Source of the DNA: Agrobacterium tumefaciens
GTDB taxonomy: Bacteria; Pseudomonadota; Alphaproteobacteria; Rhizobiales; Rhizobiaceae
Direction of reading: 5' to 3'
DNA: 64,000 nt
Assembly (NCBI GenBank): GCA_017744915.1
Contig: JAGIAH010000012.1
Coordinates: 84,794 to 148,793 of the forward strand
This document shows, in pieces, positions 1 to 64,000 of the stretch. Below the pieces are notes generated by a model. That model was not told the DNA's origin. It searched no databases and worked only from the letters and a program-made list of their open reading frames with translations. The number at the start of each line of letters is the position of its first letter. The first letter of the stretch is position 1. Position numbers and translations under genes: made by a program.

Positions 1-558
1 GAACGCTTCCTTGAAGGTCGTGTTCGCGTTGGCGATGAGGAACAGGTTCTGGTTCGGAATGACGATCAGCGTATCAACGGACTTCTGCAGTTCCTCGATG
101 CCCTGTTCGGCAAGACGCATGCGGCGGCCGCCTTCGAAGTGGAAAGGCTTGGTGACGACGCCGACCGTGAGGATACCCTTGTTGCGCGCAGCCTGTGCGA
201 CGACGGGTGCAGCACCCGTGCCGGTGCCGCCGCCCATGCCGGCGGTGACGAAGCACATGTGGGTGCCGTTCAGATGATCGATGATCTCGTCGATGCATTC
301 TTCAGCGGCGGCACGGCCAACTTCCGGCTGGGAACCGGCGCCGAGGCCTTCGGTGACGTTGACGCCGAGCTGAATGACCCGGTCTGCCTTCGTCATGGTC
401 AGCGCCTGCGCATCCGTGTTGGCGACGACGAAGTCGACGCCCTGGAGGCCGGCCGTGATCATGTTGTTGACAGCGTTACCACCACCGCCGCCGACACCGA
501 AGACGGTGATGCGTGGCTTCAGCTCTGTGATATCAGGCTTCTGCAGCTGTATCGTCAT
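1..558 (-). CDS. ftsZ: Cell division GTPase FtsZ (5' part only)
   Basis: This is the N-terminal 186 residues of FtsZ, the tubulin-like GTPase that forms the division Z ring on the cytoplasmic face of the membrane; the rest lies beyond the window start. The nucleotide-binding [11 protein letters not shown] segment is at residues 21-31 and the tubulin signature GGGTGTG at about 109-115, both intact. The ATG at 558 follows a good ribosome site (AAGGA about 8 bases upstream). It is the last gene of ddl-ftsQ-ftsA-ftsZ, 91 bases after ftsA. Identification is certain; length and C-terminal tail cannot be judged. Confidence 0.97.
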
Positions 559-649
559 TTTAACATTCCTTCTTTCTCTGGCCGCATCGCCCCGCTGGCC
601 GATTCTTGAAACTCAACTCTGAAACCTCCGGCTTGCGCCACGAGGCTAC

Positions 650-1981
650 TCAAAAACTCTCTTTCAGCCATTGCCCCACCCGGGCTATCCGGCCGCTACC
701 CGTACCAAACGGCGAGAACATTCCGCCTTGCGCCGCATGAATTTCGATATCCGCCACCTGCGGATAGATCATCAGTCCGCAGGCGGTTGAAAATGCCGGT
801 CCCTTGGCCGCTACCGGAAGACCGGCCACACCCATGGGGCGGCCGATGCGAACGTTGCGGGCGAGAATGCGCCGTGCCGTTTCCGGCAACCCCGTCAGCT
901 GGCTTGCGCCGCCGGTCAGGACAACGCGCTTGCCGACGATGGGGCTGAAGCCGGACTTCTGGATACGATCACGGATCAATTCCAGCGTCTCTTCGATACG
1001 CGCCCGCACGATGCGGGTTACAAGGGCTCTTGAAACTTGCGATGGTTGATCGCGATCATCTTCGCCAATCGGCGGGATCGAAATCATGTCGCGCTCATCC
1101 GCGCCATTCAGCAAAGCCGAACCATGCACCACCTTTAGTCTCTCCGCATCTTCGATTCGTGTCGAGAGGCCTCGTGCAAGATCTGTCGTAACGTGATGAC
1201 CGCCAAGGCCGATCGCGTCGGTGTGGATGAGGCGGCCTTCGGCGAAAACCGAGATCGTCGTGGTGCCGCCGCCCATGTCGATGGCTGCACAGCCGAGTTC
1301 AACTTCGTCGTCGACCAAAGCCGCAAGACCGCTGGCATAGGGTGTCGCCACCATGCCTTCGACGGACAGATGCGCACGATTGACGCAAAGCTCGAGGTTC
1401 TTCAGCGCCGTGCGTTCGACCGTCACCACATGCATGTCGACGCCGAGAAGGTCGCCATACATCGACAGCGGATCGCGGATGCCGCGTTCGCCATCCAGCG
1501 AATAACCCGTCGGCAGCGAATGCAGGATAGCCCGGTCCTGGCGCATGGACTGCTGGCTTGCCGCCACCAGAACCTTGCGCAGGTCGCTTGCTTCCACTTC
1601 CTGGCCGCCGAGATCGATACTCGCGGTGTAGATATCGCTCGCCAGCCGTCCGGCCGAAACATTGACGATCAGGCTGTCGACGGTGAGACCCGCCATGCGC
1701 TCGGCCGCATCGACTGCAAGGCGGATCACACCTTCCAGCGCGTCGAGATCGGCGATCACGCCGGATTTCACACCACGCGAACGCTGGTGACCGATGCCGA
1801 TGATTTCGACCTTGTGGGTGCGACCGGGGAGGATTTCGCTTTCCTGACGCGGCGTAAGCCGGCCGATCATGCACACGACCTTGGTCGAGCCGATGTCGAG
1901 CACCGAAACGATGTGGCTGCGCTTGGAAGAAAGCGGCTTCAGACGAGGCAGGCCGAAATGGGAAGAACCGAAAAAGCTCAT
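650..1981 (-). CDS. ftsA: Cell division protein FtsA
   Basis: Actin-like ATPase (443 residues) that tethers FtsZ to the inner membrane and recruits later divisome proteins. The first phosphate loop (DIGSTK, about 29-34), the second (DMGGGTTT, about 235-242) and the adenosine motif LTGGASQL near residue 360 are all visible. The last eight residues (GQWLKESF) match the conserved amphipathic C-terminal membrane-targeting helix of FtsA. The start overlaps the ftsQ stop by 4 bases (ATGA), which implies translational coupling. A 91-base spacer separates it from ftsZ. Confidence 0.97.
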   Translation of the reverse strand: MSFFGSSHFGLPRLKPLSSKRSHIVSVLDIGSTKVVCMIGRLTPRQESEILPGRTHKVEIIGIGHQRSRGVKSGVIADLDALEGVIRLAVDAAERMAGLTVDSLIVNVSAGRLASDIYTASIDLGGQEVEASDLRKVLVAASQQSMRQDRAILHSLPTGYSLDGERGIRDPLSMYGDLLGVDMHVVTVERTALKNLELCVNRAHLSVEGMVATPYASGLAALVDDEVELGCAAIDMGGGTTTISVFAEGRLIHTDAIGLGGHHVTTDLARGLSTRIEDAERLKVVHGSALLNGADERDMISIPPIGEDDRDQPSQVSRALVTRIVRARIEETLELIRDRIQKSGFSPIVGKRVVLTGGASQLTGLPETARRILARNVRIGRPMGVAGLPVAAKGPAFSTACGLMIYPQVADIEIHAAQGGMFSPFGTGSGRIARVGQWLKESF

Positions 1982-2910
1982 GTGTTCTTCTCCGCTTTCT
2001 TGAGAGCCTTGGTGCGCGCATCGACGGCAGTCTGGCGGCGTTCGGCAGCGCCTTCGGTCAGTTGAATGGTCGTACGATCGGACAAACGCAGGTCTACCGC
2101 TGCGACATCGCGCGACAGGACCTTCTCCTCGAGATCGAGCCGCGCCAGCAATTGCAGCGCCTGCGGCAGGTTTTCTTCCGGCAGCTTGACGACGATGCCG
2201 TTATCGAGATGCAGATCCCAGCGGCGGCCGGCAATGCGCACGTAAGCGCGGACACGGTTGCGGATTTCCGGCCAGTCGGCCAACTGCTCGACGAAACCGG
2301 CGGCGCCCGTTTCCGCATCACGGCCAACGAAGAGCGGCAGGGAAGCGAATTTATTGTCGCGCAGCGGCGCGATGACGCTGCCGCTCTTTTCGATCAGCGA
2401 CAGTTCCGAGCCGTGCTGCCAGATGCCGAAGGCCTGACGTTCCTTCAGGCGAACTTCCACCGTCTTCGGATAGACCTTGCGGATATCGACGTCCTCCACC
2501 CAGGGAAGCTGGACGAGCTTGCGCCGCGCCGCGTCGATATCGAGTGCGATCAGCGAGGTGCTGCCGTCGAGGCCTAGAAGCTGGAAGACATCGATTTCCG
2601 AAGTCTGCAGATTGCCGGAAACCTTCACATCCTCAACCGCAAAACCAGCAGCCGATGTCGTGGTCTGGGTGACGATGTTGGTGTGGCCGCCGAGCGACAT
2701 GCCGTAAAGCCCGATCACCGCATAAAAGGCGACGGCCGAAAGCGTGCCGGTATGGGCGGGAATGTGAATGCGTCCGGTCGCGAGGCTGACACCGAAACGC
2801 ACGAAGCGACGCAGCGGACGCGGCAGCACCCTGCGATCGTCGGCATTGGCCGCCGCCGCGTATTGCTCGCGCTTTTTTGCCGTCGACTTTTTGCCGGTCA
2901 CCGCAAACAC
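1978..2910 (-). CDS. ftsQ: Cell division protein FtsQ
   Basis: Bitopic divisome protein (310 residues) that links cytoplasmic and periplasmic division proteins with FtsB/FtsL. A basic cytoplasmic N-terminus of about 55 residues is followed by one membrane segment (about 58-77), then a POTRA domain beginning at [11 protein letters not shown] (about 90-100) with the typical [13 protein letters not shown] segment, and a beta domain. The gene overlaps ddl by 13 bases and ftsA by 4, so the genes are tightly coupled. Length and order are typical of rhizobia. Confidence 0.95.
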
Positions 2911-3824
2911 GAAGCGTCCTCCACCATCCAGCTGACAAGGTTACCAAAGGAGCGGCCAGCATGGGCCGCCATTTCCGGCACCAGGGAGGTCGGCGTCATG
3001 CCCGGCTGCGTATTCACTTCAAGCCAGATAACTTCGCCATCTTCTGAGAAGCGGTCGTCGTAACGAAAGTCTGAACGGCTTACGCCACGGCACCCGATCG
3101 CCCGATGCGCCATAACCGCCAGTGTTTGAATTTTTTGGTAAATTTTCGGTGAAATTTCTGCGGGAATGACATGTTTCGAGCCACCGGCAGCGTATTTCGC
3201 ATCATAATCATAGAAATTGTGACCGAGCGGCACCACTTCCGTGACGCCCAGCGCCTCACCATCCAGCACACCGCAGGTCAGTTCGCGGCCGTGAATGTAG
3301 CGTTCGACCATGACCTGATCGCCATAACGCCATTCCGACGAGGTGAGGATCTGCGGCGGATGCGACTGGTCTTCCTTGACGATCACGACACCGAAGCTCG
3401 AGCCTTCACGCACCGGCTTCACCACATAGGGCGGCGCAAGCGGATGTTCGCTGGTAAAATCGAAGCGGTTCATGACGCGCTCGGCAGCCACCGGAATGCC
3501 GGCAGCGGCGGCGACCTTCTTGGCCTGCGCCTTGTCCATGGCAAGTGCGGAAGCCAGCACGCCGGAATGTGTATAGGGAATGGCGAGATATTCGAGGATG
3601 CCCTGAATGGTGCCATCTTCGCCAAAGGGACCGTGCAGCGCATTGAAGGCGACATCCGGGCGCAGCTCGTCGAGTACGGCGGCGACATCGCGCCCCACAT
3701 CAACACGGGTGACCTTGTAGCCCTCACCCTCAAGCGCGAGCGCGCAGGCATTGCCCGACGACAGGCTGACCGGCCGCTCTGACGAAAACCCACCCAAAAG
3801 AACAGCTACGTGCTTGCCGCTCAT
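2898..3824 (-). CDS. ddl: D-alanine--D-alanine ligase
   Basis: ATP-grasp ligase (308 residues) that makes D-Ala-D-Ala for the peptidoglycan stem peptide in the cytoplasm. Visible family features are the N-terminal [16 protein letters not shown], the ATP-grasp [13 protein letters not shown], the substrate-loop residues [11 protein letters not shown], and the C-terminal [13 protein letters not shown] metal/phosphate segment. I chose the ATG at 3824 because it has an AGAGGG ribosome site and starts right before the conserved fold; the frame extends 26 codons further upstream without homologous features. It is the first gene of the ddl-ftsQ-ftsA-ftsZ block, behind a 544-base regulatory region. 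Confidence 0.95.
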
Positions 3825-3917
3825 AGAACCCTCTGACACCAACTCTCCGTTACGGACCACGCGCGAACCGACCGAATTAAACGAACGGTGATTCTGGCAC
3901 ATGACCCTTGAGATCAG

Positions 3918-3958
3918 TTAAACGCCATTAAGGTTAATGAATCGTTTACTTTCGTTAA
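3918..3958 (-). promoter_or_regulatory. Cluster of CtrA-like TTAA half-sites upstream of ddl
   Basis: Four TTAA half-sites lie at 3918, 3928, 3934 and 3955. The best match to the CtrA consensus TTAA-N7-TTAA is TTAA-N7-TTTA at 3934-3948, about 110 bases upstream of the ddl start. A nearly identical 20-base element sits upstream of mraZ. CtrA is the cell-cycle response regulator of alphaproteobacteria; its binding here is inferred from motif shape only. Confidence 0.45.
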
Positions 3959-4303
3959 CCGCCGCGTCCAACATGCCGAGTTCCGTTAAAGAATCAGCAT
4001 CGATCCGGATTCCCTCCTTGGAATCAGAGAGTTGCGCGGATTGCAACATGCAGGTTTTCAATGATCGGAAATAAAACCGCGCTGGGGCGCCCGACAATCC
4101 GCGATGAAGGCAAGGTCGAAACGTTAACGGGCCGGATTATTCCCCAGGGAAAATTATCTGGCGTTTCAGCGTTTTAAATCCAAGGCCTGAATCAGTCTCT
4201 CAATCGCCGGAACGGCATCCGGCGACAGGATGCGAAGCCTGTCGCATTCATCAATCACATTATTTGCATTATTTCTTTTTTAGCATTCCATAGGAACAAA
4301 AAT

Positions 4304-4315
4304 TGCGTTAACGCA
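4304..4315. promoter_or_regulatory. Perfect 12-base palindrome upstream of the MHS transporter
   Basis: TGCGTTAACGCA is a perfect palindrome 53 bases upstream of the transporter start. It could be an operator for a dimeric regulator. No regulator gene lies beside it, so this is a suggestion from symmetry alone. Confidence 0.3.
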
Positions 4316-4368
4316 GTCATCGCCTCCCAAGGCATGACATTGCAATCATCCAAAATGGAACCAATACC

Positions 4369-5673
4369 ATGACCGACGCGATATCTCCGGTATCGCCGAC
4401 CGCTGACAATTCGAACGTTGTAAAGACAAATTCGCCTGCACGAGTTCTCACTGCCAGCCTGGTCGGCACGACCATCGAGTTTTTCGATTTCTACGTTTAT
4501 GCCACGGCCGCAGTGCTCGTGTTCCCCACCTTGTTCTTCCCGAACAACGACCCGATGACGGCGCTTCTCGCCTCCTTCGCCACCTTCTCCATCGCCTTTT
4601 TCGCCCGCCCGCTGGGCGCTGTGGTCTTCGGCCATTATGGTGACCGCGTCGGCCGCAAGACGACGCTCGTCGCAGCGCTGCTGACCATGGGTGTCTCGAC
4701 GGTCGTGATCGGCCTGCTGCCGTCCTATGAGACCGCCGGCGTTCTGGCGCCGCTGCTCTTGGCACTTTGCCGCTTCGGCCAGGGCTTCGGCCTTGGTGGT
4801 GAGTGGGGCGGCGCCGTTCTGCTCGCGACGGAAAACGCACCTCCGGGCAAGCGCAGCTGGTACGGCATGTTCCCGCAGCTTGGCGCGCCTGTCGGCCTGT
4901 TCCTCTCTTCCGGTGTCTTCTGGATTCTCCTGCACTTCATGTCGCAGGAAGCGCTGCTCAGCTGGGGCTGGCGCATTCCCTTCGTCGCGTCGATCATCCT
5001 GATCGCAGTCGGCATGTGGGTTCGCCTGTCGATTACCGAAACGCCCGATTTCCAGAAGGCGATCGAAAAGGAAGAGCGTGTGGCCGTGCCGGTCGCGGAA
5101 CTGTTCCGCAACCACAAGCGCAGCCTCGTGCTCGGCACCTTCGTGGCGCTGGCCACCTTCGTGCTCTTCTATATCGGCACCGCCTATCTGCTCTCCTACA
5201 ACGTCAAGGTTCTGAAAATCCCGTTCCTCGACGCGCTGGAAGTGCAGATTCTCGGCTCCATCGTTTTCGGCATCTTCATCCCGATCGCGGGCAAGCTCGC
5301 CGAGAAATTCGGCCGTCGTGAAATCCTGATCCTGACGACGGTGCTGATCGGCCTGTTCTCCTTCCTGCTGCCCGGCTTGATGACTGGCAGCGAAGGCTCG
5401 ATCTTCGTCTTCGCCGCTCTGGCCATGATGCTGATGGGCATGACCTACGGCCTGATCGGCACGGCGCTCGCCGCACCCTTCCCGACCCGCGTGCGCTACA
5501 CCGGCTCGTCCATCACCTTCAACATGGCCGGCATCTTCGGCGCATCGCTGGCGCCTTACATCGCCACATGGCTGCAGGTGAATTACGGCATGGGTTATGT
5601 CGGTTATTACCTCTGCGTATCCGCACTCATCACGCTGGCCTGCATTCTTCTGTCCCGCAAGGACGAAGTCTGA
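4369..5673 (+). CDS. MFS transporter, metabolite:H+ symporter (MHS) family
   Basis: Inner-membrane proton symporter of 434 residues with about 12 hydrophobic segments. The MHS hallmark at the first helix (GTTIEFFDFYVYA), the loop 2-3 motif HYGDRVGRK (about 83-91), the segment RFGQGFGLGGEWGG (about 135-148) and the repeat motif KLAEKFGRR between the halves place it in the ShiA/ProP/KgtP-like subgroup, which takes up dicarboxylates, shikimate, betaine or similar. The substrate cannot be read from sequence. It lies inside the dcw cluster between ddl and murB, convergent with the GGDEF gene, and ends at a shared bidirectional terminator. The ATG at 4369 has only a weak ribosome site. Confidence 0.85.
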   Translation: MTDAISPVSPTADNSNVVKTNSPARVLTASLVGTTIEFFDFYVYATAAVLVFPTLFFPNNDPMTALLASFATFSIAFFARPLGAVVFGHYGDRVGRKTTLVAALLTMGVSTVVIGLLPSYETAGVLAPLLLALCRFGQGFGLGGEWGGAVLLATENAPPGKRSWYGMFPQLGAPVGLFLSSGVFWILLHFMSQEALLSWGWRIPFVASIILIAVGMWVRLSITETPDFQKAIEKEERVAVPVAELFRNHKRSLVLGTFVALATFVLFYIGTAYLLSYNVKVLKIPFLDALEVQILGSIVFGIFIPIAGKLAEKFGRREILILTTVLIGLFSFLLPGLMTGSEGSIFVFAALAMMLMGMTYGLIGTALAAPFPTRVRYTGSSITFNMAGIFGASLAPYIATWLQVNYGMGYVGYYLCVSALITLACILLSRKDEV

Positions 5674-5693
5674 GCCGCAGGAATACTGACAGC

Positions 5694-5729
5694 AAAAAGC
5701 CCGCGAAACCTCCGTTTCGCGGGCTTTTT
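5694..5729. terminator. Bidirectional terminator between MHS transporter and GGDEF gene
   Basis: A 16-base perfect stem (AAAAAGCCCGCGAAAC and its complement) closes a 4-base loop. A-rich and T-rich flanks on the two sides make it work in both directions. It separates two convergent genes. Confidence 0.9.
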
Positions 5730-5758
5730 CTTGCTCACTTGCTCACTCAATTGCGCGC

Positions 5759-6568
5759 TTACGCCACGGCCTGGCGCCGCTCGACATGACCGCTCATGCA
5801 GACGCGATTGCGCCCTCCGCCCTTTGCCCGGTAGAGCGCCAGATCGGCATTGTGCATGACCTTGTCGAAAATCTCGGCGTCGCCCCTGAAGGCCATGCCA
5901 ATCGAAATTGTCACGGCGATTCGCAGACCCTGATACTCCACCGACATGGCCTCGATTGCGGCGCGAACCTTCTCACACATCTGCAGAAAGGCCAGCGGAC
6001 TGGTTTCCTGCACAACGACGAATTCCTCACCACCCAGACGGGCGACATGGGCCGGCGGACCGAAATGGTCGCTGATCCTGCGCGCCACGCTTGCAATGAC
6101 AAGATCGCCGGCGAGATGGCTGTACCGGTCATTTACCGACTTGAAGTGATCGATATCCAGAAAGGCGACACAATATTCGGTGCCGAGATTGGCGCACCCG
6201 GCATAAAGCCCGAGCCGGTTGCTCAGGCCCGTCAGGGCATCCGTATGGCTCAGATGCAGGAAGCGCTCATGGGACTGCACGAGAATTTGCACTTCCCTGG
6301 CATTCAGCCAGCAGACCAGCAGCGTCACCGTGAACGCTACGGCCCCGCCGAGCGTCACGCTCAACATGATCCCGTTGACGAGATCGGTCACCAGCCCGAA
6401 CTGCGACAGGAGCACGAGGCCGCCCGTACACATCACCACGACGACGATTGTCACAAGGCATGCAATGCGAATGGAGAATTCCAGCGGTTCAAGCCGCCGG
6501 CGGTCCTCCGGCGTCGCGACCGAAAAACTCATCATCTCGATCGGTTTTTTCCAAAGACCCAACATCAT
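5759..6568 (-). CDS. Membrane-anchored GGDEF diguanylate cyclase
   Basis: Predicted c-di-GMP synthase of about 269 residues. Two membrane segments (about 36-56 and 65-90) anchor the protein and leave almost no periplasmic sensor. A complete GGDEF domain follows: DALTGLSNR at about 110-118, the metal aspartate in FLDIDHF, and the active-site GGEEF at about 179-183. The RxxD product-inhibition site expected nine to six residues before GGEEF is absent (GPPA instead), so feedback inhibition may be weak. I chose the ATG at 6568; a TTG at 6574 with AGG five bases upstream is equally plausible. It lies inside the dcw cluster, downstream of the murB terminator. Confidence 0.88.
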   Translation of the reverse strand: MMLGLWKKPIEMMSFSVATPEDRRRLEPLEFSIRIACLVTIVVVVMCTGGLVLLSQFGLVTDLVNGIMLSVTLGGAVAFTVTLLVCWLNAREVQILVQSHERFLHLSHTDALTGLSNRLGLYAGCANLGTEYCVAFLDIDHFKSVNDRYSHLAGDLVIASVARRISDHFGPPAHVARLGGEEFVVVQETSPLAFLQMCEKVRAAIEAMSVEYQGLRIAVTISIGMAFRGDAEIFDKVMHNADLALYRAKGGGRNRVCMSGHVERRQAVA

Positions 6569-6682
6569 GCTCAAAAGTGCCTAAATCACGTAACGTCGTT
6601 GGTATTCCCTAATAAAAACGCATTGAATATCGGTGGGACGAGACCTGCCTCGCCCGCTCGCTCATTCCCCTTAATTATGGGG

Positions 6683-6731
6683 AAAAACTATTGATCGACC
6701 GTTACGATAAAGGCGACGGTTCGATCAATAG
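6683..6731 (-). terminator. Terminator after murB
   Basis: On the minus strand a 15-base stem with one bulge (arms at 6688-6702 and 6716-6731, beginning CTATTGATCGA) is followed directly by TTTTT at 6687-6683. It closes the mraZ-murB part of the dcw cluster, so ddl-ftsQAZ must have its own promoter. Confidence 0.75.
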
Positions 6732-6764
6732 CTATTTATCGCAAATTATGGCGGAAAGCCCGGC

Positions 6765-7730
6765 TCACGCTCCGAGGAACGGCTCAACCTCGCGGTCCGG
6801 CATGAAGAGGCCAAGGCGCTTGATTTCCCATTCCAGCCGGATACCCGACTTTTCGAACACGCGCTTGCGGATCGTTTCGCCCAGATATTCCAGATCATAG
6901 CCGGTCGCATGGCCGGTATTGATCATGAAATTGCAATGCAGCGACGACATCTGCGCGCCGCCGATGACCAGACCACGGCCGCCCGCTTCGTCGATCAGTT
7001 CCCAGGCGGAATGACCTTCAGGATTCTTGAAGGTGGAACCGCCGGTCTGTTCGCGGATCGGCTGCACGGTTTCGCGGTGATGACGCACGGCGTCCATATC
7101 GGCGCGGATCTTCGCCTTGTCTTCCGGGTAACCTTCAAACAGCGCGCCGGTGAAGATCAGACCCGCATCAGCGCCCGAATGGCGGTAGCTGTAGCCCATA
7201 TCCGCATTGGAAAGCACATGCTGGTTGCCCTGACGGTCGACCGCATAGACTTCCACCACACGTTCACGCGTCTCGCCGCCATTGGCGCCCGCATTCATGC
7301 GCAGCGCGCCGCCGATGGAGCCGGGAATGCCGTAATAGAAGTGGAACCCGCCGATGCCATTATCCATGGCCATGGCCGCAATATGCTTGTCCGGGCAGAT
7401 CGCACCGGCCTTGATACGGTTTTCGCCCGCAAGCTCCACCTGGCCAAAACCCTTGGCGGACAGGCGCACGACTACACCCGGAATGCCGCCATCACGCACC
7501 AGCAGGTTGGAGCCGACTCCAACCACGGTGAGTGGCACATCTTCCGGCAGAATTTTCAGGAAGGCGATCAGATCGTCGGTATCGTGCGGCTGGAACATGA
7601 CCTCCGCAAGACCGCCGGCTCTGAACCACGTCACGCGGTCCATGGGCGCATCCGGTGTCAGACGTCCCCGCAATTCCTTTACCCCGTCGCCGAGCCTCCC
7701 CAGCAATTTAACCCCATCGACCTGTCTCAT
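6765..7730 (-). CDS. murB: UDP-N-acetylenolpyruvoylglucosamine reductase MurB
   Basis: FAD enzyme (321 residues) that reduces UDP-GlcNAc-enolpyruvate with NADPH to UDP-MurNAc in the cytoplasm. Visible features are TWFRAGG (about 34-40), the FAD-binding segment [14 protein letters not shown] (about 69-82), the flavin loop [19 protein letters not shown] (about 134-152) and the catalytic-serine region [13 protein letters not shown] (about 227-239). It overlaps murC by 4 bases. It is the last gene before a strong terminator. Confidence 0.96.
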
Positions 7731-9142
7731 TCAGACTTTCCTGATATGCTCTTCAATTCCGAAGGCAGCGCGGCTGCCCATTGCGTGATATTTCCAGCCC
7801 CCAAGAGAACCACAAAATCACCCGGCTTCGCAATGGCTGCGACCTGCGACGCAAGGTCTTCCCGTTTTTCGAGGAAACGGGCGTCGCGGTGGCCGGCGGC
7901 CTTGATGGCCGAAACCAGCGCTTCCGAGCTTGCGCCTTCGATCGGATCTTCGCCCGCGGCATAGACCGGAGCAAGGATAATCGTGTCGGCATCGTTAAAA
8001 CAATGGGCGAAATCGTCAAACAGGCTGGAAAGACGGCTGTAGCGGTGCGGCTGATGCACGGCGATGATGCGGCCGTTGCAGGCCTCCCGCGCCGCCGCCA
8101 GAACGGCCTTGATCTCGACGGGATGATGGCCGTAATCGTCGAAGACCTGCACGCCATTGGCTTCGCCCGTCAGCGTGAAGCGGCGCTTGACGCCGGCAAA
8201 GGAGGCAAGCCCCTTCTTGATGTCGGCTTCCGAAATACCGAGACGATTGGCGACTGCGATAGCCGCCGTCGCGTTAGAGACGTTGTGGCGGCCGGGCATC
8301 GGCAGGACGAGGTCCTTGAAGGAGAATATCCTGCCGGTGCGGCGACGGCGAATTTCCACGTCGAAGATCGAACGCGTGCCGTCGATGCGCACATTCGAGA
8401 AGCGCACATCCGCCTGCGGGTTTTCGCCATAGGTGATGACCTTGCGGTCCTCGATGCGGCCGACCAGCGCCTGAACCTCAGGGTGGTCAAGGCACATGAC
8501 GCCGAAACCGTAGAACGGCACGTTCTCGACAAACTGCCGGAACGCGGCGCGCACGGCGTCGAAATTGCCGTAGTGATCCAGATGTTCCGGATCGATATTG
8601 GTGATGACGGCCACATCGGCCGGCAGCTTCAGGAAGGTGCCGTCGGATTCGTCGGCCTCCACCACCATCCACTCGCCCTCGCCCATGCGGGCATTGGTGC
8701 CATAGGCATTGATGATGCCGCCATTGATGACCGTCGGGTCGAGATTGCCGGCTTCCAGCAGCGTCGCGACCATGGAGGTGGTCGTGGTCTTGCCGTGGGT
8801 GCCGCCGATGGCGATGGCATTGCGGAAACGCATCAGCTCGGCCAGCATTTCGGCACGGCGAACGATCGGCAGGTGTTTTTCCCGCGCGGCGATGAGTTCC
8901 GGATTGTTCTTCTTGATGGCCGTGGAAACGACCACCACTTCGGCGTCACCGATATTGTCCGCCGTGTGGCCGACAAAAACCTCGATGCCCTTGTCGCGCA
9001 GGCGCTGCACATTGGCGCTATCAGCCTGATCCGACCCCTGAACGCGATGGCCGAGATTGTGAAGCACTTCGGCAATGCCGCTCATGCCGATCCCGCCTAT
9101 GCCGATGAAATGCACAAGGCCTATGGCTTTCGGCATCTTCAT
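7727..9142 (-). CDS. murC: UDP-N-acetylmuramate--L-alanine ligase MurC
   Basis: ATP-dependent Mur ligase (471 residues) that adds L-Ala to UDP-MurNAc. The N-terminal nucleotide-binding motif [12 protein letters not shown] is at 11-22, the ATP loop GTHGKTTTT at 114-122, and the central-domain [11 protein letters not shown] signature at about 181-191. The C-terminal domain carries the DDYGHHP motif. It overlaps murG and murB by 4 bases each, consistent with translational coupling along the operon. Confidence 0.97.
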
Positions 9143-10275
9143 GCCTCAACTCCTTCATTCTTCTTCTTGAATTCCTGTACGGACTGGCCGGAAGCAATCG
9201 CCTCCACCAGATCGGCCAGCACATCCGCCGCATGTGGCTTGCCGGTCGCCTTGGCCGCAGCCGCCGTTGCCGAAAGACGATCCGGCTCTGAAAGCGCCGA
9301 CGTCAGCAGGCCGGAAAGTTTCTGTGGCGACAGCTCCGCCTGCTTGATGACACTTGCCCCGCCCGCCGCCGAAAGCGCTGCCGCGTTCGCCGCCTGATCA
9401 TGGTCCAGCGCATGCGGATAGGGCACGAGGATCGACGGACGGCCGATGACAGAAAGTTCCGATACGGTCGAGGCGCCCGAGCGGCTGATGACCAGATCGG
9501 CCTCGCCGATACGCGAGGCCATATCGCCGAAGAAGGGCGAGACATCCGCCTTCACGCCAAGCTTCTGATAGGAGGCGATGACGCTGTCCTTGTCTTCGGG
9601 GCGCGCCTGCTGGGTCACGACGATGCGCTTGCGCTGCTCATCCTTCATCAGGCAGATCGCTGCCGGCACCGCGCTCGAAAAGAACTGCGCGCCCTGGCTG
9701 CCGCCGAAAACCACGAGCTGGAAGGTCTCGCCCGTCTGCGAAGGCGTATAGGGAATTTCAGATGCCGCCAGCACCGCCGGGCGCACCGGGTTACCGGTAG
9801 CAACCGTCTTGTCGGAATATTGGCCGTTGGCGGGCGGCAGGAAGCCACCGGCGATTGCCTTCACGCGGGCAGCCAGCGCCTTGTTGGCGCGGCCCATCAC
9901 CGCATTCTGCTCGTGAATGATCGAGGGGACGCCAAGTCCGGTCGAGGCAAGCAGCGGCGGCACGGTGGGATAACCGCCGAAACCGACAACCGCGACCGGC
10001 TTCAGTTTCGCCACCAGCCGGCGGGCGGCGCGCAGGCCCACCCACAGCTTCCAGAGCGACCCCGCCACGGAAATCGGGTTTTTCGAACCGATGGTGGCGG
10101 ACGGCACGACATGGATTTCATCGGCCGGGAACTTGCCCGCATAACGCTCGGCGCGGCTGTCGGTGACGAGATGCACCGAATAACCACGCGCTTTCAGCGT
10201 ATGCGCAAGCGCCTCCGCCGGAAATACATGGCCGCCGGTACCCCCGGCGGCAAGAAGAACAATACCCTTGCTCAT
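9139..10275 (-). CDS. murG: Lipid II synthase MurG
   Basis: GT28 glycosyltransferase (378 residues) that moves GlcNAc from UDP-GlcNAc to lipid I on the inner face of the membrane. The G-loop [10 protein letters not shown] is at 11-20, the second G-loop is in [10 protein letters not shown] near 193-202, and the sugar-nucleotide-binding segment [12 protein letters not shown] near 265 is followed by the [10 protein letters not shown] region. The ATG at 10275 is 6 bases after the ftsW stop. Confidence 0.97.
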
Positions 10276-10281
10276 GATCGT

Positions 10282-11436
10282 TTACTCCGCGGGAACGCCG
10301 GAACCGACGCGGAAGAAACTCCGCTCCTGCGCCCGCTTTTCGGGTCTGTGGCGTGTCAGCGCCAGAAGGAAGCCGGCGGTCACGCAGATCGCCATCATCG
10401 ACGAACCACCATAGGAAATCAGCGGCAATGTCATGCCCTTGGCGGGCATCAGCTCCAGATTGACGCCGATATTGATCATCGACTGCATGCCGATCTGGAG
10501 CACAAGGCCTGCCACGGCGAAACGGCAGAAATCGTCTTTTTCCTTGAAGGCGTGCGACAGGCCGCGCAGCACGATGAAGGCGAAGATCGCGACAAGGAAC
10601 ATGCAGAAAACGATGCCGAACTCTTCCGCCGCCACCGAGAAGATGAAGTCGGTATGGCTGTCGGGAATGATGCGCTTGACGATACCCTCGCCCGGTCCGC
10701 GACCGAACCAGTCACCGCGAATGATCGCCTCGCGTGCCGTATCCACCTGGAACGTATCGCCCTCACCCGTCCAGAACCGGTCGATACGGCCCGCAACGTG
10801 CGGCAGCATGAGATAGGCGGTTACAATGCCGCCGACGCCGAGGCCGCCGAGCATGATGATCCAGAACCACGGCACGCCGGCCATGAAGAACATACCGCCC
10901 CAGACAACCGAGGTGAGGATCGTCTGACCGAAGTCCGGCTGGGCGATCAGAAGTGCGGCCACGATGCCGAAGGTGATGATGGCGAAGAGATTGCCCGGAA
11001 TTTCTGGATGGCGCGCCCGCTCCGCAAAGAGCCAAGCGCAGACGATGACGAAGGCCGGCTTCATGAATTCCGAAGGCTGGATCGAGAAACTGCCGATGGA
11101 AATCCAGCGCCGCGCGCCCTTGACCTCGATGCCGAAAAACAGCGCAAAGATCATCATCAACAGTGCGGCAATCAGCATGATGACCGCGACACGCCTGACC
11201 TGACGCGGCGACAGGAAGGAAAGGCCGACCATGATCGCCAGCGACGGCACCATGAACATCGCCTGACGCTCGACGAAGAAGAAGCTGTTGAGACCGATGC
11301 GCTCGGCAACCGCCGGCGACGCCGCGAAAGACAGCATCAGGCCGATGCCCATCAGTGCGATGAACGCCGCCAGAAAGAAACGGTCAATGGTCCAGAACCA
11401 TTCCGCGACCGGACCGCGATCAACTCGGCTTACCAT
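10282..11436 (-). CDS. ftsW: Septal SEDS glycosyltransferase FtsW
   Basis: Polytopic SEDS-family protein (384 residues, about ten membrane segments) that polymerises lipid II at the septum with its partner PBP FtsI. The FtsW/RodA segments GARRWISIGSFSIQPSEF (about 109-126) and the C-terminal PLISYGGSSMM loop are present. The basic N-terminal tail starts at MVSRVDRGP. It sits 5 bases after murD and 6 bases before murG, within the same operon as ftsI. Confidence 0.96.
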   Translation of the reverse strand: MVSRVDRGPVAEWFWTIDRFFLAAFIALMGIGLMLSFAASPAVAERIGLNSFFFVERQAMFMVPSLAIMVGLSFLSPRQVRRVAVIMLIAALLMMIFALFFGIEVKGARRWISIGSFSIQPSEFMKPAFVIVCAWLFAERARHPEIPGNLFAIITFGIVAALLIAQPDFGQTILTSVVWGGMFFMAGVPWFWIIMLGGLGVGGIVTAYLMLPHVAGRIDRFWTGEGDTFQVDTAREAIIRGDWFGRGPGEGIVKRIIPDSHTDFIFSVAAEEFGIVFCMFLVAIFAFIVLRGLSHAFKEKDDFCRFAVAGLVLQIGMQSMINIGVNLELMPAKGMTLPLISYGGSSMMAICVTAGFLLALTRHRPEKRAQERSFFRVGSGVPAE

Positions 11437-11441
11437 GGCCT

Positions 11442-12851
11442 TCAGCCCCCTTTTCCAGAGTCAACCAGCATCGTCATGCCATCGAGCGCCGCAACCTGCG
11501 CGACGAACGAATCACCTCTGATCTCAAAGTTCTTATATTGATCGAAGCTTGCGCAAGCCGGGGATAACATCACGATATTGCCGGCCGTCGCGTCTTTTTC
11601 CGCATCCGCCGCCGCGTGCTGCACGGCCTTGTCCAGTGTTCCGGATATTTCGTAAGGCACAGCCTCGCCGAGCGTCGCGGCAAATTCCGCTGCCGCCTCG
11701 CCGATCAGATAGGCCTTGGCGATGCGCGGAAAAAGCGGCGAAAGGCTTGCAATGCCGCCGGCCTTTGGCAGGCCGCCGGCGATCCAGTAGATGCGGTCGA
11801 AACTCGAAAGTGCGGGCGCTGCCGCATCGGCATTGGTGGCCTTGCTGTCATTGACGAAGGTGACATTGCCACGCCGTCCCACCGGCTGCATGCGATGCTT
11901 GAGGCCGGGGAAGGACTTAAGACCGGCGCGCACTTCATCTTCGGAAACACCGACCGCAAGGCAGGCCGCAATCGCTGCCGCAGCATTCTGTGCATTGTGA
12001 CTACCGCGAAGCGTCTGGATACCGGCCAGATCGACCAGCAGCGAAGACGTGCCGCCATGCGCCCGCAAAATGCGGCTGCCTTCGGCATAAAGACCTTCGG
12101 AAACGACATTGCGCTTGGAGATGCGCTCCACCTTGACGCCGGCGCGTTCGATACGGTCGGCAATCAGCGTCGAATAGCTGTCATCAACGCCCACAATGGC
12201 CGTGCCGCTGCCCGCGACCAGCCGTTCCTTGACGTCGGCATAATGCTGCATCGTGCCGTGACGGTCGAGATGGTCAGGCGTCAGGTTGAGCAGGATGCCG
12301 GCCGTCGGATTGATCGTCGGCGCCAGATCGATCTGGTAGGACGAGCACTCGACCACGTAAAAACGCTGGGCTTTCGGCGGATCGAGGCTCAGCACCGCCG
12401 TGCCGATATTGCCGCCGAGCTGCGTATCACGGCCCGAAGCCTTGAGGATATGGGCGATCAGCGCCGTCGTGGTGGATTTGCCGTTGGTGCCGGTAATCGC
12501 AATGAAAGGGCAATCCGGCGCATGGGCCCGGCGCTCGCGGATGAAAAGCTCGATATCGCCGATCACTTCGACGCCAGCCGCCTTCGCAAGGTCCACCGAC
12601 CAGTGCGGCTTCGGATGCGTCAACGGGACGCCCGGAGCCAGCACGAAGGAGGAAAACGAAGACCAGTCAATCGTGTGAAGGTCCGCAGTCGTAATGCCCT
12701 CAGCCTCAGCCTTGGTGACGCTGTCGGGATTGTCGTCGAAAGCAACGACATCCGCACCGCCGGCAACCAGCGCCCGGGCGGTTACGAGACCGGAACCGCC
12801 GAGCCCGAAGAGAGCGACTTTCTTACCTTTAAACGACGTGACCGGGATCAT
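11442..12851 (-). CDS. murD: UDP-N-acetylmuramoylalanine--D-glutamate ligase MurD
   Basis: Cytoplasmic Mur ligase (469 residues) that adds D-Glu to UDP-MurNAc-L-Ala. An N-terminal Rossmann-type [10 protein letters not shown] (about 12-21) is followed by the ATP loop GTNGKSTTT at 121-129, the central [10 protein letters not shown] signature and a C-terminal [15 protein letters not shown] segment typical of MurD. The gene is 3 bases downstream of mraY and 5 bases upstream of ftsW. Confidence 0.97.
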
Positions 12852-12854
12852 CGC

Positions 12855-13955
12855 TCACCTCAGCTTCAGGGTGGCGAGACCGAGCAGCGCGAGGCCCACG
12901 GAGATGATCCAGAAACGGATAACCACCTGGCTTTCCGTCCAGCCTTTTTTCTCGAAATGGTGATGGATCGGCGCCATCAGGAAGACGCGCCTGCCAGTGC
13001 GCTTGAACCAGAAGACCTGGATGATGACCGACAGCGTTTCCATGACGAAGAGACCGCCGACGATAACCATGACGATCTCGTGCTTGGTGGCGACAGCGAT
13101 GGAGCCGATGAGGCCACCGAGCGCCAGCGAACCCGTATCGCCCATGAAGATAGCGGCGGGCGGCGCGTTGAACCACAGGAAGCCGAGGCCCGCGCCGATG
13201 ACCGCGCCGACGATGACGGCGAGCTCACCCGTGCCGGGCACGAAATTGATCTGCAGGTAATTGGCGAAAACCGCATTACCGGCGAGATAGGCGATCACGC
13301 CGAAAGTGGCGGCGGCGATCATGACCGGCACGATGGCGAGGCCGTCGAGGCCATCCGTCAGGTTCACCGCATTACCCGCGCCAACGATGACGAAAGCACC
13401 GAACAGCACGAAGAAATAGCTCAGATTGAGCACGAATTCCTTGAAGAAAGGAAAGGCGATGGAACTGCCGAGCGTGCCGCCATGCGGTGCGGAGGCAAGC
13501 GCCATCTTCATCATGAAGAACACGGCGATCGCCGCGATCAGGAATTCGATGCCGAGACGGGCCTTGCCGGAAAAGCCCTTGTCGCTCTGCTTCGTCACCT
13601 TCAGATAATCGTCGTAAAAGCCGATGGCGCCGAAACCGAGCGTCACCATCAGAACAGCGACGACATAGACATTCGACAGGTCACCCCAGAGCAGCGAACC
13701 GCCGAGAATACCGGCAAGGATCATCAGCCCGCCCATGGTCGGCGTACCGGCCTTCTTGAAATGGGTCTGCGGCCCATCAGCGCGGATCGGCTGGCCCTTG
13801 CCCTGGCGTACGCGCAGCGAGTTGATGATCGCCGGTCCGAACAGGAAGACGATCAACGCAGAGGTGAACATCGCCGCACCCGCCCGGAATGTGATGTACC
13901 GGAAGAGGTTGAAGATTTGAATTTTATCCGACAGTTCGACGAGCCAGATCAGCAT
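12855..13955 (-). CDS. mraY: Phospho-MurNAc-pentapeptide transferase MraY
   Basis: Integral membrane enzyme (366 residues, about ten membrane segments) that transfers phospho-MurNAc-pentapeptide to undecaprenyl phosphate, giving lipid I. Conserved cytoplasmic motifs are visible: PTMGG near 72, the catalytic [11 protein letters not shown] near 113-123, [13 protein letters not shown] near 193-205 and APIHHHFE near the C-terminus. A 23-base gap separates it from murF. Confidence 0.97.
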
Positions 13956-13978
13956 AATTGCCCTTTCAAAAGGCTATT

Positions 13979-15412
13979 TCAGACTTGGCGTTCCGTCTCG
14001 GGGAATGCCGGATACTTGTCAAGCAGGGCGGCGACAATCTTGCCAAAACCAAGCCCAAGTGACGATTTTACCATCAGCGCGTCTCCCGGTTGCACCCATT
14101 GCAGGGCAAAATCGGTGAGTTCCGCCGTTGTCGGGAACCAGATGACGGTGACGCTGTCCGGCAGCGCATCGCGCAGCGCGGCCATCGCCTCGCCCGCGAG
14201 CCAGACATGTTCGATACCGGCCGCGAGCAGCGGCCCGGCCAGTTCCTCGTGCAACTGCGCGGAAAATTCACCCATCTCCAGCATGTCGCCAAGAACCGCC
14301 ACGCGCCGGCCGTGACCCTGCGTTTCGGTTTCTGCCAGCACGGCAATCGCTGCCCGCATGGAGGCGGGGTTGGCGTTGTAGCTTTCATCGATCAGCAGGA
14401 AGGAGCCGCCAGTGATCGTCAGGTGATGACGCTGGCCACGTCCCTTCACCGCCTCGAGGGTTCCGAGCGCCTCGAAAGCGCGGTCGAGATTGGCGCCGGT
14501 GACAGCCACTGCGCCCAAAACCGCCATGGCGTTATCGGCAATGTGCCGGCCGGGAATATTGATGTGCAGCTCGCTGGTTTCACCGTTCAGGATCGCCCAG
14601 ATCGTCGAACCCGTCGTCGTGCTCTCGAAATCCGCAAGGCGGAAATCCGCCTTGGCGTGCTGCCCGAAGGTGAGGATGTGTTCGATACCCTGCTCCTGTG
14701 CCGCTTCTTCAAGCTGCTCGAACTGGGCATTGTCGCGGTTGAGAATGACGGAACCACCCTCCTCCACGCCTTCGAAAATCTCCGCCTTGGCGGCGGCTAT
14801 CTCTTCGATGTTCTTGAAATTGCCGAGATGCGCCGGCGCAATCGTGGTGATGATCGCCACATGCGGGCGCACCATCTTCACCAGCGGCCGGATTTCGCCG
14901 GAATGGTTCATGCCGATTTCGAACACGCCGAATTCCGTGTCGGCCGGCATGCGCGCAAGCGTCAGCGGCACGCCCCAATGATTGTTGAAGGATGCTACCG
15001 CCGCATGCACCCGGCCCGAAGGGGCCAGAGCCTGCCGCAGCATTTCCTTGGTCGTCGTCTTGCCGACAGAGCCGGTCACCGCAATGATGCGCGCCGAGGT
15101 TCTTTCGCGCGCCGCAAGGGCAAGCTTGCCAAGTGCTGCGAGCACGTCTTCGACCACGATCATCGGCACGGTCAGGCGACCAAGCGCCGGCAGCTTGGCT
15201 TCGGCAACGACCAGAAGGCCGGCGCCGTTGGCAACGGCGAAACTGGTATAGTCATGGCCGTCAACGCGATCACCCTTGATCGCGAAGAAGGCCTCACCCT
15301 GTTTGACCGTCCGGCTGTCGATGGAAATGCCTGTGATACCGGTCGGCAGGTTGCCCACGGGGCGGCCTGCCGTGATGGCGATCATGTCGGCGACTGTCCA
15401 TAACCAGCTCAA
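13979..15412 (-). CDS. murF: UDP-MurNAc-tripeptide--D-Ala-D-Ala ligase MurF
   Basis: Cytoplasmic ligase (477 residues) that completes the UDP-MurNAc-pentapeptide using the dipeptide made by Ddl. The uridine-binding [16 protein letters not shown] segment is at about 29-44, the ATP loop [12 protein letters not shown] at 114-125, and [14 protein letters not shown] is the usual MurF C-terminal motif. It overlaps murE by 4 bases. Confidence 0.96.
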
Positions 15413-16878
15413 ATCTTCGATCCTTCCAGCCCTGCCAGTGCAGAGCGCACCTGTTCATGATCGGAAAACGGCAGCGTCACGGAGCCGACGATCTGCCCTT
15501 CTTCGTGCCCCTTGCCCGCGACGATCAGCGTATCGCCATGCGACAGCATCGACACCGCATGACGGATCGCCTCTGCCCTGTCGCCGATTTCCAATGCCCC
15601 GGCTGCTGCCGCCATGACCTCGGAACGGATCGTTGCGGCATCTTCCGAACGCGGATTGTCGTCCGTGACGATGACGACGTCGGAAAGCCGCGTCGCCACC
15701 TCGCCCATGATCGGGCGCTTGCCCTTGTCGCGGTCGCCGCCGCAGCCAAAAACGGTGATGATGCGGCCGGAGGTGAAGGGCCTGACCGAGGTCAGCACGT
15801 TTTCCAGTGCATCCGGCTTGTGGGCGTAATCCACATAGGCAAGCGCGCCGTTCTTCGTCTGGCCGACGAGTTCCAGACGGCCGGCAGCGCCGATCAGCTT
15901 TTCAAGCGCCTTCAGCGCGGTTGCCGCGGCAACACCGGTGGACATGGCCAGACCAGCGGCAACAAGCGCATTCGCAACCTGGAAATCACCCGCCAGCGGG
16001 ATATCGACTTCAAAGATCACGCCGTCATGATGCACTTCGATCATCTGCTTGTGACGGAAATGCTCGACACGCTTCAGCGTCAGATATTGGCCCTTGCGGC
16101 CGACGGTGCGCACATCGAGACCCGCTGCGCGCGCTGCCTGGATTGCCTTGTCCGACCATGGATCGTCGGCGAAGATCACCGCCGGAGCGCCTTTCTCCAT
16201 CAGCGTATCGAAGAGCCGCATCTTCGCGGCCATATAATCCTCGACGGTCGGATGGTAATCCATGTGGTCGCGGCCAAGATTGGTGAAACCGGCGGCGGAA
16301 AGCCTGACACCGTCGAGACGGCGCTGGTCGAGGCCGTGGCTGGACGCCTCCATCGCCGCGTGCGTGACGCCTTCGGCGGCAAGTTCGGCCAGAAGCGCGT
16401 GCAGCGTCACCGGATCAGGTGTCGTCAGCGCGCCATAATCCTCGCGGCCGGGAGCGATGACGCCCGTGGTGCCGATCTGTGCGGCGGCATGGCCGGCAAA
16501 AGCCCAGATCTGCCGCACGAAGGAGGCGACCGACGTTTTGCCTGCGGTGCCGGTGACGGCAACCATGGTTTCCGGCTGTTTTCCATAAAAACGGGAAGCG
16601 GCAAGCGAGAGATAAAGCCGCGGGTCCGGGACGACCAGCACCGGCACATCGGCTTCTACCGCATGTCCGGAAACAACGGCGACCGCACCTTTGGCAACCG
16701 CGTCCTTCACATAGGTCGCGCCGTCCGCCCTGGTGCCCGCAACTGCCACGAAAAGGCTGCCGGGCGCAGCCTTGCGGCTGTCTGCGGTGATCCCCCCGAT
16801 TTCGATCGCCCCGATCTGAGACAGGAGCAATTCTTTCAATTCCGGAAACGCATTTCCGGATATATCTCGCAAATTCAT
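15409..16878 (-). CDS. murE: UDP-MurNAc-tripeptide synthetase MurE (meso-DAP type)
   Basis: Cytoplasmic ligase (489 residues) that adds the third amino acid of the stem peptide. The ATP loop is GTAGKTSVA, and the DNPR motif (TDDNPRSED), diagnostic of meso-diaminopimelate-adding enzymes, is present near residue 405. I chose the ATG at 16878, which gives the family's usual length and N-terminus (MNLRDISG); the frame is open 19 codons further but that part has no family features. It overlaps murF by 4 bases and follows ftsI after 57 bases. Confidence 0.95.
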
Positions 16879-16935
16879 CGACTGTTTCCGTCTTGTCCCC
16901 CCGGCGCGAATCGCCGGAACATCATAAGCTAACAA

Positions 16936-18678
16936 TCAATAAGACACGAGCAAGGCCGAGCCATCCTTGCCGAACTTCGGCTTCACGCCCAGCACCGCCG
17001 CCGTGCGGGTGATGATATCGTGCACCATCGGTGCTGCGGATGTGCCGGCGAGTGCTGCGCCATTACCCTTGTCGGTCTTCGGTTCGTCGATGAAGGACAG
17101 CACGACATATTGCGGGTCGTCCATCGGGAAGGCCGACAGGAAGGCGTTGAAGTTCTTGTCATGCACGTAACGTCCGTTGACGACCTTGTCGGCCGTGCCG
17201 GTCTTGCCGCCGACGTTGAAACCGTCGACGCGCGCATTACGACCGGAACCGTTGACGCCGTTCCATTCGAACAGGAAACGCATATCCTTGCTGGCGCCGG
17301 GTTTCAGAACCTGCTTCGCCACCTGATCCGCCTGTTCGCGGGTACGCGGCAAGAATGTCGGCTCGATCAGTTTGCCGCCATTGACGAGTGCCGCACCGGC
17401 AACCGCCGTCTGCAGCGGCGTCGTGGAAACGCCGTGACCGAAGGAGATGGTGATGGAGTTGATCTTCTTCCATTCACGCGGCTGCGACGGCAACGCCACT
17501 TCCGGCAGCTCGGTCTGCATACGGGTCAGGAGGCCAAGCCTTGTGAGGAATTCCTTGTGGCCTTCGGTACCAACAGTGTCGGCAATCTTGGCCGTGCCGA
17601 TATTCGATGAATACTGGAAGATTTCCGGCACCGAAAGCATTCGGCCCTTGCCGTGGAAGTCCTTGATGGTGAAGCCGCCGATGCGGATCGGGTAACGCGC
17701 ATCGAACATATCGCCGAGACGCACGCGGCCCGAATCGAGACCCATGGCGATGGTGAAGGACTTGAAGGTGGAGCCCATTTCGAACGTGCCGTTCGACATG
17801 CGGTTGAGCCAGCCTTCCTTGGCGCCTTCGGCCGGGTTGTTCGGATCGTAATCCGGCACCGAGGCCATGGCGAGAACTTCACCGGTATGCACATCCAGAA
17901 CCACGGCACCCGCACCGATCGCCTGGAACTTGGCAATTGCCGCGGTCACGACTTCACGCACGATGGACTGCACACGCAGATCGATGGAAAGTTTCACCGG
18001 CTCCAGCGGCTGGTCGCTGGTCATGCCGAGCGCCGTCAGATCGGCAAGCCCCTGGCTGTCGACGTAACGTTCCATGCCGGCAACGCCGCGATTGTCGATA
18101 TTAACATGACCGACGACATGGGCCGCGGTCGGCCCGCCGGGGTAAAAGCGCCGCTTTTCCGGGCGGAACCCAACGCCGGGAATGCCGAGCGCCAGAATCT
18201 GGCTCTGCTGCTTCGGCGTCAGCTGGCGGCGCAGCCACTGGAAACGCGAATTGGAAGAAAGCTTCTGATAGGTGCTGCGCTGGTCGAGATCAGGCAGGAC
18301 CGTACGCAGCTTTTCGATGGCCTCATCGATATCCACGATGCGATGCGGCTCGGCGAACAGCGAGACGGTGCGGATATCGGTGGCCAGCACCTCGCCGTTA
18401 CGGTCGAGAAGATCGGGGCGCGATGCCATCAGCCGGTCTGCGGGCGCAATGCTCGAAACCGTTTCCTGCTGCGCCATGCCATATTGCACGAGACGGCCGC
18501 CCACGACGGCATAAAAGGCGACAAAACCGAAAATGAGAAGGCCGACGCGGCTTTTCGCCTGGGCGGCGCGTTTCTTGCGGGCGCCCTCAAAAGCCGCATG
18601 ATCCGTATAGACACCGGTGGTGCTGGCGGAAAAGTGAGCCTTGCTCTTCAAAACCATGACGCGGGAGAGAAAAGACAT
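16936..18678 (-). CDS. ftsI: Septal transpeptidase FtsI (PBP3)
   Basis: Class B penicillin-binding protein (580 residues) that crosslinks septal peptidoglycan in complex with FtsW. A cytoplasmic N-terminus and one membrane anchor (about 44-62) precede the dimerisation domain. The transpeptidase motifs are complete: S303-T-F-K306 nucleophile box, S357-S-N359 and K492-T-G494. The start shares one base with the ftsL stop. Confidence 0.96.
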   Translation of the reverse strand: MSFLSRVMVLKSKAHFSASTTGVYTDHAAFEGARKKRAAQAKSRVGLLIFGFVAFYAVVGGRLVQYGMAQQETVSSIAPADRLMASRPDLLDRNGEVLATDIRTVSLFAEPHRIVDIDEAIEKLRTVLPDLDQRSTYQKLSSNSRFQWLRRQLTPKQQSQILALGIPGVGFRPEKRRFYPGGPTAAHVVGHVNIDNRGVAGMERYVDSQGLADLTALGMTSDQPLEPVKLSIDLRVQSIVREVVTAAIAKFQAIGAGAVVLDVHTGEVLAMASVPDYDPNNPAEGAKEGWLNRMSNGTFEMGSTFKSFTIAMGLDSGRVRLGDMFDARYPIRIGGFTIKDFHGKGRMLSVPEIFQYSSNIGTAKIADTVGTEGHKEFLTRLGLLTRMQTELPEVALPSQPREWKKINSITISFGHGVSTTPLQTAVAGAALVNGGKLIEPTFLPRTREQADQVAKQVLKPGASKDMRFLFEWNGVNGSGRNARVDGFNVGGKTGTADKVVNGRYVHDKNFNAFLSAFPMDDPQYVVLSFIDEPKTDKGNGAALAGTSAAPMVHDIITRTAAVLGVKPKFGKDGSALLVSY

Positions 18679-19238
18679 CAGCGGTTCACCGATCCTGTTA
18701 TGGTTTCATCCATCTCGCCGGTTTCATCACCAGCGGTGGCGGAAGCGACCGGGACAGGTGCCGGCGCCGGACGTGAAACGCGTGCGCGGGGCGTGGGAAC
18801 CGGAACACCGTTCACGGCGATCTGGCCCGCAGGCGGCGATTTGGGCTTCGAAGTGCCACCGAGCGTGGCGCCCGGCTTGGAACCGTTGACGGCGGCGGCG
18901 ATGACATCCTCGACGCTCATGCCTTCAGGCTCAGGCGGCTGCGGCAATTGCGAACGCAGCATGGGCATTTCACGCGGCTGCGCCAGTTGCGTCGGCAGCG
19001 TCGGCGAAAGGCCAAGTTCCGTCTGATAGGCATTGACCAGACGGTGCAGACGGTTCGGCTGCGTCAGCAGCGCCCAGTCTGCCCTCAGGAGATCGATCGT
19101 ATCCTTTTCAAGCTTGATCTCGGCCTCGAGCTTGCGGACCTCCTCAAGCTTCAGATCGGCCTTGTGCTTGATCGAATAGGTGACGACCGCCGCGGCGACC
19201 ATCACACCCATCAAGATGACATCGAAAGTGCGCAGCAT
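18678..19238 (-). CDS. ftsL: Cell division protein FtsL
   Basis: Small bitopic divisome protein (186 residues) that works with FtsQ and FtsB to activate FtsWI. A short cytoplasmic start MLRTFDVILMG leads into one membrane helix (about 5-22), then a charged coiled-coil region (about 25-60) with the DWALLTQPNRL segment typical of the rhizobial family. The last 110 residues are Pro/Ala-rich and probably disordered, which makes it longer than enterobacterial FtsL. The ATG at 19238 lies one base after the rsmH stop and begins at the conserved helix; upstream codons in frame belong to rsmH sequence. Confidence 0.88.
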   Translation of the reverse strand: MLRTFDVILMGVMVAAAVVTYSIKHKADLKLEEVRKLEAEIKLEKDTIDLLRADWALLTQPNRLHRLVNAYQTELGLSPTLPTQLAQPREMPMLRSQLPQPPEPEGMSVEDVIAAAVNGSKPGATLGGTSKPKSPPAGQIAVNGVPVPTPRARVSRPAPAPVPVASATAGDETGEMDETITGSVNR

Positions 19239-19239
19239 A

Positions 19240-20265
19240 TCAGCCTCCCATCTTTTCAAGGCTGGCGAGATCGGGAAGTTCGAAGATCGAGAAATCCGCC
19301 GCCCGCGCCGGCGCGGTGGTGCGCAGGCCAGCCCGCAGCTTGGCGGAACGGGCACGCGGATTGAGCTCCGCCTCCTCGTCGCTGGCGGCGATCATCGGTT
19401 TGCCGATAGCATCGAAAATGGCGGGCTTGTCCTCGACCATCGGCAGATGCCGGGAACCGGCGGCCTTGCCGGAGCGGTCGGAGAAGAATTTCTTGACGAT
19501 GCGGTCTTCCAGCGAATGGAAGGTGACGACGACCAGCCGGCCACCAGGCTTCAAGGACCGCTCTGCAGCGAACAACGCCTGCGCCAGCTCGCCAAGCTCG
19601 TCATTGACGAAAACACGAAGCGCCTGAAACACTCGCGTTGCGGGGTGAATTTTGTCTTTGGCTTTACGCGGTGTGACGATCTCGATGAGGCCGGCCAGAT
19701 CGCGGGTGGTGCGGAAGGGCTCTTCCGCCCTTCTCTTCTCGATGGCGCGGGCAATGCGACCCGGCTGCTTTTCTTCACCGAGAAAACCGAAGATGCGAAT
19801 GAGATCGCCAACCTTCGCGCGGTTGACGACATCGGCCGCCGAAACGCCGGAAGCGGACATGCGCATATCAAGCGGACCGTTCTTCTGGAAAGAAAAACCG
19901 CGCTCGGCCTCGTCGATCTGCATGGAGGAAACGCCGATATCGAGAACGACGCCATCGAGCCCGCCCTCGGGCGCGTGTTTTGCGAGATCGGAAAATTGCG
20001 ACTGGATGAGGTTCAGCCGGCCGCCATTGGCGGCAACCATGGCCTGACCACCGGCGATCGCTGTCGGATCGCGGTCAAGCGCGATGACATCGGCACCCTG
20101 ATCGAGAATGGCCTGGGTGTAGCCGCCGGCGCCGAACGTGCCGTCGAGAATGATCTTGCCAGGCGCAGGCTCCAGCGCCGCAATGACTTCGCGAAGCAGG
20201 ACCGGGATGTGACGCTGAGGTCCGCCATCGGCATCAGAAGATCGTCCGCCAGAATTCGCCGCCAT
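19240..20265 (-). CDS. rsmH: 16S rRNA (cytosine-1402-N4)-methyltransferase RsmH (MraW)
   Basis: SAM-dependent methyltransferase (341 residues) that N4-methylates C1402 in the ribosomal P site. [14 protein letters not shown] at about 18-31 and the SAM motif [10 protein letters not shown] at 41-50 are the standard family N-terminus; [11 protein letters not shown] and the C-terminal [13 protein letters not shown] are also present. The ATG at 20265 gives family length and lies 14 bases after mraZ; the frame continues further upstream only as an accidental extension over mraZ. Confidence 0.96.
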
Positions 20266-20279
20266 CCCGTATCCCCGTC

Positions 20280-20720
20280 CTAGGCGGGGCGAGCAGCCGA
20301 AAAACCGCGCCCCGCTCTTGCTTCCGCCTGCGCCGCCAGAAACGCATTCGGTTGCCAAAGCTGAAAATGATCCGCCCGTCCAACGAAGGTGACTTCGGTG
20401 GATATGCCGGTGAATTCCCGCACAAAATCCGTCACCATCAATCGACCTTCCTGGTCGAGCTTCATGAAAACGCCGCCGCCGTGAACCAGCAGCGACATTG
20501 CGTTCGCCTCCGGCGAGAAGGCATCCATGGACGCGATCTGCCGCTCGTAGCGCTCCAAAAGATCCAGACCGCCGACACTGATTGCCGGAAAGGCGAAATC
20601 CTGGAGACAATAAAGCTCCTGAATGCCGCGCCTGACCAGCACCGAACGAAACGGAGACGGAACCGAAACGCGCCCCTTGGCGTCGATCCTGTTCGTCACG
20701 TTCGATAAAAAGCGGTCCAT
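20280..20720 (-). CDS. mraZ: Transcriptional regulator MraZ
   Basis: DNA-binding regulator (146 residues) and first gene of the dcw operon. It has two AbrB-like half domains with the repeated motif DAKGRVSVP (13-21) and DQEGRLMVT (89-97). In E. coli MraZ forms a ring and represses its own operon through TGGG direct repeats; four such boxes lie at 20897-20930 over the likely promoter, so autoregulation is expected here too. Confidence 0.95.
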
Positions 20721-20896
20721 TACTCAACTCGCCAAAACCGCATTCCGCAAAGCGAACCATCCACTTCACAGACGACACCGGTACGCACGACACATCGCCA
20801 AGCGCCAGGGCGACGTGCCCTGCAGCAGCCCCTCGTAGGCTCCTCACTCGTTTCAGCGATTGCGGGTCAAAAACACGACCCAATGTGGTGTGCATT

Positions 20897-20930
20897 TGGG
20901 ATATCATGGGACACTATGGGCGTCAATGGG
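20897..20930 (-). promoter_or_regulatory. mraZ operon promoter with four TGGG MraZ boxes
   Basis: Four TGGG boxes start at 20897, 20907, 20917 and 20927 on the plus strand, spaced exactly 10 bases (TGGGN plus 5), the known MraZ repeat period. On the minus strand a promoter fits the same bases: TTGACG (20926-20921), a 17-base spacer, and TATCCC (20903-20898). The boxes therefore sit over -10, spacer and the edge of -35, as expected for repression. The predicted start near 20891 gives a leader of about 170 bases. Operator and promoter are predicted from sequence only. Confidence 0.6.
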
Positions 20931-20975
20931 AGAAGCCGGCACGATACCGACTTCGCATCGGAAATTCATAAGCCG

Positions 20976-20996
20976 TTAAGTTTAACGAATGGTTTA
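20976..20996 (-). promoter_or_regulatory. CtrA-like element upstream of mraZ
   Basis: TTAA-N7-TTTA at 20982-20996, preceded by another TTAA at 20976, resembles the CtrA consensus TTAA-N7-TTAA. It lies about 50 bases upstream of the predicted mraZ -35 and matches the ddl upstream element in about 17 of 20 bases, in the same orientation relative to the gene. Confidence 0.45.
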
Positions 20997-21207
20997 CTTC
21001 AGGTGCGCGGCTGCGCTTTCACGGCACGGAAAGGCGCGATGAAATCGACGTTTTTCGCGTGAAAACTAGGAAATGATTTGGGACATCCCACTGACGGCAA
21101 AAGGCGCGCTGCCGGACATTCCTTTACAGCAACGATGACCTTGCCCCCTGTCTGGCCCGCTCGGACAATACCAACCACGTTGACGTCGAATACGGCCGTA
21201 TCAGCGC

Positions 21208-21237
21208 TTGACTTTTTAAACTTTCAATTGATTTTAT
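21208..21237 (+). promoter_or_regulatory. Possible promoter of the DUF350-DUF1190 operon
   Basis: TTGACT (21208-21213) is followed after 18 bases by TTTTAT (21232-21237), inside an AT-rich patch unlike the surrounding GC-rich DNA, 31 bases upstream of the first gene. The fit to a sigma-70 promoter is good but untested. Confidence 0.45.
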
Positions 21238-21267
21238 GCACCTCAAATTGATCTTTATTGAGATGTA

Positions 21268-21672
21268 ATGATGGCGATATACGCGACAGGTTTACCCGCA
21301 TTTTTAAGTTATTTTGGTATTGGCCTGGTTTGTTTTGCGATTTTTTCCGCCATTTACACACGCCTGACGCCACACGAAGAAGTTGAACTCATCAAGGCCG
21401 GAAACATTTCGGCGGTGGTCGCCTTTCTCGGCGCCCTGATCGGCTTCAGCCTTCCGCTGGCTTCGGCTGCGGCCCATTCCGTCAGCCTTCCCGACTACGT
21501 GATCTGGGCGGTGATCGGCCTGCTGGTGCAAGTTCTTGCATTCTACATCGCCAAGCTCTCCATGACCGACCTGCACCTGAAAATCACCGAGGGTAACGTC
21601 GCGGCCGGGCTCTGGAGCGGCGGCATCGCCGTGGTCATCGGGACCTTGAACGCCGCCTGCATGGTGTATTGA
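21268..21672 (+). CDS. DUF350 inner-membrane protein (YjfL-like)
   Basis: Small polytopic membrane protein (134 residues) with four hydrophobic segments (about 10-30, 45-65, 76-97, 110-130). The pattern, including the KAGNISAVVAFLGALIGFSLPL segment and the Gly-rich last helix, fits DUF350. In E. coli the relative YjfL is encoded next to a DUF1190 protein (YjfM) and a glutathionylspermidine-synthase-like protein (YjfC); the same three-gene order occurs here. Molecular function is unknown. ATG-ATG at 21268/21271 leaves the start ambiguous by one codon. Confidence 0.8.
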   Translation: MMAIYATGLPAFLSYFGIGLVCFAIFSAIYTRLTPHEEVELIKAGNISAVVAFLGALIGFSLPLASAAAHSVSLPDYVIWAVIGLLVQVLAFYIAKLSMTDLHLKITEGNVAAGLWSGGIAVVIGTLNAACMVY

Positions 21673-21681
21673 GGAACAGAC

Positions 21682-22281
21682 ATGTATCTGGACGTGACAG
21701 AACATCCGCGTCTCGCCCTCGGAACGATTGCCGCGATAGGCCTTTTTATGGCTTTTTCACCGGAGGAAGATGTCCTCTACACCTCCGTTGACAAATGCGT
21801 CGCCTCAGGAGTTTATCCCAAGGCTTGCCAGGCGGCATCCGAAGACGCCAGCCAGCATCACCTCGCCACCGCGCCGAGATTTCGCAACATGGTCGCATGC
21901 GAAATGGAATATGGTGCGGGTAATTGCGCACAGCTGCGACAAAGCGTCGATTCCGGCAATTCCACAGGCATGAGCGTCTTCGCACCGTCACCGGTCGGAT
22001 TTGTCATGCCCCGGTCCGTCGAAAACTTTGCAGACTACAGCAAATATCGTCGCCATCAGCAAAACAGCGAGTCGGGTTCCACCGGTGCGATGTCGGCCTA
22101 TCGAAAAGGCAATGGCGACCTCGTCACACCGGATGTGCGCACCGACCAACAGAACGGAGGCTCTTCAGGCAGAGGCAGTGCTGGAGGCGACGCGCTGGTG
22201 AGTGACGTCAAACCGCTCAACGCCAAAACGAACGTAAGGGGCCGCGGCGGATTTGGCGGCCACTCCTCTTCCGGAAGCTGA
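21682..22281 (+). CDS. DUF1190 family protein (YgiB/YjfM-like)
   Basis: 199-residue protein with an N-terminal hydrophobic segment (about 10-25), then a domain with spaced cysteines (CVASGVYPKACQAA near 39-52, CEMEYGAGNC near 73-82) and FAPSPVGFVMPR, matching DUF1190. The last 60 residues are Gly/Ser-rich and end in GGHSSSGS, as in YgiB. It is probably exported or membrane-attached; no lipobox is evident. It is 9 bases after the DUF350 gene and 1 base before the synthetase-like gene. Function unknown. Confidence 0.8.
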   Translation: MYLDVTEHPRLALGTIAAIGLFMAFSPEEDVLYTSVDKCVASGVYPKACQAASEDASQHHLATAPRFRNMVACEMEYGAGNCAQLRQSVDSGNSTGMSVFAPSPVGFVMPRSVENFADYSKYRRHQQNSESGSTGAMSAYRKGNGDLVTPDVRTDQQNGGSSGRGSAGGDALVSDVKPLNAKTNVRGRGGFGGHSSSGS

Positions 22282-22282
22282 C

Positions 22283-23440
22283 ATGCGCCGCATCACAGTA
22301 CCACCGCGCCCGGATTGGCGCGAAAAAGCCAATGCCGTGGGTTTCTCCTTCCATGAAATGCACGGCGAACCTTACTGGGTGGACGATGCGGCCTATTGCT
22401 TTGGACTAGATGAAATCGAACGCGACATCGAAGAACCGAGCCAGGTCCTGCACGACATGTGCATGGATCTCGTCGCCGACATCGTCAACAGTGAGGAGGC
22501 GCTAACCCGTCTTGCCATCCCGCGCGATTATCACGATGTGATCCGAAACTCCTGGCGGCGGGGTGACCGCCACCTTTATGGCCGCTTCGATCTTGCCTAT
22601 GACGGACATGGCCCCGCAAAGCTGCTCGAATACAACGCCGACACACCCACTTCCGTCTTCGAAACGGGATATTTCCAATATAACTGGCTGACCGATCAGG
22701 TTGCCCTTGGAACGTTCCCGGCGCAAACCGACCAGTTCAACTCGGTTCAGGAAGCCTTGATCGAAGCCTTCGGGCAATTCTCGCGGGACAGGATTTTCCA
22801 TTTTGCGGCGGTGAGCGACAGTGCCGAAGATTGCGGCACGACGATTTATCTCATGGACTGCGCCATTCAGGCCGGCCACCGCGCCCAGTTTCTCGATATC
22901 CGAGACATCGGCATCGATGCGAACGGACGTTATGCCGACCTCCAGAATCGCGTCATCGAGCGCTGCTTCAAGCTTTATCCCTGGGAATTCATGTTACGGG
23001 AATCCTTTGGGGCACATCTGCCTGCGGAGAGCGGCATTTTCATCGAGCCCGCCTGGAAAGCCGTGCTGTCGAACAAGGGCCTGCTGCCCATGCTTTGGCA
23101 GCGGCATCCCAACCACCCAAACCTGCTCCCGAGTTTCTTTCCCGACGATCCGGAAATATACGAATTACAGGATTACGTGGTGAAGCCGCTTCTGTCGCGT
23201 GAAGGCGAAAATGTCAGCCTTTACCAAAACCGGCGCGAGATTTTATCGGCCCCGGGCAGCTATGGCAAAGAGGGGTATGTTTTCCAGGCCTACGCGCCAT
23301 TGTTCAAGAGCGAGTTCGGATATGCCGTGCTCGGAAGCTGGATCGTCGGCGATCGACCCTGCGGGCTCGGCATTCGCGAGGACGCATCGCCCATCACCGC
23401 CAATCTCTCCCGCTACGTTCCCCATATCATCGAGGGGTGA
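22283..23440 (+). CDS. Glutathionylspermidine-synthase-like ATP-grasp protein (YjfC/YgiC-like)
   Basis: 385-residue protein with the pre-ATP-grasp/ATP-grasp fold of the glutathionylspermidine synthetase family: GRFDLAYDG and KLLEYNADTPTS at about 107-130, then LLSREGENVSLY near 310 as the nucleotide loop. It has only the synthetase half, with no CHAP amidase domain as in E. coli Gss. Related YgiC/YjfC proteins lack proven Gss activity, so the peptide/amine substrate is unknown. The ATG at 22283 is 1 base after the DUF1190 stop. It completes a conserved three-gene unit and is followed by rnpB on the other strand. Confidence 0.82.
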   Translation: MRRITVPPRPDWREKANAVGFSFHEMHGEPYWVDDAAYCFGLDEIERDIEEPSQVLHDMCMDLVADIVNSEEALTRLAIPRDYHDVIRNSWRRGDRHLYGRFDLAYDGHGPAKLLEYNADTPTSVFETGYFQYNWLTDQVALGTFPAQTDQFNSVQEALIEAFGQFSRDRIFHFAAVSDSAEDCGTTIYLMDCAIQAGHRAQFLDIRDIGIDANGRYADLQNRVIERCFKLYPWEFMLRESFGAHLPAESGIFIEPAWKAVLSNKGLLPMLWQRHPNHPNLLPSFFPDDPEIYELQDYVVKPLLSREGENVSLYQNRREILSAPGSYGKEGYVFQAYAPLFKSEFGYAVLGSWIVGDRPCGLGIREDASPITANLSRYVPHIIEG

Positions 23441-23468
23441 TCCTCGCCGAAAGGTCGGCAGGAAAATT

Positions 23469-23872
23469 CGCCAGTTGGCCTGTAAGCCGGGTTCTGTATG
23501 GCCCCGGTTTGACCCGGAACGTGGCAGCCATTCATCTGGGACGGCATTTGCATGCCGCCTCGCGCAACCCACCCGGATGACGGGCCCGGAAACCGGCTGT
23601 GAACGGGCTTTCGCCCGCCCCGTGTCATCCCTATTCGGTCTTGCTCCCGGTGGGGTTTACCTTGCCACCACTGTCACCAGCGGTGCGGTGGGCTCTTACC
23701 CCACCCTTTCACCCTTACCATGCAAAGCATGGCGGTTTGCTCTCTGTGGCACTTTCCCTGGGGTCACCCCCGCCGGACGTTATCCGGCACCGTATTTCCG
23801 TGGAGCCCGGACTTTCCTCACCTTACCGTCTTTCGACATTGGTAAAGCGCGGCTGCCCGGCCAACTGGCATG
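23469..23872 (-). ncRNA. rnpB: RNase P RNA, bacterial class A
   Basis: The minus strand reads as RNase P RNA, the ribozyme that trims tRNA 5' ends. The 5' part carries GAGGAAAGTCCGGGCTCC (near 23825-23808), the near-universal P4/CR-I sequence, and the 3' part has the ACAGAACCCGGCTTACAG region (near 23500-23483), which includes the tRNA-CCA-pairing GGT-loop neighbourhood and CR-V. The ends pair as stem P1 (GCCAGTTGGCC at about 23870 with GGCCAACTGG at about 23471). Size about 400 bases is normal. Exact ends are estimated from P1. A frame of over 200 codons across it on the plus strand is spurious. Confidence 0.95.
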
Positions 23873-23924
23873 GGCTGCATAACCATGTTCCGCAGCGAAA
23901 GCCACCGAAAAGCGACGTGAAAGA

Positions 23925-25115
23925 TCAAAGAAATGCCGGTGTGAAATCCGTCGAGAAGGCGTCATCGGCGATTTTTCCATCCCGCAGCAGCAGAGCACCC
24001 AGCCGCCCGATCTCATCGGAACTCTTCGCCGCCGTACCGTTACCGCCGGTCAGAACCGCAATGCGCGGCGAGGCGGTGAAGCCAATGGCCGGGTAACCGC
24101 TCTGCGTTTTTGAGACGACGCAGGCGGCCATCGAGACACGAGAGAGATCAACGGAAGGCACCAGCTTGTCCACGATCTCCGAAAGGTGGTCGCGGACACT
24201 TTCGCGTCCGCCGGAACGGAACCATTCGCGGATTTCCGGGTCGCTGCCGACCCTTTTATCGTCGGGATCACCGCCGATCTTCAAGTAAAATTTGCCGTCG
24301 GGATACCGTACCGGCGGCAGGAGATAGATATGTTTCGTGGTATCACGCGGCTCATAGATCAGCGACGGCATGTCTGCATATTGAGCGAGATCGCCCTCAT
24401 CTATCTCGAAGAAAGCGACGGTGCGGGCATAAACATCAAGCCCGACCGGCTGCGGCAGCAAACCCTTGGTGATGGAGAAGCCACCGGCCGCCACCAGCAC
24501 CCGGTCTGCGGTATAAACCGCGCCAGAAGCCGTCTGCACCGAGGCGCGACCACCCTCTTCCCGCGTCGAGACGACGATATCATCGATCAGCGTAACGCCG
24601 GCCTTTTCCGCCAGTATGGCCTGCGCTTTCACCAGCGCGCGCGGGTTGACGTAACCAGCATTGTCCTTTTCGAAGACGCCTTCGCAACCCGGTTCGAAGG
24701 AGAAATAGGGAAAGCGGCTTTTCAGGCTCTGGTCATCCAGCAGTTCCGTGGAAACGCCGAGCCGACCCGCCGCCCTGAGAACATCGTCGACAAAGGGATT
24801 GGCACCGCCCCGTTCGGGCCCCACCATCAGGCAGCCGACCGGCGCGTAAAACGCGACGCCACTGCGTGCGGTAATATCGGCATAACGGGCGATGGACCGG
24901 TTGGCAAGCAAAGCCCAGTCGGCATCGCCATCGATGGTGCGGGTAATCCGCGCTTCATCGTAATGGCTGGCGAAGACGCCCTGATGGGTTTTGATATCGG
25001 CAGGCTCACCGGGACCGATCAGCGCCACGCCCTCCACCGTTTCCGCAAGATGGCGGGCGGCGGCCGCACCCATCATGCCGCGACCGACGACGATATAATT
25101 GAAATGCCCCGACAT
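23925..25115 (-). CDS. FAD-dependent oxidoreductase, DAO/monomeric sarcosine oxidase-like (copy 2)
   Basis: 396-residue flavoprotein of the D-amino-acid-oxidase fold. The FAD dinucleotide-binding motif VVGRGMMGAAAARHL is at about 8-22, followed by a THQGVFASHYDEARITR segment typical of the sarcosine oxidase/N-methyltryptophan oxidase group, and a C-terminal GYPAIGFTASP-TGGNG FAD segment. It presumably oxidises a secondary or primary amino acid, giving H2O2 and an imine; the substrate is unknown. The ATG at 25115 has GAGGG ahead. It lies 59 bases downstream of a clear paralogue, pointing to tandem duplication. Confidence 0.82.
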   Translation of the reverse strand: MSGHFNYIVVGRGMMGAAAARHLAETVEGVALIGPGEPADIKTHQGVFASHYDEARITRTIDGDADWALLANRSIARYADITARSGVAFYAPVGCLMVGPERGGANPFVDDVLRAAGRLGVSTELLDDQSLKSRFPYFSFEPGCEGVFEKDNAGYVNPRALVKAQAILAEKAGVTLIDDIVVSTREEGGRASVQTASGAVYTADRVLVAAGGFSITKGLLPQPVGLDVYARTVAFFEIDEGDLAQYADMPSLIYEPRDTTKHIYLLPPVRYPDGKFYLKIGGDPDDKRVGSDPEIREWFRSGGRESVRDHLSEIVDKLVPSVDLSRVSMAACVVSKTQSGYPAIGFTASPRIAVLTGGNGTAAKSSDEIGRLGALLLRDGKIADDAFSTDFTPAFL

Positions 25116-25174
25116 GCCGCCCTCTTTACCCGTTCCGTTCAGCCACACTCTTGTAGCCGCTTCGCCGGGCAATG

Positions 25175-26362
25175 TCAGACGAAAACCGGTGACATCTCGG
25201 CGGCGAATTCATCCTCGGTGAGCTGGCCGTTCAGAAGCAGCTGCGCACCCAGTCGCCCGATCTCGTCCGAAGACTTGGCTGAAACGAAATTGCCGCCGGT
25301 CAGAACCGCGATATTGGAGGATTGCGTATAGCCAATATAGGGATAACCGCTGCGGGTGATCGAAGCGACACAGGAACCGGACGTGACCGGGCAGCCGGCC
25401 AGCTCCGGCATCAGCGACAAGGCTTTTTTCGTCAGGAACTCCACCTCGCCCGGCGTGCCGTCCGAGTGGAACCAGTCCACCGCTTGGGCAAGCGTTTCAA
25501 GCCTTCCCTTTTCGCTTTCGCCACCGATCTTCAGATAGACCTTGCCATCGGGATATCGCACCGGCGGCAGGATGTAGACGATATCGTCCCCGGTTTCCGC
25601 CAGCACGATCGTCGAGGGCATGGCGCCAAACAGCGCCTGCCTTGCCTCATCCAGCTCGAAAAACACGATGGTACGGCCTGTCGCCGCCATATCGACCGGC
25701 GATGGCAGAAGCTCCGCCATGTTGGTGAAACCACCCGCCGCGACGATGACCTTTTCGGCCGTATAGGTGGCCCCTTCCCGTGTCATGACTTCGACGCCAC
25801 GGGAGGTATCGCGGATATGCGCCGCCGTCTCGCGCAAAAGCCGGGCGCCCTGCGCTTCGGCAATCACGCATTGCGCCTTCACCAGCGCCCGCGGATTGAT
25901 GTGGCCAGCATTGCTGGCCTCGAAATAACCACCGTGATCGGCAGGCAGCGAGAACATTTGAAAGCGGCCGGCCAGCGCAGCACTACCGAGTGTTTGCACC
26001 TCAAGACCGAGACGATCTGCCGAGGAAAGCGCCCGCGATACATAGTCTCCCGCAAGCCCCTTGCCGTTGCCGGTGAACAGGCAGCCCGCTTCGGTGAAGA
26101 ACCGGATGCCGCTTTTCGCCTCGATCTCGGCATAACGCCGGATCGAGCGCAACGCGAGTTCGGCCCAGACCGGATCACCGTCAAACCCACGGGTGATACG
26201 CGCTTCGTCGTAATGGCTTGAAAACACACCCTGATGCGTTTTGCGGTCGGCCGGTTCGGCCGGCCCGATCAGCGCCACGCCATCCGTTTGCACTGAGAGA
26301 TGCCGCGCCGCGGCCGCTCCCATCATCCCGGCCCCGACCACGATATATTTGAAATCCGGCAT
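25175..26362 (-). CDS. FAD-dependent oxidoreductase, DAO/monomeric sarcosine oxidase-like (copy 1)
   Basis: 395-residue flavoprotein, paralogue of the downstream gene. YIVVGAGMMGAAAARHL (about 6-22) is the FAD-binding motif, and the following THQGVFSSHYDEARITR and VALIGPAEPAD segments are nearly the same in both. The C-terminal GYPYIGYTQSSNIAVLTGG completes the FAD fold. The ATG at 26362 has GGAG 6 bases upstream; the frame is open to about 27133 but that extension covers the transglycosylase gene in another frame. Both genes are probably co-transcribed; the different middle regions suggest different substrates. Confidence 0.83.
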   Translation of the reverse strand: MPDFKYIVVGAGMMGAAAARHLSVQTDGVALIGPAEPADRKTHQGVFSSHYDEARITRGFDGDPVWAELALRSIRRYAEIEAKSGIRFFTEAGCLFTGNGKGLAGDYVSRALSSADRLGLEVQTLGSAALAGRFQMFSLPADHGGYFEASNAGHINPRALVKAQCVIAEAQGARLLRETAAHIRDTSRGVEVMTREGATYTAEKVIVAAGGFTNMAELLPSPVDMAATGRTIVFFELDEARQALFGAMPSTIVLAETGDDIVYILPPVRYPDGKVYLKIGGESEKGRLETLAQAVDWFHSDGTPGEVEFLTKKALSLMPELAGCPVTSGSCVASITRSGYPYIGYTQSSNIAVLTGGNFVSAKSSDEIGRLGAQLLLNGQLTEDEFAAEMSPVFV

Positions 26363-26454
26363 GTCATGCTCCGTATCAGATTTGTTTCTGACTACAGCAT
26401 GCCGGCCCAAACCGGAATCGCTTTTCGCAATTCCGCAGACGATCGATACCGGCC

Positions 26455-26994
26455 TCAGCTTGCCAGCAGTGCCTGCACCTTGCCGCAATAACGCTTGGAC
26501 ACCGGGTTCATACGGGTGGCACCGTGGCCGGCATTGTAACGCAGGATGGTACTGCAAACTTCGCCGCCGCCAAGCTGATGCGCCGTCGCCAGATATTGCA
26601 TGCCCCAGCGAATATTGGTCTCGGGATCGTAGAGCGCCTTGGTCGTGCCGCGATAGCCCATCATCCGCGCCGTTGCCGGCTTGATCTGCATCAGCCCGAC
26701 CTCGCCGGCGCTGCCACGGGCCTTGGGGTTGAACTTGCTTTCCACCGAAACCACGGCATGCGCCAGATTGGTGGGAACGCCGTAACGCTTGGCATATTTG
26801 ACGATCAGCTCGGAATAGCCGTTCTTGAGAGAGGTAGGCAGGCTTTTTTCGGGAATGGGATAACCGGGCTTGCGGAAGAAGGTCTCCAGCGTCACGGTCT
26901 TGGTCTTCACGTCTTCGTCTTTGGCAAAAGCAATCCCCGCCTGCGAAGCGAGCGCAACAACGCCCGCCACGACAGCAACAACAACCCTGTTCAT
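26455..26994 (-). CDS. Periplasmic lytic transglycosylase, SLT domain
   Basis: 179-residue exported enzyme that would cleave the MurNAc-GlcNAc bond of peptidoglycan with formation of 1,6-anhydroMurNAc. A signal peptide (about 1-24, ending AFA-K) precedes a single SLT domain with catalytic Glu85 in VVSVESKFNP, the GEVGLMQIKPATAR segment (about 98-110) and the closing LRYNAGHG motif. I chose the ATG at 26994 because it starts the signal peptide. It is one of three transglycosylases in the window. Confidence 0.87.
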   Translation of the reverse strand: MNRVVVAVVAGVVALASQAGIAFAKDEDVKTKTVTLETFFRKPGYPIPEKSLPTSLKNGYSELIVKYAKRYGVPTNLAHAVVSVESKFNPKARGSAGEVGLMQIKPATARMMGYRGTTKALYDPETNIRWGMQYLATAHQLGGGEVCSTILRYNAGHGATRMNPVSKRYCGKVQALLAS

Positions 26995-27192
26995 ATGTAG
27001 AAAAAGTCTCCAGATCGGATGACCAGAACAATGAAGCGGCACAAATATTCAACGCCCGGAAAGTCGATCGCGACTTCCCGCTGTCCAGTCTCCTTGATTG
27101 ATATTGACGGCAGGTTCCCCTGAAGAACGACACCGCGTGCAGTGACGTTCTTAAACTTCCTCAATGCGGATTAACTGTGGCACAACAAAAAA

Positions 27193-27231
27193 AGCGACTT
27201 GAACACGCCGGAAAAGCGGGAATGCTTTTCC
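27193..27231 (-). terminator. Possible terminator after the amidase gene
   Basis: A perfect 8-base stem (GGAAAAGC/GCTTTTCC, 27210-27231) lies 12 bases past the stop of the amidase gene. A T7 run follows on the minus strand about 16 bases further, so the fit to an intrinsic terminator is imperfect. Confidence 0.4.
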
Positions 27232-27242
27232 AGAATCGCCGC

Positions 27243-28022
27243 TCAGGCGGCCGAAAATCTCGGCAGGCTGGCGATCAGCCGGTGCAGCGTGTCGATGGTG
27301 GAGAAATCCGCGATGCCGTCCACCAGGGCGGGGCGGAAATGCCGCTGGAAGGCGGCCACGACGCCCTCGGTTTTTTCGCAATAAGCGCCTGTAATTTCAA
27401 CGCCGTATCCATAAATGGACAGCATCGACTGCAACGCTTCGACCGGTTGGCCATGGTCACCGCGCTGGAAAAAGCGCCCGCCACGGATCGGCGCGGGCTC
27501 CACCCAATGGCCGACACCGTGCTGCGACAGGATGTCCCACGGGAATTTTTCACCCGGATCGACCTTGCGGATCGGTGCGACATCCGAGTGCGCCAGCACC
27601 CTTTCAGCGGCGATATTCCAGCGCTGGCCGCAATCGCGACACAATTCGATAACGGCTTCCACCTGTTTCTTCGGGAATTCCGGCAGGCCACCGGGATGGC
27701 CCTTATTGGCGATCTCGATGCCGATGGAGCGGGAATTGATGTCCTCATCCCCCGCCCAGATACTTTTACCTGCATGCCAGGCACGGCGGGTTTCCGGCAC
27801 GAGCTGGATGACGCGCCCGTCCTCGAAGACGAAATAATGGCTGGAAACCTGGCTTTCGGGATTGCAGAGCCACGAAAGGGCACCATCCGCCGTCGTCATG
27901 CCGGTATAGTGGAGAAGAATGATATCGGGGCCGTCCACACCCAGTCTTTCGCCATGGTTAGGCGAAGGCGCAACAGTTGCGCCCCCGAAATCCGGGGTAA
28001 AATCCGGCAGACATTCACTCAT
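27243..28022 (-). CDS. N-acetylmuramoyl-L-alanine amidase, AmiD/AmpD-like with PG-binding domain
   Basis: 259-residue zinc amidase of the Amidase_2 family, cleaving the bond between MurNAc and the stem peptide. Zinc ligands fit His38 (ILLHYTGM), His145 and Asp155 (AHSDVAPIRKVDPG), as in AmpD/AmiD. The C-terminal 60 residues form a peptidoglycan-binding helix bundle (GQPVEALQSMLSIYGYG). No signal peptide is visible, so a cytoplasmic AmpD-like recycling role or non-classical export are both open. It overlaps the upstream DjlA-like gene by 4 bases. Confidence 0.86.
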   Translation of the reverse strand: MSECLPDFTPDFGGATVAPSPNHGERLGVDGPDIILLHYTGMTTADGALSWLCNPESQVSSHYFVFEDGRVIQLVPETRRAWHAGKSIWAGDEDINSRSIGIEIANKGHPGGLPEFPKKQVEAVIELCRDCGQRWNIAAERVLAHSDVAPIRKVDPGEKFPWDILSQHGVGHWVEPAPIRGGRFFQRGDHGQPVEALQSMLSIYGYGVEITGAYCEKTEGVVAAFQRHFRPALVDGIADFSTIDTLHRLIASLPRFSAA

Positions 28023-28759
28023 GCGACGCGGCGTTCTTTCTCGATGGCCGCATAGGCGGCGTTGAGAGCCGCCATACGCTCATTTGCGGCGGCATGCAAT
28101 TCCATCGGCACGCCGCGTGCGATGAGCTTGTCCGGATGGTGTTCTGCCACCAGCGAACGGTAACGCCGACGAATATCGGAAAAATCGTCGGAGGGCGAAA
28201 CGCCGAGCACACGATAGGGATCGCGCCCGTCCATATGCACATGCCGCGCCATGATCGTTTCGAAATGATCTTCGGTGATACGGAAGATTTCCGCGATCCG
28301 GCCGAGGAAGGCCAGTTCCCGCTCGTGGATCAGCCCGTCTGCCTTGGCAATGTGGAACAGGCCGTCGATGACGCTTTCCAGCATCTCGCAATTGGCGTGG
28401 CCGGAACCGCACAGACCAGCCAGCCGCTCCGCATAGGCCTCGTAACCGGCAACGTCCTGACGTGCGAGGTTATAAAGACGGGCGACGTTCTTGGCTTCTT
28501 CTTCCGGGAAATCGAAAATCTGCCGGAAGGCACGAACCTCGGCATCGTTCACGACGCCATCGGCCTTCGCCATCTTGGCGGAAAGTGCGATGATGGCCAC
28601 GGAAAAGGAAACTTTGCGGCGGGTTTCCGGGTCACCCTCAAACAGGGTGCGGATGGCTTCCACCACGCGCCCGAGTGCGCCGCCTGCCGCGTCGCCGATT
28701 GCGCCGAGCAGTCGTTCCCACAGGGATGAAATTTGCAGACAGGCGAAATCGAACATCAT
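28019..28759 (-). CDS. DjlA-like protein: TerB domain plus J domain
   Basis: 246-residue protein with an N-terminal TerB-like helical domain (about 50-165, with AKMAKADGVVNDAEV and its repeat IAKADGLIHERE) and a C-terminal J domain (about 178-245) whose HPD motif is at 208-210. It would act as a DnaK co-chaperone. E. coli DjlA has an N-terminal membrane segment; here only a weakly hydrophobic start is seen. Start ambiguous between two adjacent ATGs (28759/28756). The 4-base overlap with the amidase gene suggests a shared transcript. Confidence 0.87.
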   Translation of the reverse strand: MMFDFACLQISSLWERLLGAIGDAAGGALGRVVEAIRTLFEGDPETRRKVSFSVAIIALSAKMAKADGVVNDAEVRAFRQIFDFPEEEAKNVARLYNLARQDVAGYEAYAERLAGLCGSGHANCEMLESVIDGLFHIAKADGLIHERELAFLGRIAEIFRITEDHFETIMARHVHMDGRDPYRVLGVSPSDDFSDIRRRYRSLVAEHHPDKLIARGVPMELHAAANERMAALNAAYAAIEKERRVA

Positions 28760-29086
28760 GCGACAAGCATGACGGGATATTACCGGGAATGCAAGACGCC
28801 CGGCGGCCCGGCGGCATTAACTTTTATTCATCTTTGCGACAGTTTTACTGCAGGAACAAGAGCGAGGCGAACGGCGCAAGCCCGGTTTTCCACAGATGCC
28901 GCAGACGGACACGGCCGCGCGGCAGCCCTGATGCGGATTGAAACGATTATATTCGGCCAGTTTTGTCAAGCCGCTGAAAAACCGCGAGAAATCGGCGTTT
29001 TTCTTGATAAATTCACTTTACACCTACACGCGGCTGTCGCATCCATTTGCCAGACATGTCTTTGGATATATGTGAAAAGGAGAGCC
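28760..29086. other. Divergent intergenic region (djlA-like / pfp)
   Basis: No gene is supported in these 327 bases. Close to pfp there is a perfect palindrome AGACATGTCT at 29052-29061, flanked by ATCCA and TGGAT about 26 bases upstream of the ATG; it could form a leader hairpin or an operator. I could not identify a convincing promoter pair. Confidence 0.4.
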
Positions 29087-30301
29087 ATGATGGCCAAACA
29101 GAAAGTCGCAATGCTGACCGCGGGTGGCCTTGCGCCCTGTCTCTCTTCGGCCGTGGGTGGCCTGATCGAACGCTACAGCGACATCGCGCCTGAGATCGAC
29201 ATCATCGCTTACCGTTCCGGTTATCAGGGCGTGCTTCTGGGCGACCGTATCGAGATCACGAAGGATATGCGCGAAAAGGCGCATCTGCTGCACCGTTACG
29301 GCGGCTCGCCGATCGGCAACAGCCGCGTCAAGCTCACCAATGCCGCCGATTGCGCCAAGCGCGGTCTCGTCAAGGAAGGCGACAATCCGCTGCGCGTCGC
29401 CGCTGACCGGCTGGCGGCTGACGGCGTCACCATTCTCCACACCATTGGCGGTGACGACACCAATACGACCGCCGCCGACCTTGCCGCCTATCTCGGCGCC
29501 AACGGCTACAACCTCACCGTCGTCGGCCTACCGAAGACGGTGGATAATGACGTCGTGCCGATCAAGCAGTCGCTCGGTGCCTGGACGGCCGCCGAAGTCG
29601 GCGCCTCCTTCTTTGACAATGTCAGCAACGAGCAGAGTGCGGCGCCGAAGACCTTCGTCATCCACGAAGTCATGGGCCGCCATTGCGGCTGGCTGACGGC
29701 CGCCACCGCCCGCGCCTATATTCAGAAGACCAGCGGCAATGAATATGTCGAAGGCCTGATGATGAACACGCAGATGAAGAACATTGACGGCATCTACCTG
29801 CCGGAAATGGCCTTCGACATCGAGGCGGAAGCCGAGCGACTCAAGGAAGTCATGGACAAAAACGGCTATGTCACGCTGTTCGTTTCCGAAGGTGCAGGCC
29901 TCGACGCCATCGTCGCCGAACGCGAAGCCTCGGGTGAGGCCGTGAAGCGCGATGCCTTCGGCCATGTGAAGATCGACACCATCAATGTCGGCGGCTGGTT
30001 CCAGAAGCAGTTTGCCAGCCTCATCGGCGCAGAGCGCTCCATGGTGCAGAAATCGGGCTATTTCGCCCGTTCCGCCGCCGCCAATGGCGACGACCTGCGC
30101 CTCATCCAGGGCATGGTCGATCTGGCGGTCGAAAGCGCGCTCAACAAGGTCTCCGGTGTCACCGGCCATGACGAAGACCAGAATGGCAAATTGCGAACCA
30201 TCGAGTTTCCGCGTATCAAGGGCGGAAAGCATTTCAACCTCTCTGCAAAATGGTTTACCGAAGTGATGGAACACGTCGGTCAGCCGTTCACAGCGGCCTG
30301 A
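29087..30301 (+). CDS. pfp: Diphosphate--fructose-6-phosphate 1-phosphotransferase
   Basis: 404-residue PfkA-family enzyme interconverting fructose-6-phosphate and fructose-1,6-bisphosphate with pyrophosphate. The GGDDTN motif at 121-126 has Asp where ATP-dependent enzymes have Gly (GGDGS), the accepted mark of PPi dependence, and LPKTVDND follows at 148-155. A strong AAGGAGAG ribosome site precedes two adjacent ATGs (29087, 29090). Agrobacteria use mainly the Entner-Doudoroff route, so a reversible PPi enzyme fits gluconeogenic flux. LysE gene follows after 52 bases. Confidence 0.93.
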   Translation: MMAKQKVAMLTAGGLAPCLSSAVGGLIERYSDIAPEIDIIAYRSGYQGVLLGDRIEITKDMREKAHLLHRYGGSPIGNSRVKLTNAADCAKRGLVKEGDNPLRVAADRLAADGVTILHTIGGDDTNTTAADLAAYLGANGYNLTVVGLPKTVDNDVVPIKQSLGAWTAAEVGASFFDNVSNEQSAAPKTFVIHEVMGRHCGWLTAATARAYIQKTSGNEYVEGLMMNTQMKNIDGIYLPEMAFDIEAEAERLKEVMDKNGYVTLFVSEGAGLDAIVAEREASGEAVKRDAFGHVKIDTINVGGWFQKQFASLIGAERSMVQKSGYFARSAAANGDDLRLIQGMVDLAVESALNKVSGVTGHDEDQNGKLRTIEFPRIKGGKHFNLSAKWFTEVMEHVGQPFTAA

Positions 30302-30353
30302 TTTTACGATAGTCTAAAATAAGACGGCGACAGGGAGGGCAAGGAGGAAGAGA

Positions 30354-30989
30354 ATGTCTGGACAGGCCTGGCTGATTTTTTGTGCAGCATGTGCCGTTGT
30401 GTTCGCACTCCCCTCTCCCCTTGTATTCTCTGTCGCCTCCTATGCCGCCATCCGCGGCAGGAAGACGGTCTTCGCCTCCGTCAGCGGCGGCGCACTCGGC
30501 ATCGTTACGGCCATGACGATTTCCGCCATTCCGGTGGCCGGTCTTGCCTATCTGCCGCAAGCCTTCCTTGAAATCGTGCAATGGGCAGGCATCGGCTGGC
30601 TGATGCTGTTTGTCCTGTGGACTTTCGCCACGCCGGCCGCACAGGCGGCCAATGCCGATAATGACAATCTGCCGGGCAAATCCTGGAGCGGTATCTTCCG
30701 CAATTGTTACGCCATCGCGGCCCTGCGCCCACGCTATTTCGCTTTCTTTCTGGCGTTGCTGCCTCAATTTATTTCCACCACGGGCAACGCCGTTGAAACC
30801 CTCGCCATGGCACAGGCCGCGATCCTGATTCTGACGTTTGTGATTCTGACCGCGCAGGCGCTGTTTGCCGGCCGGACTCTGGCGCTGGTGCGCCGCATGT
30901 CCGGTGATAAAAAAATCCGGCCGAAATACCGCACCCACTTCATTTCCGGCCGCGCCGTCAGTGCCGGATACAGGCGCATCGCGGCCTGA
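30354..30989 (+). CDS. LysE/RhtB-type exporter
   Basis: 211-residue inner-membrane protein with five to six hydrophobic segments and the family's N-terminal layout (small helix 1, then ALPSPLVFSVASYAAIRGRK). The LysE/RhtB family exports amino acids or related small molecules; the substrate cannot be read. The N-terminal motif is less canonical (PSP rather than PGP). GGAGG sits 7 bases before the ATG. The C-terminal tail is basic. Confidence 0.72.
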   Translation: MSGQAWLIFCAACAVVFALPSPLVFSVASYAAIRGRKTVFASVSGGALGIVTAMTISAIPVAGLAYLPQAFLEIVQWAGIGWLMLFVLWTFATPAAQAANADNDNLPGKSWSGIFRNCYAIAALRPRYFAFFLALLPQFISTTGNAVETLAMAQAAILILTFVILTAQALFAGRTLALVRRMSGDKKIRPKYRTHFISGRAVSAGYRRIAA

Positions 30990-31113
30990 AAACCGGGGCG
31001 CCACGTCCCGGCTTGCCGCTTTCCTTACAATAGGTTAATGAAGGCGCGACGGGACACTGCCTGCTTCGCTCGACGCGGGGGTATCGAAAGACAGGCATAA
31101 CGAAGGCGGCAAC

Positions 31114-32187
31114 ATGCGAAATTCGGGAAAATTCCGCGGAAGAAGTGCACTTCTTCTGTCTTCCACCGTGGGTCTGGCACTGGCATTGAGCGCATGCACC
31201 AGCGTCGAATATACCGCGAAGGAAGGGCCGAACGGTCCGAAAATCGCAACGGTCAGCCCCACCGCTCCTGCCCAGGCATCGACACAGCCGGCAACGGCTG
31301 AGGCCGCAGCCGGCGCCACCCCGACCGCACCGGCGGCCCAGACCGCCCAAGCCGCAACATCTTCTCAGCCTGCAGCACTTCCCACCGCCGTCGCCGTCAA
31401 GGGCGGACGCGTGGCCCTGCCGCCGGCTTCCGAAATCGCAGCCGCCGCAGCCGCGCAGATGCAGCCGCAACAGACCGACGTGGCGCAAGCCGCCGTAACG
31501 ACATCCGCGCCGACCACGGCTGCGGCTCTGGCACCGACAAGCGCCACCCCGGCGGCGGCAGCCATCGAAACGGCGAGCATGGGGGCGAAGCCCGCCACCC
31601 ACAATGCAGCGGCCGACCTGCCGCAGGTGGTTGCCATCAAGGGCAGCTTCCCGCCCGCACCGCCACCGCCCGGCACGCCGTCCATCGGCACCGAACTGAC
31701 GGCGGAACGGAAAGTCATTCCCCTGCCGAAGCCGGACAGCACGGTCCTCGCCTATGCCGCAGGCCCCACCAATGCCGCGCTTGCCGCCATCCGGCAAAAC
31801 GAATCAATGACGGCGCCGCTCAATTCCGCACCGGCCGGGCGCGAAAAGTTGAGCGGACTGATTACCAAATACGCCACCATGTATGATGTGCCGGAAGATC
31901 TGGTTCACCGCGTGGTGCAGCGCGAAAGCCGATATAATCCCGGTGCCTATAGCAGCGGCAATTTCGGCCTGATGCAAATCCGGCATGCCACGGCCCGCTC
32001 CATGGGCTTCGATGGCCCCGCCTCCGGCCTGTTCGATGCCGAAACCAATCTCAAATACGCCGTCAAATACCTCCGCGGCGCATGGGTTGTGGCGGGTAAC
32101 GACCGTGACAATGCCGTCCGGCTTTATGCGCGCGGCTATTATTACGACGCCAAGCGCAAGGGCATGCTGCACGTCCTGCGCAAGTAA
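31114..32187 (+). CDS. Lipoprotein lytic transglycosylase with long Ala/Pro/Thr linker
   Basis: 357-residue exported lipoprotein: signal peptide with lipobox LALSAC and lipidated Cys28. Residues about 40-235 are a low-complexity Ala/Pro/Thr linker, and an SLT domain occupies about 245-350, with catalytic Glu271 in VVQRESRYNP and the NFGLMQIRHATARSMG segment. The linker is long enough to reach from a membrane into the peptidoglycan layer. This domain order is seen in other rhizobia; biological role is not known. Confidence 0.85.
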   Translation: MRNSGKFRGRSALLLSSTVGLALALSACTSVEYTAKEGPNGPKIATVSPTAPAQASTQPATAEAAAGATPTAPAAQTAQAATSSQPAALPTAVAVKGGRVALPPASEIAAAAAAQMQPQQTDVAQAAVTTSAPTTAAALAPTSATPAAAAIETASMGAKPATHNAAADLPQVVAIKGSFPPAPPPPGTPSIGTELTAERKVIPLPKPDSTVLAYAAGPTNAALAAIRQNESMTAPLNSAPAGREKLSGLITKYATMYDVPEDLVHRVVQRESRYNPGAYSSGNFGLMQIRHATARSMGFDGPASGLFDAETNLKYAVKYLRGAWVVAGNDRDNAVRLYARGYYYDAKRKGMLHVLRK

Positions 32188-32269
32188 TAGCTCCGGCTGC
32201 ATTGGGAATGCCGCCTGAATTTGTTCGGCTTCTCGAGACCGGTGACAAAAGCGCCTGAAATTTTCTCTC

Positions 32270-32345
32270 CGTCATCCTCGGGCGTGACCCGAGAATCCAC
32301 GATTGCAATGCGTTATGGATCCTCGGGTCAAGCCCGAGGATGACG
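32270..32345. repeat. 76-base palindromic intergenic repeat, copy A
   Basis: The element begins CGTCATCCTCGGG and ends CCCGAGGATGACG, so its ends form a long inverted repeat, and each half is itself palindromic around TCGGG..CCCGA. A second, more diverged copy of the same 76-base length lies at 46039-46114. Transcribed, it would fold into a long hairpin. It is of the kind of dispersed palindromic element common between rhizobial genes; that attribution is from memory. Confidence 0.7.
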
Positions 32346-32429
32346 TCGTGTGTGACGAGGTCTCGCTCGCAACTTAGACGCCGATGGTTTCCCACAGTCT
32401 CTTTGATTCGTTGCTTTCACCCACAGCCC

Positions 32430-32447
32430 CTGTCATCAAACTGTAGT
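32430..32447 (+). promoter_or_regulatory. PHO box upstream of btaAB
   Basis: CTGTCAT-CAAA-CTGTAGT is a textbook PhoB box: two 7-base direct repeats with 4-base spacing, 43 bases upstream of the btaA start. A weaker third repeat may start at 32452. In Sinorhizobium btaAB is induced by phosphate starvation through PhoB, so the assignment agrees with gene function. Confidence 0.8.
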
Positions 32448-32463
32448 GTCACGGCTGTAGACG

Positions 32464-32483
32464 CCTCTCAATCGACTGAGAGG
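32464..32483 (+). promoter_or_regulatory. Leader hairpin covering the btaA ribosome site
   Basis: CCTCTCA (32464-32470) pairs perfectly with TGAGAGG (32477-32483) across a 6-base loop. The 3' arm contains the GAGAGG ribosome site of btaA, 7 bases before the ATG. It could limit translation; no further control is shown. Confidence 0.4.
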
Positions 32484-32490
32484 TGAACAT

Positions 32491-33741
32491 ATGACGAGTG
32501 CGGCACCCAAGACCGGCTTCAGCAAAAACACGAAACTGAAGTCCGCATTGCTCCAGCACAAGGCACTCTCCAAAAGCGGACTTTCCGAACGGTTCTTCGG
32601 CGTCCTCTTTTCCGGCCTCGTCTATCCGCAGATCTGGGAAGACCCTGAGATCGACATGGAAGCGATGGAGCTTGGCGAAGGCCACCGCATCGTCACCATC
32701 GGCTCGGGCGGCTGCAACATGCTGGCCTATCTCTCCCGCAACCCGGCCAGCATCGATGTCGTGGACCTCAACCCGCATCACATTGCGCTGAACAAGCTGA
32801 AGCTCGCCGCCTTCCGCCATCTGCCCGCCCATCAGGACGTGGTCCGCCACTTCGGCCGCGCCAATACGCGCAGCAACAGCGTCGGTTATGACCGTTTCAT
32901 CGCCGAGCATCTCGACGCCACCACCAAGGCTTACTGGTCGAAGCGCACCCTTTCCGGCCGCCGCCGCATTTCAGTGTTCGACAGGAACATCTACCGCACC
33001 GGCCTGCTCGGCCGCTTCATCGGCGCCGGCCACCTCATGGCCCGCCTGCACGGCGTGAAACTCACCGAAATGGCCAAGACCCGGACGCTGGACGAACAGC
33101 GCCAGTTTTTCGACAGCAAGGTCGCGCCGCTGTTCGACAAGCCGGTGGTACGCTGGCTGACGAAGCGCAAGAGCTCGCTTTTCGGCCTCGGCATTCCTCC
33201 GCGCCAATATGACGAACTGGCGAGCCTTTCCAACGACGGCACGGTCGCCTCCGTGCTCAAGGAGCGGCTGGAGAAGCTGGCCTGCAACTTCCCGCTCAGC
33301 GACAATTATTTTGCCTGGCAGGCTTTTGCACGCCGTTATCCCGAGCCGCATGAGGGCGCCCTGCCCGCTTATCTCAAGCCGGAATATTATGAGACGATCC
33401 GCAACAACACGGCCCGCGTGGCGGTGCACCACGCCACCTATACCGAGCTTCTTTCCAGAAAGCCGGCCAGCGCTGTTGACCGCTATATCCTGCTCGACGC
33501 CCAGGACTGGATGACGGATACGCAGCTCAACGAATTGTGGTCGCAGATCAGCCGCACCGCCGCCCCCGGCGCGCGTGTCATCTTCCGCACCGCCGCCGAA
33601 AAGAGCGTCATCGAAGGTCGTCTCTCTCCTGATATTCGTAACCAGTGGGTCTATCTCGAAGAGCGCTCCAACGCGCTCAACGCCATGGATCGCTCGGCCA
33701 TTTATGGCGGCTTCCATATCTACCAGAGGGCTATGGCATGA
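32491..33741 (+). CDS. btaA: SAM:diacylglycerol 3-amino-3-carboxypropyltransferase BtaA
   Basis: 416-residue enzyme that transfers the 3-amino-3-carboxypropyl group of SAM to diacylglycerol, the first step to the betaine lipid DGTS, a phosphorus-free substitute for phospholipids. The early SGLVYPQIWEDPEIDM segment (about 41-56) and the SAM loop TIGSGGCNMLAYL (about 69-81) are typical of BtaA; a second nucleotide-binding half follows (RYILLDAQDWM near 330). It overlaps btaB by 4 bases and has a PHO box upstream. Confidence 0.93.
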   Translation: MTSAAPKTGFSKNTKLKSALLQHKALSKSGLSERFFGVLFSGLVYPQIWEDPEIDMEAMELGEGHRIVTIGSGGCNMLAYLSRNPASIDVVDLNPHHIALNKLKLAAFRHLPAHQDVVRHFGRANTRSNSVGYDRFIAEHLDATTKAYWSKRTLSGRRRISVFDRNIYRTGLLGRFIGAGHLMARLHGVKLTEMAKTRTLDEQRQFFDSKVAPLFDKPVVRWLTKRKSSLFGLGIPPRQYDELASLSNDGTVASVLKERLEKLACNFPLSDNYFAWQAFARRYPEPHEGALPAYLKPEYYETIRNNTARVAVHHATYTELLSRKPASAVDRYILLDAQDWMTDTQLNELWSQISRTAAPGARVIFRTAAEKSVIEGRLSPDIRNQWVYLEERSNALNAMDRSAIYGGFHIYQRAMA

Positions 33742-34454
33742 AAACCATCGGCGAGAATGTGGGCCTTGCAGACAGCGCGCATGCGAGCCTGATGGACCGC
33801 ATGTATCGCCACCAGCGGCATATCTACGATATCACCCGCAAATATTACCTTCTCGGCCGCGACCGGACGATTTCCGGCCTCGACGTGCCGAAGGGCGGCA
33901 CATTGCTTGAAGTCGGCTGCGGCACCGGCCGCAACCTGCTGCTGGCCAGCCGGAAATTTCCGCAGGCAAAGCTGTTCGGCCTCGATATTTCCGCCGAAAT
34001 GCTGCTGACGGCTTCCGAGAATTTTAACGGCAAGGCAGAACGCCCGGTCCTGCGCGTGGCCGACGCCACCGCTTTCCGTGCCGCCGAATTCGGCCAGCCC
34101 GACGGTTTCGACCGTGTGATGATCCCCTATGCGCTGTCGATGATACCGGACTGGGAAAAGGCGATCGAACAGGCGCTCACCGCGCTGAAACCCGGCGGTT
34201 CGCTGCATATCGTCGATTTCGGCCAGCAGGAGCAATTGCCGAAGTGGTTCCGCAGCCTCCTCAGGGCCTGGCTTACCCGCTTCCACGTCACGCCCCGCGC
34301 CAACCTTCGTTATGTGCTCGCCAATATGGCAGGCCGCTTTGAAGGCAATCTGGAGTTCGAGGAGATTGCCCGGGGCTATGCCTGGCGGGCCGTCATCACG
34401 CTTCCGGTCATCGAAGCACAGCCGAAAATCAGCCGGATACTGGCGGACGCCTGA
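33738..34454 (+). CDS. btaB: Diacylglycerylhomoserine N-methyltransferase BtaB
   Basis: 238-residue SAM methyltransferase that adds three methyl groups to diacylglycerylhomoserine to make DGTS. The class I SAM motif LLEVGCGTGRN spans about 56-66; the family N-terminus MYRHQRHIYDITRKYYLLGRD (about 22-42) is present. The start ATG overlaps the btaA stop (ATGA). Both enzymes act at the cytoplasmic membrane face. Confidence 0.92.
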   Translation: MKTIGENVGLADSAHASLMDRMYRHQRHIYDITRKYYLLGRDRTISGLDVPKGGTLLEVGCGTGRNLLLASRKFPQAKLFGLDISAEMLLTASENFNGKAERPVLRVADATAFRAAEFGQPDGFDRVMIPYALSMIPDWEKAIEQALTALKPGGSLHIVDFGQQEQLPKWFRSLLRAWLTRFHVTPRANLRYVLANMAGRFEGNLEFEEIARGYAWRAVITLPVIEAQPKISRILADA

Positions 34455-34628
34455 TCTATCTGGCATCGCGCCTTACCGATTCGACTTGCCGATTCGAGGG
34501 CGGGCGCAGTACTGCCATCGGCATCATTGCCGTTAAACGCTTTGGCGCGCTACGGCATTTTCCGATCCGCAAAACAGCAAATCGCTTCATATTCAGCGGC
34601 TTGCAAGGCCGAAATCAGCCATTGCCCC

Positions 34629-34657
34629 TTGCCATAACCGCTTGTTTACCATGTTAT
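34629..34657 (+). promoter_or_regulatory. Possible promoter of the GH25 lipoprotein gene
   Basis: TTGCCA (34629-34634), a 17-base spacer and TGTTAT (34652-34657) fit a sigma-70 promoter, about 70 bases upstream of the chosen start. Two GATTCGA repeats (34478 and 34491) lie further upstream. Confidence 0.4.
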
Positions 34658-34726
34658 GCGTAGATCGGGAGATGCGGCACGCCATTTTGCGGCCGCGGGA
34701 TGGGCAACATTTTCATCAGGGTTCCA

Positions 34727-35506
34727 ATGCGGCTGCGTTTTTCGGCACTAATGTCGGCTTTGCTGTTGATCAGCGGCTGCACGTCCACCAGTTACGACCT
34801 GCTGGAAACCGCATCCGTTTCCAAGCCGAAGTTCTCCGATACCGACCCGCAGGATTTCGGCACGAACAACCCGCACCGCCACGAGGTACACGGCATCGAC
34901 GTGTCCAAATGGAATGGCGATGTCGACTGGCAGACCGTGCGCAAATCCGGCGTCTCCTTCGTCTTCGTCAAGGCGACGGAAGGGTCCGACCGCATCGATC
35001 CGAAATTCGGCGATCATTGGCGCAGCGCGGCGGCAGCCAATATTCTGCATGCGCCCTACCACTTCTATTATTTCTGCTCGACAGCGGATGCCCAGGCCGA
35101 CTGGTTCATTCGCAACGTGCCGAAAGAAGCCGTTACCCTGCCGCCGGTTCTCGATGTGGAGTGGAACCCCTCCTCGCCCACCTGCAAGACGCGCCCCGCA
35201 CCCGGCATCGTGCGCGCCGAAATGCAGCGTTTCCTCGACCGCATCGAAGCCCATTACGGCAAGCGCCCGATCATCTATACCTCGGTGGATTTCCACCGCG
35301 ACAATCTTGTCGGCCAGTTCAAGGACTATCATTTCTGGGTGCGTTCCGTCGCCGCCCATCCGGCCAAGATTTACGAAGACCGGAAATGGGCCTTCTGGCA
35401 ATATACGGCAACCGGCGTCGTGCCCGGCGTAAACGGCCCGACCGACATCAATGTCTTTGCCGGCACGGAGAAAAACTGGCGAAAATGGATTGCTTCCGCC
35501 AAATAA
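34727..35506 (+). CDS. GH25 muramidase-like lipoprotein
   Basis: 259-residue exported lipoprotein with a signal peptide and lipobox LISGC (lipidated Cys18). A GH25 lysozyme domain follows (about 55-255): GIDVSKWNGDVDW with Asp58, FVKATEGSDRIDPKF, and the DVEW motif (Asp143, Glu145) on the catalytic face. It would hydrolyse MurNAc-GlcNAc bonds. I chose the ATG at 34727 because AGGG lies 5 bases upstream and it begins a standard signal peptide; an ATG at 34700 adds nine residues without a ribosome site. GH25 enzymes are more often phage or Gram-positive proteins. Confidence 0.87.
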   Translation: MRLRFSALMSALLLISGCTSTSYDLLETASVSKPKFSDTDPQDFGTNNPHRHEVHGIDVSKWNGDVDWQTVRKSGVSFVFVKATEGSDRIDPKFGDHWRSAAAANILHAPYHFYYFCSTADAQADWFIRNVPKEAVTLPPVLDVEWNPSSPTCKTRPAPGIVRAEMQRFLDRIEAHYGKRPIIYTSVDFHRDNLVGQFKDYHFWVRSVAAHPAKIYEDRKWAFWQYTATGVVPGVNGPTDINVFAGTEKNWRKWIASAK

Positions 35507-35628
35507 CACGGCCAAGAAGCAACACTTTCGAAAAATCGGCGTTCTTTCGCATCAGCAGATCGCCCGGTCCGTTTTTTTGTCGCAAACATATGGGTAAAGC
35601 GGGCCAACAACCTATCGAGGAAATTCCC

Positions 35629-36855
35629 ATGCCCACCTTCCGGTCGCGCAGCATCGTATTTGCCGCCGCTTTGTCGCTTCTTTCCACCGGCTCCGCCTTC
35701 GCAACGCCGCCCGTCGCTTCGCCTGACGATCCCAAGCAGGTTGCCTGCGGCGGTGATCTCGGCGCGTTTCTCGAAGGCGTAAAAGCCGATGCGCTCGCCA
35801 AGGGCGTTCCGGCCGACGCGATCCAGAAGGCGCTTGCCGGCGCGCAAATCGACCCGAAAGTGCTCTCGCGTGACCGCGCCCAGGGCGTCTTCCGCCAGAC
35901 CTTCCTGGAATTCTCCCAGCGCACCGTCAGCCAGGCCCGTCTCGATATCGGCCGCAAGAAGCTGCAGGAGCTCTCCTCCACCTTCGCCCGCGCCGAAAAC
36001 GAATTCGGCGTACCGGCCGGCGTCATCGCCGCCTTCTGGGCAATGGAGACGGATTTCGGCGCCGTTCAGGGCGATTTCAACACCCGCAACGCGCTGGTGA
36101 CGCTCTCGCATGATTGCCGCCGCCCGGAACTCTTCCGTCCGCAGCTGCTGGCACTCATCGAAATGGTCCAGCATGGTGATCTCGACCCCGCCGCCAATAC
36201 GGGCGCCTGGGCCGGCGAAATCGGTCAGGTGCAGATGCTGCCCAAGGACATCATCGCCTTCGGCGTCGACGGCGATGGCGATGGCCACGTCAACGTCAAG
36301 AGCAGCGCCCCGGATGCCATCCTGACGGCCGCGAAATTCATCCAGCACCTCGGTTTCAAGAAGGGCGAACCCTGGATTCAGGAAGTTTCCCTGCCGGAAA
36401 ACCTCCCCTGGGAAAAATCCGGCCTCGGCGGCCCGCTGACCGCCGCCGACTGGTTCGCACTCGGCGTCACCCCGCGCGACGGCAACAAGAACTTCTCCTC
36501 CCTGCCCGCTGCCCTCATCATGCCGCAGGGCCGCAAGGGACCGACCTTCATCACCTATCCGAACTTCAACATCTATCTCGAATGGAACCAGTCGTTCATC
36601 TACACGACGTCGGCCGCCTATTTCGCCACCCGCCTGATGGGCGCCCCCGTGTACAACAAGGGCAATCCCGAACCGGGCTTCGATGACGCGACGATGAAAG
36701 AGCTTCAGACCAAGCTCGAAGCGCGCGGACACAATGTCGGCAAGGTGGATGGCATTCTCGGTTCCGGCACCCGCGTCGCCATCCAGAAGGAGCAGCAGCG
36801 TCTCGGACTGCCCGCCGATGGCTGGCCCTCGACGGCACTTCTGCAGGCGCTTTAA
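35629..36855 (+). CDS. MltB-type lytic murein transglycosylase with PG-binding domain
   Basis: 408-residue exported enzyme: signal peptide (about 1-25, ending AFA-T), an SLT_2 (MltB) catalytic domain with Glu140 in FWAMETDFG and GEIGQVQMLPKD near 190, and a C-terminal PG_binding_1 domain (about 345-408, TMKELQTKLEARGHNVGKVDG). Soluble rather than lipoprotein, as no lipobox is visible. GAGGAAA precedes the ATG at 35629; the frame is open far upstream but overlaps the GH25 gene. It lies 122 bases after the GH25 gene and is followed by a terminator. Confidence 0.92.
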   Translation: MPTFRSRSIVFAAALSLLSTGSAFATPPVASPDDPKQVACGGDLGAFLEGVKADALAKGVPADAIQKALAGAQIDPKVLSRDRAQGVFRQTFLEFSQRTVSQARLDIGRKKLQELSSTFARAENEFGVPAGVIAAFWAMETDFGAVQGDFNTRNALVTLSHDCRRPELFRPQLLALIEMVQHGDLDPAANTGAWAGEIGQVQMLPKDIIAFGVDGDGDGHVNVKSSAPDAILTAAKFIQHLGFKKGEPWIQEVSLPENLPWEKSGLGGPLTAADWFALGVTPRDGNKNFSSLPAALIMPQGRKGPTFITYPNFNIYLEWNQSFIYTTSAAYFATRLMGAPVYNKGNPEPGFDDATMKELQTKLEARGHNVGKVDGILGSGTRVAIQKEQQRLGLPADGWPSTALLQAL

Positions 36856-36929
36856 GCAATCTTAACGGCGTCTTCCGGCCTTTAATCTATCGGCCGGAAT
36901 CAGGGCAAAATCTGTTAATCTCGACCTGA

Positions 36930-36967
36930 TGACTGGGGATAACACCCCGGTCATTTACTTTTTTTAA
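36930..36967 (+). terminator. Terminator after the MltB-type gene
   Basis: TGACTGGGG (36930-36938) pairs with CCCCGGTCA (36945-36953), nine pairs including one G-U, followed by TTTACTTTTTTT. It ends the GH25/mltB transcript and isolates the small gene downstream. Confidence 0.7.
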
Positions 36968-37133
36968 ACATATGAAGCACTGCGTGATTTTAAAATAGTC
37001 TTTTATTTTCAAACAATTAAAGAATTTTCATTTTTACGCCGCGCCCAAACATGCTGCGCCGCATTATAAAAACCGCTTTTCAACTGCCACAAAACGGTCA
37101 TATTATCGAAGCTGTCAACAAGAGGAGGCACCC
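36968..37133 (+). other. AT-rich leader of the 25-residue peptide gene
   Basis: This stretch between the mltB terminator and the small gene is markedly AT-rich, with many A/T runs, unlike its neighbours. It most likely holds the promoter and leader of the small gene; I could not pick one promoter pair with confidence. Confidence 0.35.
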
Positions 37134-37211
37134 ATGGGACTTACAAAATCTCTCAATGCCTTGGCAGTCGGTTTGGCGTTTTTGTTCGTAGCGATGATGC
37201 TTTTCATCTGA
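37134..37211 (+). CDS. 25-residue hydrophobic peptide, unknown function
   Basis: A short frame starting MGLTKSLNALAVG and ending MMLFI, 25 residues in all. One basic residue at the start is followed by about 18 hydrophobic residues, enough for one membrane helix. AGGAGG stands 6 bases before the ATG, a nearly perfect ribosome site. The 170 bases upstream are AT-rich after a terminator, and a strong terminator lies 50 bases downstream, so it looks like a free-standing unit. I do not know a named family. It could be a small membrane regulator or a leader peptide. Confidence 0.6.
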   Translation: MGLTKSLNALAVGLAFLFVAMMLFI

Positions 37212-37260
37212 CGAGACGTGAAGACCAAACGCAGATAAAAACCGTAGATGACACGAGTTT

Positions 37261-37296
37261 AAAAAGCGCAGGCCCCGAGGGACCTGCGCTTTTTTC
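37261..37296. terminator. Bidirectional terminator between peptide gene and metF
   Basis: AAAAAGCGCAGG pairs with CCTGCGCTTTTTT around a short GC-rich loop, giving A and T runs on both sides. It would end both the plus-strand peptide gene and the minus-strand metF transcript. Confidence 0.88.
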
Positions 37297-37321
37297 ATGT
37301 CGATAATCCGCTTGTCTGAGA

Positions 37322-38215
37322 TCAGGCGGCGCTGCGGCGCAGACGCTCCAGCCCGAGGTTTTCCAGCACGGCGTCGACCAGCGGAGCGCGGTTCATGGTG
37401 TAGAGGTGGAACTCGTTGATACCGCGCCGCTGAAGATCGGCGATCTGCTCGGCGGCAACCTCCGCCGCCACGCGGGCGCGGCCTTCCAGATCCTCGTCAT
37501 AGCCTTCGAAACGCTCATCCAGGAAACCGGGAATGCTGGTGCCGCAACGGCCGGCGAAACGCTTCAACTGGGTGAGATTCTGGATCGGCATGATGCCTGG
37601 AACCACCGGAATGGTGATACCCGCCGCCGTCACGCGCTCCATGTAGCGCTCGAATACGTCATTATCGAAAAAGAACTGCGTCAGCGCCCGGGTCGCACCA
37701 TTGTCCGCCTTGCGCTTCAGCATATCGATATCGATCGCTTCGCTGGCGCTTTCCGGATGCTTTTCCGGATAGGCCGAAACGGAAATCTCGAAATCGCTGA
37801 TCTCCCGCAGCCCCCGCACCAAAGCGGCGGCATTTTCGTAACCTTCCGGATGCGGCTTATAGGCCGTGCCGATGCCCGTCGAGGGATCGCCACGCAGCGC
37901 CACGAAATGGCGAACGCCGGCGTTACGGAACTCTTCAATGACCTGATGCACATCCTCACGGCTGGCATCAACGCAGGTCAGATGTGCCGCTGTCGGCAGA
38001 TGACTGTCACCGATCATGCGGCGCACGGCATCCAGCGTCGGCGCCTTGGTGGAACCGCCGGCGCCATAGGTGACGGACACGAAATCCGGATCCCACTTCT
38101 TCAGCTCGGCAACCGTTTCCCAGAGCTGGGCTTCCATCTCGGCATTCTTGGGCGGGAAAAATTCGAAAGACAACCGGATATCGCCATCGCGGCGCGCGGT
38201 TTCCGACCTCAACAT
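37322..38215 (-). CDS. metF: Methylenetetrahydrofolate reductase MetF
   Basis: 297-residue FAD enzyme that reduces 5,10-methylene-THF to 5-methyl-THF for methionine synthesis. The SFEFFPPKN start motif (about 16-24), the HLTCVDASREDV segment, FVALRGDP (about 104-111), FFFDNDVFERYM and the VVPGIMPIQN loop are all standard. I chose the ATG at 38215 (GGAGGG upstream). It begins one base after the stop of the ArsR-methyltransferase regulator, so both are one transcript. Confidence 0.96.
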   Translation of the reverse strand: MLRSETARRDGDIRLSFEFFPPKNAEMEAQLWETVAELKKWDPDFVSVTYGAGGSTKAPTLDAVRRMIGDSHLPTAAHLTCVDASREDVHQVIEEFRNAGVRHFVALRGDPSTGIGTAYKPHPEGYENAAALVRGLREISDFEISVSAYPEKHPESASEAIDIDMLKRKADNGATRALTQFFFDNDVFERYMERVTAAGITIPVVPGIMPIQNLTQLKRFAGRCGTSIPGFLDERFEGYDEDLEGRARVAAEVAAEQIADLQRRGINEFHLYTMNRAPLVDAVLENLGLERLRRSAA

Positions 38216-38216
38216 A

Positions 38217-39230
38217 TCATGCCCTCCCGGAGCCAAGTAAAACCACCTCTTGCACCACATCGTCTGCCATCAGCAGCCGCTGGTCACGGGCAACCCATAT
38301 CGTCACGTCCAGAGCTTCGTCGGACGCTTTTTCAGAATGAAGATCAACGGCGCGCTCCAGCGAAAGCCCGGCCTTTTTCAGCCATTCTTCCATCAGCGGA
38401 TGCGAAAAGCCGAGCCGCACATGCGCATGTTCATCGCGCAGATATTCGAAGGAATGCGGCGCAAGATCGATGACGATCAACCGCCCACCCGGCCGCAGCA
38501 TGCGCGCAGCTTCGGAGAGCGCGATTTCCGGCTGGTCGAGAAAATGCAGGACCTGATGGATGACGATCAGATCGAAATCCTGTCCCTCCAGCGGCAGGTT
38601 GAGAATATCGCCATGGCGCACGGATGCATTTCCCACGCCCGCCTTGTCGAGATTGGCGCGTGCAACCGAGAGCATGTCGCGGCTGGCGTCGACACCGATC
38701 GCGCGGCGGTAGATGCCGCTCAGAAGCTGGAGGATGCGGCCGGTGCCGGTGCCGAGATCAAGAAGCGAATCAATCGGCGTTGTGCCTACCAGCTTCAACA
38801 GCGCGCCTTCCACGGCCTCGTCGCTGACATGCAGGCGGCGCAACTCGTCCCAGGCGGAGGCGTTACGGCTGAAATAATCCTGCGCCCGCTCCGCCCGCAC
38901 CCGCTTGACGGTGGCAAGACGTTCGCTGTCACGCTGGAGAACGGCGTCAGAGGGCGATGCGGCGCCAAGCAGTTGCCTGACGACAACGGCAGGCTCGCCA
39001 TCCTGCCGCAGCCGGAAATAGGCCCAGGCGCCTTCCTGATAACGCTCGATCAGCCCCTCTTCCGTCAAAAGCTTCAGGTGACGGGAGATACGCGGCTGCG
39101 ACTGGCCGAGGATTTCGGTAAGATCAGTGACAGTCAGATCGCCGGCTGAAAGAAGCGCCAGCAAACGGAAGCGCGTCGGCTCACCCGCCGCCTTCAGAAG
39201 ATCCACCAATTTATCCAAACCGAACGCCAC
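38217..39230 (-). CDS. ArsR-family regulator fused to a SAM methyltransferase domain (methionine-cycle regulator)
   Basis: 337-residue protein: an ArsR winged helix (about 8-78, with SQPRISRHLKLL as recognition helix) and a class I methyltransferase-like domain (about 115-300; SAM motif LLDLGTGTGR at about 156-165). ArsR regulators with such a domain next to metF resemble SAM/SAH-responsive regulators described for methionine metabolism (SahR/SamR type); I infer it senses SAM or SAH with that domain. GTG start at 39230. A perfect palindrome lies 30 bases upstream, and metF follows after one base, so autoregulation with metF is likely. No metal-binding cysteine cluster is seen. Confidence 0.85.
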   Translation of the reverse strand: MAFGLDKLVDLLKAAGEPTRFRLLALLSAGDLTVTDLTEILGQSQPRISRHLKLLTEEGLIERYQEGAWAYFRLRQDGEPAVVVRQLLGAASPSDAVLQRDSERLATVKRVRAERAQDYFSRNASAWDELRRLHVSDEAVEGALLKLVGTTPIDSLLDLGTGTGRILQLLSGIYRRAIGVDASRDMLSVARANLDKAGVGNASVRHGDILNLPLEGQDFDLIVIHQVLHFLDQPEIALSEAARMLRPGGRLIVIDLAPHSFEYLRDEHAHVRLGFSHPLMEEWLKKAGLSLERAVDLHSEKASDEALDVTIWVARDQRLLMADDVVQEVVLLGSGRA

Positions 39231-39259
39231 TTTGTCGCGCCTCGCAAACTAATCAAGAT

Positions 39260-39275
39260 ATAAAGATATCTTTAT
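39260..39275. promoter_or_regulatory. Perfect 16-base palindrome, probable operator of the ArsR-methyltransferase/metF operon
   Basis: ATAAAGATATCTTTAT is a perfect palindrome 30 bases upstream of the regulator start, in an otherwise GC-rich context. ArsR dimers bind such AT-rich palindromes, so it is the likely autoregulatory site and may also control other methionine genes. Confidence 0.65.
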
Positions 39276-39342
39276 GTCGATGTCGCGTTCGATGCAAGCG
39301 CAAAGTGTCATGCGCTGTCTTCAAGTCGAATTATTGCACGAG

Positions 39343-39370
39343 AAAAGGCCCGCTTTGCGGCGGGCCTTTC
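39343..39370 (-). terminator. Terminator after ettA
   Basis: AAAGGCCCGC (39344-39353) pairs perfectly with GCGGGCCTTT (39360-39369) around a 6-base loop, followed on the minus strand by more T. It lies 20 bases past the ettA stop. Confidence 0.85.
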
Positions 39371-39390
39371 TGAGAAATGCGGGAAAAGGA

Positions 39391-41040
39391 TCAGCGCGTC
39401 AGGCGCTTGTAGCTCACGCGGCCGGGCTTGATGCTTTCCGGGCCGAGGCGGCGGACCTTGTCCTTTTCGTAGTCTTCGAAGTTGCCTTCGAACCATTCCA
39501 CATGGCTGTCACCCTCGAAAGCGAGGATGTGGGTGGCCAGACGGTCGAGGAACATGCGGTCGTGGCTGATGATAACGGCGCAGCCGGCGAAGGCTTCCAA
39601 CGCTTCTTCAAGTGCTGCCAGCGTTTCCGTATCGAGGTCGTTGGTCGGTTCGTCGAGCAGCAGGACGTTGCCGCCGGCCTTCAGCATCTTGGCGAGGTGA
39701 ACGCGGTTGCGCTGACCACCCGAAAGATTGCCGACCTTCTGCTGCTGGTCGCCACCCTTGAAGTTGAAGGCGCCGCAATAGGCGCGCGAGTTCACCTCGA
39801 ACTTGCCGAGCTTGATGATGTCGTTACCGCCGGAGATTTCCTCCCACACGGTCTTGTCCCCCGCCAGCGCGTCGCGGCTCTGGTCGACATAACCGAGCTG
39901 AACCGTCTCACCGACAGTTACCGAACCGTTGTCCGGCTGCTCCTGACCGGTGATCATCTTGAACAGCGTGGTCTTGCCGGCGCCGTTCGGGCCGATGACA
40001 CCGACGATGCCGCCGGGCGGCAGCTTGAAGGACAGGTTTTCGATCAGCACGCGGTCGCCGTAGGACTTGGTGAGGTTCTCGGCCTCGATGACGACGCGGC
40101 CAAGACGCTCGGCAACCGGAATGACGATCTGCGCGTCGCCGGGACGGCGGTTTTCCGCCGCTTCCACCAGCTCGTCATAGGCCTTGATACGGGCCTTGGA
40201 CTTGGTCTGGCGTGCCTTGGGGCTGGAAGCGATCCACTCGCTTTCGCGGCTGATGGCCTTCTGGCGGGAAGCATCTTCGCGGGCTTCCTGCTGCATGCGC
40301 TTGGCTTTCGCCTGCAGGTAAGCGGAGTAGTTGCCTTCGTAAGGGATGCCGCGACCGCGGTCGAGCTCAAGAATCCAGCCCGTGACGTTGTCGAGGAAGT
40401 AGCGGTCGTGGGTGATCATCATCACGGCGCCGGGATAGTCGCGCAGGTGCTTTTCGAGCCAGGCGATCGTTTCAGCGTCAAGGTGGTTGGTCGGTTCGTC
40501 GAGCAGCAGCAGGTCCGGCTGCGACAGCAGCAGGCGGCACAGCGCAACGCGGCGGCGCTCACCACCCGAAAGGCCTGTCACGGCCGAGTCGCCGGGCGGG
40601 CAACGCAGCGCGTCCATGGCCATTTCAACCTGATTTTCCAGATCCCACAGATTCTGGCTGTCGATCATGTCCTGGAGTTTCGCGCCCTCTTCCGCCGTTT
40701 CGTCGGAATAGTTCATCATCAACTCGTTGTAACGGTCAACGATCGCCGTCTTGCTCGCCACGCCTTCCATGACGTTTTCCATCACGGTCTTGTTTTCGTC
40801 GAGCTTCGGCTCCTGCTCGAGGTAACCGAGCGTCGCACCCTCAGCAAGCCAGGCCTCACCGGTATATTCCTTGTCGAGGCCGGCCATGATTTTCAAAACG
40901 GTCGACTTACCGGCGCCGTTCGGGCCGAGGATACCGATCTTGGCGTCGGGGTAGAAGGAGAGATGCACATTCTCCAGAACCTTCTTCGCGCCATAGGCCT
41001 TGTTCAGCCCGGCCATGTGATAGATGAATTGACGTGCCAT
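39391..41040 (-). CDS. ettA: Energy-dependent translational throttle ABC-F protein EttA
   Basis: 549-residue soluble ABC-F ATPase that binds the ribosomal E site and links translation to energy state. Two ABC cassettes: Walker [10 protein letters not shown] at 39-47 and GPNGAGKTT near 352, signatures LSGGERRR and LSGGQRNR, each with DEPTN. The linker between them (about 245-320, [22 protein letters not shown]) is typical of EttA. The start MARQFIYHM gives the family N-terminus. Single gene with its own terminator. Confidence 0.94.
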
Positions 41041-41187
41041 TGTAGCGAATGCTCCACATCGGATTTTTAAGAGTACGTATCGGGAAATTTGCCGCTATGT
41101 AGGGTAAATAGGACCTTGGGGCAACCTCTGGCACGATTATGACCCCATGATTATGACAAGGCGCATGGTGACACGGTGGGTGCGACG

Positions 41188-42138
41188 ATGAATGACACGA
41201 CGGACGACCTGGCCTTCAGCCGGATCGAGAGGCTCGAGGCCCCCTCCGGCGCATCGCTGGCCTATCGCCATCTACCCTCCGCCCTTTCGCCGGCGCGCGG
41301 CGTGCTGATGATCTGCCACGGCCTTGTGGAGCATGCCGGCCGTTACCGCCGTTTTGCCGATGTCATGGCGAAACAGGGTTTCGAGGTCTATGCCCATGAC
41401 CACCGTGGCCATGGCCGCACGAAGGCGGCGGACGCGCCCCTCGGCCGCTTCTCGTGGAAGGACGGCGCGGAAAAAGTCGTCGCCGATGTCATGGCAATGC
41501 GCGTGATGGTCGGTGAAAGACATCCCGGCCTGCCAACCATCCTCTTCGGCCATTCCATGGGTGGCCTCGTGGCGCTCAACGCTGCCGTCAGCCATCCGGA
41601 AGCCTTCGATGGCCTGTCCATCTGGAATTCCAATCTCAATCCCGGCTTCATGGGTCGCATCGCGCAGGTCGTGCTGCGGCTTGAAAAGATGCTGAAGGGC
41701 TCGGACGTGCCGAGCACCATCCTGCCAAAAGCGACCTTCCGTGCCTGGAACGCAAAAATGCCGGAAAAGCGCACCCATGCCGACTGGCTGAGCCACGACA
41801 AGGCGGCGGTGGACGCCTATGTGGAAGACCCGCTCTGCCAGTTCGAGGCCAGCGTTTCGCTCTGGCAGGATGTCTTCGAACTCTCCTATCGCGCACCAAA
41901 ACTCATCGAACGCCTGCCGAAGACCCTGCCGCTTCTCCTCGTCAGCGGCGATCAGGATGCCGCCACCAATGATGGCAGGGAGATCGTCTGGCTCGCCGAA
42001 CGTTTCCGCGAAGCAGGTTTCAGCCATGTCGAGCACACGATCTACCGCGGCATGCGGCACGAAACGCTGAACGAAATCGGCTGGCAGGCCGTGGCGGCGG
42101 ATTTCGCCGCCTGGGGTGGTCGGGTCGTCAAAAACTGA
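41188..42138 (+). CDS. Alpha/beta hydrolase, lysophospholipase/monoacylglycerol-lipase-like
   Basis: 316-residue cytoplasmic hydrolase of the Hydrolase_4 family. The oxyanion segment ICHGLVEHAGRY (about 42-53), HDHRGHGRT (about 70-78), nucleophile Ser123 in GHSMGG, an acidic residue near SGDQDAA and the final His in GMRHETLNE match monoacylglycerol lipases and PldB-like lysophospholipases. I chose ATG 41188 with GGTGGG upstream; GTG 41176 is possible. No signal peptide. Substrate not known. Confidence 0.85.
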   Translation: MNDTTDDLAFSRIERLEAPSGASLAYRHLPSALSPARGVLMICHGLVEHAGRYRRFADVMAKQGFEVYAHDHRGHGRTKAADAPLGRFSWKDGAEKVVADVMAMRVMVGERHPGLPTILFGHSMGGLVALNAAVSHPEAFDGLSIWNSNLNPGFMGRIAQVVLRLEKMLKGSDVPSTILPKATFRAWNAKMPEKRTHADWLSHDKAAVDAYVEDPLCQFEASVSLWQDVFELSYRAPKLIERLPKTLPLLLVSGDQDAATNDGREIVWLAERFREAGFSHVEHTIYRGMRHETLNEIGWQAVAADFAAWGGRVVKN

Positions 42139-42239
42139 AGGCGTCTTTGCCGAAACGGAATAAGTCCATGAGATAAAATCACATGCGGTGCGGCAAGCGG
42201 CGGTCTATAAACCGGCAAGCACAAAATCCCGGGGGACAG

Positions 42240-43442
42240 ATGACCGACATGCCGAATAGGAAACCGCCGCTCTCCGGCATTCGCGTCATCGAGCTTGCGC
42301 GTGTTCTGGCCGGTCCCTGGGCGGGGCAGATGCTGGCTGATATGGGCGCGGACGTCATCAAGGTGGAAAACCCTGAAGGCGGTGACGACACCCGCACCTG
42401 GGGGCCGCCCTTCGTCGAAGGCGCGGATGGAGAAAACCTTTCCGCCGCCTATTACCACGCCACCAATCGTGGCAAACGTTCCATCATTGCCGATCTGAAG
42501 ACGCGCGAGGGCTGCGAGCTGGTGCGCCGGCTGGTGCGTACCGCCGATGTCGTCATCGAAAACTTCAAGCGCGGCGGGCTTGCCAAATATGGTCTCGATT
42601 ATGAGAGCCTGAGGGCGCTCAATCCGAAGCTGATCTATTGTTCCATCACCGGGTTCGGCCAGACCGGGCCTTATGCCGATTTCGCCGGTTATGATTATAT
42701 CGTGCAGGGCATGTCCGGTTTCATGTCAATCACGGGCGAGCCGGATGGCCAGCCGATGAAGGCCGGCGTTGCGGTTGCCGATATCTTCACCGGCATCTAC
42801 TCCGTCAGCGCCATTCAGGCCGCGCTGATCCATGCCATCCGCACCGGAGAGGGCCAGCATATCGACATGGCTCTTCTCGATGTGCAATCGGCCGTGCTCG
42901 CCAACCAGAACATGAATTACCTGATCTCCGGCAAGCCACCCGTCCGACTGGGCAACGCGCACCCCAATATTTCGCCCTATGAGGTGGTGCCAACGGCCGA
43001 TGGTTTCCTCATCCTCGCGGTCGGCAATGACGGCCAGTTCCGCCGCCTCTGCAACATTCTTGGCATTGGCACTATCGCCGATGACGAACGTTACGCGACG
43101 AACAAGGCGCGTGTGGCGCATAAGATGGAAGTCCGGCAGATTGTTTCCACCGAGACGCTGAAATGGAACAAGCGCGATCTCCTGACCGTCTGTGAACAGA
43201 ACGCCGTGCCGGCCGGGCCGATCAACTCCATCGAGGAAATGTTCGCCGACCCGCAGGTTCAGGCACGCGGCCTGCGCGTCGATCTCGAGGCGGAAGACGG
43301 CACCGTCATCCCCGGTGTTCGCACACCCATTATCATGTCACAGACGCCGCTGCGTTATGAACGCCCGAGCCCGAAGCTCGGCGAACACCAGGCGCAGGTG
43401 CTGGCTGAACTGGAAAACATCGAAAGGACCACGACGCCATGA
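42240..43442 (+). CDS. Class III CoA-transferase (CaiB/BaiF family)
   Basis: 400-residue CoA-transferase that swaps CoA between acids by covalent enzyme-acyl intermediates. LSGIRVIELARVLAGPWAGQ (about 11-30), ADVIKVENPEGGDDTR (about 37-52) and the GPYADFAGYD segment with the presumed nucleophilic Asp152 are family hallmarks. GGGGGA precedes the ATG at 42240. It overlaps the TPP-enzyme gene by 4 bases, which recalls the formyl-CoA transferase/oxalyl-CoA decarboxylase pair, but its true acids are unknown. Confidence 0.85.
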   Translation: MTDMPNRKPPLSGIRVIELARVLAGPWAGQMLADMGADVIKVENPEGGDDTRTWGPPFVEGADGENLSAAYYHATNRGKRSIIADLKTREGCELVRRLVRTADVVIENFKRGGLAKYGLDYESLRALNPKLIYCSITGFGQTGPYADFAGYDYIVQGMSGFMSITGEPDGQPMKAGVAVADIFTGIYSVSAIQAALIHAIRTGEGQHIDMALLDVQSAVLANQNMNYLISGKPPVRLGNAHPNISPYEVVPTADGFLILAVGNDGQFRRLCNILGIGTIADDERYATNKARVAHKMEVRQIVSTETLKWNKRDLLTVCEQNAVPAGPINSIEEMFADPQVQARGLRVDLEAEDGTVIPGVRTPIIMSQTPLRYERPSPKLGEHQAQVLAELENIERTTTP

Positions 43443-45106
43443 AAGCAGCCGGAAAGAAAAGAACAGGCGGGCAATTGATCGTCGAAGCGCTGAAGGCCAA
43501 TGGCGTCTCCCGCGTTTCCTGCGTTCCCGGCGAAAGCTATCTGGCCGTTTTGGATGCGCTATATGAAAGCGGCATCGAAACGGTCGTCTGCCGCCAGGAA
43601 GGCGGCGCGGCGATGATGGCCGACACATGGGGCCGCCTGACCGGCGAACCCGGCATCTGCATGGTCACCCGTGGTCCGGGCGCAACAAATGCCTCGGCCG
43701 GCCTGCACATCGCACGACAGGATTCCATTCCGATGATCCTGTTCATAGGCCAGGTGCAGCGCGAAGCCCGCGAGCGCGAGGCCTTTCAGGAAGTGGAATA
43801 TCGCCGCGCCTTCACCGAATTCGCCAAATGGGTGGGCGAGATCGACGATGCGCGCCGCATCCCCGAATTCGTCACCCGCGCCTTTGCCGTAGCCACCTCC
43901 GGCCGCCCCGGCCCGGTGGTTCTGACGCTGCCCGAGGACATGCTGGTGGAAGAGGTCGAAGCGCCCGAGGCAAAGCCCTATATGCCGGTTCAAGCGCATC
44001 CCGGTCCGTCTCAGATGGCCGCCTTCGCGAAAATGCTGGGCGACGCGAAACGGCCGGTCTTCATTCTCGGCGGCACGCGCTGGTCCGAGGAGAGCGTCGC
44101 GGACTTCCAGGCTTTCGCGGAAAAGAACAAGCTGCCGGTCGGCTGCTCCTTCCGCCGCCAGATGTTGTTCGATCATCTGAGCCCCTCCTATGCGGGCGAT
44201 GTCGGCATCGGCATCAACCCGGCGCTGGCGAAAGAGATCAAGGGATCCGATCTCGTGGTTCTGCTCGGCGGCCGCCTTTCCGAAATGCCGTCTTCCGGTT
44301 ATACGCTGCTCGACATCCCCTACCCGTCGCAGAAACTCGTCCATATTTATCCGGAAGCCGAAGAACTCGGCCGCGTCTATCGCCCCGATCTGGCGATCTG
44401 TGCTGCGCCGGATGATTTCGTCGCCGCCCTCTCCTCGCTCACGCTTTCCGGCAACGCCGCATGGGCCGAGCGCACCGCCGCCATGCACGCGACTTATCTC
44501 AGCTGGTCGACGCCGCCGCAGAGCGGCCCCGGCGCGGTACAGATGGGCCCGATCATGGACTGGATCGAGGCCAATGTGCCGGAGGACACGATCTTCACCA
44601 ATGGCGCCGGCAATTATGCCACCTGGCTGCACCGCTTCCACCGCTTCCGCCGCTACAATACCCAATCGGCCCCGACATCCGGTTCGATGGGTTATGGCCT
44701 GCCTGCGGCGGTTGCCGCCAAGCACCTTTTCCCGGAGCGCGAAGTGATCTGCTTTGCCGGTGACGGCTGCTTCATGATGCACGGGCAGGAATTCATTACC
44801 GCCGTGCGTTACGGCCTGCCGATCATCACCGTACTGGTCAACAATGGCACCTATGGCACGATCCGCATGCATCAGGAGCGGGAATATCCCGGCCGTGTCA
44901 GCGGCACCGATCTCGTCAATCCGGATTTCAACGCCTTTGCCAAGGCCTATGGCGGCCACGGCGAAACGGTGGAGAAAACCGAAGACTTCGCCGCTGCCTT
45001 CGAGCGGGCGCGGGCAAGCGGCAAGCCGGCCATCATCGAGGTGAAGCTGGATGCGGAAGCGATCACGCCAACGCGAACGCTGACACAGATCAGAACCCGG
45101 GCCTGA
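43439..45106 (+). CDS. Thiamine-diphosphate-dependent enzyme, acetolactate-synthase-like
   Basis: 555-residue TPP enzyme with three domains: N-terminal PYR domain with the conserved Glu54 in CRQEGGAAMMAD, a central domain, and the PP domain with the cofactor motif GDGCFMM ending in NN about 30 residues later. The MVTRGPGATNA segment is typical of acetolactate synthases and relatives. It does not look like the anabolic IlvB, since no small subunit or ilv gene is near. Coupling to a CoA-transferase suggests decarboxylation or ligation of a 2-oxo acid or acyl-CoA. Confidence 0.82.
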   Translation: MKAAGKKRTGGQLIVEALKANGVSRVSCVPGESYLAVLDALYESGIETVVCRQEGGAAMMADTWGRLTGEPGICMVTRGPGATNASAGLHIARQDSIPMILFIGQVQREAREREAFQEVEYRRAFTEFAKWVGEIDDARRIPEFVTRAFAVATSGRPGPVVLTLPEDMLVEEVEAPEAKPYMPVQAHPGPSQMAAFAKMLGDAKRPVFILGGTRWSEESVADFQAFAEKNKLPVGCSFRRQMLFDHLSPSYAGDVGIGINPALAKEIKGSDLVVLLGGRLSEMPSSGYTLLDIPYPSQKLVHIYPEAEELGRVYRPDLAICAAPDDFVAALSSLTLSGNAAWAERTAAMHATYLSWSTPPQSGPGAVQMGPIMDWIEANVPEDTIFTNGAGNYATWLHRFHRFRRYNTQSAPTSGSMGYGLPAAVAAKHLFPEREVICFAGDGCFMMHGQEFITAVRYGLPIITVLVNNGTYGTIRMHQEREYPGRVSGTDLVNPDFNAFAKAYGGHGETVEKTEDFAAAFERARASGKPAIIEVKLDAEAITPTRTLTQIRTRA

Positions 45107-45186
45107 TATTGCCCGCCGATATTGGTGATGGACATGGCTCCGGCATGATGTAAATCCTGACTGAAACTTACAGCTTAGGATAAGAC

Positions 45187-45951
45187 ATGCCGGACGTTGC
45201 CCCTCCCGTCATCACCCCACGCGGCGCAAAGATCGAGCCCTCAGCCGGCGCGCCTTTCGAGGCGGTGCGCGTGGCCCGCGATGTGCTGCACACATCCCGC
45301 ACGGTAGCGCTCGCCACGCTCGATCCGGTCAGCGGTTATCCCTATACGACAGCAACCAATATCGGCATCGAGCCGGATGGCACGCCATTCTTCTTCGCGG
45401 CCGGACTGACGCTGCATGCCCGCAACATGGAAGCCGACCCGCGCATCTCGCTGACGCTCGCCCCCTTCGGCAAGGGCGATGCGCTGACATTGCCGCGGCT
45501 GACACTGGTGGGCAGGGCGGAACAGATCGGCGCGGATGAGACGCCACGCGCCATCGGGCGCTACATTGCCCGTTACCCCAAGGCCAAACTTTACCTCTCC
45601 CTTCCCGACACCAGGCTTTACCGTCTACGGATGGAAGGCGTGCAGATCAATGGCGGCCCGGCCCGCAATGCCAGCAACATCACCCCCACCGATCTGCGCA
45701 CCGATCTTTCCGGCGCGGAGGAGCTGATGGCGGTTGCGGAAACCGAAGCAACCCGCCTCAACGCCATCAAGGGCGAAGCATCGCGGTTAGCAGTTTTCGC
45801 CAGCGCAAAGGCCGGCCGCTGGACGATCACTTCCATCGACCCTGATGGCATCGATCTCGCTTCGGCAAATGATCTGGCGCGGCTATGGTTTGCGGAGCGG
45901 GTGGAGACGTTGAAACAGTTTGAGAAGGCGCTTGCTCAAATTTCGAAATGA
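45187..45951 (+). CDS. HugZ-like FMN-binding split-barrel protein
   Basis: 254-residue cytoplasmic protein. The N-terminal half (about 20-160) is a pyridoxamine-5'-phosphate-oxidase-type FMN-binding barrel (SRTVALATLDPVSGYPYTT, then HARNMEADPRISLTL), and the C-terminal 90 residues (about 165-250) are the DUF2470-like domain seen in heme utilisation proteins of the HugZ/HutZ group. A role in heme degradation or binding is a family-based guess. It lies 80 bases after the TPP-enzyme gene. Confidence 0.75.
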   Translation: MPDVAPPVITPRGAKIEPSAGAPFEAVRVARDVLHTSRTVALATLDPVSGYPYTTATNIGIEPDGTPFFFAAGLTLHARNMEADPRISLTLAPFGKGDALTLPRLTLVGRAEQIGADETPRAIGRYIARYPKAKLYLSLPDTRLYRLRMEGVQINGGPARNASNITPTDLRTDLSGAEELMAVAETEATRLNAIKGEASRLAVFASAKAGRWTITSIDPDGIDLASANDLARLWFAERVETLKQFEKALAQISK

Positions 45952-46038
45952 AGTTGGCAAGCAATTTGGGCAAGGCAATCCGGCATACTGAACTCTCTTG
46001 CATCGCCCTTATTGTCCATCTTTACCCTAGCTCTCCTC

Positions 46039-46114
46039 CGTCATCCTCGCCCTTGAGGCGAGGATCCATCGCCGGGCCGTGTCGTGGATCCTCGGGTCAA
46101 GTCCTAGGACGACG
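46039..46114. repeat. 76-base palindromic intergenic repeat, copy B
   Basis: Same length and layout as 32270-32345: CGTCATCCTCG at one end, GGATCCTCGGGTCAAG near the other, and a final GGACGACG where copy A has GGATGACG. Several changes break the outer pairing, so this copy appears older or degraded. It lies between the HugZ-like gene and a terminator. Confidence 0.65.
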
Positions 46115-46160
46115 TCGGGTGAGACGAAAGCTCGAGTTTACCAGCAGAATTTCCCATCAA

Positions 46161-46197
46161 AAAAAGGCCGGGGCGCACTCCGCGACCCGGCCTTTTT
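46161..46197. terminator. Bidirectional terminator between HugZ-like gene and RidA-like gene
   Basis: AAAAAGGCCGGG (46161-46172) pairs perfectly with CCCGGCCTTTTT (46186-46197) around a 13-base loop, serving two convergent genes. Confidence 0.88.
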
Positions 46198-46215
46198 CAT
46201 AAATCAGTCCATTGC

Positions 46216-46557
46216 TCAGAGAGCAGCGGTCACGATGAACTCAACCTTGTAGTCCGGCGTAGCAAGCGCTGCTTCGCTGGTGGCGCGGGCCGGCGGGTTT
46301 GCCGGGTCGATCCAGCCTTCCCAGACCGCGTTCATTTCGCCGAAGGTGGACATGTCGGAGAGGTAGATGATGGTCTGCAGGATTTTCGACTTGTCGGAAC
46401 CGGCAGCGGCCAGCAGGCGGTCGACTTCAGCGAGAGCCGACTTGCTCTGCTCCGTAACACTCTTGCCTTCGCCAACCTGGCCGGCCAGATAAACGGTGTT
46501 GCCGTGAACGACGGCGCCGCTCATGCGCTTGCCGGGCTCGATACGCTTGATGGTCAT
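46216..46557 (-). CDS. RidA-family enamine/imine deaminase
   Basis: 113-residue RidA-superfamily protein; such trimers hydrolyse reactive enamines and imines such as 2-aminoacrylate. RMSGAVVHGNTVYLAGQVGEG (about 11-31), VDRLLAAAGSDKSKILQT and the C-terminal PPARATSEAALATPDYKVE are family features; Arg90 in PARATSE fits the carboxylate-binding arginine. It belongs to the RutC-like branch rather than canonical RidA. AGGAG precedes the ATG at 46557. Upstream, after 47 bases, lies a DUF442 gene, probably in one transcript. Confidence 0.87.
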   Translation of the reverse strand: MTIKRIEPGKRMSGAVVHGNTVYLAGQVGEGKSVTEQSKSALAEVDRLLAAAGSDKSKILQTIIYLSDMSTFGEMNAVWEGWIDPANPPARATSEAALATPDYKVEFIVTAAL

Positions 46558-46604
46558 GGAAAACTCCTGTTGATTGGCATTAAAAATCGAAGATGCGCGG
46601 AATA

Positions 46605-46943
46605 TCAGCCGCGCAGGTGATGGGTCTTTTCGTAGATCGCCGTGGAGCGCGCGCCGGAACGGCAATAGCCGAGCATCGGGCGCTGCAATTCATCAAGCGC
46701 GTCCACCATGCCGGCAACGGCATCGGCGTCGACGCCATAACGGCCGACCGGCACATGCATGATGGTGAGGCCGAGCTGCTCGGCACGCTCGGCAATATCT
46801 GCGAAAAGCGGCTGGCCGTCTTCTTCGCCGTCAGGGCGGTGGCAGACGATCGACTTGAAGCCGAGTGCCTTCACCTCATCCAGATCGGCGACGCTGATCT
46901 GTCCCGTTACCGAATATTCGTCGTCTATGCGCCTGATATCCAT
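46605..46943 (-). CDS. DUF442/TIGR01244 sulfurtransferase-phosphatase-like protein
   Basis: 112-residue single-domain protein starting MDIRRIDDEYSVTGQIS, with a rhodanese/dual-specificity-phosphatase-like active loop YCRSGARST around residue 93-101. The same domain is fused to a metallo-beta-lactamase-like persulfide dioxygenase in BLH proteins, so a role in sulfide or persulfide handling is likely but unproven. It stands alone here, 47 bases upstream of the RidA-like gene. Confidence 0.8.
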   Translation of the reverse strand: MDIRRIDDEYSVTGQISVADLDEVKALGFKSIVCHRPDGEEDGQPLFADIAERAEQLGLTIMHVPVGRYGVDADAVAGMVDALDELQRPMLGYCRSGARSTAIYEKTHHLRG

Positions 46944-47060
46944 ATCATGCCTCCGCTGAAACCGGCGTCCGCGCCGCTGGCCGTCACCCTTGAAATCCGC
47001 ATTCGATGTAAGCGGTCAAAACCCCTGCGTCAATGACGGGACATCTTCATTCGGTACGGC

Positions 47061-47894
47061 TCAGAGGATGGAAAAGCGCAGGCCGAAGGAACGGCTTTCG
47101 CCCGGCTGGAGAATATTGAACTCGCCGGCCGCCTCAAGCTCGCTCCGCCCCACCCAGCGATGCGAAACCGGCTCGATGCCGAGTACATTGGCCGGGTCCT
47201 GCTGGTTCCGCCACATCTGCAGATAGGGCAACGTCCCGGTGCGAAAACCGACGGTCAGCGTCTTTCCGCCGATGGCCGCAATCGGACCGAGCTTCAATTC
47301 CGCCCATTCATCATTGCCTGCGGAAACGCAGAAAACATTGCCCGGCTCCTCGCCGAAACGCCAGCCATGGCCGCCGCCATCCAGCATCGCGCCTTCCAGC
47401 CGCACGGCATCGTCAAACAGGCGGGCACCGATATTCATGTGATACATCAGGAACACCGGGATCGGCCGCCCCGACATGTTGACGATCCTGTCATCGAGGC
47501 TGACTTCGCCGCTTTCACCATCGATACGCCATGTCCGCTCCAGAAGTGCTTCGCCACCATCGGCAAGCTTCACGGGAACCTCGACGCGCGCCAGCGCATT
47601 GGTCTCCTGAACGTCGAAGGTGATGATGGTTGCGGGATGCGAGGAGAAGGAGCCATGCAACGGGTATCGGCGCCCCTCAACGTCACCCTCGATCGGCTCG
47701 GGGTGGCGAATATGATCGGGACCGCAGGTGAAGAGAAAACCTTCCAGCGAATGATCGATGCGCGCATCACCATCGTCGGGAATGGCGCGGCCAGGTGCGA
47801 TGTCGACGCCGTCAACGACGCAGGCGCCGATATCGAAAACGGAGGTTTCGTCGAGGAAAATACGTGGCGATCTGCCAGCCTGAAATGAACGCAA
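47061..47894 (-). CDS. Aldose-1-epimerase-like protein (DUF4432 type)
   Basis: 277-residue protein of the galactose-mutarotase-like superfamily. Recognisable stretches are GVDIAPGR, HPEPIEGDVEGRRYPLHGSFS (His in LHGSF) and FLMYHMNIGARLF near 160, followed by EPVSHRWVGRSELEAAGE near the C-terminus. It likely binds a sugar or sugar acid; no epimerase activity is shown. I chose the TTG at 47894 since GGGAGG lies 5 bases upstream; a GTG at 47924 has no ribosome site. Single gene. Confidence 0.7.
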   Translation of the reverse strand: MRSFQAGRSPRIFLDETSVFDIGACVVDGVDIAPGRAIPDDGDARIDHSLEGFLFTCGPDHIRHPEPIEGDVEGRRYPLHGSFSSHPATIITFDVQETNALARVEVPVKLADGGEALLERTWRIDGESGEVSLDDRIVNMSGRPIPVFLMYHMNIGARLFDDAVRLEGAMLDGGGHGWRFGEEPGNVFCVSAGNDEWAELKLGPIAAIGGKTLTVGFRTGTLPYLQMWRNQQDPANVLGIEPVSHRWVGRSELEAAGEFNILQPGESRSFGLRFSIL

Positions 47895-48049
47895 GACAAC
47901 CTCCCTGTGGCAGTAAAAACGCACGGTTCACGGAAACGCTACTAACAGTGACGGAAATTAAGATTGCATTAACCGCGAATTCACCTTTTTCACAATAGGG
48001 TCAAGATTGCGGTGTGTTTATCGGTGAACAAGTAAGGGATAGCAGAATC

Positions 48050-49444
48050 GTGAAACAGTTTCTTAACGCAGCTCTGGGTCTGACGGTCGCGCTGGCGTCG
48101 GTTTTCGCCCCGCTACAGGCTGGCGCACAGCAGCGTTATGGCGATCAGCAGACGATGCTGGTGACCCCAGATGGCCGCGTGCTCGACTTCATGCCGGAGC
48201 GCGGCGATATCGTCATCAGCCGCGATTCCATGGGACGCACGGTGTTTTACGACCAGTACGGCAATCTGCTGGCCACCGAAATGCCCTCCGGTTACCAGCA
48301 GCAACGCCAGCAGGCGCGCCAGCAGCGCGACACCACCTATTATCCGCCCGCCCCCGGCGGCCAGTACCGTGAGCCACAGCGCGACTACGGCTATCAGGAC
48401 AATGGCAGCGTGCGCGATTACCGCGAATATCGCGGCGACGGTTCCGATGATAATTTCTACACTGGCTCCGTTCCCGCCCCCGGCGCGGTCGAAAGCGGGC
48501 CGCTCGGACAGCCGATGCCGGGCGAAAGCACCACGGCAGCCGTTCCGCAACCGGAGCACCTGATCGAGCGCCACACGCCGGTGACCACGCCGGTCAACCG
48601 TTCGCGTCAGGAGATCGTCGCGCTGCAGACCTTCCTCGATCGCGAGGGCATTTCGCCCGGCGTCATCGACGGCAAGATGGGCGACAACGTCAACAAGGCG
48701 ATTGCCGCCTGGCAGGACATGACGGGCGAAAAGCTCGATCCGAACAATTCCGACGATATTCTGGAGCGGCTGCGCGCCTCCGGCGGCATGCCGATCGTGG
48801 ATTATACGATCACCGCCGCCGATGCCGCCGGCCCCTATGTCGCCTCCATTCCCGATGACTATGCCGCGAAATCGCAGCTGCCGGCCCTCTCCTTCACGTC
48901 CACCTCGGAAGCGCTCGCCGAACGGTTCCATATGGATGAGAACTACCTGAAGGAACTGAACCCCGGCATCGACTTCACCGTACCCGGTACCATCATCAAG
49001 GTCGTCAATCCCGGTGAGCCGAAAAAGGGACAGGTCGCCCGCATCGTTGCCCATAAGGGCATCAAGCAGGTCTTTGCTTACGGTCAGGATGGCAATCTGA
49101 TCGCCGCCTATCCCGCCACCATCGGTTCCACGGATACGCCCTCGCCGAGCGGCACACATACGGTCGAGCGCATCGCGCTTAATCCCGGCTACACCTATAA
49201 TCCGAAGATCAACTTCAAGCAGGGCCAGAACGACAAGATCCTGCAGATCCCGCCGGGTCCGAACGGCCCGGTCGGTACGGTCTGGATCGCCCTGTCGAAG
49301 CCGACCTACGGCATTCACGGCACGCCGGAACCGTCCAAGATCGGCAAGACCAACAGCCACGGCTGTATCCGCCTGACCAACTGGGACGCGACGGAACTGG
49401 CGAAAATGGTCCGCCCCGGCGTCGTGGTCGAATTCGCCGAATAA
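48050..49444 (+). CDS. L,D-transpeptidase with PG-binding and LysM-like domains
   Basis: 464-residue exported enzyme that makes 3-3 peptidoglycan crosslinks or attaches proteins. Domains: signal peptide (about 1-26), a short repeat-like domain, a Gln/Arg/Tyr-rich spacer (about 80-150), a PG_binding_1 domain (about 188-225, QTFLDREGISPGVIDGKMG), a LysM-like stretch (about 285-325), and a YkuD domain with HGTPEPSKIG and the catalytic SHGCIR (His437, Cys439). I chose the GTG at 48050 (AAGGGA upstream) because it starts the signal peptide; GTG 48014 is the outer limit. L,D-crosslinks dominate in polar-growing agrobacteria. Confidence 0.9.
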   Translation: MKQFLNAALGLTVALASVFAPLQAGAQQRYGDQQTMLVTPDGRVLDFMPERGDIVISRDSMGRTVFYDQYGNLLATEMPSGYQQQRQQARQQRDTTYYPPAPGGQYREPQRDYGYQDNGSVRDYREYRGDGSDDNFYTGSVPAPGAVESGPLGQPMPGESTTAAVPQPEHLIERHTPVTTPVNRSRQEIVALQTFLDREGISPGVIDGKMGDNVNKAIAAWQDMTGEKLDPNNSDDILERLRASGGMPIVDYTITAADAAGPYVASIPDDYAAKSQLPALSFTSTSEALAERFHMDENYLKELNPGIDFTVPGTIIKVVNPGEPKKGQVARIVAHKGIKQVFAYGQDGNLIAAYPATIGSTDTPSPSGTHTVERIALNPGYTYNPKINFKQGQNDKILQIPPGPNGPVGTVWIALSKPTYGIHGTPEPSKIGKTNSHGCIRLTNWDATELAKMVRPGVVVEFAE

Positions 49445-49463
49445 ATCGACGGCAAGAAAAAGG

Positions 49464-49498
49464 AAAAGCCCGGCGGATGGTCATCCGTCGGGCTTTTT
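49464..49498. terminator. Bidirectional terminator between L,D-transpeptidase and MFS gene
   Basis: AAAAGCCCGGCGGATG pairs with CATCCGTCGGGCTTTT with one G-U pair around a 3-base loop, flanked by A and T runs, between convergent genes. Confidence 0.88.
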
Positions 49499-49510
49499 CG
49501 TTGATGGGCT

Positions 49511-50716
49511 TTATCCGCGCTTTTCCGTCAGGAAATAGAGCAGCGCCGCTACCGGCAGGGCAAAACCGATCCATGAGGCGGCTGGCCATTCACCTGCCGC
49601 ATAGGCCCAGCCGCCGACCGCAGAGCCGATCGCGCCGCCCATGAAAAACGTCGCCATGTAGATGCCGTTCAGGCGGCTACGGAATTCCGCTCCGAGCGTG
49701 AAGATCGCCCGCTGGCCAAGCACCAGATTGGTGGTGACGCCGAAATCCAGAACGATTGCCGCGACGACCAGAATGGCGAGTGCCAAATGTGAACCTTCGG
49801 GTGCAAGATGTGTGACGGCGAAGGAGAGCGCCACCGCCACCAGCGCAAAGAAGGTCGCCGCACGGGTCCAGCCACGATCGGCCATCCGCCCGGCAATCGG
49901 TGCGGCGACGGTGCCAGCTGCGCCCGCCAGCGCGAAGAGCGCGATCTCGCCCTGACTGAGATTGAAATGCGGCCCGCTCAGATAAAGCGGCGTCGTGGTC
50001 CAGAACAGGCTGAAGGCGGCGAAGAGGAAAGCATGATAGATCGCCCGACGTCGCAGGATCGGCGTGTGCAGAGCAAGCCTGCCCATGGAGTGCATCAATG
50101 CGCCATAGCTCAGCCGCGCCTCGGGCATACGGACGGGCAGAAGCCGAAAAAGCACCACGGCAAGAAGCGCCATGACGGCTGCCGACGTCAGGAAGACGCC
50201 GCGCCAGGACACCACTTCCGACAGCAGGCTGGAAACCGGCCGCGCCAGCATGATGCCGGCCATCAGCCCGCTCATGACATTGCCGACCACCCGCCCGCGA
50301 ATGGCGTGCGGCGCCATGTGGGCTGCATAAGGCACAATGACCTGTACCGCCACCGAGCTGACACCAACCAGGAAGGCGGCGATCAGGAACGGTGCCGCAT
50401 GTGGGGCAAACGCCGCGGCGGCCAGCGACAACACGGCCATCGAGACCGAACTGACCACCAGCTTGCGGTTTTCGATGAGATCACCGAGCGGCACGACGAA
50501 CAGCAGGCCGATACCATAACCGATCTGCGTCAGCGTCACGATCAGGCCGGTCGCACCGGCGGAAAGACCAAGTTCGGCCCCGATAATGCCGGCAAGCGGC
50601 TGGCCATAATAAAGATTGGCTGCAATCAGCCCGCAGGCCGTCGCCAGCAAAAAGGTCAGAGCCGGGGAAATGGATGTTGCCTCAACATCATCCCCATCAA
50701 TTACACGCGTCGTCAT
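49511..50716 (-). CDS. MFS efflux-type transporter (YnfM/drug-resistance-like)
   Basis: 401-residue inner-membrane protein with 12 predicted segments. The start PALTFLLATACGLIAANLYYGQPLAG and LIVTLTQIGYGIGLLFVVPLGDLIENRK are typical of an MFS subgroup often annotated as YnfM-like. The regulator gene beside it and shared operators suggest inducible efflux; the substrate is unknown. GGAG lies 6 bases before the ATG at 50716; ATG 50719 and TTG 50728 are alternatives. Confidence 0.83.
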   Translation of the reverse strand: MTTRVIDGDDVEATSISPALTFLLATACGLIAANLYYGQPLAGIIGAELGLSAGATGLIVTLTQIGYGIGLLFVVPLGDLIENRKLVVSSVSMAVLSLAAAAFAPHAAPFLIAAFLVGVSSVAVQVIVPYAAHMAPHAIRGRVVGNVMSGLMAGIMLARPVSSLLSEVVSWRGVFLTSAAVMALLAVVLFRLLPVRMPEARLSYGALMHSMGRLALHTPILRRRAIYHAFLFAAFSLFWTTTPLYLSGPHFNLSQGEIALFALAGAAGTVAAPIAGRMADRGWTRAATFFALVAVALSFAVTHLAPEGSHLALAILVVAAIVLDFGVTTNLVLGQRAIFTLGAEFRSRLNGIYMATFFMGGAIGSAVGGWAYAAGEWPAASWIGFALPVAALLYFLTEKRG

Positions 50717-50731
50717 CATTTTCTCCAATAT

Positions 50732-50747
50732 GGAAACGAATGTTTCC
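50732..50747. promoter_or_regulatory. TetR operator upstream of the MFS gene
   Basis: GGAAAC-GAAT-GTTTCC is a perfect inverted repeat 16 bases upstream of the MFS start. It matches the site upstream of the tetR gene in 13 of 16 positions. Confidence 0.65.
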
Positions 50748-50762
50748 TAAATAGTCACAAAA

Positions 50763-51386
50763 TTACGCGGCAAGCTTCATGGCGATATCCACCACAGCCA
50801 CCATGTCTTTGAGGCTGCGCCCCGTCTTTCCCACCACGCGCATGCCGTACATCATGCACAGCATCGCCCGGGCGAGATCATCCGGGTCGGCCTTCGAATG
50901 CACTGAACCATCCTTTTGTCCTTCGGTGATGATGCGGGCGACGATCCGTTCGCGCGTCTTGACCGCCCGCTCGACCACGACGGCAATGTCGTCATCCAGG
51001 GCAGCCAGATCGGCAGCGGCACCGACCACCAGACACCCGTCCGAGCCCACACCGCCATGGGACCGTTCCGCGTAAAACATCAGACCCGCCCTCAGACGCT
51101 CATACCCGGTCTCGCAACCGGCCACCGCCGCCTCGAAACGCTCGGTCTGCACGATCCTGTAGCGCTCCATCGTGGCGATGAAGATCGCCTTCTTGTCCTT
51201 GAAGGCCTTGTAGAGGCTGCCCTGCGCCAGCTCCATCGCATCGGTGAGATCACCGACCGATGTGGCGTGATAACCGCGCCGGGAAAACACACGGATCGCG
51301 CCATCCAGCGCGCGATCGAGATCGAACTCGCGTGGCCGGCCGCGATGGCGCTGTTCCTGGGGATGGGTTGGGGTCGTATTGGTCAT
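50763..51386 (-). CDS. TetR-family repressor (AcrR-like)
   Basis: 207-residue TetR regulator. The N-terminal helix-turn-helix spans about 28-62 (FSRRGYHATSVGDLTDAMELAQGSLY), followed by a helical ligand domain with the TetR_C-type GCLVVGAAADLA region. It lies directly upstream of the MFS gene in the same orientation, and both genes have the same inverted repeat in front, so it very likely represses the transporter and itself. ATG 51386 has a poor ribosome site and begins 13 bases after the operator, so translation may be weak. Confidence 0.87.
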   Translation of the reverse strand: MTNTTPTHPQEQRHRGRPREFDLDRALDGAIRVFSRRGYHATSVGDLTDAMELAQGSLYKAFKDKKAIFIATMERYRIVQTERFEAAVAGCETGYERLRAGLMFYAERSHGGVGSDGCLVVGAAADLAALDDDIAVVVERAVKTRERIVARIITEGQKDGSVHSKADPDDLARAMLCMMYGMRVVGKTGRSLKDMVAVVDIAMKLAA

Positions 51387-51398
51387 GGCCGCAATATA

Positions 51399-51414
51399 GG
51401 AAACGATCATTTCC
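51399..51414. promoter_or_regulatory. TetR operator upstream of the tetR gene
   Basis: GGAAAC-GATC-ATTTCC is an inverted repeat with one mismatch, 13 bases before the tetR ATG, and resembles the site at 50732-50747. It indicates autoregulation. Confidence 0.6.
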
Positions 51415-51448
51415 AAATCAAGCGAATAATTTTGCCGCCCGCATTCAG

Positions 51449-52003
51449 CTACCGTGATGACGCCGGACGTCTCGCTATTTCCCGATACAGCGCCTCGGGG
51501 GAAACGCCAATTTCGGCGGCGAGGTTTTTCCATAAACCCTTGGGCGGAAGCCCGCTTTCGTTGACGGTGATCCATGCATCGAGCCGCGCGCTGACCGAGC
51601 GCAGCGCAAGTATTTCCGCCCTTGACCTGACCTTTTTCAATTCGACCGAGATATGATTTATCCATTCGAGCGCGAATGCGGATTCACGCTCCAGCAATTG
51701 CCGCAGCGTGCCAATTGGCACAAACAGGGCACGCCCGGCCGTCACGGCAATGGCATCGCAGTGATATTGCTCCGAAAACACCGAGGCTTCGGCGAGAACC
51801 GTCATCGGTCCCGCCCGCTGCAACACCGCACCATGTCCATCCGCCTGAAACCGCATCAGATGGACACAGCCTTCAACGACCAGCGCCAGCATGTGAACGG
51901 GATCGCCCTGATGGAAAAGATATTCGCCCTTTTCAAAGGATCTGGAGACGGAGGCCTTCGGGCGTAAATGGTCAAAAATCGAAATGGACATGATTTCTAT
52001 CAT
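51449..52003 (-). CDS. Crp/Fnr-family regulator, short form
   Basis: 184-residue regulator with an N-terminal cyclic-nucleotide-type beta barrel (about 15-110: FEKGEYLFHQGDPVHML, then GCVHLMRFQADGHG) and a C-terminal helix-turn-helix (KGLWKNLAAEIGVSPEALYREIARR). The protein stops soon after the recognition helix, so it lacks most of the usual wing. No cysteines for an Fnr iron-sulfur cluster. Start choice is uncertain (ATG 52003, ATG 51991 or TTG 52012). It diverges from the Spy-like gene over about 58 bases. Confidence 0.8.
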   Translation of the reverse strand: MIEIMSISIFDHLRPKASVSRSFEKGEYLFHQGDPVHMLALVVEGCVHLMRFQADGHGAVLQRAGPMTVLAEASVFSEQYHCDAIAVTAGRALFVPIGTLRQLLERESAFALEWINHISVELKKVRSRAEILALRSVSARLDAWITVNESGLPPKGLWKNLAAEIGVSPEALYREIARRPASSR

Positions 52004-52061
52004 GTTCGGCAAATCGGCCGGCTGGCAAGCTCAAACGAACGCAACAAGCCGGACAGCTTCC

Positions 52062-52580
52062 ATGAAATTCACAGTTCTTATATTTCTCACCGCTTTTCTG
52101 CCCCTTTCCGCCGCCGCGGAGGAACAGCATCTCCATCAGTCGCCCTATGCGGGCCAGCAGAGCCGAACCGTCAAAAGCCTCTCGACGGAGGATATTGCGG
52201 AACTGGAACAGGGAGGCGGATGGGGCTTTGCGAAAGCCGCCGATCTCAACGGCATGCCGGGCCCCTCACATGTCCAGAAGATGGCGAAGGAACTGGAGCT
52301 GACAAAGGAACAGCTTGCCTCCGTGCAATCCCTGTTCCAGACGATGCGAAACGACGCCGCGACAGAAGGCAGCCAGATGATTGCGGGCGAAGCAGCACTG
52401 GATGCCGGTTTCCGCAACGGCTCAATAGATGCGGATAAGCTGCGCACGCAACTCGCCCGCGTCGAAGCAAGCCGCACCCGGCTGAGATATATCCACCTTG
52501 CCGCCCACCTCGAAACGGTGAAGCTGCTGACCAGGGAACAGATCACACGTTACAACAAGCTGCGCGGATATACGCCTTAA
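52062..52580 (+). CDS. Periplasmic Spy/CpxP-like LTxxQ protein
   Basis: 172-residue exported protein: signal peptide (about 1-19, ending SAAA-E), then a helical domain with LELTKEQLASVQSLFQ (about 84-99) and LLTREQITRYNKLRGY near the end. The double LTxxQ pattern is that of Spy/CpxP chaperones and CnrX-like metal sensors. I infer a periplasmic stress or metal role. It is transcribed away from the Crp/Fnr gene, which might control it. Confidence 0.72.
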   Translation: MKFTVLIFLTAFLPLSAAAEEQHLHQSPYAGQQSRTVKSLSTEDIAELEQGGGWGFAKAADLNGMPGPSHVQKMAKELELTKEQLASVQSLFQTMRNDAATEGSQMIAGEAALDAGFRNGSIDADKLRTQLARVEASRTRLRYIHLAAHLETVKLLTREQITRYNKLRGYTP

Positions 52581-52582
52581 CG

Positions 52583-52648
52583 GGCTGGAAAACACATTCC
52601 AGCCTGAAGAGATGGCCGGAGCCGGTCCTTGCGTGACAGCCGGACCGG
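52583..52648. terminator. Two hairpins between convergent spy-like and parA genes
   Basis: GGCTGGAA/TTCCAGCC (52583-52604) and CCGGTCC/GGACCGG (52622-52648) are perfect stems. Neither has a strong T run, so terminator function for the two convergent genes is uncertain. Confidence 0.4.
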
Positions 52649-52651
52649 TTT

Positions 52652-53368
52652 TCAGGCAGCTTTGCGGGTGAAAAGGCGTGCGGGCTGCGTGCCGAGCCGC
52701 AACAGGCGTTTCGGCAGAAGGCCGGCAACTTCCGCAGCGAAGGCTTTCGCATTCTCCACCGCCTTGTCGATATTGCTGACCTTGTCCTTATCGAGACAGA
52801 GAAGCGTGCCGCCATAATCGAAAATGTCGCGATAGGCCGCCCGCTCGACAATCGCCGTGTTCAAGACCGAAACGTTCTTCTCTGCCAGCAGCATCTTGAC
52901 GAGCAGCAGCGAACGCGTCGCCACCATGGCGTTGACCCGCGTCAGCACGATGGAATGGGCAATCCCCTTGCCCATCTTGCGGTTCAGGAATTCGATGTGA
53001 TCAAGAACTTCGGCAGCACCCCGCGCATCCATGGCCGAACCCTGAACCGGGATCAGCACATGATCGGAAATACCGAGCGCCATGGTCAGAAGCGGGGTTT
53101 TCGCACCCGGCAGGTCGATGATGAAACAGTCGGTATTGGTTCTGTTCTCGCGAATATGGCCTTCGAGCGAAGCCATGGTCACATGCGAAATCACCGAGAG
53201 ATTTTCGATCTCGCCGGACAATTCGTGCCAGCGGGAAATCCACAATTGCGGATCGGCATCCAGAACAGTTACGCGATGGCCGCTGCGGGCCAGTTCGGTT
53301 GCCAGAAGCAGCACGGCAGTCGTTTTTCCGGCGCCGCCCTTGGTGTTGGCAAAAGTAATGACAGGCAT
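52652..53368 (-). CDS. Orphan ParA/VirC1-like ATPase
   Basis: 238-residue P-loop ATPase of the ParA/MinD superfamily. The deviant Walker A FANTKGGAGKTT is at about 6-17, the LDADPQ motif near 37-42, and IIDLPGA near 84-90. No parB lies beside it and the chromosomal parAB is elsewhere, so it is an orphan. Overall layout resembles Agrobacterium VirC1, which places T-DNA and conjugation complexes at the pole. ATG 53368 with GGGGA is the natural start. Possible roles are placement of a protein cluster or plasmid rather than chromosome partition. Confidence 0.82.
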   Translation of the reverse strand: MPVITFANTKGGAGKTTAVLLLATELARSGHRVTVLDADPQLWISRWHELSGEIENLSVISHVTMASLEGHIRENRTNTDCFIIDLPGAKTPLLTMALGISDHVLIPVQGSAMDARGAAEVLDHIEFLNRKMGKGIAHSIVLTRVNAMVATRSLLLVKMLLAEKNVSVLNTAIVERAAYRDIFDYGGTLLCLDKDKVSNIDKAVENAKAFAAEVAGLLPKRLLRLGTQPARLFTRKAA

Positions 53369-53490
53369 GATATCCCCGATTGACCAGAGCCGTTTCATGC
53401 TCATTCGCGCACCGAACCAAACATGGTGCCTTCCATAACCTTAACGAACATGGTTAAGAAAAGACTAAGAACGGTTATGCGGCGCAACAA

Positions 53491-53517
53491 AAAGCCCGCG
53501 ATCGGTATCGCGGGCTT
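53491..53517 (-). terminator. Terminator after the amine-operon 3' gene
   Basis: GCCCGCGAT (53494-53502) pairs perfectly with ATCGCGGGC (53507-53515) around a 4-base loop, followed by TTTTT on the minus strand, 18 bases past the small secreted-protein gene. Confidence 0.85.
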
Positions 53518-53532
53518 CTGCCATCTTTTGGA

Positions 53533-53913
53533 CTATGTGAGCTTTCGGCAGGAGCCCACGTCATCCGCACGCGGGCGACCGGCCTTGAGATCCTCGTATC
53601 TCGGCAAATCCAGGGAACCGCCCAGCCTTTTCTCAACGGTAGCGCGATCGAGCGTGATCATGCGCCCGGCGCTGGTGAAGGACACCATGCCATTCTTTCC
53701 GGAATACGCCATGGTTGCGCGCATATCGCAGAAATAGCGGTCGGAGCCTTTAGACAGGTTCCAGCCCCGGATTCCCGCCTTATTGCTCGACAAAGCGCCG
53801 ACTTTGTAACCTTGGCCAGAAAGCTCCTTAAAGGAAGCAGCCTGCGCCGCGACAGGCAAACTCAGCAGAGCCACGGCGAGCAATGGCGAAAAAACTGAAA
53901 ATCTCATGGTCAC
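53533..53913 (-). CDS. Small secreted protein of unknown function
   Basis: 126-residue protein with a clear signal peptide (about 1-25, cleavage near AQA-A), leaving about 100 residues with two cysteines (YFCDM near 62 and the C-terminal SCRKLT) that could form one disulfide. I do not recognise the family. Its ribosome site AAAGGG overlaps the stop codon of the upstream alcohol dehydrogenase gene, 12 bases away, so it is probably the last gene of that operon. GTG 53913 or ATG 53907 may be the start. Confidence 0.7.
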   Translation of the reverse strand: MTMRFSVFSPLLAVALLSLPVAAQAASFKELSGQGYKVGALSSNKAGIRGWNLSKGSDRYFCDMRATMAYSGKNGMVSFTSAGRMITLDRATVEKRLGGSLDLPRYEDLKAGRPRADDVGSCRKLT

Positions 53914-53925
53914 TCTAATTGCCCT

Positions 53926-55071
53926 TTAAAAGCAGTCCTCGAACAACTTCCTGGTATTCTCCAGCGTCATCGGCACCGGATTGCCGCCGCAGCTCGGATC
54001 CTTGATCGCTTCCGCTGCCAGCTCGTCGATCCGGTCCGGCTTGATGCCCATGGCGGTCAGGTTTTTCGGCACGCCGAGTTCCTTGCGAAGCTCCAGCACA
54101 TAGTCATAAAAGCCATCGAACCCGCCGGAAATGCCGAGATAGGCGGCCGCGCGGGCGATCTTGTCTTCGATGGCGGGACGGTTGAAGCGCAGCACCGCCG
54201 GCATCACGACGGCATTGGTCATGCCGTGATGGGTGTTGTAAACCGCGCCGATCGGGTGCGAGAGCGAGTGGATCGCGCCGAGACCCTTCTGGAAGGCAAC
54301 CGCCCCCATCGCCGCCGCCGCCATCATGTTGGTGCGGGCTTCGATATCCGTGCCGTCCTTATAGGCGCGCGGCAGGAATTCCTTGACGAGCCGCAGCCCC
54401 TCCAGCGCCACGCCGGCGCTCATCGGATGGAAGAACGGCGACGAATAGGCTTCGAGGCAATGGGCAAAGGCATCCATGCCGGTGCCGGCCGTAATGACCT
54501 TCGGCATGCCAACCGTGAGATCCGGATCGCAGATGACGACGCCCGGCAAGAGCTTCGGATGGAAGATGATCTTCTTCACATGGGTCTGCGAATTGGTGAT
54601 GACGCTGGCGCGGCCGACTTCCGAACCGGTACCTGCCGTCGTCGGAACGGCGACGATGGGCGCGATTTTGGAAGCGTCCGCACGGGTCCACCAGTCACCG
54701 ATATCCTCGAAATCCCAGACCGGGCGCGTCTGCCCGGCCATGAAGGCGATGGTCTTGCCGAGATCGAGGCCCGAGCCGCCGCCGAAGGCCACGACACCGT
54801 CGTGACCGCCATCGCGATAGACCTTAACACCGGCTTCCATGTTGATTTCGTTCGGGTTCGGATCAACCTCGGCGAAGATCGCCCGGCCAAGACCCGCCTC
54901 TTCCAGCACATCGAGCGCATGCGCGGTGATCGCCATATTGGCAAGGCCGCGATCGGTGACGAGAAGCGGCTTTTTGATGCCGAGCGTCTTGCAGGCTTCC
55001 GCCAGTTCCTTGATCCGGCCACGGCCAAGCTTGACGGCGGTGGGATAGCTCCAGTTGGCGACGATATTCAT
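53926..55071 (-). CDS. Iron-containing alcohol dehydrogenase
   Basis: 381-residue NAD-dependent group III alcohol dehydrogenase. The dinucleotide-binding GGGSGLDLGKTIAF (about 96-109), VPTTAGTGSEVGRASVI (about 144-160), and the metal-binding GTGMDAFAHCLEAY and SLSHPIGAVYNTHHG (Asp and three His) are complete, so it should be active. It would oxidise a hydroxyl group of the pathway intermediate or reduce the aldehyde. It overlaps the aldehyde dehydrogenase gene by 4 bases; ATG 55071 starts the family N-terminus. Confidence 0.93.
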   Translation of the reverse strand: MNIVANWSYPTAVKLGRGRIKELAEACKTLGIKKPLLVTDRGLANMAITAHALDVLEEAGLGRAIFAEVDPNPNEINMEAGVKVYRDGGHDGVVAFGGGSGLDLGKTIAFMAGQTRPVWDFEDIGDWWTRADASKIAPIVAVPTTAGTGSEVGRASVITNSQTHVKKIIFHPKLLPGVVICDPDLTVGMPKVITAGTGMDAFAHCLEAYSSPFFHPMSAGVALEGLRLVKEFLPRAYKDGTDIEARTNMMAAAAMGAVAFQKGLGAIHSLSHPIGAVYNTHHGMTNAVVMPAVLRFNRPAIEDKIARAAAYLGISGGFDGFYDYVLELRKELGVPKNLTAMGIKPDRIDELAAEAIKDPSCGGNPVPMTLENTRKLFEDCF

Positions 55072-56456
55072 TTCGTGACTTTCTTCAGATGGTAGGATTT
55101 CGGACGGGTCAGGTTCTGGAAACCGAGGACGGAGAGCGAGCCTCCACGGCCGGTTTCCTTGACGCCGGTCCAGCAAAGCGCAGGATCGAGATAATCCGCG
55201 CGGTTCATGAACACGGTGCCGGTTTCGATCTCACGGCCAATGCGCCCAGCGCGCGTCGCATCCTGCGTCCAGAGCGAAGCGGTCAGGCCATATTTGCTGT
55301 CATTCATCAGCGCGATGGCTTCATCGTCGTTCTTGACCTTCATGATGCCAAGGGCCGGGCCGAAGGTTTCTTCGGTCATGAATTCCATGGAATGATCGAC
55401 ATTGACGAGGACCTGCGGCGCGACATAAGCGCTCTCGCCGTCATCGGCGGGAAACAGCTTCGGATCGACCAGCGCCCTGGCGCCCTTGGCGACGGCATCG
55501 GCAATCTGCGCGCGAACCACCTTGGCGAAGCGCTTGTTGGCCATCGGCCCGAGCGTCGTTTCCTGTTCCAGCGGATTGCCGAGCTTGTAGTTGGATACCC
55601 ATGCCACAGACTTCTCGACAAAGGCGTCATAGAGGTTTTCGTTGACGTAGATGCGCTCGATACCGCAGCAGCATTGCCCGGAATTATAGGTCGCGCCATC
55701 CATCAGCGTATCGACGGCGGCGTCGAGATCGGCATCTTCCATCACATAACCGGGGTCCTTGCCGCCGAGCTCAAGCCCGAGACCGGTGAAGGTGCCGGCA
55801 GCGGCGCGCTCGATGGCCCGGCCACCTTCCACCGAACCGGTGAAATTGACGAAATTGAACAGGCCTTCGGAAATCAGCGCCGAGGTCGTGCCATGGTCGA
55901 GGAAGACATTGATGAAGACATCGTCAGGCACGCCGGCCTCGACGAAAGCTCGCACCATGCGCTCGCCCACCAGCAGCGTCTGCGCCGCATGTTTGATGAC
56001 GACCGTATTGCCGGCCATCAAGGCGGGCGCGATGGTGTTGATCGCCGTCATGTAAGGATAGTTCCACGGCGCGATGACGAAGACCACACCATGCGCTTCA
56101 CGCTCGATGCGGCGTTCGAAATTGCCGCTTTCCTCGATGACGAGCGGCGCCAGCGCATCGGCCGCAATCGACGCGACATAATTGGAGCGCTCGTTGAAGC
56201 CCTTGAACTCGCCGCCATAACGCACCGGACGGCCCATCATATGCGCCAGTTCCGGCACGACGTCCGCTACCATTTCGTTGAGGCGGGCCACACCCTTCAG
56301 AACCAGCTGAACACGGTCCTCAAGCGGACGCCGCGCCCAGTCCTTTTGCGCCTTGCGCGCCTTTGAAACGGCGGCCCGTGCCGCCTCCAGCGACATCGCC
56401 TCCCGCTCGGCGTAAACCGAGCCGTCGATGGGCGAGATATTCTGGATCATGGTCAT
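55068..56456 (-). CDS. NAD(P)-dependent aldehyde dehydrogenase
   Basis: 462-residue aldehyde dehydrogenase. Catalytic residues are visible: Asn in PWNYPY (about 131-136), Glu229 in LELGGKD, and the nucleophile in NSGQCCCGIER (Cys263 by alignment to GQxC). It would oxidise the aldehyde formed by the neighbouring alcohol dehydrogenase, as PuuC does in putrescine breakdown. Start at 56456 with GGGAAA upstream; an in-frame ATG two codons later is possible. It is 18 bases after the glutamine-synthetase-like gene. Confidence 0.93.
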   Translation of the reverse strand: MTMIQNISPIDGSVYAEREAMSLEAARAAVSKARKAQKDWARRPLEDRVQLVLKGVARLNEMVADVVPELAHMMGRPVRYGGEFKGFNERSNYVASIAADALAPLVIEESGNFERRIEREAHGVVFVIAPWNYPYMTAINTIAPALMAGNTVVIKHAAQTLLVGERMVRAFVEAGVPDDVFINVFLDHGTTSALISEGLFNFVNFTGSVEGGRAIERAAAGTFTGLGLELGGKDPGYVMEDADLDAAVDTLMDGATYNSGQCCCGIERIYVNENLYDAFVEKSVAWVSNYKLGNPLEQETTLGPMANKRFAKVVRAQIADAVAKGARALVDPKLFPADDGESAYVAPQVLVNVDHSMEFMTEETFGPALGIMKVKNDDEAIALMNDSKYGLTASLWTQDATRAGRIGREIETGTVFMNRADYLDPALCWTGVKETGRGGSLSVLGFQNLTRPKSYHLKKVTK

Positions 56457-56474
56457 GATGTTTTCCCGTAATGA

Positions 56475-57842
56475 TTAGGCTCGTTCGAAACCGCGCGCCA
56501 CTTCCCAGTCGGTCACGCGGCGGTCGTATTCTTCCTGTTCCCACCGTCCGGCGTGGACGTAATGATCGATCACATCATCGCCAAAGGCGTTGCGCAGCAT
56601 TGTCGATCCATCCAGAAACGCAGTGGCGTCACGCAAGGTCTTGGGTATCTCGCGCACGTCCTTGCCGCCATAGGCATCGCCGACAAAAGCGGGCTCAAGT
56701 TCAAGTTTATTTTCGATGCCGTCAATGCCCGCCGCAAGAAGAGCCGCCATGGCGAGATAGGGATTGAGATCGGATCCGCCGACACGGCACTCGATGCGAA
56801 TACCTTTCGTGCCCTCACCGCAGAGGCGATATCCCGCTGTGCGGTTGTCGAGGCTCCAGATCGCCTTGGTGGGCGCAAACGTGCCGGCCATGAAGCGTTT
56901 GTAGGAATTGATGTAGGGCGCAAGGAAATAGGTGATCTCGCTGGCATGGGCGAGAAGCCCGGCAACATAATGCCGCATCAGCTCCGACATGCCGTGCTTG
57001 GCGTCCTTGTCGAGGAAGGCCGGCGTCTTGCCATCGGCGGTCCACAGCGACTGGTGAATATGCGAGGAACTGCCGGCGGCATTATAGTTCCACTTGGCAA
57101 GGAACGTCACCGCCTTGCCCTTCGACCAGGCGATCTCCTTGGTGGCGTTCTTGATGATGGCGTGCCGATCGGCCATGGTCAGCGCATCGGCATAACGCAC
57201 GTTGATTTCCGCCTGGCCGGGAGACGCCTCGCCCTTGGAATTCTCGACCGGAATGCCGGCACCCTGCAGGCCCTTGCGCAGCGCCCGCATGACATCCTCT
57301 TCCTTCGTGGTCTGGAAGATGTGGTAATCCTCATTATAACCGCTGGCGAGGTTCAGCCCCTTGTAACCGCTGGCGCGCGCCGCATCGAAGGTCTGGTCGA
57401 ACAGGAAGAACTCCAGCTCCGTCGCCATATAGGCCTTGAGCCCCATGGCCTCCAGCCGCGCAACCTGCTTTTTCAAAAGCGCCCGTGGCGAATGCGGCAC
57501 TTCTTCATGGGTGTGGTGATCGAGCACGTCGCACAGCACCAGCGCCGTGCCTTCCAGCCAGGGCACGCGCCGCAGCGTCGAGAGGTCGGGTTTCAGCACA
57601 TAGTCGCCATAACCCTTTTCCCAGCTCGAGGATTTGTAACCGGGAACGGTTTCCATCTCCATGTCGGTGGCAAGCACGTAATTGCAGCTATGGGTTTCCT
57701 CAAAGGCGCTTTCAACGAAGAACTCGGCCTGGAACCGTTTGCCCATCAGACGCCCCTGCATGTCGACAAGGCAGGCCAGAACCGTGTCGATGCGCCCCTC
57801 GGCGACATCCATTTTAAGCGCGTCGAATGTGTAGCTCGTCAT
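56475..57842 (-). CDS. Glutamine-synthetase-family gamma-glutamyl-amine ligase (PuuA-like)
   Basis: 455-residue enzyme with the glutamine synthetase fold: ATELEFFLF (about 140-148) with the metal glutamates, PGQAEINVRYADAL, AGSSSHIHQSLW (for NGSGMHxHxSL) and RIECRVGGSDLNPYLAMAAL. The C-terminal adenylylation loop with NLYDLP is absent, so it is not a housekeeping GlnA. In PuuA-type relatives glutamate is ligated to putrescine, ethanolamine or isopropylamine. With a permease and two dehydrogenases in the operon, it probably activates an amine or amino alcohol. Confidence 0.87.
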   Translation of the reverse strand: MTSYTFDALKMDVAEGRIDTVLACLVDMQGRLMGKRFQAEFFVESAFEETHSCNYVLATDMEMETVPGYKSSSWEKGYGDYVLKPDLSTLRRVPWLEGTALVLCDVLDHHTHEEVPHSPRALLKKQVARLEAMGLKAYMATELEFFLFDQTFDAARASGYKGLNLASGYNEDYHIFQTTKEEDVMRALRKGLQGAGIPVENSKGEASPGQAEINVRYADALTMADRHAIIKNATKEIAWSKGKAVTFLAKWNYNAAGSSSHIHQSLWTADGKTPAFLDKDAKHGMSELMRHYVAGLLAHASEITYFLAPYINSYKRFMAGTFAPTKAIWSLDNRTAGYRLCGEGTKGIRIECRVGGSDLNPYLAMAALLAAGIDGIENKLELEPAFVGDAYGGKDVREIPKTLRDATAFLDGSTMLRNAFGDDVIDHYVHAGRWEQEEYDRRVTDWEVARGFERA

Positions 57843-57871
57843 TTTTGTCCGTTCCCTTTTATTGTGGCGAG

Positions 57872-57896
57872 CGGGCGGCCGGCAGACGGCCGCCCG
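57872..57896 (-). other. Strong hairpin between permease and PuuA-like genes
   Basis: CGGGCGGCCG pairs perfectly with CGGCCGCCCG across a 5-base loop in the 66-base spacer. No T run follows on the minus strand, so it is more likely an mRNA stabiliser or partial attenuator than a terminator. Confidence 0.5.
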
Positions 57897-57908
57897 TTTG
57901 TTTGTGCA

Positions 57909-59423
57909 TCAGGCCTTTGCGGCCGCCGCGGCCATGGCGGCCTGTTTGTGCTCCATCGCGAATTCCTCTTCTGGCGACAGGATGAGGCGATGGCGTCCAA
58001 CAAAGGCGAAATAGGCGATCGCCACGGCGAACCAAACGGCGACCCAGAGCACGCCCTTGGTGAAGTTCGGATCCTGGATCTGGTAAAGCAGCGTGACGAT
58101 GGCGATGATGATCGTCAGCACCGCGCCCGGAATGCCGAAGGGCGAGCGGAACGGCCGCTCGATATGCGGCAGGTTCTTTCGAAGCAGGATGAAGGAAATC
58201 GCCTGCATGATGTAGGAGAACATCGCACCGAACACGGCCATGTTCAAAAGCACGCTACCGATGATGCTGCCGCCCTGTTCCGCACCCAGCGCGAACCAGA
58301 TGACGAGCATGACCGCAAGACCGACGATCGCGCCGGTGATATTGGCCACATAGGGTGTGCGATATTTCGAGTGGGTGATCGACAGCACGGTCGGGAAATA
58401 ACCCGCACGCGACAGCGAATAGATCTGCCGACCCTGGGCATAAAGGATCGTATGGAAGCTGGCGATCAGGCCGGTGAGCGCCACGAGGCCGAGCACCACC
58501 ACGCCGCCATCGCCGTAGATCGCCTTGAAGCCATCCAGCAGCGGCTCCAGCGAGGAGCTGAGATGGAAGGCGCCAACGCCCGGAAGCGACGGGTTGAGCA
58601 GCACGATCATGAAGGCCGAAACCATCAGCGTGACCATGCCGAGGATGATGCCCTTCGGCATGTCGCGTTTCGGGTCAACCGATTCCTCCGCCGCCAGCGG
58701 CAGCTGCTCGATGGCGAGGAACAGCCAGACCGCGAAAGGCAGCGTGGCAAGAACGCCTGAAAAACCGAAGGGGAAGAAGGAACCGCCGCCCTCCGGCAAC
58801 TCCACCGCCTTGCCGTCCGGCCCGACACCGATATTGAGCGCGAAACGCGAAAAATCGATATTCGGAATGGCGCTGATCCAGAAGAATACCAGAACGGTAA
58901 GCGAAATCAGCGTGATAACCAGCGTGACTTTGAAAGAAAGCTCAAGCCCGAAGACGTTGAGCGCCAGAAAGATCGCATAGAAGGCTATCCACACGAAGGG
59001 TGAATAGGCCGGATCGAGGCCGAGAATGGAGTTCACATAGGCCGTGATGAAGGTGACGACGACCGCCGGCGTCAGCACATATTCCACATTCTCGCAAAGC
59101 CCGGTGATGAAGCCGCCCCATGGCCCCATGGCCGTGCGGGCGAAGGAATAGGCCGCACCGGTATGCGGCAAGGCCGGGCTCATTTCCGCGATCGAGAATG
59201 TCAGCCCGAGATACATGATGGCGATGATGATGCCCGCCACCAGCATGCCGCCCCAGCCGCCGGTGGAAAAGCCGAAATTCCAGCCGGAAAAATGCCCGGA
59301 AATGACCGCGCCGACGCCGAGCGACCACAAGGACCACACGCCCGCATAACGGGATAGTCCGCGTTTTTCGAAATAGGATGCATCAGCCTTCTTATAGCTG
59401 ACGCCTGACGATGAACTGTCCAT
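57909..59423 (-). CDS. APC-family permease, ethanolamine-permease-like
   Basis: 504-residue inner-membrane transporter of the amino acid-polyamine-organocation superfamily with 12 segments. The first segments, GVWSLWSLGVGAVISGHFSGWNFG (about 29-52), closely resemble the ethanolamine permease (EAT) group, which has VGxVISGxFFGWNFG. SLPHTG-type AEMSPALPHTGAAYSFAR is also conserved. The C-terminus ends in an Ala-rich cytoplasmic tail. ATG 59423 has GGAGAGAAGG upstream. First gene of the operon with the PuuA-like and dehydrogenase genes. Confidence 0.87.
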   Translation of the reverse strand: MDSSSSGVSYKKADASYFEKRGLSRYAGVWSLWSLGVGAVISGHFSGWNFGFSTGGWGGMLVAGIIIAIMYLGLTFSIAEMSPALPHTGAAYSFARTAMGPWGGFITGLCENVEYVLTPAVVVTFITAYVNSILGLDPAYSPFVWIAFYAIFLALNVFGLELSFKVTLVITLISLTVLVFFWISAIPNIDFSRFALNIGVGPDGKAVELPEGGGSFFPFGFSGVLATLPFAVWLFLAIEQLPLAAEESVDPKRDMPKGIILGMVTLMVSAFMIVLLNPSLPGVGAFHLSSSLEPLLDGFKAIYGDGGVVVLGLVALTGLIASFHTILYAQGRQIYSLSRAGYFPTVLSITHSKYRTPYVANITGAIVGLAVMLVIWFALGAEQGGSIIGSVLLNMAVFGAMFSYIMQAISFILLRKNLPHIERPFRSPFGIPGAVLTIIIAIVTLLYQIQDPNFTKGVLWVAVWFAVAIAYFAFVGRHRLILSPEEEFAMEHKQAAMAAAAAKA

Positions 59424-59637
59424 GCCCTTCTCTCCTGATAAGAAAAAAACAAGCCAGTCAGCCATTATTGGCCGATTGTGCCCCAGTTTTCAGCGTTACG
59501 CGGGTGCTTCCCGCGCTCTGCCGCACGCACTTTGCTGTTCCCTTGCCGCTTCGCGCCTTTCCGGCTTTGTTGAATGACGGCAGTCTCCTTTTGACGGTCG
59601 GCCCCGGTGCTTTCACCATCGGCCAGCCCTTGCTCCC

Positions 59638-60411
59638 TCACTCATCGATCGATGAGAGCGCCTTCCCCATAAGCTCGTGGAGAAACCCGGCAATGGCCGC
59701 CTGTTCTCCTTCATTGGCGATGAGATCGTTGCGGATTTCGATCATGACGTTCAAAAGACCGTCCGGCAGCGCATGCAGCCGGAGCGTATGCGTCACACCG
59801 TCTTCCGGGCCATAGGGCTCGTTGCGCCTGACCTTCAGCGAGAACCCTTCGGCGCCCGAAAGCATCGCATCGGCCAGGCGGCTGTCGCTATCATACAGGA
59901 TGCCGACCTCAACCTCGCGGAACCGGCCGTGATAGACCGGCGTGAAACTGTGGATGGTCACCACCACCACATTGCGGCCGGCGGCCTGCCGTTCCGCGAT
60001 AATCTCGCTCACCCGATCATGGAACGGCACGTAAAGCGCTGAGGTGCGGGCGAAACGTTCCGCTTCGCCGAGATCGAAATTGCCGGGAATATCGTAAATC
60101 TCGCTCTTCACCGGCATGGCGGAAGGCGATTCCGGCGGGCGGTTGCAATCATAGACGAGCCGCGAAAACCGCTGGTGAACGAGCGTGGCATCAAGGCTCT
60201 GCGAAAGCAGCCGGGCGACGGCGAGAGCACCGGGATCCCAGGCGGCATGGCTCGAAAGCACGTCCGGTGAAAGGCCGAGTGTGCCATATTTTTGCGGGAT
60301 GGTCGCGGAAGCGTGTTCACAGACGAGAAGGACGTCGCCCTTCGCCATGGCGTTTTCGACGCCAACGGCCTGCCCTTCCGCTTCTGTGAAAAACCGCGAA
60401 CGCACCGTCAT
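59638..60411 (-). CDS. N-formylglutamate amidohydrolase-like zinc hydrolase
   Basis: 257-residue member of the N-formylglutamate amidohydrolase family (PF05013). LLVCEHASATIP (about 28-39), SSHAAWDPGA (about 53-62) and VVTIHSFTPVYHGR (about 150-163) hold the usual metal and catalytic His/Asp residues. The classical enzyme removes formate from N-formyl-Glu in histidine breakdown; no hut gene is here. I infer that it frees glutamate or the final acid from a gamma-glutamyl product. It lies 214 bases upstream of the permease and is divergent from the RpiR gene. Confidence 0.8.
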   Translation of the reverse strand: MTVRSRFFTEAEGQAVGVENAMAKGDVLLVCEHASATIPQKYGTLGLSPDVLSSHAAWDPGALAVARLLSQSLDATLVHQRFSRLVYDCNRPPESPSAMPVKSEIYDIPGNFDLGEAERFARTSALYVPFHDRVSEIIAERQAAGRNVVVVTIHSFTPVYHGRFREVEVGILYDSDSRLADAMLSGAEGFSLKVRRNEPYGPEDGVTHTLRLHALPDGLLNVMIEIRNDLIANEGEQAAIAGFLHELMGKALSSIDE

Positions 60412-60520
60412 GCACGCACCCCGCCCGGAAAACCCGTCATCCCCTGCAATGGCGAAAAGAATTCTTCACATTATGGCGAGTGTCAAATGGAATTTTGAAA
60501 TTTTCTCTTCATTTTCCCCA

Positions 60521-60550
60521 TTGACTCGATAGCTGGCACAGATGTTTATT
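60521..60550 (+). promoter_or_regulatory. Promoter of the RpiR gene
   Basis: TTGACT (60521-60526), 18 bases, then TTTATT (60545-60550). A start near 60557 would leave a short leader with AGGGGA before the TTG at 60590, which supports that start codon over the two ATGs upstream. An AT-rich stretch at 60487-60515 (TGGAATTTTGAAATTTTC) may hold regulator sites. Confidence 0.45.
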
Positions 60551-60589
60551 TTAGCCATGCACCGGCAGAAAGACCGGAAGGGGAAAGAT

Positions 60590-61468
60590 TTGCGCAGCAC
60601 GACCGCGACCGTGTCGGATGTCATTCATGCCCACTACGATGCGCTGACCCGTTCGGAAAAACGGCTGGCGGAGAGCCTGCTCGGCAACTACCCCGTCTCC
60701 GGTCTCGGCAGCATCACCGTCATCGCCGAAAATGCCGGCGTTTCGACGCCGACGGTGGCGCGCATGGTGCAGAAGCTCGGCTACAAGGGTTATCCGGAAT
60801 TCCAGGCGCATCTGCACCAGGAACTGGAAGCAACAATATCAGGCCCGGTTGCCAAACATGACCGCTGGGCGACCAATGCCCCCGGCCTGCACATTCTCAA
60901 CCGCTTCGCCGACGCCATCACCGGCAATCTGCGCGATACGCTGAGCGATCTCGACACCGCCGTCTTCGATAATGCCGCGGCTCTGCTTTCGGACCGCAAG
61001 CGCAGCATCTATTTCGTCGGCGGGCGCATCACCGGCGCGATTGCCGAATATTTCTTCACCCACATGCAGGTGATCCGGCCGAAAACGACGCTGATGTCAT
61101 CCAATTCCAGCGCCTGGCCGCAATATATGCTGAACATGAGCGCCGGTGACGTGCTGGTCATTTTCGACATCCGCCGTTACGAGCACGATATGACGACGCT
61201 GGCCGAAGTGGCGAAGGCCAACGGCGTGCAGATCATCCTCTTCACCGATCAATGGACATCGCCGGTGGCGCGCCATGCGCTGCACACCTTCCGGGTCCGG
61301 ATCGAGGCTCCCTCGGCGTGGGATTCCTCCGTCGTCACCCTGTTCGTGGTCGAAGCCCTGATCGAAGCGGTGCAGAACGGCACCTGGGATGAAACCAAGG
61401 AGCGCATGAACGCGCTCGAAGGCCTGTTCGAGCAGACACGGCTGTTCCGCCGGCCGGAGAGAACATGA
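60590..61468 (+). CDS. RpiR-family regulator (HTH plus SIS domain)
   Basis: 292-residue regulator: an RpiR-type N-terminal HTH (about 10-75; SEKRLAESLLGNYP and ITVIAENAGVSTPTVARMVQKLGYKGYPEF) and a SIS sugar/phosphosugar-binding fold (about 120-250; RSIYFVGGRITGAIAEYF). I chose the TTG at 60590 because GGGGA stands 6 bases upstream; ATG 60542 and 60557 lack ribosome sites and lie at or before the predicted transcription start. It stands between the divergent amidohydrolase-permease operon and the ABC genes and may control both. Confidence 0.85.
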   Translation: MRSTTATVSDVIHAHYDALTRSEKRLAESLLGNYPVSGLGSITVIAENAGVSTPTVARMVQKLGYKGYPEFQAHLHQELEATISGPVAKHDRWATNAPGLHILNRFADAITGNLRDTLSDLDTAVFDNAAALLSDRKRSIYFVGGRITGAIAEYFFTHMQVIRPKTTLMSSNSSAWPQYMLNMSAGDVLVIFDIRRYEHDMTTLAEVAKANGVQIILFTDQWTSPVARHALHTFRVRIEAPSAWDSSVVTLFVVEALIEAVQNGTWDETKERMNALEGLFEQTRLFRRPERT

Positions 61469-61758
61469 AACTATCTAGCCGGCAACTTACTTGACGCGGA
61501 TGCAACACGCTGATTGGATACCTGTAGTCGCTACCAGCACGATAAAACAGGATAATAGACCAAGCTGGGGAACATATCTGGACAATCGGATAACGAGGGG
61601 AATCTCCCGCAATTGCAGGCCTAAAAGCCTGATGATGGCGGAAAACGAGTGTAAAGTGGCGGAATCCGGATAAATAAATTGCAATCCAACCGTCACATTA
61701 GCTTCATCGAGACTCCGTATCAGCGTCCGCAATATGAGAACACGAAGAGGAGAAAAAA

Positions 61759-62865
61759 GTGATCTCTCACTGCCGCCGACTGCTTGCTACGACCACCGCA
61801 CTGGTCATCGCCTCCACCGCGATTGCCGCCGCTGAACCGAGCGCCGAACTGATCGCTGCCGCCAAGAAGGAAGGCATGCTGACCACCGTCGCGCTGCCGC
61901 ACGACTGGTGTGGTTACGGCGACGTCATCGCCGCTTTCAAGGCGAAGTACCCGGAAATCACCGTCAACGAACTGAACCCGGACGCCGGCTCTGCCGATGA
62001 AGTCGAAGCCATCAAGGCGAACAAGGACAACAAGGGCCCGCAGGCTCCTGACGTCGTTGACGTCGGTCTCGCCTTCGGCCCGCAGATGAAGGCCGAAGGC
62101 CTGCTGCAGCCCTACAAGGTCTCCACCTGGGCCGAAATCCCTGACAACGTCAAGGATGCCGACGGCTACTGGTACGGCGACTATTACGGCGTCATGTCGA
62201 TGTTCGTGAACAAGGACCTCGTCAAGAACACGCCGAAGGACTGGGCCGACCTGCTGAAGCCGGAATATTCCGGTCAGGTAGCGCTCGCCGGCGATCCGCG
62301 CGCCTCCAATCAGGCGATCCTCGGCGTTCTCGCCGCCGGTCTTTCCACCGGCGCAAAGTCCGGCAAGGAAGCCGGCGAAGCTGGCCTGAAGTACTTTGCC
62401 GACCTCAACAAGGCGGGCAACTTCCTGCCGGTCATCGGCAAGGCCGGCACGCTAGCACAGGGCGCAACCCCGATCATCGTCGCCTGGGACTATAACGCCC
62501 TTTCCTGGAAGAAGACGCTGAACGACAACCCGCCGACCGAAGTCGTCGTTCCTGAGAAGGGCGTTCTCGCCGGCGTTTACGTTCAGGGCATTTCCGCCTA
62601 CGCGCCGCATCCGAACGCCGCGAAGCTGTGGATGGAACACCTCTACTCCGACGACGGTCAGCTCGGCTGGCTGAAGGGCTATTGCCACCCGATCCGCTTC
62701 AACGCCATGGTCAAGGCCGGCAAGGTTCCGCAGGCGCTGATCGACAGCCTGCCGCCGGCAGCAGCCTATGAAAAGGCGATCTTCCCGACACTCGAGGAAG
62801 TTGATGCCAACAAGGCTGCCGTCACCGGCGGCTGGGACAGCGTCGTCGGCGCAAACGTGAAGTAA
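61759..62865 (+). CDS. ABC transporter solute-binding protein, PotD/SBP_bac_6-like
   Basis: 368-residue periplasmic binding protein with a signal peptide (about 1-24, ending IAA-A) and a mature type II binding fold (AAKKEGMLTTVALPHDWCGYGDVIAAFKAKYP, about 34-65). Family membership is near AfuA, PotD and PhnS proteins, which bind iron(III), polyamines or aminoethylphosphonate. The ligand is not readable. GTG start at 61759 with AAGAGGAG upstream. It precedes two permease genes and may share regulation by RpiR. Confidence 0.85.
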   Translation: MISHCRRLLATTTALVIASTAIAAAEPSAELIAAAKKEGMLTTVALPHDWCGYGDVIAAFKAKYPEITVNELNPDAGSADEVEAIKANKDNKGPQAPDVVDVGLAFGPQMKAEGLLQPYKVSTWAEIPDNVKDADGYWYGDYYGVMSMFVNKDLVKNTPKDWADLLKPEYSGQVALAGDPRASNQAILGVLAAGLSTGAKSGKEAGEAGLKYFADLNKAGNFLPVIGKAGTLAQGATPIIVAWDYNALSWKKTLNDNPPTEVVVPEKGVLAGVYVQGISAYAPHPNAAKLWMEHLYSDDGQLGWLKGYCHPIRFNAMVKAGKVPQALIDSLPPAAAYEKAIFPTLEEVDANKAAVTGGWDSVVGANVK

Positions 62866-62877
62866 ACTGTTGAAAAC

Positions 62878-62912
62878 GCACCCCGGCCGATCAAAAGCCG
62901 GGGTGCTTCTTT
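62878..62912 (+). terminator. Hairpin between binding protein and permease genes
   Basis: GCACCCCGGC (62878-62887) pairs perfectly with GCCGGGGTGC (62897-62906), followed by TTCTTT. In ABC operons such hairpins let the binding protein be made in excess by partial termination or mRNA protection. Confidence 0.65.
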
Positions 62913-62916
62913 AAAA

Positions 62917-62961
62917 GCATTTCCAGTAAAAGTGCGCAGCGGTTTTACGTCCGGAAAATGC
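62917..62961. repeat. Long imperfect hairpin, rhizobial intergenic repeat-like
   Basis: GCATTTCC/GGAAAATGC outer arms and GTAAAA/TTTTAC inner arms form a nested hairpin. The sequence around CAGCGGTTTTACGTCCGG resembles a dispersed element I know between many rhizobial genes; that is recognition from memory. A second small palindrome, CCGTTTTGAAAACGG, lies at 63038-63052. Confidence 0.5.
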
Positions 62962-63068
62962 GCAAGACCAAAATCGAGAGCGCGTCCAACATTTCCGTTT
63001 TAACCGGATGTGCTCGAGAAAGACCTTTATAGACAGACCGTTTTGAAAACGGCGTTTGGGGACAAGGC

Positions 63069-63953
63069 ATGTCATCAACCAACACCGGCGGACCATCCGA
63101 CGCGGGCAGAAGATTGCCGCTGCACTGGATAGGCGTCGTACCTTTTGCCGTCTTTGTTATGCTGTTCCTGATCCTGCCGACGATGAAGATCGTCATAGGC
63201 GCGTTTCAGCAGACGGATGGCAGCTTCACGCTGGACAACATTGCCGGGCTTTTCACCTCGTCGATCCTTGCCGCCTACTGGATTTCGATCAAGATCAGCC
63301 TCGCTTCGGCAGCACTTGGCTGCCTGATCGGTTTTGCCGTGGCCGCAGCCGTCGTGCTGGGCGGCCTGCCGCAGCGTATCCGCGGCCCGCTTCTCACCTT
63401 TTCCGGTGTCGCCTCGCAATTTGCCGGCGTGCCGCTCGCCTTCGCCTTCATCGCCACGCTTGGGCCGGTCGGCCTGCTCACCGTGTTTTTGAAAACGCAG
63501 GTCGGCATTGATCTGAGGCTTCTCGGCTTCAACATCCTCTCCTTCTGGGGCCTCACCGTCACCTACCTGTTCTTCCAGATCCCGCTGATGATCCTCATCA
63601 TCACGCCGGCGCTGGACGGGCTGAAGCGCGAATGGCGCGAGGCGGCGGAAATTCTAGGCGCGACCGGGTTTCAATATTGGCGCATGGTGGCCTTCCCCAT
63701 CCTGCTGCCATCGCTGCTCGGCACCATGTCACTGCTGTTTGCCAATGCCTTCGGCGCGGTGGCCACCGCGATCGCGCTCACCGGCTCCTCGCTCAACATC
63801 GTGCCGATCCTGCTCTTCGCGCAGATTCGCGGCGACGTTCTCGGCAATCCGCATCTCGGTTACGCGCTCGCCTTCGGCATGATCGTCGTGACCGGCATTG
63901 CCAATGCACTTTATATCTGGCTGCGCGCCCGCAGCGAAAGGTGGCTGAAATGA
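63069..63953 (+). CDS. ABC transporter permease (PotB/AfuB type)
   Basis: 294-residue inner-membrane permease with six predicted segments and the ABC-contact EAA motif (EWREAAEILGATGFQYW, about 201-217). It pairs with the binding protein upstream and the partial second permease, whose start overlaps its stop by 4 bases. PotB/PhnU-like spacing suggests import of an amine, phosphonate or similar small ligand. Confidence 0.88.
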   Translation: MSSTNTGGPSDAGRRLPLHWIGVVPFAVFVMLFLILPTMKIVIGAFQQTDGSFTLDNIAGLFTSSILAAYWISIKISLASAALGCLIGFAVAAAVVLGGLPQRIRGPLLTFSGVASQFAGVPLAFAFIATLGPVGLLTVFLKTQVGIDLRLLGFNILSFWGLTVTYLFFQIPLMILIITPALDGLKREWREAAEILGATGFQYWRMVAFPILLPSLLGTMSLLFANAFGAVATAIALTGSSLNIVPILLFAQIRGDVLGNPHLGYALAFGMIVVTGIANALYIWLRARSERWLK

Positions 63954-64000
63954 AGCGTTTCTTCGCCTGGGGCGCGCTGATTTTCGGCCTGCTCTATTTC
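63950..64000 (+). CDS. Second ABC permease (5' end only)
   Basis: Seventeen codons (starting MKRFFAWGALIFG) are inside the window. The 4-base ATGA overlap with the first permease and the hydrophobic start indicate the PotC-type partner permease; nothing else can be read. Confidence 0.7.
   Translation, partial: MKRFFAWGALIFGLLYF

What the first reader, a model, noticed from the sequence alone, without database searches (positions are those of the whole stretch)
53533..60411. Possible gamma-glutamylation pathway for an amino alcohol, with an iron alcohol dehydrogenase in place of an amine oxidase
The set is an ethanolamine-type APC permease, a PuuA-like glutamine synthetase homologue, an aldehyde dehydrogenase and an iron alcohol dehydrogenase in tight linkage, with an N-formylglutamate-amidohydrolase-like hydrolase just upstream. 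The E. coli Puu route uses PuuP, PuuA, PuuB (amine oxidase), PuuC and PuuD. Here the oxidase is replaced by an alcohol dehydrogenase and PuuD by a different hydrolase family. If PuuA-like adds glutamate to ethanolamine (known for some GS relatives) the alcohol dehydrogenase could make the aldehyde, the aldehyde dehydrogenase gamma-glutamylglycine, and the hydrolase could free glycine and glutamate without ethanolamine ammonia-lyase. The sequence shows the genes; the pathway is inference.
Basis: partly seen in the sequence, partly recalled or inferred. Interest (0 to 1): 0.78.

Follow-up and report, generated by a model that had tools for sequence, protein, structure and literature searches.

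The report
Known ethanolamine gamma-glutamylation operon, Agrobacterium version
This is an ordinary soil-bacterium gene set for eating ethanolamine by first attaching glutamate to it, a route already described in print for close relatives of these genes; what may be worth a follow-up is that its uptake protein has repeatedly been exchanged between three different kinds.

Summary
The five genes are really there, on one strand: hydrolase (PF05013), ethanolamine-type permease, glutamine-synthetase-like ligase (PF00120), aldehyde dehydrogenase (PF00171), iron alcohol dehydrogenase (PF00465), with a divergent RpiR-type regulator gene. A review table gives the same four families for ethanolamine gamma-glutamylation in Chromohalobacter salexigens (PMC9397018). 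In Phaeobacter the same four enzymes are induced on phosphorylethanolamine, and its authors call the genes close to those shown to work in C. salexigens and Agrobacterium tumefaciens C58 (PMC10132767). The window is an Agrobacterium-type copy: its ligase is 99% identical to A. leguminum, its hydrolase aligns end to end with A. tumefaciens Atu2144, PDB 2ODF. No EutB match was found in the genome. Additions here: gene order kept in 78 of 80 related loci; a conserved double palindrome and promoter; and three transporter types (two distant APC subfamilies, one TRAP) exchanged in the same slot, 12 changes on a quick tree. The ligase is outside the PuuA branch. No enzyme activity was tested here.

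The parts
59638..60411 (-). FGase-family hydrolase, inferred gamma-glutamylglycine amidohydrolase (GGAH); close relative of Atu2144 (PDB 2ODF)
   Evidence: PF05013 146.5 bits; HutG model TIGR02017 only 22 bits against a cut-off of 278.75; end-to-end match to 2ODF, 526 bits
57909..59423 (-). APC permease of the ethanolamine (Eat) type, inferred ethanolamine importer (ORF can be read from 59465)
   Evidence: best NCBIfam match TIGR00908, 360 bits, cut-off 381.75 not reached; 46% identical to the annotated Eat permease of Thermomicrobium, which also lies near a related ligase
56475..57842 (-). GS-like ligase, inferred ethanolamine gamma-glutamylase (ETAGA)
   Evidence: PF00120 342 bits; best PDB relatives 11zs and 5dm3, E 1e-205 and 7e-197; tree; lacks the DGSS motif of this genome's GlnA-like GS
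55068..56456 (-). aldehyde dehydrogenase, inferred gamma-glutamyl-aldehyde dehydrogenase (GAADDH); E229 and Cys263 by recalled motif
   Evidence: PF00171 386 bits; residues
53926..55071 (-). iron alcohol dehydrogenase, inferred gamma-glutamylethanolamide dehydrogenase (GETADH); D200, H204, H268, H282 at the recalled metal-ligand places
   Evidence: PF00465 163 bits; the four residues are invariant in 8 of 8 aligned sequences
60542..61468 (+). divergent MurR/RpiR-family regulator gene
   Evidence: PF01418 and PF01380; present in 78 of 80 loci; an RpiR gene is also part of the Phaeobacter gene map
60496..60511 (-). operator-like palindrome 1, TGAAGAGAAAATTTCA
60454..60468 (-). operator-like palindrome 2, TGAAGAATTCTTTTC, its start 43 nt from that of palindrome 1, over the inferred -10 region
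   Evidence: only exact match of TGAAGAATTCTNTTC in the genome held, one further match with one mismatch
60459..60486 (-). inferred promoter of the enzyme operon, TTGACA and AATTC 17 nt apart
   Evidence: TTGAC-N17..19-AATTC in 74 of 78 loci

Best explanation
The locus is an RpiR-linked ethanolamine utilisation operon of the gamma-glutamylation type. The permease takes up ethanolamine; the GS-like ligase joins it with ATP to glutamate; the iron alcohol dehydrogenase oxidises gamma-glutamylethanolamide to the aldehyde; the aldehyde dehydrogenase makes gamma-glutamylglycine; the FGase-family hydrolase releases glycine and regenerates glutamate. The RpiR protein, probably sensing a pathway compound, is inferred to act at the two palindromes beside and over the promoter. 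Shown here: genes, families, order, operator-like sites, kinship to characterised relatives. Published for relatives: the pathway. Inferred for this strain: every enzyme activity, the substrate and the regulation.
For: Same four Pfam families as the review's table for C. salexigens. Phaeobacter MED193: same four enzymes plus an RpiR gene; in its Table 2 the four enzymes and the binding protein are up on phosphorylethanolamine, the binding protein binds ethanolamine with Kd 7.9 uM, and the authors state close relation to genes demonstrated in C. salexigens and A. tumefaciens C58. Hydrolase close to A. tumefaciens Atu2144. Ligase in a 28-row clade (SH-aLRT 99) with PDB 5dm3. The transporter slot alternates between an Eat-type permease, a second APC subfamily and a TRAP system; the Marinovum TRAP binding protein has 4uab/4xf5 as its only PDB match up to E 1e-30 (that 4uab is the ethanolamine-binding C. 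salexigens protein is recalled). Neighbours that would use glycine: bhc genes in two Aminobacter plasmids, a Paracoccus plasmid and one Rhizobiaceae MAG, glyA and serine ammonia-lyase in Salipiger. No EutB match in this genome and anticorrelation with EutB in the family sample.
Against: No activity, growth or binding data for this strain. The permease misses the TIGR00908 cut-off. Ligases 58-61% identical to this one lie in or by putative rhizobitoxine operons, so moderate ligase identity does not fix the substrate. Farther off the gene set loosens: of 32 class-wide stretches around the ligase only 14 show ALDH and ADH and only 8 show an FGase or RpiR match at the thresholds used, and one Mesorhizobium plasmid has FGase, ALDH and ADH but no ligase in the stretch viewed. 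The EutB anticorrelation is weaker among the 26 genomes with the highest-scoring ligases (5 of 26 have EutB against 20 of 41 without the ligase, p 0.02), not significant in the class sample (p 0.49), and not corrected for kinship. In Phaeobacter the binding protein also rose in the no-phosphate control. The 2015 paper cited for the demonstration in A. tumefaciens could not be read.
Confidence: 0.92

Rival explanations
1. Same chemistry on another small amino alcohol (3-aminopropanol, alaninol, serinol), with ethanolamine only a side substrate.
For: Sequence does not fix the substrate; related ligases lie in or by putative rhizobitoxine operons, whose product contains a serinol part (recalled).
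Against: In related loci the transporter is in part an Eat-type permease or an EtoX-like TRAP system; the Phaeobacter enzymes are induced by phosphorylethanolamine and its binding protein binds ethanolamine.
Confidence: 0.05
2. A variant Puu (putrescine) pathway.
For: Ligase and ALDH are distant homologues of PuuA (32%) and PuuC (31%).
Against: PuuA lies outside the clade of the window ligase; no PuuB or PuuD hit at E 1e-3 among the window proteins compared; an alcohol dehydrogenase has no evident use on a diamine.
Confidence: 0.01
3. Housekeeping nitrogen genes that lie together by chance.
For: Nothing specific; GS, ALDH and ADH are common families.
Against: Order and strands kept in 78 of 80 loci, a conserved palindrome pair and promoter ahead of the first gene, and co-induction of the relatives in Phaeobacter.
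Confidence: 0.01

Closest known systems
Ethanolamine operon of Phaeobacter sp. MED193 (RpiR, GGAH, EtoVWX, ETAGA, GAADDH, GETADH; PMC10132767)
   Same: Four enzymes with the same assigned roles, an RpiR-family gene, and the same sequence of functions as far as its locus tags show
   Different: A TRAP transporter instead of an APC permease between hydrolase and ligase
Ethanolamine genes of Agrobacterium tumefaciens C58 (cited in PMC10132767 to Vetting 2015; Atu2144 = PDB 2ODF)
   Same: Apparently the orthologous locus: hydrolase aligned over its whole length with few differences
   Different: None seen; only Atu2144 was compared, the other C58 genes were not fetched by name, and that Atu2144 is among the genes meant by the paper is inferred
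Chromohalobacter salexigens glutamylation pathway (PMC9397018 Table 2)
   Same: PF00120, PF00465, PF00171, PF05013
   Different: TRAP uptake there (Csal_0678, named in PMC10132767); APC permease here
GlnA4 pathway of Streptomyces coelicolor (PMC6529630)
   Same: Gamma-glutamylation of ethanolamine, aldehyde dehydrogenase, same end products proposed
   Different: Short-chain dehydrogenase instead of Fe-ADH (figure legend); orf5 is a glutamine amidotransferase in the legend while the discussion speaks of a formylglutamate amidohydrolase family member
E. coli Puu pathway
   Same: Logic of gamma-glutamylation
   Different: Ligase of another branch, an amine oxidase PuuB, and PuuD as hydrolase

Membership tests
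Ethanolamine gamma-glutamylation pathway (C. salexigens / Phaeobacter / A. tumefaciens type) | Four enzyme families PF00120, PF00465, PF00171, PF05013 in one operon | tested here: met
   one operon is inferred from spacing and strand
Ethanolamine gamma-glutamylation pathway (C. salexigens / Phaeobacter / A. tumefaciens type) | Ligase orthologous to the characterised one | tested here: met
   Within a 28-row clade (SH-aLRT 99) that holds PDB 5dm3; that 5dm3 comes from C. salexigens is recalled
Ethanolamine gamma-glutamylation pathway (C. salexigens / Phaeobacter / A. tumefaciens type) | RpiR-family regulator gene beside the hydrolase gene | tested here: met
   60542-61468 and 78 of 80 relatives; only 8 of 32 class-wide stretches show it
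Ethanolamine gamma-glutamylation pathway (C. salexigens / Phaeobacter / A. tumefaciens type) | Ethanolamine importer in the operon | tested here: inconclusive
   Eat-type permease under the TIGR00908 cut-off; the importer type varies among relatives
Ethanolamine gamma-glutamylation pathway (C. salexigens / Phaeobacter / A. tumefaciens type) | Ligase active on ethanolamine; operon needed for growth on it | not testable with these tools
   needs assay and mutants
E. coli Puu pathway | PuuA orthologue | tested here: not met
   32% identity, outside the window ligase's clade
E. coli Puu pathway | PuuB oxidase and PuuD hydrolase homologues in the locus | tested here: not met
   no hit at E 1e-3 among the window proteins compared
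eutBC ethanolamine ammonia-lyase pathway | EutB (PF06751) in the genome | tested here: not met
   no match in this genome, 97.9% complete; of 14 control genomes E. coli rings
Isopropylamine (ipu) pathway | IpuC orthologue | tested here: not met
   39% identity to the annotated IpuC of pTC1, which lies outside the 47-row clade (99) of the window ligase
HutG N-formylglutamate deformylase | TIGR02017 cut-off | tested here: not met
   22 bits against 278.75
TIGR00908 ethanolamine permease | Curated score cut-off | tested here: not met
   360 bits against 381.75, best NCBIfam family by far

The most novel reading that the evidence does not exclude
The enzyme core keeps one transporter slot in which three importers (Eat-type APC, TRAP, and a second APC subfamily of the TIGR00907 type, about 23% identical to the first) have been exchanged again and again in Rhizobiaceae and kin (12 changes on the quick ligase tree). 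The second subfamily, in 50 of 80 loci, would be an unrecognised bacterial ethanolamine importer, and the double palindrome an RpiR operator dedicated to this one promoter.
Probability: 0.6. Interest if true: 0.35.

Novelty: already known. Interest (0 to 1): 0.15.

Why it matters
It closes a lead: the set needs no new pathway name, and labels such as glutamine synthetase family protein, amino acid permease and N-formylglutamate amidohydrolase in Rhizobiaceae records (for example) could be replaced by ethanolamine-pathway names. What is left open and testable is uptake: one conserved enzyme core served by three interchangeable importers, one of which (the TIGR00907-like permease) has no assigned substrate that I found, and a regulator with a clear candidate operator. 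The route makes glycine from a membrane-lipid head group without the B12-dependent ammonia-lyase (general knowledge of that enzyme).

Tried and rejected
Puu-variant framing rejected. The HutG reading of the hydrolase rejected. The idea that the ABC transporter starting at 61759 is co-regulated found no support: 0 of 76 gaps between its binding-protein gene and the RpiR gene hold an operator-like site. The small ORF 53533-53913 was left out (0 families). The tree is a quick one (20 of 52 inner branches open) and warns of long branches for PuuA, IpuC and the own-genome paralogues; it flags the join of PuuA with paralogue L004 as possibly false, so I rely only on the window ligase lying in a clade that leaves PuuA out. 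The tree is quick too (28 of 81 inner branches open); well-supported branches alone force at least 8 changes for the second-APC label, 5 for TRAP and 3 for the Eat type, and the TRAP label is no more clustered than shuffled labels (174 of 500 as low). In one search a first script picked wrong reading frames for three of the four own-genome paralogues; one search replaced it. Two of the 70 loci counted with both operator patterns had the two matching one and the same site (spacing 0), so 68 of 78 show two separate sites. In the counts of 80, L072 has no RpiR or FGase match, L059 begins inside the cluster, L082 has no intact permease-length ORF in the slot and L098 has no transporter there; none was dropped, save that the operator counts use the 78 with both RpiR and FGase. 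The class-wide EutB comparison gave no significant exclusion, and the family-wide one was not corrected for kinship. Literature: the searches listed nothing on the transporter swapping or on the second permease as an ethanolamine importer; I judged by titles, abstract starts and the passages read, and the library holds open-licence papers only.
Full report
What is there. On the minus strand of 53926-60411 lie an FGase-family hydrolase, an APC permease, a glutamine-synthetase-like ligase, an aldehyde dehydrogenase and an iron alcohol dehydrogenase, with an RpiR-family regulator divergent at 60542-61468. The finding's first 381 bases (53533-53913) hold a separate small ORF without a family match. 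The window lies in a 4.94-Mb genome in 26 contigs, 97.9% complete; its ligase is 99% identical to those of Agrobacterium leguminum, A. genomosp. 13 and a Rhizobium rhizogenes strain.

Is it conserved. ALDH and ADH are in the same stretch in 80 of 80; RpiR and FGase in 78 of 80; all five have the same order and strands in 78 of 80 (match at 35% identity or more over half the protein). In a class-wide sample 32 of 289 genomes, the window's own included, have the ligase at E 1e-100 or better. Of 32 stretches fetched around the 32 places in the other 31 genomes, 14 show ligase, ALDH and ADH; 9 show ligase and ADH without an ALDH match beside them (L142, L148, L152, L153, L154, L161, L162, L163, L167); 9 show no ADH match (L139, L144, L147, L157, L158, L164, L165, L168, L169). 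FGase and RpiR match in 8 of 32, a TRAP part in 10, an Eat-type permease in 1 (counted by eye; ALDH and ADH thresholds 42% identity, FGase and RpiR 33%; L139, L154 and L156 are cut by contig ends and L153 by my own request). So the full set is a feature of the nearer relatives and loosens farther away.

What it is. The review PMC9397018 (passages and Table 2) gives PF00120, PF00465, PF00171 and PF05013 as the C. salexigens enzymes of ethanolamine gamma-glutamylation: the same four families. In PMC10132767 (passages, section 9, reference entry) the Phaeobacter gene map has RpiR, hydrolase, a TRAP transporter, ligase, ALDH and ADH; the four enzymes and the binding protein are up on phosphorylethanolamine and the binding protein binds ethanolamine; [quoted passage not shown] salexigens and A. 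tumefaciens C58, citing Vetting 2015, which is not held and which I did not read. PMC6529630 (passages) proposes the same steps in Streptomyces after GlnA4. The window hydrolase aligns over its full 257 residues with PDB 2ODF, Atu2144, named hypothetical there.

Ligase. In a quick tree of 55 rows the window ligase lies in a 28-row clade (SH-aLRT 99) that also holds PDB 5dm3, inside a 47-row clade (99) that leaves out PuuA, IpuC and the four own-genome paralogues. PuuA joins paralogue L004 (97), a join the program flags as possibly a long-branch effect. The DGSS motif of the genome's GlnA-like GS (L005), recalled as part of the ammonium site, is missing in the window ligase. Ligases 58-61% identical lie in Paraburkholderia and Robbsia stretches with desaturase and PLP-enzyme genes; PMC5789663 speaks of a putative rhizobitoxine operon of P. 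phymatum (passage), and that the fetched P. phenoliruptrix and Robbsia stretches are the same operon is my inference from gene content. So moderate identity does not fix the amine.

Transporter slot. Between FGase and ligase the 80 loci hold an Eat-type APC permease in 17, a second APC subfamily in 50, a TRAP system in 10, none in 1 (L098) and an unresolved state in 2 (L072, L082) (L059 shows the TRAP genes but begins before any FGase). The second subfamily matches TIGR00907 best (200 bits for L007, cut-off 598) and is about 23% identical to the first; both are APC-superfamily proteins by Pfam. On a quick ligase tree the three types need 12 changes over 81 labelled rows (window and plasmid loci included); well-supported branches alone force at least 8 for the second-APC label. 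Near neighbours of different type have good support, for example L055/L060 (95), L070/L071 (98) and L073, L075/L077 (99). Because the enzymes stay and the importers change, all three probably carry the same substrate; this is inference.

Regulation. Between regulator and hydrolase genes 70 of 78 loci match both palindrome patterns, 68 of them as two separate sites, starts 42 nt apart in 56 and 43 in 11. The second overlaps the AATTC of a TTGAC-N17..19-AATTC promoter pattern found in 74 of 78. In the window they are at 60496-60511 and 60454-60468, starts 43 nt apart. In the genome held the second pattern has one exact match, this one, and one match with one mismatch; the reversed control pattern has none. 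Of 76 gaps between RpiR and the ABC binding-protein gene 0 hold a site. Binding by the RpiR protein is inferred.

Alternative route. No EutB match in this genome. In the family sample the ligase is in 110 of 151, EutB in 26 of 151, both in 6 against 19 expected (p 5e-9, not corrected for kinship). Among the 26 genomes with the highest-scoring ligases 5 have EutB, against 20 of the 41 without the ligase (p 0.02). In the class sample both occur in 1 of 289 against 2.5 expected (p 0.49).

Fate of glycine. Beta-hydroxyaspartate-cycle genes follow the cluster in Aminobacter aminovorans pAA03, Aminobacter NyZ550 pMET3, Paracoccus pantotrophus and one Rhizobiaceae MAG, and glyA with serine ammonia-lyase in Salipiger abyssi, as expected if glycine is the product.

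Verdict. Observation confirmed, interpretation supported, already known. The parts I did not find in print are the transporter swapping, the second permease subfamily as an ethanolamine importer, and the operator; no search was aimed at the operator alone.

Noticed in passing
L007:6309-7865, L013:4814-6361 and 50 of 80 loci: A second APC permease subfamily (TIGR00907-like) fills the importer slot; candidate ethanolamine importer without an assigned substrate that I found.
   Followed up: partly
window 61759-63953 and L014: An ABC transporter whose binding protein weakly resembles 2-aminoethylphosphonate ones lies beside the RpiR gene; binding-protein and permease genes are there in 76 of 80 loci, without the operator-like site. 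Substrate unknown.
   Followed up: partly
between ligase and ALDH, for example L063:8422-9337, L081:8448-8930 and L059:4557-5397: 14 of the 80 loci have a gap of about 0.9-1.0 kb there; in the three loci scanned an HTH gene (L081), a PIN-domain gene (L063) or both (L059) were matched, so a toxin-antitoxin-like pair seems to be inserted inside the operon.
   Followed up: partly
L008, L009, L098, L135: The cluster without a transporter sits next to bhc (beta-hydroxyaspartate cycle) genes, on plasmids in three of the four, a link from ethanolamine-derived glycine to that cycle.
   Followed up: partly
L131, L137: A ligase 58-61% identical lies beside genes of a putative rhizobitoxine operon together with a gamma-glutamyl-GABA-hydrolase-family gene, suggesting gamma-glutamyl protection of an amino alcohol during biosynthesis.
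   Followed up: partly
L010:7105-10428: Mesorhizobium plasmid with FGase, ALDH and Fe-ADH but no ligase in the stretch viewed, next to sarcosine oxidase genes.
   Followed up: no
L142, L148, L152, L153, L154, L161, L162, L163, L167: Relatives with ligase and Fe-ADH but no ALDH match between or beside them.
   Followed up: no
window 53533-53913: 126-aa ORF with a signal-peptide-like start and no family match, downstream of the operon.
   Followed up: no
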